From positions 1-26,749 of the IMG/VR virus record IMGVR_UViG_3300046360_000215: a DNA stretch of 26,749 nucleotides. One strand, given 5' to 3'. This DNA is from a virus. Position 1 is the first letter of the stretch. Every line of letters starts with the position of its first letter. The notes under the pieces were generated by a model. It did not search any database. It saw nothing but the letters and a program-made list of their open reading frames with translations, and was not told the DNA's origin. Of the stretch, positions 1-26,749 are shown one piece after another. The translations under genes and the position numbers were made by a program.

Positions 1-1142
1 TATTCCATAGCCTGCCTCATATACTCAATATCAAGCTGCATGCCGTATTTCTCATAGTATATCATGCGTGGTTGATATTCCTCATGCACGCTAAATATAA
101 TATTCTCCCGCTCCTTTAGGTTCAACTTATCCACCCATGCGTCAAGCAGGTATATGTTACCGTCCTTATTAGCCCCGATGACTATAATAGCCGTATTATC
201 GCTTTCCTTGTTCTTAGAGTTCGCAGGATCAACGAATACATATATATTCATGTCCGCAAAGGTTGGCCGTATATCATAGTACTTTAGCCATTCCTCTTTG
301 AAGACATTCCCACCTTCATCCACAGGCGTTTGCATATAGAGAGCAGACCAATCCCTGGATGAAACGGTATCTCTTATTTCTTTTAGTTGGGTAATATCGT
401 AACGTTCAGGCCATAAGGCGACTTCATCGCCAGCCTCATCCTTAGTTATCGCAGGCAGATTGATTACATGCCACTGCTCTTTCTTCTCATGTAGTAGCCA
501 GCCTGATAGGTCATCATTATGCCAGCGTGTTTGTATGATCACTACAGCACCATTAGGTTCAAGGCGTGTATAGGCAGTGGATGAATACCATTCCTTATGC
601 CTGCGTCTTATGAGTGAACTATCGGCCTCCTGTTGGTTCTTTATAAGGTCATCTATCAATAGCACATGTGCACCTCTTCCAGTAATGGATGAACCAGCAC
701 CCACACCATAATAAACTCCCCCACGTGTAGTATGGAAGCGGTTGGCCGCTGCTGAGTCTTCGCTAACTATAGTAGTGGGAAAGATGCCGTTATATACCTC
801 ACTTGACATATGATTGCGCACCTTACGGCCAAAGTCAGAGGCAAACTGCTGGTTATATGTAGCAAAGATAATTTGTTTCTCAGGATTACGCCCTAGATAC
901 CACGCAGGGAACATCTCAGAGGCAAGTAGGCTTTTACCATGCCTTGGTGGCAGGAATATCATCAATCGCTTTATCTCGCCCCTTTCCACCGCTTGTAAGG
1001 CTGTTGCAATACGTTTGATGTGGTAAGGACGTGTCTGAAAGGTTGGCAACATAGCCTTGGCAAATGCACGCAGACGGCCAAATGCTACCAGGTCAGGAGT
1101 TATCTCATCTCTATTTATCACTGATTGCGTCCAGCATCTCAT
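1..1142 (-). CDS. terL: Terminase large subunit (3' end cut by window edge)
   Basis: The DNA-packaging motor ATPase/nuclease, which cuts concatemers and pumps DNA into the prohead. About 380 residues are visible on the minus strand and the reading frame runs off the left edge. A Walker A motif PPRHGKS lies at about residues 65-71 and a Walker B-like stretch VLLIDD follows about 100 residues later. A RuvC-like nuclease start (FVDPA, with a following acidic region) comes in the last third. The ATG at 1142 directly follows an in-frame TAG and gives 32 nt of overlap with the small-subunit gene; a GTG at 1121 (11 nt overlap) is the alternative start. Neither has a strong Shine-Dalgarno, which suggests translational coupling to the upstream small subunit. 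Family assignment is secure; the exact start is not. Confidence 0.93.
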   Translation of the reverse strand, partial: MRCWTQSVINRDEITPDLVAFGRLRAFAKAMLPTFQTRPYHIKRIATALQAVERGEIKRLMIFLPPRHGKSLLASEMFPAWYLGRNPEKQIIFATYNQQFASDFGRKVRNHMSSEVYNGIFPTTIVSEDSAAANRFHTTRGGVYYGVGAGSSITGRGAHVLLIDDLIKNQQEADSSLIRRRHKEWYSSTAYTRLEPNGAVVIIQTRWHNDDLSGWLLHEKKEQWHVINLPAITKDEAGDEVALWPERYDITQLKEIRDTVSSRDWSALYMQTPVDEGGNVFKEEWLKYYDIRPTFADMNIYVFVDPANSKNKESDNTAIIVIGANKDGNIYLLDAWVDKLNLKERENIIFSVHEEYQPRMIYYEKYGMQLDIEYMRQAME

Positions 1143-1503
1143 CTACCTGGTCTTTAGAGTAAACAGTCATTACTTTTATCGGGTTGTCCTTGTCGCCTGA
1201 ATGCTCAAGCTGCCTCTTTTTTACATATCCACGCTTAGCTAGCCTAGTTTCACAATATAGATGTATTGATTTTTCATGGTCTTTATCTATTAATTTGTAC
1301 AACTTGCTTTCAACCCAATCATCAACATGGTCTTCGGTCTCATCGCACTTAGCGGCGAACTCAGGGTCAGACTTACGCCAATCATAGTATGTATCTCTAT
1401 GTATGCCTGCATTCAGGCACGCCGTCGTTACTATCCCTAGACTTTTCTTAAGGATAGAAGGAAAGTTTTCTTTCACAGTGTCGGATTTGTAGGAAGTGGT
1501 CAT
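1111..1503 (-). CDS. terS: Terminase small subunit-like DNA-binding protein
   Basis: A 130-aa protein directly upstream of, and overlapping, the large terminase gene, the usual position for the small subunit that recognises the packaging site. Residues about 22-50 form a helix-turn-helix-like segment (TTACLNAGIHRDTYYDWRKS) followed by an acidic helix (EFAAKCDETEDHVDDWVE). This layout is typical of phage small terminases with an N-terminal DNA-binding domain and a central oligomerisation part. The C-terminus is charged and probably contacts the large subunit. The start codon overlaps the stop of the upstream 72-aa gene as ATGA. Assignment rests on context plus the helix-turn-helix pattern. Confidence 0.8.
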   Translation of the reverse strand: MTTSYKSDTVKENFPSILKKSLGIVTTACLNAGIHRDTYYDWRKSDPEFAAKCDETEDHVDDWVESKLYKLIDKDHEKSIHLYCETRLAKRGYVKKRQLEHSGDKDNPIKVMTVYSKDQVDEMLDAISDK

Positions 1504-1718
1504 GGAGTTTCCTCCTTTATTATGTCTTCTAAAGATCCTGCCATGTTTAGTAATTTAAGTATGTCCCTAACCCTCCCGATAGATATCTCTTCAGCCTCAT
1601 ATGCTTTAAGCAGTAGGTATGGAAAAAACCTCTTTAGTACACTTACATCTTTAGTACGGGCATATTCTTCAGCCACTATCCCAAGTATTTTAACAAGTCC
1701 CACTACATTAAAAGCCAT
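1500..1718 (-). CDS. Small phage protein of unknown function
   Basis: A 72-aa mostly helical protein starting MAFNVVGLVKILG and ending in an acidic tail (SLEDIIKEETP). I do not recognise a family. Its stop overlaps the start of the small terminase gene by 4 nt (ATGA), and its own start touches the stop of the upstream 65-aa gene, so it is translated as part of the packaging operon. The N-terminal 15 residues are hydrophobic but too short and too close to charged residues for a convincing membrane segment. Operon position favours a packaging or head-morphogenesis accessory role; this is inference only. Confidence 0.7.
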   Translation of the reverse strand: MAFNVVGLVKILGIVAEEYARTKDVSVLKRFFPYLLLKAYEAEEISIGRVRDILKLLNMAGSLEDIIKEETP

Positions 1719-1915
1719 TATACTTCCCCATGGATATAATGTTGGTTTATCAGGAACACTGTCCCGGCTTTGTTCCTGTCATTGGCTGTTATATCCCATA
1801 CTTTAAATGACTTTTGTTCATATTTTGGAATAGGCACATCAGTATTTACGCGCATGAATACATGGGATTCAGGATTACGCTTTTTAAGTTCTTCAATAAG
1901 TTCCCTGACTATCAT
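1718..1915 (-). CDS. Small phage protein of unknown function
   Basis: A 65-aa protein beginning MIVRELIEELKKRNPESHVFMRV. The opening pattern, a helix 'VRELIEELKKxNPE' followed by a beta segment 'HVFMRVN', resembles small phage proteins annotated only as hypothetical. The rest (VWDITANDRNKAGTVFLINQ) looks like alternating beta strands. It sits head to tail between the 109-aa and 72-aa genes with no spacer, so it belongs to the same leftward operon. No catalytic motif or membrane segment is visible. Confidence 0.7.
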   Translation of the reverse strand: MIVRELIEELKKRNPESHVFMRVNTDVPIPKYEQKSFKVWDITANDRNKAGTVFLINQHYIHGEV

Positions 1916-2245
1916 TTAATCTTCCCTCATATGCCCATCAGCCCAGTTACCAGCGTTTAGGATTTTTATAGGCTTCAGTTCCTCATTACATTTTCCATCT
2001 TCTTTCTCTATTTTTACAATCGTGTCAATACTACGGTTAGGATTTTCCTTTTTAGTAATTTCACAAAGGCTTTCACACATATTTATATCTTCCTTTAAGC
2101 CTGCTGCGCTTATGGCAGTAGAGTGTCCAGGTTCATGTTGCCAATATACCCTGTATATATTTTGATTTTTTTCTTTAGGTGAATTAAGGATTTTTTCGCA
2201 TAACTCTAAGGTCTCCTCTTCATCGCATAGTATATATCTTTCCAT
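1916..2245 (-). CDS. Hypothetical acidic protein
   Basis: A 109-aa protein starting MERYILCDEEETLELCEKIL. It has four cysteines scattered in the chain (C7, C16, and two around residues 57-61) plus one later, with no clear zinc-binding spacing. It contains the segment YRVYWQHEPGHSTAISAAGL. The gene abuts the next gene with no gap and lies one base downstream of the ParB-like gene, so the whole stretch from 2717 to 1111 behaves as one operon. Function not recognised. Confidence 0.68.
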   Translation of the reverse strand: MERYILCDEEETLELCEKILNSPKEKNQNIYRVYWQHEPGHSTAISAAGLKEDINMCESLCEITKKENPNRSIDTIVKIEKEDGKCNEELKPIKILNAGNWADGHMRED

Positions 2246-2246
2246 T

Positions 2247-2717
2247 TTACTTCTCCTTATGTGGACATTTACTACAAAGTTTTTCCTGTGCTTCTTCCCC
2301 GGTAGTATCCCTTATATCCTCTGATATCAGGCCTGGAAGCCACTCAGGCGGCATGCCCCAGGCTAATAAGTCGCCAGGCTCAAAGCAATTTGCCAGGAGA
2401 TCAATATCAAATTCACCAAAAGGAATGTTATCTCGAATATTAAGCCTTTTAAATTCGTCCGCATCAAGAGGCCTTGAGGCTTTGAGTACCTCAACCTCAT
2501 CATCTTTTGAAAATCCCGCAGCGATAAGAGCTTTCTTACGAGCATGGCCGCCGATAATGGAATTATCATTATCAACAAGTATACGGCGATGGTAGCCATC
2601 TTGCTTAATATCATTTACTAACCTCTCAAAATCCTTTTTAGAGATACGGCGTGGGTTATTAGGATAGTCCTTAAGGTCATTTATCCTGATGCGTGTGCTT
2701 TCCCACGATATTCCCAC
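2247..2717 (-). CDS. ParB-like nuclease-domain protein
   Basis: A 156-aa protein with a ParB/sulfiredoxin-type N-terminal fold: an opening beta/loop part (RINDLKDYPNNPRRI), a helix (FERLVNDIKQDG), then the signature GGHARKKAL at residues 56-64, a variant of the ParB GxxRxxA box. It lacks the central helix-turn-helix and C-terminal dimer domain of chromosomal ParB (which is about twice as long). It therefore matches the short phage ParB-like family often found near terminase or methylase genes. The C-terminus carries CSKCPHK, a possible lone Cys pair. The start is a GTG at 2717. A TATAAT (2737-2742, minus orientation) lies just upstream but without a good -35. Whether it binds DNA, acts as a nuclease or hydrolyses CTP cannot be told from sequence. 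Confidence 0.82.
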   Translation of the reverse strand: MGISWESTRIRINDLKDYPNNPRRISKKDFERLVNDIKQDGYHRRILVDNDNSIIGGHARKKALIAAGFSKDDEVEVLKASRPLDADEFKRLNIRDNIPFGEFDIDLLANCFEPGDLLAWGMPPEWLPGLISEDIRDTTGEEAQEKLCSKCPHKEK

Positions 2718-2786
2718 GTAGCCATATGAAGCGTTAATTATACTTTAAGGTTGAACATAGGATTTTGTTTTTGTAAACAGGAAAAG

Positions 2787-2912
2787 TTATCTTTGTGGTG
2801 GCTTTTTTTCAATTTCACTGTCTACCTTATTCATGTACCAATGAGCAAGCAAGGGAACGCCTATGATTACAAAGCCAAAGAAGAAAAGGGCATACTTAAA
2901 GAATATATCCAT
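2787..2912 (-). CDS. Possible 41-aa single-pass membrane protein
   Basis: A short minus-strand reading frame encoding a protein with a short N-terminus (MDIFFKY), a strong hydrophobic segment (ALFFFGFVIIGVPLLAHWY) and a charged, proline-containing tail (KVDSEIEKKPPQR). This is the layout of a small N-in or N-out membrane protein. It lies in the gap between the minus-strand ParB-like and 112-aa genes, on the same strand as both. It is antisense to the 5' end of the VRR-NUC gene. There is no good Shine-Dalgarno, so expression is uncertain; an in-frame ATG 12 nt further upstream is an alternative start. Confidence 0.45.
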   Translation of the reverse strand: MDIFFKYALFFFGFVIIGVPLLAHWYMNKVDSEIEKKPPQR

Positions 2913-3282
2913 TAATAATACCATGCTGAAATATAAGGAAAAAGACTTGTGCAAACAATTTTATCACAGGGTGCGGATTTTACAATTGCACAATCAATTT
3001 CCCTTTGGGTTTTTTATATTCCATGTGGCCAATGAGCAAAATACCAGTAAGGCTTACACCTTCCAGTTGCTTAAAATGGGTCTGCGGCCAGGAGTATTAG
3101 ACTATTGCTTACTTTTGCCAGGTGGTAAAGTAGCTTTCATAGAATTTAAGCGTAATGCCAGATGCAAGCCCACAGATAGGCAAAAAGAGTTCATAGAGAC
3201 CTGTGTTAAGCTTGGCATACCAACCATAGTTACATACGACGTAGACGAAGCCGTAGAGTGGATTAAAGGGTTGGGGGGTTAG
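2863..3282 (+). CDS. VRR-NUC domain nuclease
   Basis: A 139-aa (or 119-aa) small VRR-NUC protein of the PD-(D/E)XK superfamily, the type used in phage recombination or replication modules to cut branched DNA. Numbered from the first ATG, the core residues are D80 in RPGVLDY, E94 and K96 in FIEFK, and Q107 in DRQKEF, which match the D...ExK...Q family pattern. The ATG at 2863 has an AAGGGA Shine-Dalgarno 7 nt upstream. An internal ATG at 2923 (MLKYKEKDL) would start exactly where the conserved domain begins and would avoid most overlap with the antisense 41-aa frame. It is the only plus-strand gene in the left block and converges on the 112-aa gene with 3 nt between stops. Confidence 0.88.
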   Translation: MITKPKKKRAYLKNISINNTMLKYKEKDLCKQFYHRVRILQLHNQFPFGFFIFHVANEQNTSKAYTFQLLKMGLRPGVLDYCLLLPGGKVAFIEFKRNARCKPTDRQKEFIETCVKLGIPTIVTYDVDEAVEWIKGLGG

Positions 3283-3285
3283 TTA

Positions 3286-3624
3286 TTACCTTTTTTTTGA
3301 TGCAGCCATTAATATTGCCATATAATTTTCAATAAAATAGTTACCAAAATTATCATATAATATGTCTATTTTCTTTTTAGTCCATTTCCCTCCTTCTAAT
3401 GGAGATGGAGGGTCATTAGATATAAGAATACTTCTGCAAACAATATGTATTACAGAATGCATTACTTCATTAAATAATGAATCTCTATCAGGAAGATTTT
3501 TTAAAATTTTATTATTTAAGAAATGAATAAATTTTAAAAAACTTTCAAAATGAAAAGAGAAATCGTAATACTCTTGTTCTTCTAATGTGTACTTTTTCGT
3601 TAACTTTTTCGTTATTGTTTCCAT
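3286..3624 (-). CDS. Hypothetical protein downstream of the replication gene
   Basis: A 112-aa protein rich in aromatic and charged residues (EEQEYYDFSFHFESFLKFIHFL). No family is recognised. Its start lies inside the end of the winged-helix replication gene (13-nt overlap), so the two are co-transcribed and probably coupled. The middle has the segment PPSPLEGGKWTKKKIDILYDNF. Composition is strongly AT-driven (Phe, Lys, Ile, Asn). Position suggests an accessory to replication initiation or control, which is inference only. Confidence 0.65.
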   Translation of the reverse strand: METITKKLTKKYTLEEQEYYDFSFHFESFLKFIHFLNNKILKNLPDRDSLFNEVMHSVIHIVCRSILISNDPPSPLEGGKWTKKKIDILYDNFGNYFIENYMAILMAASKKR

Positions 3625-4595
3625 TTATTAAACTCCTCATCCCCTTGCTTTTCCTCTTCAGATGTCCACTTTGTGTAATCCTCATACTTTACATGAGTAC
3701 TGAAAGTAGAGTGAGTACTATAGCAATGTATAGGTTTAGGCTCAACTGGTTTTTGACTATTTTTATATGCAAGTCGTGTGTGTAAAGGTATGTATCTGCT
3801 TTCTTTCTTTATTTGAAAGGCAATCTCATGCCTTATGAACCATTCAAAAAAGTAATTAGCATTCCTATGGTTCCATTCTTCGTTACCGTTTTTTCCCTTA
3901 TGAAATGGCATTTGTTTCATAGCTAAACGCCATTTCTCTTCCCAATGATTTTGCTTTAGGAAGCTTCTTATACCTTTTGATTCCATTAATGCCCTGCTTT
4001 TCTTACTGAGAATAACATTATCTGAAGTTACTTCAGGTTTCCCATCCCCAGGGTCGTCTTTAACTTCTTCCTTAACTGATTCAGACTTAAAATTAATGTC
4101 ATTGTTATTATGATAATAACTTAAACCTTTAGGTTTAAGAAGTCGGGAGACAAAATGTCCTTTCACCTCCTTTCCATAGTCTTCCAGCATGTCAGACCTG
4201 AATTTTATAATTTTCCAGTTCATTGTGTATACGTTAGATTCTCTTTTTCCACGTCTGCAGCAATGGATTAAATCATGGTCATGTAATTCCTTCATTGCCC
4301 TTTGGGAAGTCTTAACTGAATATCCCGTAATATTGGCTATAGTTTGATGGCATGGGCGGATTACCTTGGTATTACAGCCAAACATATCTATCATTAAACG
4401 AAATAGAGTTCTGGTGCTTTTATGTTTAAGAGGGATGATTTTAAGACCTACATGCCTGAATTTAGCCTTGAGTTGGTTAGATTCTGCAAGATTAAAACTC
4501 TTTATATTTGAATGGCTTAGAGGTAATTCGTCGGAACCTGTAACAAAACTATTGTTTTTTTGGTTGACTTGGTTATCGTTATGAGTAAGATTCAT
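3612..4595 (-). CDS. Winged-helix replication-initiator-like protein
   Basis: A 327-aa protein with a helix-turn-helix at residues about 82-112 (HQTIANITGYSVKTSQRAMK, then ELHDHDLIHCC) followed by a basic wing RRGKRESNVYTM. This 'check, test, re-orient, winged' pattern is typical of plasmid and phage replication proteins (RepA/DnaD-type helix-turn-helix family) that melt or mark the origin. A low-complexity acidic linker (SESVKEEVKDDPGDGK) separates it from a C-terminal domain rich in W, H and F, ending in an acidic tail. No helicase or primase motif is present, so it would recruit host replication enzymes. The gene heads the left operon and is shielded upstream by terminators at 4654-4682 and 4884-4918. 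A transcriptional regulator is the alternative. Confidence 0.7.
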   Translation of the reverse strand: MNLTHNDNQVNQKNNSFVTGSDELPLSHSNIKSFNLAESNQLKAKFRHVGLKIIPLKHKSTRTLFRLMIDMFGCNTKVIRPCHQTIANITGYSVKTSQRAMKELHDHDLIHCCRRGKRESNVYTMNWKIIKFRSDMLEDYGKEVKGHFVSRLLKPKGLSYYHNNNDINFKSESVKEEVKDDPGDGKPEVTSDNVILSKKSRALMESKGIRSFLKQNHWEEKWRLAMKQMPFHKGKNGNEEWNHRNANYFFEWFIRHEIAFQIKKESRYIPLHTRLAYKNSQKPVEPKPIHCYSTHSTFSTHVKYEDYTKWTSEEEKQGDEEFNKWKQ

Positions 4596-4653
4596 TTTAG
4601 ATTTTCTTCCCGAAAATTCACTCCTTGGACAGAGTATTAATAAAAAAATAGAA

Positions 4654-4682
4654 GGAAGCCCTTTTCCGGGGGCTTTTTTTTA
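4654..4682 (+). terminator. Rho-independent terminator upstream of the replication gene
   Basis: Stem AAGCCC (4656-4661) pairs with GGGCTT (4670-4675) around a CTTTTCCG-type loop, followed by an eight-T run on the plus strand. In the minus direction the hairpin is followed less tightly by a T-rich stretch (CCTTCTATTTTTTT), so it may work both ways. It sits about 60 nt upstream of the replication-gene start. Confidence 0.75.
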
Positions 4683-4751
4683 TTGCCTAATATTAGCTAT
4701 AAATTACTAACGGCTTAAGTTGATTTAGTCAAATCATATATCGCGATCGAT

Positions 4752-4775
4752 AAGAAAAACTCCTTGTATTAAGGA
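4752..4775 (-). terminator. Weak hairpin terminator, minus orientation
   Basis: Read on the minus strand: TCCTT, loop AATAC, AAGGA, then GTTTTTCTT. The stem is only 5 bp, so termination would be partial at best. It is of interest because it lies between two stronger terminators. Confidence 0.35.
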
Positions 4776-4883
4776 ATTATTTACGACATTATAGACATCG
4801 TGTAATTATGACCTCTTTATAATTACCTTTGTTGGTAGAGCGGCAAATTGTTAGAGGATTGTTTATCTGTATAAGCTTCCCTT

Positions 4884-4918
4884 AAAAAACCCTTGTTAGA
4901 AATAACAGGGGTTTTTTA
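4884..4918. terminator. Bidirectional rho-independent terminator
   Basis: A long near-perfect hairpin: AAAAAACCC-T-TGTTA (4884-4898) with TAACA-G-GGGTTTTTT (4903-4917), loop GAAA, and A/T runs on both sides. It can end transcripts in both directions. The stop codon of the ribbon-helix-helix gene (4916-4918) lies inside its A/T tract, so it ends the repressor mRNA immediately. Confidence 0.85.
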
Positions 4919-5140
4919 TATGAAATCTACCTTACTGAGCATTTCATTTATAGAATTATAGAGTCCTGGGTCATTCAAATTTTGAGCCCTTATCAGCAAT
5001 ATGTCTTTTAGACAAGCACTAAGATAATCTTTTATGGTGGCCTCCTCACGGCTAGCCATCATTCTTAATGCCTTAATGACATCAGGATGCAATCTGGTTT
5101 GAAATAAAACCTCCCCTTTAGTTGCATTATAGTTCCCCAT
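4916..5140 (-). CDS. Ribbon-helix-helix (Arc-like) repressor
   Basis: A 74-aa protein fitting the ribbon-helix-helix DNA-binding fold: a short beta strand (VLFQTRLH, residues 11-18), helix A (PDVIKALRMMASREE) and helix B (TIKDYLSACLKDILLI), then a short tail. Such proteins dimerise, insert the paired strand into the major groove and bind tandem inverted repeats. The gene is transcribed away from the recombination operon. The space between them carries divergent promoters overlapped by tandem inverted repeats, which makes it the likely early/lysogeny switch of the phage. It ends directly in a strong terminator. Identity as the main repressor is inference from location. Confidence 0.72.
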   Translation of the reverse strand: MGNYNATKGEVLFQTRLHPDVIKALRMMASREEATIKDYLSACLKDILLIRAQNLNDPGLYNSINEMLSKVDFI

Positions 5141-5164
5141 TTAAACCCATAGAAATATCTTTAC

Positions 5165-5204
5165 TATACTTAGTATAAAAGTATTGACATACTTGTATAT
5201 ATAC
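5165..5204. promoter_or_regulatory. Tandem operator-like inverted repeats
   Basis: Three adjacent dyads: TATACT-T-AGTATA (5165-5177), AAGTAT-TGAC-ATACTT (5179-5194, covering the plus-strand -35) and GTATATATAC (5195-5204). They share GTAT/ATAC half-sites, as expected of operators for a ribbon-helix-helix repressor such as the neighbouring gene product. Confidence 0.6.
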
Positions 5205-5212
5205 TATATATT
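5184..5212 (+). promoter_or_regulatory. Promoter for the rightward recombination operon
   Basis: TTGACA at 5184-5189, 17-nt spacer, TATATT at 5207-5212. It would start transcription near 5219 and drive 5276-7827. The -35 lies between the arms of an inverted repeat, so repressor binding would block it. Confidence 0.72.
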
Positions 5213-5218
5213 ACACTT

Positions 5219-5246
5219 ATAATACAAACATACATTGTATTGTCAA
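5219..5246 (-). promoter_or_regulatory. Promoter for the repressor gene (minus strand)
   Basis: Minus strand TTGACA (5246-5241), 16-nt spacer, TATTAT (5224-5219). It faces the repressor gene and partly interleaves with the rightward promoter, giving a divergent pair with room for mutual exclusion. Confidence 0.65.
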
Positions 5247-5275
5247 CGATGGAATGAGGTTAAAGATTAAAATAT

Positions 5276-5548
5276 ATGATATCAAAGTATTTAAAAATCA
5301 GCCAAGCTATTGAAATATATAAAGGACTCATGAAGGTAGTTATAACTTATATTAAGGATTTGATCATAGCTATGGGTATTTGGATTGGCATATTTATATT
5401 TTTAGGGATGGTTATATTTTTTGTATGTTCAATCTTTTTGTCATTACAGGCTCTCTTATTTTTTCCGCCTTCTATTTTTCTATATTTACTTATCTTTTTT
5501 GCTTTGATTGAAGAGCCTTGGAAAAATAAAGGAGGACAAATAAAATGA
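5276..5548 (+). CDS. Small two-helix membrane protein
   Basis: A 90-aa protein with two very hydrophobic stretches (around residues 30-52 and 55-78), separated by a short turn with PPS and followed by a basic tail (EEPWKNKGGQIK). It is the first gene of the rightward early operon. The ATG at 5276 has no close Shine-Dalgarno; an ATG at 5330 (MKVVITYIK) follows AAAGGA at good spacing and gives a 72-aa protein that keeps both membrane segments, so the shorter form may be correct. Its stop overlaps the exonuclease start (ATGA). Early expression suggests a host-takeover or superinfection-exclusion role rather than a holin; this is inference. Confidence 0.68.
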   Translation: MISKYLKISQAIEIYKGLMKVVITYIKDLIIAMGIWIGIFIFLGMVIFFVCSIFLSLQALLFFPPSIFLYLLIFFALIEEPWKNKGGQIK

Positions 5549-6465
5549 CAATAACACTTGAACAATTAAAGGCACGCAAAGAAGGAATAGGCGGCTCTGA
5601 TGCTGCTGCTATCCTGGGTATCTCTAAATGGAGTACTCCTCTGGATGTATTCTTTAACAAGACCAACGCAGAAGTGGAAGAACAAGCCTTAACTCCGGCA
5701 CAGGAATGGGGCAACCGCCTTGAGCCTGTAATCATCCAGAAATTCCAGGATGCCACAGGGCTTCAGTGCAAAACTTCCACTGAGACCTTTAAGCACAAGG
5801 AATATCCTTTTATGCTGGCTAACATAGATGCCTTCATACCTGAAGAGAATGCTGTGCTTGAGATCAAGACAGCCAATACATATGCGGCCAAAGAATGGTC
5901 AATGGAAGGAGGGGACAACCTGCCTGACTATTACTTAACCCAGTGCGCCCATTATGCTGAGGTTTTAGGAGTGGAAAAAGTCTATGTGGCAGTCCTTATT
6001 GGTGGCAGCGACTTTAGGGTTTATAACTATAACCGTACCCCTAGGTTGCAGCAGGCCATTATAGAAAAGGAACATAATTTTTGGCATAATAACGTCCTTA
6101 AGCATATACCTCCTGAGCCAGTCACCATTGAAGACTCATTAAAGCTATGGCAATTGTCGGGGCAGGATGTTACTAAGGTTGCCGGGGACGAACAGGAGGC
6201 ACTGATTGCAGAACTATGGCAAATCAAGGAACAGACAAAAGAACTGGAAGATCTATACAAAGATAAATCAAAGACTTTATTTACCTATTTTCAGGATGCG
6301 GAGGCATTAGTTGATAGATACGGCAATAAGCTGGCTACATGGAAAAGCCAGGCCTATACAAGGCTGGACATGGAACGCCTAAAGGCTGAGTGCCAGGATA
6401 TCTATAAGAAATATTTAAAACAAAGCCAAACGAGGGTCTTTAGGATGATGAAGCCATATGCGTAA
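5545..6465 (+). CDS. YqaJ-family viral exonuclease/recombinase
   Basis: A 306-aa protein of the YqaJ family, lambda-exonuclease-like PD-(D/E)XK nucleases that resect double-stranded ends for annealing by a partner protein. Visible motifs: GIGGSDAAAILG at residues 14-25, an ExP helix with E60 in NRLEPVI, D95 in ANIDAFI, E106-x-K108 in LEIKT, and a later Q...HY motif (TQCAHYAEV). Length is normal. An AGGAGG Shine-Dalgarno lies just before the start, within the end of the preceding gene. It is followed in the same operon by a RecT-like protein, the expected partner, forming a Red-like recombination module. Confidence 0.92.
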   Translation: MTITLEQLKARKEGIGGSDAAAILGISKWSTPLDVFFNKTNAEVEEQALTPAQEWGNRLEPVIIQKFQDATGLQCKTSTETFKHKEYPFMLANIDAFIPEENAVLEIKTANTYAAKEWSMEGGDNLPDYYLTQCAHYAEVLGVEKVYVAVLIGGSDFRVYNYNRTPRLQQAIIEKEHNFWHNNVLKHIPPEPVTIEDSLKLWQLSGQDVTKVAGDEQEALIAELWQIKEQTKELEDLYKDKSKTLFTYFQDAEALVDRYGNKLATWKSQAYTRLDMERLKAECQDIYKKYLKQSQTRVFRMMKPYA

Positions 6466-6745
6466 CAATAAAACTGACCCTATGTATAAAACCTACCTTG
6501 ACAGGTTAGATTCCCTGGAAGGGGAGCTTACCAAAGCAATAGATGGCTTACATATATTAATGGGAAGCTTGACAAGTAAATATAGGAAGCTGGGCGATAT
6601 AGACACCTTAGTGGACATAGAGCTATTGAACAGGTCGTTTAATCATTTGCTGACAATATCTTTTGCGGCACATGAATTGCTTAAGTCGTTCAATAAGAGA
6701 GTATTGGAACAAATTAATGACATCAAGGAGGTGGAAAATGATTAG
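6458..6745 (+). CDS. Hypothetical helical protein of the recombination operon
   Basis: A 95-aa protein, almost entirely predicted helix with heptad-like leucines (YLDRLDSLEGELTKAIDGLH, then LLNRSFNHLLTISF), so probably a coiled-coil or helical-bundle protein. It overlaps the end of the exonuclease gene by 8 nt. Its own end contains the AAGGAGGTGG Shine-Dalgarno of the next gene, so it is tightly embedded in the operon. No family is recognised. A role linking exonuclease and annealing protein is possible but unsupported. Confidence 0.68.
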   Translation: MRNNKTDPMYKTYLDRLDSLEGELTKAIDGLHILMGSLTSKYRKLGDIDTLVDIELLNRSFNHLLTISFAAHELLKSFNKRVLEQINDIKEVEND

Positions 6746-6983
6746 GACAAAGTATATCGGAAGCGGCATAGAGGTTAATGAAAATTGCCGGGTTGATTTT
6801 AGGCCGTCGTTTGGCAGTGATGGTTTTTTGTGGGGTATAAATACTTATGATGCTACATATGCGGCGCGGTTATCTTTCAATGACAAACTTACCCGTGAGG
6901 AGGCTATAAGGATATGTGGCTTTTTTGCCGGGTGTTATAAAGAATTACAACAAATGGAGCAGGACAATGAACCAAATAGTTAA
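6738..6983 (+). CDS. Hypothetical small protein
   Basis: An 81-aa protein starting MIRTKYIGSGIEVNENCRVDF. The start is fixed by an excellent AAGGAGGTGG Shine-Dalgarno 5 nt upstream; the longer reading of the frame, starting at 6663, is not needed. The chain alternates beta-like segments (CRVDFRPSFG, FLWGINTY) with a C-terminal helix (TREEAIRICGFFAGCYKELQQ). Its end overlaps the start of the RecT-like gene by 17 nt. Unknown function. Confidence 0.7.
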   Translation: MIRTKYIGSGIEVNENCRVDFRPSFGSDGFLWGINTYDATYAARLSFNDKLTREEAIRICGFFAGCYKELQQMEQDNEPNS

Positions 6984-7827
6984 GGCTGAAAGCTTCTCAC
7001 TTACACCAAAGAACTTAGATGAGGCAATGAAATTTGCTGACATACTGGCAAAAAGCACAATAGTCCCTAAAGGCTACCAGGGCAGGCCGGGCGATATATT
7101 AGTAGCTGTGCAGATGGGGGCTGAGGTTGGCCTAAAGCCTATACAGGCACTACAGAACATTGCAGTGATAAATGGCAAGCCCTCAATATACGGGGATGCC
7201 TGCTTAGCCTTGGTTAAGGCACATCTGGCCTTTGAAGATATCAAGGAATATTATATTGATGAAACTGAAACTGCAGTTTGTGAGATTAAAAGGAAAGGAC
7301 AATCATCGCATAAAACAACCTTTAGCAGGAAGGATGCTGAGAAAGCAGGCTTATGGGGGAAAGCAGGTCCATGGACGCAATATACAAAACGTATGCAACA
7401 AATGCGGGCTAGGGGCTTTAACGTCAGGGACACCTTTCCAGATGCATTGCAAGGACTGATACTTGCAGAAGAGGCGCAAGATTATCCAATGGAAGATGTT
7501 ACTCCTACACCGCCAGTATCTAATGCACCTAAAGTATCTAAGGCGGAAAAGTTAGCCAACCTTATCGCGGGTACTAATGATATGGTAGATGTTGATAAGA
7601 CAGAAATAAAAAAGATGATGGATTCAATCCTAGAAACAGAAATACCGCGATCCATATCCCCTTTAGCACTGGAGCTACAGGATTTAATCATTGAAAGGGA
7701 TGTGCCTAAGAAAACAACAGATTTCTGGCTGGAAAGCGCAGGAGTAAAGACACTGGCAGAATTAGACGAAGAAAAACTAGCCAAATGTATTAACTATATA
7801 CAGGAAAAATTTAAACAAGCGGCATAG
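6967..7827 (+). CDS. RecT-like single-strand annealing protein
   Basis: A 286-aa protein using the ATG at 6967 (MNQIVKAESFSLT) behind GGAGCAGGAC, which is better than the longer frame from 6916. The central part fits phage proteins annotated as RecT: GAEVGLKPIQALQNIAVING, then GKPSIYGD, and GPWTQYTKRMQQMRARGFNV. The last resembles the GPW...M..K..R element of E. coli RecT. The C-terminal third (after about residue 180) is a linker plus a helical domain with low conservation. It lies in one operon with the YqaJ exonuclease, so the pair should catalyse double-strand-end resection and annealing during replication or circularisation. Family distance from classic RecT makes the label slightly provisional. 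Confidence 0.78.
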   Translation: MNQIVKAESFSLTPKNLDEAMKFADILAKSTIVPKGYQGRPGDILVAVQMGAEVGLKPIQALQNIAVINGKPSIYGDACLALVKAHLAFEDIKEYYIDETETAVCEIKRKGQSSHKTTFSRKDAEKAGLWGKAGPWTQYTKRMQQMRARGFNVRDTFPDALQGLILAEEAQDYPMEDVTPTPPVSNAPKVSKAEKLANLIAGTNDMVDVDKTEIKKMMDSILETEIPRSISPLALELQDLIIERDVPKKTTDFWLESAGVKTLAELDEEKLAKCINYIQEKFKQAA

Positions 7828-7915
7828 GTTTACGCATAATTACCCGACTATATAATTTCAGTAGTCAAGTAATCCTTTACAACTGGATTATTGCCTTATA
7901 TCAAAGCATCCTTAT

Positions 7916-7990
7916 TGGGATGTAGCCAAGTGGTAAGGCAACGGTTTTTGATACCGTCATTCGTAGGTTCGAGTCCTACCATCCCAGCCA
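7916..7990 (+). tRNA. tRNA-Gln (anticodon UUG)
   Basis: A complete cloverleaf. Acceptor TGGGATG pairs with CATCCCA, discriminator G, and encoded CCA (7988-7990). The D-arm is AGCCAAGTGGTAAGGC-like, the anticodon stem ACGGT/ACCGT has loop TTTTGAT (anticodon TTG at 7948-7950), and the T-arm is GTAGG-TTCGAGT-CCTAC. No mispairs in the acceptor, anticodon or T stems, so it should be functional. It lies between the recombination operon and the toxin-antitoxin genes. It may serve translation of glutamine-rich virion proteins or mark an integration target. Confidence 0.96.
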
Positions 7991-7998
7991 TTTTGCAG

Positions 7999-8034
7999 TT
8001 GACATCCTTACTAGTACGGATTATAATACCGTAC
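7999..8034 (+). promoter_or_regulatory. Consensus promoter and operator of the toxin-antitoxin operon
   Basis: TTGACA (7999-8004), 17-nt spacer, TATAAT (8022-8027): a perfect sigma70 promoter. A perfect inverted repeat GTACGG (8014-8019)/CCGTAC (8029-8034) straddles the -10, as expected for autorepression by a YefM-type antitoxin or antitoxin-toxin complex. Confidence 0.88.
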
Positions 8035-8057
8035 GATATCCAAAAAGGAGGCATATC

Positions 8058-8306
8058 ATGGAATGCATTAGTATAAATGAGGCTAGAAATAACTTATATA
8101 AGCTTGTGAACGAAAGGGATTCTTTAAATGGACCTCTTTTTATTAAAGGCCGTAAAAAAATAGCCGTTCTGGTTTCAAATGAAGATTGGGAAGGCATGCA
8201 AGAAACCTTGTTAATTATGCAGGATAAGGAGTTATACGAATCTATTTTAGAGGCTGCTAAAGAACCTATCAGTGAATGCACTAAATTAGAAGATTTAAAG
8301 TGGTAA
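8058..8306 (+). CDS. yefM: YefM/Phd-family antitoxin
   Basis: An 82-aa protein with the typical N-terminal dimer/DNA-binding part (ISINEARNNLYKLVN, FIKGRKKIAVLVSNEDWEGM) and a flexible acidic C-terminal tail that would wrap the toxin (ELYESILEAAKEPISE). Length matches the family. A strong AAAGGAGG Shine-Dalgarno lies before ATG 8058. The operon promoter upstream carries an inverted repeat on the -10, consistent with autoregulation. The toxin gene follows after 1 nt. The pair may stabilise an extrachromosomal prophage or act in defence against other phages. Confidence 0.9.
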   Translation: MECISINEARNNLYKLVNERDSLNGPLFIKGRKKIAVLVSNEDWEGMQETLLIMQDKELYESILEAAKEPISECTKLEDLKW

Positions 8307-8307
8307 A

Positions 8308-8574
8308 ATGTACGCTATTATATTTAGTAAAAAAGCGAAAAAAGACGCTTTAAAGATGTCTCACTCTGATCTAAAGGAAAAACTAGAAAAGTTGTTGCAC
8401 TCTATACAAGATGATCCATTTAAAAGCCCACCTTCTTTTAAAAAGCTTAATGGAGAACTTGATGGATATTATTCAAGACGTATTAATAAACAACATAGGT
8501 TGGTTTACAAAGTAGACGAATTGAACAAAGCAATAATAATCCTGCGTATGTGGTCGCATTACGGAGATAACTAA
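8308..8574 (+). CDS. yoeB: YoeB/Txe-family toxin (ribosome-dependent mRNA interferase)
   Basis: An 88-aa RelE-superfamily protein. Family signatures: GYYSRRINKQHRLVY (residues 53-67), including R64, the counterpart of E. coli YoeB R65, and the terminal SHYGDN with H84-Y85, the counterparts of H83-Y84. Known relatives cut mRNA in the ribosomal A site. By my alignment the position of the E. coli general base E46 is a lysine here (K45 in SFKKLNG; codon 8440-8442), so catalysis may be weakened or use another acid (E50 is near). Converges on the resolvase gene with one base between the stops. The YoeB label is sure; full activity is not. Confidence 0.9.
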   Translation: MYAIIFSKKAKKDALKMSHSDLKEKLEKLLHSIQDDPFKSPPSFKKLNGELDGYYSRRINKQHRLVYKVDELNKAIIILRMWSHYGDN

Positions 8575-8575
8575 C

Positions 8576-9127
8576 TCATTCCTCGTTCTTATAATTATAG
8601 ATAGTAACTATGGAAATCTTATGCATCTCGCATAATTCCCTTAAAGTGTACCTTTTAGATTCATACATACCCTTGATTAGTTGACGTTCCCTGTAGTTAT
8701 GCTTATAACGCCTGCCACCATATTTTCCTCTCGCCCTTGCCGCTTCAAGTCCAGCCTTAGAGCGTTCTATACTCCTGTTATGTTCAAATTCCGCAAGCAT
8801 ACTGAATATGCTAAACATCATTTGTCCCATAGGGGTATCTGTCTCTATGTTTTCCTTCAAGCTACGGAAGCTTACGCTTTTTTCTTTTAAGCTTGCAAGC
8901 AGATTTATAAGCTCCTTTTGTGTACGTCCTAGCCTGTCTATTGACCATACTATTAAAGTGTCTCCCTCCTTTAAGAACTTAAAGCATTCCTCCAGTTGTA
9001 CTCTGGCAGCCTTAGCTCCACTTATTACCTCCTGGTATATTGGCCTGCACCCCTCCTTTTCCAAAGCGTCAATTTGCATTTTGATATCCTGGCTTGGGGT
9101 GGAAACCCGCGCATACCCAACCTTCAT
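8576..9127 (-). CDS. Serine recombinase, resolvase/invertase family
   Basis: A 183-aa small serine recombinase of normal resolvase length. The N-terminal catalytic domain starts MKVGYARVSTPSQD with nucleophile S9 and R7; WSIDRLGRTQ gives R65 and R68. The long E-helix region (MGQMMFSIFSMLAEFEHN) and the ERSKAGLEAARARGKYGGR linker lead to a C-terminal helix-turn-helix (TLRELCEMHKISIVTIYNYK). All key active-site residues are present. A resolvase would turn dimers into monomers at a res site, an invertase would flip a segment; no invertible segment is obvious here, so dimer resolution of a circular prophage is my preference. The upstream intergenic region contains candidate recombination repeats. 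Confidence 0.93.
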   Translation of the reverse strand: MKVGYARVSTPSQDIKMQIDALEKEGCRPIYQEVISGAKAARVQLEECFKFLKEGDTLIVWSIDRLGRTQKELINLLASLKEKSVSFRSLKENIETDTPMGQMMFSIFSMLAEFEHNRSIERSKAGLEAARARGKYGGRRYKHNYRERQLIKGMYESKRYTLRELCEMHKISIVTIYNYKNEE

Positions 9128-9291
9128 ATTTAGCCTTATAATAATTTATATAAGGGAACTATATAATATAACTTGTTTTTTGTAAAAGGTTATTGTAAGT
9201 TTCCAGATCAATTTTGATACAGGGCGGCAAGTTGTAATAACTTGAGTAGACGGCCATATAATATAAACACTACATATAGTAAGGGATACTA
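9128..9291. promoter_or_regulatory. Divergent intergenic region with dyads (candidate res/operator)
   Basis: Between the divergent resolvase and 101-aa genes. Contains ATCAA-TT-TTGAT (9208-9219), CAAGTT-GTAAT-AACTTG (9228-9244), and ACTA-CATA-TAGT (9269-9280), plus a TATAAT at 9257-9262. Resolvase genes usually sit next to their res site, so these dyads are candidates for that or for operators. Confidence 0.4.
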
Positions 9292-9597
9292 ATGACAGAT
9301 GGAACAAGATTAAAAAATATAGAGGAAAAGTTAGATAGGTTAGAAGACCTTATAATGGGATTAGCTGCAACACAAGCAACACTGAGAGAGACATACAAAA
9401 GTCATAGTGAGGGTAATGGTGGAAGTATTGGAACAAGTTATAGCTATATCATACCTGAAGGCTATAAGGTAGACCCTAGAGGAGGCGTAGTTAATGGAGG
9501 AATGTGGAATGAGTATAATAAGCCCTTTATGCCTCCTATAGTAACTAATGAGGAATACGAAAGGCTCATCAAGGAAAAGAATATAACCAAGGAGTAA
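9292..9597 (+). CDS. Coiled-coil hypothetical protein upstream of the alpha-CTD-like gene
   Basis: A 101-aa protein with an N-terminal coiled coil ([21 protein letters not shown]), a glycine/serine linker and a C-terminal part with [13 protein letters not shown] and [16 protein letters not shown]. Its Shine-Dalgarno (AAGGGA) lies 9 nt before the ATG. It ends one base before the alpha-CTD-like gene, whose GGAG ribosome site lies inside its last codons, so the two are an operon. The N-terminal coiled coils of both proteins might pair. Function unknown. Confidence 0.68.
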
Positions 9598-9598
9598 A

Positions 9599-10096
9599 AT
9601 GTTCAATAAAATAATGAAGGCTGCCAGTGTCCCATCGAAGTCAACGCAATATATTCAAGGTTGTTTTAATAGGCTAGAGGATAGATTGAATATAGATAAA
9701 CTCGTTATAGCAGAAGAGTATGAACTACTTGGCGATAAGATAGAGATAATTAAAGAGCAGATTATAGGTTTGCAATACACTCAAGAAGAAATCCTATATT
9801 TATTACATAGGATTCCTACATTGCGATGGATTTTACAGCAGGAACAAGAAACAAAAAAACCACAGGACAATAAGAACTTTGAGGCTAAGTTAAACGAGAG
9901 TATGCGTATAGATAGGCTTCCCCTTTCTTCACGTTCCATGAATTGTTTAAATAATGAGGGTATAAAAACCGTCCGTGAATTAATAACAAAAACGGACGAG
10001 GAATTGTTAAAAAGCGTTAACTTCGGGCGTAAAAGCCTAAACGAGATCAAAGAAGCACTAAAAGAGCTTGGGTTAACCCTTGGAATGAAGCTATAA
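9599..10096 (+). CDS. RNA polymerase alpha-subunit C-terminal-domain-like protein
   Basis: A 165-aa protein. Residues 1-95 are a helical, probably coiled-coil region ([19 protein letters not shown]). Residues about 103-165 align throughout with the C-terminal domain of bacterial RNA polymerase alpha. All E. coli residues known to contact UP-element DNA have counterparts: R265=R112, N268=N115, C269=C116, G296=G143, K298=K145, S299=S146, E302=E149, and the end GLTLGMKL matches GLSLGMRL. The N-terminal assembly domain of alpha is absent, so this is not a polymerase subunit; it should bind DNA or polymerase partners and could redirect or block host transcription. The role is inference, the homology is clear from the sequence. 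Confidence 0.85.
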
Positions 10097-10273
10097 TTAC
10101 TTCTTCTTCGCCATCTTAACCTTTTTCAATGCAGGATTTTCCTTTTTGGCCTTTGCGGATGACTTACGTGCTGCGGAAGCTAATATTGCTCCAGCACTTT
10201 CCTTTGAGACACCTTCTTTTTTCATTATCCTTTTTTGTTCTTCCTTAAATCCAGGATGCTTTTTCTGTTTCAT
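10097..10273 (-). CDS. Small basic phage protein (58 aa)
   Basis: A 58-aa lysine-rich protein, starting MKQKKHPGFKEEQKRIMKKEG, with the core GVSKESAGAILASAARKSS followed by a basic alanine/lysine tail. The 'HPGF...EGVSKE.AGAILA..ARK.S..AK..NP.LK.V' pattern is one I associate with small proteins found in many phage genomes, usually unnamed. A VSKESAGAILA helix pair flanked by positive charge suggests nucleic-acid or capsid-interior binding. It converges on the alpha-CTD-like gene with no gap, and starts from the dyad-containing region shared with the outer-membrane gene. Confidence 0.75.
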   Translation of the reverse strand: MKQKKHPGFKEEQKRIMKKEGVSKESAGAILASAARKSSAKAKKENPALKKVKMAKKK

Positions 10274-10286
10274 TTTCTAACCATGC

Positions 10287-10306
10287 ATATACTATAAATA
10301 GTATAT
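10287..10306. promoter_or_regulatory. AT-rich inverted repeat between divergent genes
   Basis: ATATACTAT-AA-ATAGTATAT, a perfect 9-bp dyad between the minus-strand 58-aa gene and the plus-strand outer-membrane gene. Its ATATACTATA segment also occurs at 5199-5208 in the early promoter region, so the same repressor could bind both places. It also supplies TATA-type -10 sequences. Confidence 0.5.
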
Positions 10307-10307
10307 T

Positions 10308-10322
10308 AATCAATAGGTTAAG
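10308..10322. repeat. 15-bp repeat, copy 1 (second copy at 17884)
   Basis: AATCAATAGGTTAAG, identical to 17884-17898. On the minus strand it reads CTTAACCTATTGATT, and 13 nt further on comes TATAGT. It lies upstream of the 58-aa minus-strand gene and of the outer-membrane gene on the other strand. Candidate phage promoter element. Confidence 0.55.
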
Positions 10323-10324
10323 AT

Positions 10325-10978
10325 ATGGAAAGCAAATTAAGTGTAATGATGTTGAGTTTATTGCTAACATCTTGTGGCACTAGCGCATATACGGCTGAGA
10401 CTTCATACTATGGCAAGATTAATCTAGGATGGGCATACGTGAAGGATAATAAAATAATAATATCCAATGACTATGGAAGTGCAACATTAAAAGCCAATGG
10501 TAGCGGAAACTTTACTACAGGTGCATTGGGCATTGGGCATAGTTATGGCAATGACTTTAGGACTGACCTGGAGCTATATGTAGATGATGGTGTTAAGGGA
10601 CGAAAACCATTCAATAAAACCTTGATTAATTTTAAGGTAAAAACATATGCTTCTTTCTTTAATGCATATTATGATTTTAGAAATACTACGAACTTTACCC
10701 CTTTTATAATGGGTGGAGTTGGCTATGCCTTCAATAAAGTTGAGATTAGTTCTTGCAGTAAAATCTATAAAAAGAATAGCAATGATGTTGCCTGGCAGCT
10801 TGGAATAGGCACGAGCTATGAAGTTAATCCTAACTTAGCCTTAGAGGCAAGTTACCGTTATATCAACAAGGGCATAAGGGATAGCACCTTATCCGAGTCA
10901 GGCAGCGCAACTATAAATACCTATAAATCAGCAGGGCATATACATGCGTTATTGATTGGGACAAAGATAACTTTCTAG
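10325..10978 (+). CDS. Outer-membrane beta-barrel protein (OmpX/Lom-size)
   Basis: A 217-aa protein with a signal-like N-terminus (LSVMMLSLLLTSC) and alternating beta strands ending in a C-terminal phenylalanine (LLIGTKITF), the BAM recognition signature of outer-membrane barrels. Strands such as YGKINLGWAYVK, TPFIMGGVGYAFNK and NLALEASYRYINKG fit an eight-strand barrel of the OmpX/Ail/Lom type. The signal contains a lipobox LTSC at residues 14-17, odd for a barrel; cleavage could instead occur near AYT-AE. The position in the accessory region fits a 'moron' that changes the surface of the lysogen (phage exclusion, adhesion). It overlaps the opposite gene by 4 nt at a shared CTAG. Confidence 0.82.
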   Translation: MESKLSVMMLSLLLTSCGTSAYTAETSYYGKINLGWAYVKDNKIIISNDYGSATLKANGSGNFTTGALGIGHSYGNDFRTDLELYVDDGVKGRKPFNKTLINFKVKTYASFFNAYYDFRNTTNFTPFIMGGVGYAFNKVEISSCSKIYKKNSNDVAWQLGIGTSYEVNPNLALEASYRYINKGIRDSTLSESGSATINTYKSAGHIHALLIGTKITF

Positions 10979-11397
10979 AAGCAAGGGCTGTTAAAATCGT
11001 TTGAATCATGTGGCTGTATAAGTACCCTGTCTACGTAAACTATTTTCTCAACTTCAACCGGGACTTCTATAAACTTGTCTACATAAATAGTCTTCTCTAC
11101 CTCATAAGGTGTAGGTACAGGGATATTTATAATTTTATCCATATAAATAAGTTTTTCTACTTCATAAGGAATAGAGATATTGAGAACCTTTTCTATGTAA
11201 AAGGGTTTTTCTATCTCAACAATTTTATCTACATAAATAACCTTCTCCACTTCATAAGGAACAGGGATTACTTGTACTTCAGTCTCAAGTTTAGCAAATA
11301 AATTAGATATATGGGTAAATGTAATTGCAGATAGTGCGCCTAAAGCTGCGGTTGCTATCGGTAAAAGGCCGGTAGCTCCTTTTTTGGTATAGTTCAT
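10975..11397 (-). CDS. Membrane-anchored PYEVEK-repeat protein
   Basis: 140 aa from the ATG at 11397, chosen because GGGAGG lies 7 nt before it (a longer frame begins at 11424). One N-terminal membrane segment (residues about 9-29, GLLPIATAALGALSAITF) is followed by an extended domain built of 14-residue repeats of the form PYEVEKxIYVDKxI at residues 47-60, 77-90 and 97-110, with degenerate copies at 61-72 and 114-125. The chain should form a stiff beta or polyproline-rich stalk, presumably in the periplasm. Final residues DSNDFNSPCF include one Cys. I know no exact family. Last gene of the cassette from the promoter at 11953-11981. Confidence 0.78.
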   Translation of the reverse strand: MNYTKKGATGLLPIATAALGALSAITFTHISNLFAKLETEVQVIPVPYEVEKVIYVDKIVEIEKPFYIEKVLNISIPYEVEKLIYMDKIINIPVPTPYEVEKTIYVDKFIEVPVEVEKIVYVDRVLIQPHDSNDFNSPCF

Positions 11398-11484
11398 CGT
11401 TTCGCCTCCCATATAACCGCCCATAAGAATGTATACTTATATATGAGTTTGCGCCTCTTATATTACTTTAGCAAGGCTGAAAGA

Positions 11485-11655
11485 TTATTTCTGTACACAG
11501 ACATATTGGCAGCCACACCAAGTTCCATGAAAGGCAGTTTTAGCCTCTATACCTGCTTGTTCGCAACTTTGCGGGGTTGGGAATTCTATATTCGTTACTG
11601 CTCTACCATCGCTATTGCCACACAGTAATATTAAAATGAATATAGGGGTTGTCAT
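11485..11655 (-). CDS. Small secreted Cys-rich protein
   Basis: 56 aa from the ATG at 11655 (MTTPIFILILLCGNS), which avoids overlapping the preceding gene; a longer frame from 11730 runs across that gene and is unlikely. The first 12 residues are hydrophobic like a short signal or signal-anchor. The remainder contains five cysteines (LLCGN, QSCEQ, TWCGCQY, VCVQ), which suggests disulphide bonds outside the cytoplasm. It starts 5 nt after the stop of the 88-aa membrane gene, with a GGGGTAAG element upstream. A lysis accessory or surface lipoprotein-like role is possible but not shown. Confidence 0.62.
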   Translation of the reverse strand: MTTPIFILILLCGNSDGRAVTNIEFPTPQSCEQAGIEAKTAFHGTWCGCQYVCVQK

Positions 11656-11660
11656 AACTA

Positions 11661-11927
11661 TTAACTTACCCCGAAGATCTTTAAGCCCGAAAGTATAGCT
11701 ATGATCGCCAAGGAGTTGCCAATTATCCAATAGATAAGTTTATTCTCAAGTGCTAATAAACGATTGTCCATATTGGTATCAAAATAATCTTTAGTTATTA
11801 AATGGCTTATATCAAGCTGCATGCCTTCACGGACAACATTAATAATTGCTTCTGCTTGTTCCTTCTTAACCCCTTCTTTAATAAGGGATTCAATCATTGC
11901 ATGTGTATCAAATGTAACTGTTGTCAT
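11661..11927 (-). CDS. DUF1640-like coiled-coil membrane protein
   Basis: An 88-aa protein with TFDTHAMIESLIKEGVKKEQAEAIINVVRE at the N-terminus, a middle KDYFDTNMDNRLLALENK coiled coil, and a C-terminal membrane helix (LIYWIIGNSLAIIAILSGLKIF). This matches the architecture of DUF1640/CCDC90-type proteins, common in alphaproteobacterial genomes and phages. It is the first gene behind a perfect sigma70 promoter, with GAGGAT before the start. It may form ring-like or trimeric membrane assemblies. Candidate holin or accessory in lysis only because a phage lysis set is otherwise missing here. Confidence 0.8.
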   Translation of the reverse strand: MTTVTFDTHAMIESLIKEGVKKEQAEAIINVVREGMQLDISHLITKDYFDTNMDNRLLALENKLIYWIIGNSLAIIAILSGLKIFGVS

Positions 11928-11952
11928 TTTAAGATCCTCATATTCGCCACGA

Positions 11953-11981
11953 ATTATAGCCTATAATGAGGGTTTTGTCAA
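11953..11981 (-). promoter_or_regulatory. Perfect sigma70 promoter of the small membrane-protein cassette
   Basis: Minus strand TTGACA (11981-11976), 17-nt spacer, TATAAT (11958-11953). It would start transcription near 11946 and drive 11927 to 10975 independently of the virion operon, so these genes may be expressed in the lysogen. Confidence 0.9.
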
Positions 11982-11992
11982 TTGGAAGGGAT

Positions 11993-12952
11993 TTATAATT
12001 GATATACTATTATATTAAAACCACTTTCTATAGGGTTGCCGCTTGGATCAAACATTTGCATAACTACACCAAATCCACCATCATTATATGCTTGAAAAGC
12101 TATCCTTTGATTAGATTGGTTTATAGTAGCCACAGGCATAGCATGTGTATCGTTTGCCAGGTGTACAGTAAATTCAAGTTCTATATTGCCAACACCATTT
12201 TTAATTAATGATGCAAATCCAGAACTTTGTATTATCGTATATGTCCCTCCACTTTGGGTGATCCTGGCCATGGCATAAGGTGCGCCACCCCCACCACCTG
12301 CAGCCTGGAAAGTTGGCAATGCTCCTGCACCATTGCTGGTAAGTACTTGCCCTGACGTACCGACTGATGCCACAGATTGCAACGCCGCGGTTGAAGTAGT
12401 GCCGCCACAAAGGACTGCATAAGCTGTAGCGGAAGTTAAACCAGTACCACCATAAGGTACGGTTATATCAGTTCCATTCCATATACCTGTCGCTATTGTG
12501 CCTACCGAAGCTAAACTTGATAAAGTCGTTACAGCTGTATTGACCAGAGTTCCGGTTGTAGGCAATGTAATACTAGTAGAGCCTGTAGTCGTGAATGTAA
12601 GTGGATTCGCCCCGCTTGTAACTAAGTTTCCTCCAAGAGTAATTGTGCTGCCTGTATTCGCTACACCTGTCCCACCATACTGTCCTGTAATTATTGTGCC
12701 ATTCCATGTCCCACTAGATATAGTTCCAAGAGTTGTAATGGAGCTTGCTCCTGTCCATGTGCCACTAGCTATGCTATTGAGGGTAGTTGCAGCCGTAAGC
12801 TGTGTCCTTGACCCTCCGCTATCATCAGTAGCTATTAAAGCCGAACCTACGACATTTAAAAGGCTACGTTGAGTTAGTGAACTACCTGCTTCTTGTATAG
12901 TTGTATAGGCCTGCGATATACCTGAAGAACCGGCGGAAAGTATTTGTGCCAT
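11993..12952 (-). CDS. Tail fibre-like repeat protein A
   Basis: A 319-aa protein rich in G, T, S and N. Residues 1-55 form a likely virion-attachment segment (MAQILSAGSSGISQAYTTIQ, LLNVVGSALIATDDSGGSR). Next are fibre repeats of the type YGGTGVANTGSTITLGGN and TSGANPLTFTTTGSTS, a glycine run (AAGGGGGAPYAMARI), and a C-terminal beta domain that would be the host-contact tip. The attachment segment and repeats match the larger fibre gene 13968-16370. Starts one base after a 112-aa partner gene that is also duplicated. Last gene of the virion operon. Confidence 0.82.
   Translation of the reverse strand: MAQILSAGSSGISQAYTTIQEAGSSLTQRSLLNVVGSALIATDDSGGSRTQLTAATTLNSIASGTWTGASSITTLGTISSGTWNGTIITGQYGGTGVANTGSTITLGGNLVTSGANPLTFTTTGSTSITLPTTGTLVNTAVTTLSSLASVGTIATGIWNGTDITVPYGGTGLTSATAYAVLCGGTTSTAALQSVASVGTSGQVLTSNGAGALPTFQAAGGGGGAPYAMARITQSGGTYTIIQSSGFASLIKNGVGNIELEFTVHLANDTHAMPVATINQSNQRIAFQAYNDGGFGVVMQMFDPSGNPIESGFNIIVYQL
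12478..12690. repeat. Fibre repeat block shared between two fibre genes (copy in fibre A)
   Basis: Codes for the GGTGVANTG...TLGGN...TSGANPLTFTTTGSTS...TLVNTAV segment. A close protein-level relative lies at about 15365-15625 in fibre B, and a partial third at about 14690-14830. The DNA has diverged while the protein is kept. Boundaries approximate. Confidence 0.6.
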
Positions 12953-12953
12953 T

Positions 12954-13292
12954 TTATGTACCCTGAAGGGTTAAATTTAAACTTGTGGTCATGCCCGCAT
13001 TGGAAAGGACACCCCTGATTTGTTGGTTTAATACGACATCGCCAATAGTTACTTGTGAGTTTGATGTAGAGAATGTAAACGGATTTAATGCAGAGTCTGG
13101 TACTGGTATCCATGTGGAATTATCAGGGGCTAATGTTTGTAAAGCCAGAGTTGCCCCTCCCCACGTCCCAAAGGCCGTTACGCATGCTTTTTGATTTGGG
13201 AATGAAAAAATATATGCAGTCCCATTGGCATTGGCTGTTTGTGCAGTGAATAGCCAAATTGGCGCAGTATGCTCTACTGTTGACTCTGTCAT
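12954..13292 (-). CDS. Fibre-associated structural protein (paralogue 1)
   Basis: A 112-aa all-beta protein (APIWLFTAQTANANGTAYIF, LALQTLAPDNSTWIPV, LNLTLQGT). It shares its whole pattern with the 16370-16708 product: F/YPN+K...V.GT..GA.+.LQTLAP....W+.VP.S and a final L.V/T.L. In both places the gene directly precedes a fibre gene (here 1 nt). It probably forms part of the fibre base or attachment, or assists its folding. Function inferred from context only. Confidence 0.75.
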   Translation of the reverse strand: MTESTVEHTAPIWLFTAQTANANGTAYIFSFPNQKACVTAFGTWGGATLALQTLAPDNSTWIPVPDSALNPFTFSTSNSQVTIGDVVLNQQIRGVLSNAGMTTSLNLTLQGT

Positions 13293-13306
13293 GCTGTTCC
13301 TTTGGA

Positions 13307-13534
13307 TTAATCAATTTCCCGATCTTGTTCCATGCGAGCCATTTTCTTTTGACCCATGCGTGAGGATTTGTCATACATAGACTTGCCCATGGATTCAACA
13401 CCACCTACATGGATACCACCCACAACACAATCTTTGAAATTGTAATGTTCCTTTTGGGCTGGGGAATAGTCAAAATCATCCTTGATCTTGGCCTTCATAC
13501 TGCCAGAAAAGTTTTTTGATTTATCGTAGGACAT
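13307..13534 (-). CDS. Small basic virion-operon protein
   Basis: A 75-aa protein starting MSYDKSKNFSGSMKAKIKDDFDYSPAQ with a basic, methionine-rich tail (MGKSMYDKSSRMGQKKMARMEQ). A GGIHVGG segment is in the middle. No family recognised. It sits between the two fibre cassettes, with 14 nt to the next gene and 17 nt after the previous one. Upstream of its start is ATTCAATAGGTTAA, a near copy of the 15-bp repeat found at 10308 and 17884; the AGGTTAA part could serve as ribosome site. Confidence 0.68.
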   Translation of the reverse strand: MSYDKSKNFSGSMKAKIKDDFDYSPAQKEHYNFKDCVVGGIHVGGVESMGKSMYDKSSRMGQKKMARMEQDREID

Positions 13535-13551
13535 TTAATTAACCTATTGAA

Positions 13552-13965
13552 TTACTTATCTTTTGAGGCTAGCACTTCTTTTATTTCACGTAAAGACTTT
13601 TGAAGGTCTGGCATCATCATCATGAAACCTTTAATTGAGTTAAGGGCTGCTTGCATGTCGCTTGTTTGTAGGCTGCTTTTATCCTGTATTGTTGCAACTT
13701 CCTTAGTAAGGGTTTCAACTTTCTTTGCCATGTCCTGTATGCTTATTTGTGGTTCAAGAGGCTGTATTGGAGGCTTAGGCACTGTAATATGAGGGACAAA
13801 ATAGCCTTTTTTCTCATCAAACTTTAAAGGCTTTGCATCTTTTATAGTTGCCACATCCACGGCATCGTCAATCTCGCCCTTTGTCTTTAGCGCAGCAATG
13901 AAATCTGCATCGGCCTCAATAATATTTATAAGCTTTTTATTTATATATATATGATAGGTCGCCAT
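13552..13965 (-). CDS. Coiled-coil protein between fibre genes
   Basis: A 137-aa protein. The N-terminal half has beta-like segments (YHIYINKKLINIIEADADFIAALK) and a proline-rich linker (VPKPPIQPLEPQ). The C-terminal half is a coiled coil (MAKKVETLTKEVATIQDK, LQKSLREIKEVLASKDK) with a methionine run (FMMMMPDLQ). It starts 2 nt after the large fibre gene ends, so it is co-translated with it. It could be a fibre chaperone or trimerisation helper, as such small coiled-coil proteins often follow fibre genes; that role is inferred. Confidence 0.7.
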   Translation of the reverse strand: MATYHIYINKKLINIIEADADFIAALKTKGEIDDAVDVATIKDAKPLKFDEKKGYFVPHITVPKPPIQPLEPQISIQDMAKKVETLTKEVATIQDKSSLQTSDMQAALNSIKGFMMMMPDLQKSLREIKEVLASKDK

Positions 13966-13967
13966 AA

Positions 13968-16370
13968 CTATGACCTCTTAATAAATTCTGTAACTACACA
14001 ATATCCGGCTGTACCAAGTCCACCTACAAATCCACTAGCATTAGCTACCTGGCTAGCACCTTGACCACCCGAACCAAAACCTGATGCTGAGGCACCATTT
14101 CCATTAATTCCTCCATCGGCACCCGATCCATACATGGAGTTAGCTCCTGCTCCTGGTATTATTATGGTTCCACCAAAAGAAGCTATACCCGCTCCACTAA
14201 GATAGCCTGGTATATTTATATTACCACCACTTGCAGTTCCTCCAGAAACTCCATTAACAGCATTAAAGCCATTAGTTCCAGTCGATCCATTACCCCCTGT
14301 CCCTCCATTTGCAGTTAGGATAGCTCCAAAAGTAGAATTACCGCCACTTGTGCCGTTACCTCCACTACTACTGCCACTTGTTCCTGCTGCTCCCAGAGTA
14401 ACAGTTTGTGAAGCCCCTATTGTTGCTGCAATTGTGGTTAACCTACAATATCCTGCACCTGCACCACCACTAGCGGCTGCAGCAAAAAGAACATTGCCAG
14501 CTACACCACCACCTCCTCCACCGCCTCCTAAAAGCTCAATTGTACAATAGGTCATGCCAGAAGTTGGTGTATATGTACCTGATGAAGTGAAAACCTGGAC
14601 AACTACTTGATACAAACAAACATCAACTCCAAGGTTTGTCCTGGAAGTTGCTGCACTAGAAACATCGCTTAAGTTATTCGTATTAGCAAGTAATGTGCCA
14701 GATGTCGGTAAAGTAACACTAGTGGTATTACTTAATGTCAATGTTGCGGCAAATGCACCACTAGTAGTTAGGTTGCCTCCAAGTGTAATCGTCTTACCTG
14801 TATTAGCTACGCCAGTACCACCTAAAGCACCTGTTACAACAGTAAAGCCGGAAGCTAAAGAACCGGAAGCCAATGCTCCTGTGCTTGTAATATTGCTTTG
14901 TACAGCAGAAGGGAGGGTTGAGCTTATGGATGGTACACCACCAGAGGAAGTTATCAATGTGCCGCTATTGCCAGTAGTAACTCCCGCAATGGTATTAGCC
15001 CCAGATGAATATAGTAACTGGTTGATTGTGGTGGTGGCTGGATAGGTGGCCGTAGACCATGCTGGGGCGGCAGTGCTACCAGAAAGCAATACTTGGTTTG
15101 CAGTTGCAGTACCTGCTAAAATTGCACCTGCCGAACCGCTGGAATAGAATATACCACCATTACTTGCAGTCAGGTTAGCATTAGTGCCACCATTAGCTAA
15201 ACTTATTGGGAAAGATGGTAGCTGGGAAGTAGTGGCTAATGTTCCTGAGGTCGGGAAGGTAACTGCTGTAGTATTAGTCATTGTGAAAGTAGAACCAAAA
15301 GCACCTGAAGTTATAAGGCTTCCACCTAAAGTTAGTGTATTACTTCCATTATTTACCCCAGTTCCGCCATAGGTACTACCTATTAATGTTCCGTTCCATC
15401 CCCCTGTTGTAATCGTACCAATTGAGACAAGGCTTGAAAGCGTAATAACCGCTGTATTGACCAATGTCCCTGAAGTAGGCAACGTAACACTGGTAGAACC
15501 TGTAGTTGTAAAGGTAAGCGGATTAGCTCCACTGGTAGTTAAAGCTCCGGCAGTTAGTATATTCCCACCAAGGGTAATAGTCAGGCCAGTATTCGCTACT
15601 CCAGTTCCCCCGTACGTTCCTACTAAAGGAGTAGTCAGGGCTATTACATTGCCCGTTTTGGTAATAGGGGCAGTAACACTAATATTCGCAGCACTGTTAA
15701 AGGCACTGAATATAATTGCCGTTGTCCCGATTGTGAATGGCCCTGATCCCGTTTCCACATATAGGTTAGTTGCATTTACCGTACCCTCGGATATCACCGT
15801 ATAAGAACCTTCAACGACACCATTAGAAGCCGCAGTGTTATAATCAGTCGCACGGGTCATCACCCAATTAGTGGAGTTACTGCCGATATTGGTTACTGTG
15901 TATATCCCATTTTGGAAAGTACTGACCTGGTCTTTTACCAATACACGGTCAGCCACTGCCATTGTAACGCCATCTAAAACTAAAGCCGCTTGTGAGCCTG
16001 CATTAGTCAGGGTTGCACCAACACCAGCAGTGCCATTACTATAAGTAACTGTCAATGCGGCTGTAGTGCCTGCACGGCAGGAAGTCCGAGGGGACAGGCC
16101 AGCAGAAAGGGAGTCTACATATTCCTTTGTGGCCGCTTGCAAGCCCGTTATAGGGTCTCCACTTAGGATTAATGGTCCTGTCATGGTACTTCCAGCCAGA
16201 TGTACCATAGCAGGCAAAGTTACATTAGTGCGGAAATTAGAAGGGTCGTCGGCAACAGTAAAATCAACGCCCACAAAATTTAGGATTCTCTCTTGTGCTA
16301 CCGAAGTACCATTGCCTTGTATAGTGATATAAGCACTTGTAGCATCTAATAAGCTTGCAAATTGCGCCAC
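13968..16370 (-). CDS. Large tail fibre with glycine-rich C-terminal domain (fibre B)
   Basis: An 800-aa fibre with a GTG start at 16370 overlapping the stop of the upstream paralogue gene (TAGTG). Order: attachment segment (1-60, AYITIQGNGTSVAQERILNF), a segment seen in many phage fibres (AATKEYVDSLSAG, then VADRVLVKDQVSTFQNGIYT), a series of GGTGVANTG/TLGGN and TFPTSGTL repeats, and from about residue 600 a glycine-rich domain (FTSSGTYTPTSGMTYCTIEL then a GGGGGGGG run). That domain resembles the polyglycine receptor-binding tips known in phage adhesins. The tip probably decides host range. Two Cys flank the start of the tip (YC and GYC). Confidence 0.9.
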   Translation of the reverse strand: MAQFASLLDATSAYITIQGNGTSVAQERILNFVGVDFTVADDPSNFRTNVTLPAMVHLAGSTMTGPLILSGDPITGLQAATKEYVDSLSAGLSPRTSCRAGTTAALTVTYSNGTAGVGATLTNAGSQAALVLDGVTMAVADRVLVKDQVSTFQNGIYTVTNIGSNSTNWVMTRATDYNTAASNGVVEGSYTVISEGTVNATNLYVETGSGPFTIGTTAIIFSAFNSAANISVTAPITKTGNVIALTTPLVGTYGGTGVANTGLTITLGGNILTAGALTTSGANPLTFTTTGSTSVTLPTSGTLVNTAVITLSSLVSIGTITTGGWNGTLIGSTYGGTGVNNGSNTLTLGGSLITSGAFGSTFTMTNTTAVTFPTSGTLATTSQLPSFPISLANGGTNANLTASNGGIFYSSGSAGAILAGTATANQVLLSGSTAAPAWSTATYPATTTINQLLYSSGANTIAGVTTGNSGTLITSSGGVPSISSTLPSAVQSNITSTGALASGSLASGFTVVTGALGGTGVANTGKTITLGGNLTTSGAFAATLTLSNTTSVTLPTSGTLLANTNNLSDVSSAATSRTNLGVDVCLYQVVVQVFTSSGTYTPTSGMTYCTIELLGGGGGGGGVAGNVLFAAAASGGAGAGYCRLTTIAATIGASQTVTLGAAGTSGSSSGGNGTSGGNSTFGAILTANGGTGGNGSTGTNGFNAVNGVSGGTASGGNINIPGYLSGAGIASFGGTIIIPGAGANSMYGSGADGGINGNGASASGFGSGGQGASQVANASGFVGGLGTAGYCVVTEFIKRS
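15365..15625. repeat. Fibre repeat block (copy in fibre B)
   Basis: Protein-level counterpart of 12478-12690: YGGTGVANTGLTITLGGN, TSGANPLTFTTTGSTS, TLVNTAV. Possible site of recombination between fibre genes. Boundaries approximate. Confidence 0.6.
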
Positions 16371-16708
16371 TAATATATCTCCAGGGATACATTGAGCGTA
16401 GTACTCCCACCTGAACCACTTTGTACAGCCCTGACCTGTTCATTTTGGACAAGGTATTCTAAAGTCCCTTGTCCATTATTGGAGGCAAAAGTCATTGTAA
16501 CGCCACTATTAGAATATGGCACATCTATCCAAACGGGAGGGCTACTTTGTGGGGCTAATGTCTGGAGCTTGATTGAAGCCCCGTTAAAAGTACCCCATAC
16601 TTTCACTATTGCCGTCTTGTTTGGATAGTTAACTATAACAGGTGTACTATTGCCATCTGTTGTTTGATTGGTGAAAAGGAAGTAGGTATTTGATTGGGTA
16701 GCGGCCAT
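16370..16708 (-). CDS. Fibre-associated structural protein (paralogue 2)
   Basis: A 112-aa all-beta protein, the same length and layout as the 12954-13292 product: VIVNYPNKTAIVKVWGTFNG, KLQTLAPQSSPPVWIDVPYS, and a final TTLNVSLEIY. It overlaps the GTG start of fibre B, so translation is coupled. The pairing with a fibre gene in both cassettes suggests that each fibre needs its own copy of this protein. Confidence 0.76.
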   Translation of the reverse strand: MAATQSNTYFLFTNQTTDGNSTPVIVNYPNKTAIVKVWGTFNGASIKLQTLAPQSSPPVWIDVPYSNSGVTMTFASNNGQGTLEYLVQNEQVRAVQSGSGGSTTLNVSLEIY

Positions 16709-16709
16709 A

Positions 16710-16907
16710 TCATTCCCCTACAGGCTCAACCTGATTTAAATTTTTAACTTCAATATCAAGGCGTTCCTTAAGGGAAAGTGAACCGTTAATTTCCTGCATA
16801 TTGTGCATGATTTCAACGTAAGGCAGTACATTCTTATAGGGGGAGTTATAAAACACCTCCAATAACTTTTTAGCATCCTCATAATTAATGGAAAAACTAA
16901 GCATCAT
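16710..16907 (-). CDS. Small helical protein in the fibre region
   Basis: A 65-aa protein starting MMLSFSINYEDAKKLLEVFYNSPYKNVLPYVEIM, with predicted helices and an acidic C-terminal part (LKERLDIEVKNLNQVEPVGE). It lies 1 nt before the paralogue-2 gene and 9 nt after the fibre-like gene 16917-17825, hence in the operon. The family is not recognised; the pattern NYEDAKKLLEVF...PY.EV...M..I resembles small unnamed phage proteins located near tail genes. Confidence 0.7.
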   Translation of the reverse strand: MMLSFSINYEDAKKLLEVFYNSPYKNVLPYVEIMHNMQEINGSLSLKERLDIEVKNLNQVEPVGE

Positions 16908-16916
16908 TACCTCGGA

Positions 16917-17825
16917 TTATGGGATTACAAAGAAATCTATAATAACAGTGCCATTCAATGCTGTGGCCGCCGTATTATTGTAGATTGTAATCACCGCACT
17001 TCCTGAACCCGGCACTGCTGTCATATTAAGATTAGTGGTTGTGTTACTGCCACCGTTGTAAGAGACAAGCAATACTGAAGTAGCGGAGATATAAGTATTA
17101 GTAAGAGTAACTACATAAGTTGCCCCCCCTGCTGTTGTTAAAGAGGAAGTAGTAATAACTCCTGCAAGCTTGCTGATGGTAACGGCATTAGAAGCTTCTG
17201 TGCCAGTTCCCTTATTTTGCATTAAAAAGGATGCAGCAGCAGCGGCATCAGGGATTGTGTAGGTATGTGCACCACCTTGTACGGCATTGGTTATTGTCAT
17301 TACAGTGTTGCCTGTATTATCCACAGGGGCAAAGTTCCAGCTACCTTTAGATGCAGTAGTGGAGAAAAGACTTAGACTTCCAACAGTACCACTAGCACCA
17401 ACATTTAAGGTGTTTGCTTGAGTTGTGCCGCTAAAGGTCTTATTTCCAAGGATAGTCTGGTTGCCATGGTCTAATACAAAAGCAGCAGTCGCATTGCCTG
17501 GGTCTGGTACACTTACTACACTGGCTTGACCCATAGCCGCATTGGTGATTGTGGTTTCTGTATTACCTGTGTTAGCAGTAGCTACAAATTTTAAATCACC
17601 TTTAGAAGCTGTAGAAGGGAATATCTTTAAAGTCCCTGCTGTGCCTGAAGAACCTAAGTTTAAATTAGGCGTATCCGCACCACCCGCAAACAGATTGGAA
17701 ACCGTTATTTCCCGTGGCTCATATTGACCCGAAACGGAACTAAATTGATTAATAAGTAATAAATCCGAAGAACCCGCAGATGTAACAACTGTACCTTCCG
17801 CTCTGATTAACGCTGCACGGGACAT
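16917..17825 (-). CDS. Phage structural/fibre-like protein with internal duplication
   Basis: A 302-aa protein rich in A, G, S and T. A unit is present twice: residues about 57-112 (GSSGTAGTLKIFPSTASKG, ANTGNTETTITNAAMGQA) and about 142-196 (GASGTVGSLSLFSTTASKG, DNTGNTVMTITNAVQGGA). The C-terminal part is beta-rich (ATSVLLVSYNGGS, GTVIIDFFVIP). This is typical of fibre or head-decoration stalks. A good TTTTGGAGC ribosome site precedes the start. About 90 nt of non-coding DNA with the 15-bp repeat lie upstream, so the gene may have its own promoter and lead the fibre sub-operon. Confidence 0.75.
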   Translation of the reverse strand: MSRAALIRAEGTVVTSAGSSDLLLINQFSSVSGQYEPREITVSNLFAGGADTPNLNLGSSGTAGTLKIFPSTASKGDLKFVATANTGNTETTITNAAMGQASVVSVPDPGNATAAFVLDHGNQTILGNKTFSGTTQANTLNVGASGTVGSLSLFSTTASKGSWNFAPVDNTGNTVMTITNAVQGGAHTYTIPDAAAAASFLMQNKGTGTEASNAVTISKLAGVITTSSLTTAGGATYVVTLTNTYISATSVLLVSYNGGSNTTTNLNMTAVPGSGSAVITIYNNTAATALNGTVIIDFFVIP

Positions 17826-17883
17826 TTATATAGCTCCAAAATAATGAATCTTATATTAAGATGCTATATAGGTTTTATTTATA

Positions 17884-17898
17884 AATCAATAGGTTAAG
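17884..17898. repeat. 15-bp repeat, copy 2
   Basis: AATCAATAGGTTAAG, identical to 10308-10322. On the minus strand it reads CTTAACCTATTGATT and is again followed after 13 nt by a TATA box (TATATA at 17870-17865), 59 nt before the fibre-like gene. Candidate phage promoter. Confidence 0.55.
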
Positions 17899-17917
17899 AG
17901 GTATTTCTGCCATAAAG

Positions 17918-19813
17918 TTATTTGTTTTTTCTTTGTTCGTCTTCTGCAATAATTCTTTCTAGCTCTTCATCAGGTAAACTCTCGAAACTTTGAGATTTTT
18001 CCATGCCGTTTAGATATTTTTCAATATCAGTAGCTACCTCAGGACTACTTTTGGCTATCAACCCTAACTTTCCAATATGTTCAGCTTGTTGTTTAGCGTC
18101 AGTAAGTTTTGCCGCCCTAGCCAGCCAATTTATAAACTTTGGGTTAGTCATTAATTTTGCCGATCCAATGCCTAAAAGTAATAAAGACCCTGTTTGGATT
18201 GGATTAGTTAATGCTCCACCTATAGCCCCTAACTTTAATCCTTGGTTGAACGTTCCTGATGGGTTGCCAGATGCTTTAGTACCTTTCATGTTGTCTATGG
18301 CATCTATTGTAGCCCTAAATTGCTTACGGGTATGTGGTGAGAAAGAAGCTAAAGTTACCTCTTGGGATTTAGGTTCAAGCTTTTTAAAGTTAGTTGCAAG
18401 ATATGACGGATTAAATTCATTTTGTGGACTCATGCCAAGTTCACGCACTAAAGATTGGCTTAGTATTTGCTTTTGATCAGGCTTTAAGGTTTTTAAAACG
18501 GTATCAGCCTTTTTAGCATCAATACGTAAGTCATTCACAATACTTTTAAAAGTCTCTGTGGCAGTTTTATCTTTTATTAGGTCATTAATTACATCTTCAT
18601 TCTTGCGGGCGAATTGTGTATAGAATTTATTATGCCTTTCAAAAGCCTTAAACGCTTGCTCACCTTTTTGCTTAAAGTTATTCCCTATATCGCCTTGTAT
18701 TTGTGTACGTAAGTTCTTTAATGCCCCTTGTTCCTTATTAAAACCCATAAGACCGAAATTGTTTATTTGGTCATCTATTTGTTGCCGGAAATAAACTAAA
18801 TCTTCGTATGGTACTTTCCCTTCATTTCTTGCCGCAATATTAGAAAGTTTACCGTATTCTTTACCTACTGCTGAACTAGCAAATTGCTGTTTAGCTTCTG
18901 GTGTGCTGAATTGTGGTTTTTTATTAATGGCTTCTAATGTCTTGCCAATGGCAATACCTTCGGAAGGAGTAATATATGAAGACATTTTTTGTTGCAACTT
19001 ACCAGCAAGTTCATTTCCCCTTTTTTGATAACTCCTTAATCCTCTTTGTGCTAATTCCCCTCCTTCTATCTGGGTAAGTCCTTCCCCGTATTTCGCTATT
19101 TTATCTATAGTGGCCTTTATACTATTAGATATGATGCCACTAGCCCCAGGGGTCTCAGCAAGGATATTTTGCGCTCCCCTAATAAACCTTGAATCTGTAA
19201 CATCCGCTAAAGTTGGGTTTAATTCTGCCTGTTGGAATGCCTTTACTTTCTCAGGGTTAACACTTAAAGGATTAATAAAGCTTTTGGCAGTTCCTTTTGC
19301 TATACCTGGAGCTAATCCTCCAGCGATAGAAGCAAGAAAAGGTGCTAATACACTATCTGGGGCTAATTCTTTTCCAACTTCTAAAGCCGCCCCCGCTCCG
19401 GCCAAGGCTTGATACTCTTTTGCTGTTTGGGGAGCGAGATATTTTTTTGCAAGTTGGCTAGCACTGGTAGCACCAGCTTTAGCAATTCCACCGCCTCCTG
19501 ATATAAATTCTGCTGCTGTGCCTAAAGCCTTCTCCCCTAATGTTTGTGGGGTAAACTGGTTGTCAGTTAAGTAATCAAACCCTTTTCCTAAACCCTGTGA
19601 GACGGATGGTAAAGGCTCTTTTCCTCCTGCCATTAAAGCAATATTACTTGGTAAAGCTAATAAGTCAGGTATCGTACCAATGCCTTGTAACGCCCCCCTT
19701 GCCCCGATTCCTAAATAATCACTAAAACCCCTAGAAGTTTTTTTATCTTGGTTATCTTCTGCAATTATGCGTTCTAATTCAGTATCGGAAAGATGATCAA
19801 AATTATCCTTCAT
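17918..19813 (-). CDS. Large internal virion (DNA ejection) protein
   Basis: A 631-aa protein, third of a run of Q/A/G-rich proteins located between tail and fibre genes, where podoviruses code for internal proteins that leave the capsid with the DNA and form a channel. An Ala/Gly-rich hydrophobic region (ARGALQGIGTIPDLLALPSN, ALAGAGAALEVGKELAP) is followed by long helices (EQAFKAFERHNKFYTQFARK). A second hydrophobic stretch is near the C-terminus (GLKLGAIGGALTNPIQTGSL). The motif LSxxELERIIAED is found at the N-terminus (residues 8-20) and again at the very C-terminus (about 613-625). No peptidoglycan hydrolase signature seen. Confidence 0.78.
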   Translation of the reverse strand: MKDNFDHLSDTELERIIAEDNQDKKTSRGFSDYLGIGARGALQGIGTIPDLLALPSNIALMAGGKEPLPSVSQGLGKGFDYLTDNQFTPQTLGEKALGTAAEFISGGGGIAKAGATSASQLAKKYLAPQTAKEYQALAGAGAALEVGKELAPDSVLAPFLASIAGGLAPGIAKGTAKSFINPLSVNPEKVKAFQQAELNPTLADVTDSRFIRGAQNILAETPGASGIISNSIKATIDKIAKYGEGLTQIEGGELAQRGLRSYQKRGNELAGKLQQKMSSYITPSEGIAIGKTLEAINKKPQFSTPEAKQQFASSAVGKEYGKLSNIAARNEGKVPYEDLVYFRQQIDDQINNFGLMGFNKEQGALKNLRTQIQGDIGNNFKQKGEQAFKAFERHNKFYTQFARKNEDVINDLIKDKTATETFKSIVNDLRIDAKKADTVLKTLKPDQKQILSQSLVRELGMSPQNEFNPSYLATNFKKLEPKSQEVTLASFSPHTRKQFRATIDAIDNMKGTKASGNPSGTFNQGLKLGAIGGALTNPIQTGSLLLLGIGSAKLMTNPKFINWLARAAKLTDAKQQAEHIGKLGLIAKSSPEVATDIEKYLNGMEKSQSFESLPDEELERIIAEDEQRKNK

Positions 19814-19815
19814 TG

Positions 19816-20934
19816 TTACCTCCCCATTTGCCTGCGTCTTGCTAATATTTCCCTAGCTTGGTCAGCAGTTGGCCTATCATTAGGTATGGGTGTATAATTA
19901 TTATCTTCTTGTTGCTTAGGTAGTCCCATAGTGTCATCGCTTCTATAGTCAATAACTACATTCTCGGGATTTACTTTATTTCTTGAAGACAACCCCTCAT
20001 AATTTTTTATTAACTTCTGTTGATTCTTATACTGCGTATTATAAAGCTTACCTGAACGGCTTACATAATCAGCCCGTATTTTAGGGGTTAATTTTTCTCC
20101 AGTTATTGCTTTATTATATTGCTTCCTTATTGCTTCAGGTATAGAGGCGGCATTTTCAGCAGTCGCATACTCCGATTCCCTTACTACTGATTTAGGGTCA
20201 AGCATCTTCATAAAGTTGAATATAAGTGCTATGTCCCCAGCAGGGCTAGGGTCTTGGGCGGATGACAAAATACGAGGATAAGCATCGTTTATAATCTTAA
20301 AATCATTAGATTGTTTAATATACTCATCACGTAAGGCGTTCTCTTTATTAAAGACTTCTTTTGTATCCGCTCCTGTCCCATTCATTAACTCTATGGCTTC
20401 TTTTATCTTGCCTGTTTTAGCTAATAGAAGGGCTTGTTGTCTTATTTCTGGTGATACAGGTTGCGAACCTTCTTGCTCACCTTGTCCACCAAATTGAGAG
20501 TTAATTAATTGTTGCACCTCTGCGGATTCCCGCCTTTTTGATTCAGCATTCCCTCTTTGCAGCATAGAGTTACGTTGGTCTTCCTTTAGTTTGAGAAAGC
20601 TTATTATTTCGTTTGGTTCTAATGCGCCACTAAAAAGCTGCTCATTAAATGCTTTAGGGTCTTGGCCATTACCTTGCATTAACCCACCCAAGCCTTGTAA
20701 TGTTTGCATTCTTTGTTGTTGCTGCTGCTGTTGTTGTGCCGCTTGTTGTTGTTGTTGCTGCTGTACCTGCTGTTGATATGCTATTTGCGCGGCTACAGGT
20801 AGTGCATCTCCTAAGCTTTTATTGCCAGTGGCAGCTATCAATCCAGCTAAGCTTAATGCATTAGGATTACTACCAAAGGCATTTGTTTGGCCTTGTGCAT
20901 TGGGAGCGAATAATTGTGCGAATATATCTCTCAT
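19816..20934 (-). CDS. Internal virion protein with polyglutamine tract
   Basis: A 372-aa protein with an almost uninterrupted glutamine tract at residues about 54-76 (18 Gln broken by V and AA; 11 CAA and 7 CAG codons). The C-terminal half is conserved-looking: SSAQDPSPAGDIALIFNFMK, MLDPKSVVRESEYATAENAA, and RADYVSRSGKLYNTQYKNQQ, a pattern typical of phage ejection/injection proteins. It overlaps the upstream gene by 4 nt and is followed after 2 nt by the 631-aa protein gene. Interruption by CAG makes the tract stable. Role inferred from position and pattern. Confidence 0.8.
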   Translation of the reverse strand: MRDIFAQLFAPNAQGQTNAFGSNPNALSLAGLIAATGNKSLGDALPVAAQIAYQQQVQQQQQQQAAQQQQQQQQRMQTLQGLGGLMQGNGQDPKAFNEQLFSGALEPNEIISFLKLKEDQRNSMLQRGNAESKRRESAEVQQLINSQFGGQGEQEGSQPVSPEIRQQALLLAKTGKIKEAIELMNGTGADTKEVFNKENALRDEYIKQSNDFKIINDAYPRILSSAQDPSPAGDIALIFNFMKMLDPKSVVRESEYATAENAASIPEAIRKQYNKAITGEKLTPKIRADYVSRSGKLYNTQYKNQQKLIKNYEGLSSRNKVNPENVVIDYRSDDTMGLPKQQEDNNYTPIPNDRPTADQAREILARRRQMGR

Positions 20935-21803
20935 CCAAATATCCCTCCAAATTGATTACCAAATAAACCTAAACCCAGATTCCCCGCTTTAGTTAAATTA
21001 CTTGGTTGCCATGGCATAGTACCCATACTATTGCCAGAGCTTGAATTAGGGATACCTTGAAGTAATTGCATCAAGGCCTGAGCCTGACCATATAATGGAT
21101 TAGATTGAGCTAGACCCTGGCCACTAGCGGCTTGTAATCCTGCTTGGTTATGTTGTTGGATTTGTCCACCTGCACCTAACATATCAGCCAATGATTGTTG
21201 ACGTAATCCAAGTGCTTTTTCATTAAACCCAGCTTCTAAATCCCCAATTGCCCTAGCTCTCGCCTCTTCCAATTGTGGCAACTGACCGCCATACATAGGA
21301 TCACGTGCCAGTGAACCAACACGTGCCTCACGTCCTTTTATGCCCGAGAATAAAGTGGATGCATTCCTGTTTATGCCTTCCAATGCCCTGTCTCTAGCTC
21401 CCTGAAAAGGCTGTAAGTATTGAGCAAGACCTCCCTGGCTATAATCAGGATTAGCAAATGCCCCAAGGGCATTTTGTTGGACCTGATTAAATGGCTCTTG
21501 TACACCAATCGGCCTTACGCCTTGGTTAGGCTGTGTTTGTTGTAGGTTATAAAGCTCTTGCGAACCAAATATATCATTAGGTTTGCCAGCAAATCCCATT
21601 CTATTTTGGGCATATGGGTTATTAGCTAGTCTACTAAGTTTATTGAAATATTGCCTATAAACTGCCTGTGCCTCTGGTGGCAATGCATTATAACCTTGAG
21701 ATGAGGAGCTTTGTGCCGGAGCATCAGAACCTTTCTGCTTGCCTCCAAATATAGAAGCTCCTAAACTTGCTGCCGCCGCTGCTGCTGCCCAAGGAAATAC
21801 CAT
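20931..21803 (-). CDS. Internal virion protein, Ala/Gln-rich
   Basis: A 290-aa protein with a hydrophobic alanine-rich N-terminus (MVFPWAAAAAAASLGASIFGG), which could insert in the host membrane on ejection, then a Gln/Gly/Asn-rich body (QQTQPNQGVRPIGVQEPFNQ, LGAGGQIQQHNQAGLQAASG) with predicted long helices (EARARAIGDLEAGFNEKALG). First of the three ejection-type genes; overlaps the next by 4 nt (ATGA). Resembles small internal proteins such as T7 gp14-type in size and layout rather than in sequence. Confidence 0.75.
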   Translation of the reverse strand: MVFPWAAAAAAASLGASIFGGKQKGSDAPAQSSSSQGYNALPPEAQAVYRQYFNKLSRLANNPYAQNRMGFAGKPNDIFGSQELYNLQQTQPNQGVRPIGVQEPFNQVQQNALGAFANPDYSQGGLAQYLQPFQGARDRALEGINRNASTLFSGIKGREARVGSLARDPMYGGQLPQLEEARARAIGDLEAGFNEKALGLRQQSLADMLGAGGQIQQHNQAGLQAASGQGLAQSNPLYGQAQALMQLLQGIPNSSSGNSMGTMPWQPSNLTKAGNLGLGLFGNQFGGIFG

Positions 21804-21812
21804 AAAATTACC

Positions 21813-22082
21813 CTAAAACGTTGAAATACTTACTCTTTTCCACTGTAAAGTACCTGCATTATTTAGCAAGATATACTCATATGTAGTTGTAATTACACGG
21901 TCATAAAGCTTATCAATGCCAGCGGCTATATCAGTGGAACTTGTTGGTGCAGCCCTATCAGTCCTTAAACGGCCTTGCAGGAAGAAATTTTGTAGTATCT
22001 TATTCAAGTCCCGCACCTGGTTCTCAAGGTCAACAAGGCGTTGCTCAAATTGATCTGGCCTATTGAATGTATTTTGCTTCAT
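21813..22082 (-). CDS. Small coiled-coil tail/head protein
   Basis: An 89-aa protein with a clear heptad coiled coil at the N-terminus (FEQRLVDLENQVRDLNKILQ) and a C-terminal beta-like region (TYEYILLNNAGTLQWKRVSI). Its start touches the end of the 700-aa tail gene. Proteins with this make-up often trimerise and connect fibres or cap the tail; the function here is not known. Confidence 0.7.
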   Translation of the reverse strand: MKQNTFNRPDQFEQRLVDLENQVRDLNKILQNFFLQGRLRTDRAAPTSSTDIAAGIDKLYDRVITTTYEYILLNNAGTLQWKRVSISTF

Positions 22083-24184
22083 TATCGTACCGTATACGGC
22101 TTGCCCATTTCATAGCTCTTTTCAATACGGAAGCCAGTTGTATTAGAAAAGTTATAGATATATTGCCTTTGCCGTCCTGATATGCGTACATCTATTTTCC
22201 GTGATGTTGTCGTTACATCATATGGTCCGAATATCCGTGGAGTAACCTGGCCGTCATAATCTTTGGTATTGATGGTTAGAGTATATAAATCCTGTGCGGC
22301 TTCTACCGTACCGATTGGAAGGAGGTAATTGCTTGGGATTATAGCGGATATATTTTGTACGTAATCGCCTGCATCCATAAGAGCATAGTTGGTAGTTAGG
22401 CTTCCTGTCATGGTACTATTATTATCCGCGTACCCAGTCTCATGTTGGTATAAGACACTTGCAGGGCTTCCGGTGCATGAGCCGTTTGCCAGATATTGCT
22501 CACGTGTCGGGTTAGTTGGTGTTTCTGCCGCCGTCCTGCTAAGCTGGCCATTGGTAAAATGACCCTCCTGATAGTTCCATATGATATAATTATTGCACTC
22601 GGTATTAGTTCCGCTTGGGAAGAACCACCACACTTCGTTAAATTCCATCACCTTCCTGGCAAAACAAATCCCTGAGTACGTCCAGTTGATATTATCAAAC
22701 ATCCAATGTAATAGAGTATTATTTGGGATTTGGGAGATGACAGAGCCATTATAAATATAAAGGTCGTTTGAACCTTGCCATACTACGGTATCAGGTAATC
22801 CCATAACAGCATTTTGCCCAATCAGGCCGTCTGCCTCTGTCAGTAACCTGACTACCCATATATCAGGCTTATCCACAAAGAACATTGTATATACGGCATT
22901 GCCCGTAAATAGCATATACTGACCCTTGACATAGGAATGGGCTATCAATGTTGCTGCCCCTTGTATGGTACGATCAAAAACAAGTGAAGTACCGCTTACC
23001 GTCCAGTTCGTTATATCACTGCTATCGCTGGTAAGTATGCGTCCTGTAGTACCACCAGCACCCAAGGTTACAATTACATTCTCAGCCTGTGCAACAAACA
23101 GGTAATCAACTGCCGCTGGTGCATTTGTAATAAGCACAGGGGCGGTATTAATATTACCCATCCATTGATATACCCCTCCCTGATTGCCAGGGGTCATCAC
23201 AACGCTATCGCCATATCTATCTATTGACCATATTTGTGGGGGGAAGAATCCCTCAGAAAAAGGCTTGCCCGTGCCATATGTACCTGCACCAAATTTACCA
23301 CCGCCATAGCCGGAAATAGGGGCAAATGAGCATGTGCCAGCCGCTATCTGTCCTTGTACCGTTGTGTCTGCGCCACCACCGTTAGATACACTACTAGTAG
23401 CAAAATCCGTTGACTGGGTAAGATAATAATCATAAGCATTTGTGGTAACATTCCTGATTACTGCCTCAACATTTAAGTCTCCTATCGTAAATCCACCAAA
23501 GGCTGTGGCGGCCAATATCTTTATCCTATCCCCATTGGCGAATCCGTGTGCTAATTGGGAAACTGATATGACCTGTGTAGCTACAACAACTGAGTTCCCA
23601 CCAGCGGTTACAGAGCTACTGGCCACTACATTATTTTTTGCATTTATAAGTATAGCCGATGGCAACACTGTGTTAATGGCGAATAGCCCAGTAAGATTGG
23701 CATTGGTAATGCCGCCAGGGTTACCCGTAACGCCACTTAGTGTAATGATATCTCCCTGCTTAAATGTACCTATAGAAAAAGGTGTTATAGGTATGGTAAC
23801 GACATTGCTACCTGTGCTTGTGATAATAGGATTATTAGCCAATGTGCCAAAATTAGTTGAAAGACTATTGGCTATAGCAGTAGTGCTTGTTACAAGGGGA
23901 GTGATATTATAATAAGCTCCATTCTCAAAGGAATAAAGACGTGTATGCGTGCCAATTAGTACATGTTCAAGGCCATTGTTATCTATGTAGCTATAGATTG
24001 TTCGGGAGACCCCACTTAATGTTTGGGTATTGGTTGAGATGACCTGTACCCAGCCACCTATTTTCTCAGGTAATCCCTGATAAAATCTTATCTTATCTGC
24101 ATCAGTATATATAAATGACGTAAGGGTATTATCCTCTTTATTGACTCCAGGAGGTATATTTATAATGCTTCTGTTGCCTAGCAT
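22082..24184 (-). CDS. Tail nozzle / packaged-DNA stabilisation protein
   Basis: A 700-aa protein with a start resembling P22 gp10-type stabilisation proteins: IINIPPGVNKEDN, YTDADKIRFYQGLPEKIGGW, then SYIDNNGLEHVLIGTHTRLYS. A beta-propeller-like body follows (DRYGDSVVMTPGNQGGVYQW, GIPNN- and WQGSNDLYIYNGS-type blades) with a C-terminal beta domain (PRIFGPYDVTTTSRKIDVRI). Position after the adaptor and collar protein fits a tail tube/nozzle protein (T7 gp12 or P22 gp10 role) that closes the head after packaging. Length is nearer T7 gp12 than P22 gp10. Confidence 0.82.
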   Translation of the reverse strand: MLGNRSIINIPPGVNKEDNTLTSFIYTDADKIRFYQGLPEKIGGWVQVISTNTQTLSGVSRTIYSYIDNNGLEHVLIGTHTRLYSFENGAYYNITPLVTSTTAIANSLSTNFGTLANNPIITSTGSNVVTIPITPFSIGTFKQGDIITLSGVTGNPGGITNANLTGLFAINTVLPSAILINAKNNVVASSSVTAGGNSVVVATQVISVSQLAHGFANGDRIKILAATAFGGFTIGDLNVEAVIRNVTTNAYDYYLTQSTDFATSSVSNGGGADTTVQGQIAAGTCSFAPISGYGGGKFGAGTYGTGKPFSEGFFPPQIWSIDRYGDSVVMTPGNQGGVYQWMGNINTAPVLITNAPAAVDYLFVAQAENVIVTLGAGGTTGRILTSDSSDITNWTVSGTSLVFDRTIQGAATLIAHSYVKGQYMLFTGNAVYTMFFVDKPDIWVVRLLTEADGLIGQNAVMGLPDTVVWQGSNDLYIYNGSVISQIPNNTLLHWMFDNINWTYSGICFARKVMEFNEVWWFFPSGTNTECNNYIIWNYQEGHFTNGQLSRTAAETPTNPTREQYLANGSCTGSPASVLYQHETGYADNNSTMTGSLTTNYALMDAGDYVQNISAIIPSNYLLPIGTVEAAQDLYTLTINTKDYDGQVTPRIFGPYDVTTTSRKIDVRISGRQRQYIYNFSNTTGFRIEKSYEMGKPYTVR

Positions 24185-24187
24185 GCA

Positions 24188-24922
24188 TTACATCCCTGCA
24201 TAGATAAAGTAATTACCTACGAATAAAGTTGGCTGCATAGTATTGTGTGCGCCATCACCGCCAGTATTGCCAGTATTAATGGGGGTTATTGTACCAAATA
24301 TGCCTCCACCTGCGACGCCACCACCATTTTGTAATACACCTGCACTAACAAGATGATTATGCGATGGCATTTCAGCAGTTATAAGTGTATGGGTTTCTTC
24401 ACCTACAAATTCTCCTATAGTCCTTGTGCTTGCTCCTGCGTAAGTTCCAGTGCCTATTGCACCAGCAACCTGCCCTCTTAAGTCTGGGGCTGAAAAACTA
24501 CCGCCACTTCCACCAAAGGAGTACCCAATAATAGCAAATAGCCCTGAGTAAATAGTAGTATCCAATGACTGCCCGTTACATAATATCCATAGCCCATGGT
24601 TTGCGGCTTGTGTCGAGAACTTCATATCACCTATATATGGCGATACCCCACTGGCGGTAAAGAGATGTGCAGAAGTACTTAAAAGCCCAGTGCTTACCCA
24701 TTGGCTACCATCATATATGTTAAGTACATATGGGTTAGAAGTAGTATTAAGCCACATTGAGCCAGCACTGAATATAGAAGGTGCAGTAGTCCCTATATTA
24801 TTATTTTGTATCCCAAACACTATAGTATCCTGGGAATTTACAGTAGCATTTTGGCTATTTCCCCATGTATTGGTGTCGCCGCCTACATTGCCTACATACC
24901 AACCATAATGTGCTGTTGTCAT
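24188..24922 (-). CDS. Phage tail collar-domain protein
   Basis: A 244-aa protein. Residues about 1-95 are a beta-rich attachment part (SMWLNTTSNPYVLNIYDGSQ is a pattern frequent in phage fibres). A canonical collar domain follows: IGDMKFSTQAANHGLWILCN, GQSLDTTIYSGLFAIIGYSF, then FSAPDLRG (residues about 97-150). The C-terminus is a HNH-free, His-rich tip (MPSHNHLVSAG). Such proteins form short tail fibres that bind surface glycans. The three-residue 'SHNH' before the tip recalls metal-binding histidines in other collar fibres. Located between adaptor and nozzle genes. Confidence 0.9.
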   Translation of the reverse strand: MTTAHYGWYVGNVGGDTNTWGNSQNATVNSQDTIVFGIQNNNIGTTAPSIFSAGSMWLNTTSNPYVLNIYDGSQWVSTGLLSTSAHLFTASGVSPYIGDMKFSTQAANHGLWILCNGQSLDTTIYSGLFAIIGYSFGGSGGSFSAPDLRGQVAGAIGTGTYAGASTRTIGEFVGEETHTLITAEMPSHNHLVSAGVLQNGGGVAGGGIFGTITPINTGNTGGDGAHNTMQPTLFVGNYFIYAGM

Positions 24923-24923
24923 A

Positions 24924-25568
24924 TTAAATACTCAAAAGATTATACACTGACCGCTTGTTATTCTTACGGCTTAGATTGTCGCTATAGTCCTGGAAGATTG
25001 GCACATAGCTATTAGCTATTTCAGGGCTTTCCAGGGTATCCCTATAAAACACTTCCAATGCCTTATTACGTACTGCGTCAATAGTCTGGTCATTGAACCA
25101 CACAGAGGTATCTGAAGGGACAGCGGGATAAATTGCGTCTTTGTAGTTATAGTTAATGGTAAAATCTATATTTGTATTAGTGAAGGGATAGACATAGAAT
25201 TGGTCGCCATAGATGGCATATTTCAATGGATATCCAGTCTGTGCGGTATTTGTGATAAGGGAGTTAAGCTCGTCATAAGGTATGCTTACGAAACCTTGCC
25301 GTGTCCCATAAAGACAATTTCCTATGGCATACTTTGCATCAAGCAGCCTGTTAAAGTCAGCAGGAAGGTTGACTGCATTGCTTACGGCGGTTGAAGTCGC
25401 CACTATAGTAATGATGGCGGTCTTGCTAAACACCCAGGGATGCTTTTGCTCCATGTATTTAATGGCGGTTATAATAGCATTTGTTACACCGTAATTGAAT
25501 TCCTGTCCGCTTTTATTAGTCTCGTACAGGATTTGCGTAGACAAATCACCTAAAGTTACCGCCATCAT
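24924..25568 (-). CDS. Head-tail adaptor (tail tubular A-like) protein
   Basis: A 214-aa protein (start ATG at 25568 or the adjacent ATG at 25565; AAGG precedes). Pattern: LGDLSTQILYETNKSGQEFN, AIKYMEQKHPWVFSKTAIIT, VNLPADFNRLLDAKY, a central strand region (GDQFYVYPFTNTNIDFTINY), and a C-terminal helix (DAVRNKALEVFYRDTLES). This fits adaptor proteins that sit under the portal ring, of the T7 gp11 or P22 gp4 type. Placement after the capsid genes and before the nozzle agrees. Confidence 0.82.
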   Translation of the reverse strand: MMAVTLGDLSTQILYETNKSGQEFNYGVTNAIITAIKYMEQKHPWVFSKTAIITIVATSTAVSNAVNLPADFNRLLDAKYAIGNCLYGTRQGFVSIPYDELNSLITNTAQTGYPLKYAIYGDQFYVYPFTNTNIDFTINYNYKDAIYPAVPSDTSVWFNDQTIDAVRNKALEVFYRDTLESPEIANSYVPIFQDYSDNLSRKNNKRSVYNLLSI

Positions 25569-25578
25569 TTACCTTGTC

Positions 25579-26073
25579 TTATTGTTCACCAGAGCAATAA
25601 AAGCTAACCCGTAGGCGTATGACACCTGCTGTTTGTGCCGTTGCCACAGTACCACCAACTGTTACTTTAAGAACAGGAGTGGTATTGCTTCCATATAGAT
25701 AGCCAGAACCAGAACTAACTACACCCGCAGTCAACCCTTGTGCCTGGTTGATAAATAGATGTAATTGTGCATTGGAAGTAGCTGACCCAGCATTGGCGGC
25801 ATTGATGAACCTGGTTGCAGAACCAGAATCACCTACACTAATCGTTGCAGTTGGAGAAGCATTTGTATCCAATGGTGTAAATATCAAAGCTGTATCTACG
25901 ATACGTATACCATTTGTAGGTAATGCACCTGAAGGGGTACTATAATTATCCCCAGTTACCACAGTAGCCGCGACAGTATATTCAAAATCAATTGAGTATA
26001 ATTCGCCTGCTTCGTATTTTGCAGGGTAGGAACTATATGGAAGTATTTGGGCGAAAGTATATGCGGTTGCCAT
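25579..26073 (-). CDS. Capsid-associated (decoration-like) protein
   Basis: 164 aa from ATG 26073, chosen because GGAG lies 8 nt upstream and the longer frame to 26142 overlaps the capsid gene's end. All-beta, with repeated A/T/G segments (DNYSTPSGALPTNGIRIVDT, SATRFINAANAGSATSNAQL, GTVATAQTAGVIRLRVSFYC). It follows the major capsid gene by 10 nt, the usual place of a head decoration or fibre protein. No close family recognised. Confidence 0.7.
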   Translation of the reverse strand: MATAYTFAQILPYSSYPAKYEAGELYSIDFEYTVAATVVTGDNYSTPSGALPTNGIRIVDTALIFTPLDTNASPTATISVGDSGSATRFINAANAGSATSNAQLHLFINQAQGLTAGVVSSGSGYLYGSNTTPVLKVTVGGTVATAQTAGVIRLRVSFYCSGEQ

Positions 26074-26083
26074 GATATATCTC

Positions 26084-26749
26084 CTATATTGCACTATATG
26101 TTGAAATAACAATCGAACCATTGTCATTGACCGTAGAAGCACCTACATCAGTGAACTGGAGCTTTTGGATTCCGAATATTCCAACCATTGCAAAGCGTTG
26201 TTGCTGTGCAATATCGTAGTAGTCAGAATTAATACGGAAACCTGCAACTTCAGCGCGTCCATCAGAATAACCTTTTCCAAATGCCACTGCACCTGCATCA
26301 CGGCCACAGAATATGGCACGGCGGCAATTAGCTACAGCAACAGAAGTACTGGAATTAACACCTAATGGAAGTTTATCACTGTTAAACACCCGTGTTTGCG
26401 AGAAGATAAAACTGCGTTGCAATTCACCTTCGCCCCGTCCGGAAGTTATCAATGATTGTTGTATATCCCTGTATTGATAAGGGCTGGAAGTGTCATTTAG
26501 AAGGTCCATATACTGCTGTGTGTGTACATAGCAATGATATTTCACTTCAGAGGTTTCACTTAAAGGCCGGATATAAGGTTGTGCTGTTTGGGCGTATGTT
26601 TCAGCATTAAGTATATAAGTAAGTTTCATTGTTGCGGTAGTATCAGCAGCAACAAGTTCATCAGTCGCTAAGGCATTAGCCCGTATGATACGTGTAACCC
26701 CGGAAGTTGTTGAAGGTGCGACAGCGGCATTTAGCCCTGTGATCTTCAG
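26084..26749 (-). CDS. Major capsid protein, N4-gp56-like (5' end cut by window edge)
   Basis: 221 residues visible; the frame is open to the right edge, so the protein is larger (the ATG at 26629 is internal). Residues KYHCYVHTQQYMDLLNDTSS, SFIFSQTRVFNSDKLPLGVN, and VANCRRAIFCGRDAGAVAFG resemble the N4-gp56 family of HK97-fold capsid proteins, which have Y-V..H..QY-D-L followed by a gene-specific tip. The upstream visible part (LNAAVAPSTTSGVTRIIRAN) fits. Head of the virion operon in this window; the portal and scaffold genes are expected just outside. Confidence 0.78.
   Translation of the reverse strand: MKITGLNAAVAPSTTSGVTRIIRANALATDELVAADTTATMKLTYILNAETYAQTAQPYIRPLSETSEVKYHCYVHTQQYMDLLNDTSSPYQYRDIQQSLITSGRGEGELQRSFIFSQTRVFNSDKLPLGVNSSTSVAVANCRRAIFCGRDAGAVAFGKGYSDGRAEVAGFRINSDYYDIAQQQRFAMVGIFGIQKLQFTDVGASTVNDNGSIVISTYSAI

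Follow-up and report, generated by a model that had tools for sequence, protein, structure and literature searches.

A promoter-headed gene set with a DUF1640-like gene as a candidate envelope cassette of a podovirus-like phage

The DNA analysed here, referred to as the window, is a virus record of 26,749 bases with 36 gene models and a G+C content of 0.402. Three small genes lie in line on its minus strand: a CCDC90/DUF1640-like gene, a gene for a five-cysteine peptide and a gene for a membrane-anchored repeat stalk. An outer-membrane beta-barrel gene converges on the stalk gene from the plus strand, which also carries a gene resembling the C-terminal domain of the RNA polymerase alpha subunit (alpha-CTD). 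The trio is headed by the perfect sigma-70-type promoter TTGACA-N17-TATAAT that the first-pass annotation had claimed upstream of it (11953..11981, minus strand); TTGACA occupies 11981-11976 and TATAAT 11958-11953, the spacer is 17 bases, and the site lies 25 bases upstream of the DUF1640-like start codon.

The DUF1640-like gene (11661..11927, minus strand) encodes 88 aa. The protein matched PF07798 (CCDC90-like) with E 1.3e-6 and 28.8 bits over profile positions 1-41 of 175, which is under the curated Pfam cut-off of 33.5 bits, so it is named "DUF1640-like". Its sequence relation to CCDC90/DUF1640 members was also seen with phrog_17872 (E 6.8e-8), an orthologue in the related phage G001 (61%), the human CCDC90B chain of PDB 6h9m (E 0.0032) and a profile built from 115 relatives, the window protein itself among them (E 7.6e-28). 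The predicted layout consists of an N-terminal head (FDTHAMIESLIKEG), a short neck, a coil and a C-terminal membrane helix, with a hydrophobic segment at residues 64-82; the PF07798 match and this segment uphold the first-pass description of a DUF1640-like membrane protein. The predicted model has helices at 8-17, 22-36 and 46-84 (pLDDT 64), and a Foldseek search with it returned no match at E <= 0.001.

In the portions of the literature available, the CCDC90/DUF1640 family is found in prokaryotes and mitochondria (PMC4786415, PMC7519068) and has a described beta-layer motif (PMC4786415). Extracts of two further papers report a DUF1640 gene in a Liberibacter prophage (PMC5291501) and give the DUF1640 label to a tail-fibre protein of phage AKFV33 (PMC3326045). 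The trio had been called unrecognised, which stands for the stalk and for the set as a whole but not for DUF1640, given these two phage reports. The cassette is not described in the DUF1640/CCDC90 phage literature as judged by title or listing.

The second gene (11485..11655, minus strand) encodes a 56-aa peptide with a short hydrophobic N-terminus and a match to phrog_5579 (E 2e-5). Of the earlier wording "five-cysteine secreted peptide", the five cysteines are present, and "secreted" is inferred from the hydrophobic start. Judged from its sequence, the peptide is probably exported; no hydrophobic segment exceeds the 19-residue threshold, and the ILLC motif does not, by eye, fit the consensus lipobox. 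No homologues were found in viral contigs, and among annotated phages the best match was a karamvirus hypothetical protein at E 0.02, with the others weaker. A scan for phrog_5579 among 21 records was positive in one, the window itself. One karamvirus match is encoded at a distance of three genes from a protein whose annotation notes similarity to T4 Sp, which is a lead only.

The stalk gene (10975..11424, minus strand) encodes 149 aa when read from its first ATG; the ribosome site is better for 11397, which would give 140 aa and is the likely start. The earlier claim of a membrane-anchored repeat stalk was confirmed by one hydrophobic segment near the N-terminus, preceded by a net +2, and by five [YF][VIM][DNE][KR] repeats, a count reached in 0 of 20,000 shuffles. 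The VEK/YVDK repeats extend over about 100 residues, and a single cysteine lies near the C-terminus. The model of the stalk alone was poor (pLDDT 36), and the repeats were not predicted to be helical. Kinship with a 169-aa protein of G001 was rejected (BLASTP E 2.6), and stalk matches in contigs L154-L156 were set aside as low-complexity convergence in unrelated phage proteins.

The convergent gene (10325..10978, plus strand) encodes a 217-aa outer-membrane beta-barrel (PF13505, E 8.4e-13) and overlaps the stalk gene by 4 bases. Among its matches in annotated plasmid records are, at about 30%, porin-family and PagN-like proteins. The barrel protein begins with LLTSC, which fits the lipobox consensus. 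The alpha-CTD-like gene (9599..10096, plus strand) matches PF03118 with E 6.8e-22; a phage protein of this type could bias host transcription.

A capsid scan recovered the relatives G023 and G025, and G001 again. In G025 (contig L149) the fibre genes are followed by a DUF1640-like gene, a 50-aa membrane peptide, a stalk, a convergent barrel and an alpha-CTD-like gene, which is the order and orientation of the window. The stalk homologue (L149:15752-16138) was found with E 1.4e-5 and 3.7e-7 in the two search directions and matches at 51% over the best stretch; the barrel homologue (L149:16135-16776) shares the 4-base overlap and has no cysteine corresponding to that of LLTSC. Overall, identity of stalk and barrel is about 40-50%. 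The alpha-CTD-like homologue (L149:16847-17554, E 2e-6) adjoins the barrel gene in G025, whereas one small gene separates them in the window. The G025 DUF1640-like gene has diverged but was recovered with E 8.8e-6 among 1,089 ORFs by a profile built without it, and the two middle peptides are not homologous by sequence. Homologues of the stalk, barrel and alpha-CTD-like protein are absent from G001 and G023, and the DUF1640 profile found no member in G023. A search for the trio in relatives, set beforehand as the test of conservation, was thus positive in G025 despite the non-homologous middle peptide and negative in G001 and G023. The feature is a five-gene neighbourhood, conserved in one near relative, G025: the trio of the first-pass annotation is real, but the set is larger, the barrel and alpha-CTD-like genes having been missed. 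The reading of the set as a self-promoted, envelope-directed cassette was supported.

Perfect promoters with spacers of 16-18 bases number two in the whole window against 0.06 expected, and none of 100 shuffles of the window contained two. The second (7999-8027, plus strand) is upstream of a YefM/YoeB-like toxin-antitoxin pair; tRNA-Gln, this promoter and the pair follow one another at 7916-8574. A looser scan of 7700-14100 gave 21 promoter-like sites, with 21.4 expected by chance, so that only the perfect sites stand out. A simple minus-strand scan found no terminator-like site 3' of the trio. The trio is poorer in G+C than the window, at 0.359 against 0.402, although 39 of 258 segments of the same size are as low.

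We surveyed DUF1640 genes in 80 of 151 genome loci and in 47 viral loci. They are common on chromosomes, and matches to the stalk or the cysteine peptide among 136 DUF1640 loci came only from two copies of the window locus. After near-duplicates were collapsed, strong promoter-like sites were found ahead of 19 of 106 DUF1640 genes (the window gene included) and 27 of 771 controls drawn from the remaining genes of these loci (odds ratio 6.0, p 2e-7). TTGACA within 120 bases upstream was found for 21/106 and 20/771, respectively, and the G+C of the two upstream sets was similar (0.44 and 0.45). G001 has two DUF1640-like genes; they are placed between capsid and scaffold, run on the opposite strand and come after a ParD-like gene (PF11903, E 1.5e-7), and TTGACA-N17-TACAAT lies 25 bases ahead of the start of this ParD-DUF1640 pair. 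The G025 gene has TTGCAA-N17-TATACT at the same distance, a weaker site whose score is reached by 77 of 771 controls. Taken with the family enrichment, these sites make an own promoter look like a trait carried with DUF1640 genes. A general link of DUF1640 with toxin-antitoxin genes, hinted at by G001 and some viral loci, was rejected because no partner recurred: the neighbours of genome-borne copies are varied, and among 117 of the 124 neighbours listed, each Pfam family had at most two matching members.

In this phage group DUF1640 genes occupy different slots, after the fibres in the window and G025, and between capsid and scaffold against the late direction in G001 and in L004, a contig of a close relative (L004:5798-6031 and, for G001, L008:12804-13369). 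In G001 the slot after the fibres is taken by the 169-aa protein, which is of membrane type, together with members of GTA_holin_3TM and Phage_lysozyme. Both holin and lysozyme families are carried by G001 and G023 and neither by the window and G025, so that stalk/barrel and holin/lysozyme were mutually exclusive in all four phages with the slot sequenced (exact one-sided p 1/6). With four genomes this exclusivity is weak, and lysis genes could lie beyond the ends of G025. G023, whose ends share a 99-base repeat, is probably complete; G025 and G001 have no such repeat. L161, which carries GTA_holin_3TM and Phage_lysozyme, was kept out of the comparison of four phages because its contig does not include the fibre region; L162 and L164 are fragments lacking the post-fibre region, and L165-L220 are distant terminase relatives. 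A DNA-invertase-type serine recombinase (8576-9127; phrog_125, E 1.1e-61) is encoded near the fibre genes. Phase variation of the trio by this recombinase was considered and rejected, as inverted repeats within 7800-16500 are short and imperfect and none clearly frames the trio.

The first-pass statement that the window has no lysozyme held in family searches and in PHROG scans of all 36 gene models. Five muralytic families (PF00959, PF01510, PF05838, PF13539 and PF01464) had no match in the window record, G002 or G026, so that no muralytic enzyme of a holin-endolysin cassette was recognised in the window, and no lysis PHROG was hit by the window's gene models or by the seven L004 genes ahead of the capsid gene. 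A virion transglycosylase domain is present in G025 and G001 and was not found in the window record. L004 is identical to the right end of the window over 4,473 bases (100%); its further course carries the genes for capsid, a second DUF1640-like protein, scaffold, portal and a RelE-like pair. L092 joins the end of L004 (127 bases, 100%) to the left end of the window (644 bases, 90.8%, inside the terminase gene). The bridge places about 7.3 kb between the window ends in a close relative, roughly 34 kb in total; it comes from a related strain, so the window phage itself may differ there. The absence of recognised lysis genes extends past the window into these bridging contigs. Three proteins in these sequences deserve mention in their own right. 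One is a 90-aa protein with three hydrophobic segments and no family, encoded just ahead of RecE (5276-5548), a possible unrecognised holin. Another, of 476 aa (L004:619-2598), has a glycine-rich start, a long charged coil and no Pfam or PHROG match; it is colicin-like in looks only. It is followed by a 133-aa exported-looking protein.

We favour, with a probability of about one half, the reading that the set is a moron-type accessory cassette of a podovirus-like phage that remodels the envelope of the infected cell and is expressed outside the late programme. The moron concept is set out in the accessible part of PMC6469090. The trio has its own promoter by sequence, and stalk, barrel and alpha-CTD-like genes are absent from some close relatives. 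The varied neighbours of DUF1640 genes and their differing slots within this phage group also speak for it. A toxin-antitoxin pair, which is typical moron content, follows the one other perfect promoter of the window, and the strong promoter-like sites of the family together with the G001 orthologue, placed elsewhere behind a ParD-like gene, make the DUF1640 gene moron-like rather than lysis-like. Expression outside the late programme is plausible from the perfect promoter, the G001 and G025 sites and the family enrichment. The host housekeeping polymerase would read the promoter in lysogens or at an early stage of infection, with no dependence on the late genes. Against this reading, neither a repressor nor an integrase was recognised in the window, so that a lysogenic life is an assumption. 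The trio also points in the late direction and comes right after the fibre genes, so late read-through could express it as well; no terminator-like site follows it on its strand, and the G025 promoter is weak. For a casual moron, moreover, the module is more constant than expected, being kept in two phages in the slot of the G001 lysis genes.

Under this favoured reading, the DUF1640-like protein would form an oligomeric coil whose C-terminal end is anchored in the inner membrane. The stalk would be held by its N-terminal anchor, with the positive flank inside, and would extend as a repeat rod through the periplasm, which about 100 repeat residues could span if extended. The barrel, made from the opposite strand, would sit in the outer membrane, a role that its family (the broad OMP_b-brl) and topology fit. 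The set may alter the envelope, by analogy with the lysogenic-conversion proteins Lom and Bor of lambda, most likely blocking entry or adsorption of competing phages or stabilising the envelope; superinfection exclusion is possible.

One competitor is a chance run of unrelated small morons with no shared function, which we regard as doubtful. The non-homologous middle peptides, the occurrence of DUF1640 elsewhere without stalk or peptide, and the stalk-like repeats that arise in unrelated phage proteins (L154-L156) are what such a run would give, but five genes keep their order and orientation in G025, down to the 4-base overlap. Still less probable is that these are virion or tail-fibre accessory genes of the late operon with an incidental promoter. 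Their late direction directly 3' of fibre genes, in a region of variable fibre content, and the DUF1640 label of the AKFV33 tail-fibre protein (PMC3326045) agree with this; yet every product of the trio has a membrane anchor or an exported look, the promoter is perfect, and G001 and G025 have sites at the same 25-base distance. As far as the source's extract goes, the AKFV33 protein is a long coiled-coil fibre protein, unlike the 88-aa tail-anchored window protein.

We consider it unlikely that the set is a lysis or egress device replacing holin and endolysin, by which virions would leave the cell with no phage lysozyme involved, perhaps where the host is poor in peptidoglycan. Here the DUF1640-like protein would perturb the inner membrane, the stalk would act approximately as an i-spanin and the barrel would be its outer-membrane partner. 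The holin and lysozyme genes in the corresponding slot of G001, the exclusivity in two and two phages and the lack of a match to five muralytic families speak for it, as does the one periplasmic cysteine kept by both stalks, disulphides being a reported theme in two-component spanins in the part of PMC6139136 available. On the other side, G001 combines the 61% DUF1640 orthologue with a complete lysis cassette, chromosomes commonly carry DUF1640 genes, and it would be dangerous to keep a lysis gene under a perfect promoter that is constitutively active. Four phages are also too few, G025 may be incomplete and have lysis genes on the part that is missing, a clear lipoprotein partner is lacking and the stalk repeats are unlike a coiled coil in appearance. 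The earlier suggestion of lysis timing received no direct support. A broader reading, similarly improbable, is a lineage that has dispensed with holin and lysozyme and in which an envelope-spanning set of inner-membrane coil, exported peptide, inner-membrane rod and outer-membrane barrel would open or bridge both membranes, with no phage peptidoglycan hydrolase, for progeny release or entry control.

Proteins of the DUF1640/CCDC90 type occur widely, in bacteria as well as in mitochondria, the bacterial ones being without a stated function in the available portions of the literature found. The window offers a compact setting, with a DUF1640-like protein, a proposed periplasmic rod and an outer-membrane barrel, a strong promoter and no recognised lysozyme; whether the outcome is conversion of the envelope or release without lysozyme, the family would gain a role that can be tested.

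Compared with known systems, the DUF1640-like protein resembles CCDC90/DUF1640 members (MCUR1, CCDC90B, yeast Put6/Put7) in the FDTH...L...G....QAE head motif and in the predicted neck, coil and C-terminal membrane helix. It differs in being under the Pfam cut-off, only 88 aa long, phage-borne and part of a cassette, and its neck reads LITKDY instead of [aliphatic]-A-T-K-[polar]-[DE], a motif that the G001 orthologue has (VATKHD). The holin-lysozyme cassettes of G001, G023 and L161 share the post-fibre place in G001 and have no homology to the trio. Two-component spanins (Rz/Rz1) likewise set an inner-membrane-anchored periplasmic protein with a single periplasmic cysteine beside an outer-membrane protein; in the window, however, VEK/YVDK repeats take the place of coiled coils, the candidate partner is a barrel where spanins use a small lipoprotein, the stalk and barrel genes are convergent, and no endolysin lies nearby. 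Lambda Lom and Bor are lysogenic-conversion proteins, and to our knowledge neither has a counterpart of the stalk. Unlike lom and bor, the window set is multi-gene, occupies two strands, includes a stalk and has no terminator that we could find; like such morons, it has its own promoter, is accessory and envelope-directed, and lies among or after tail genes.
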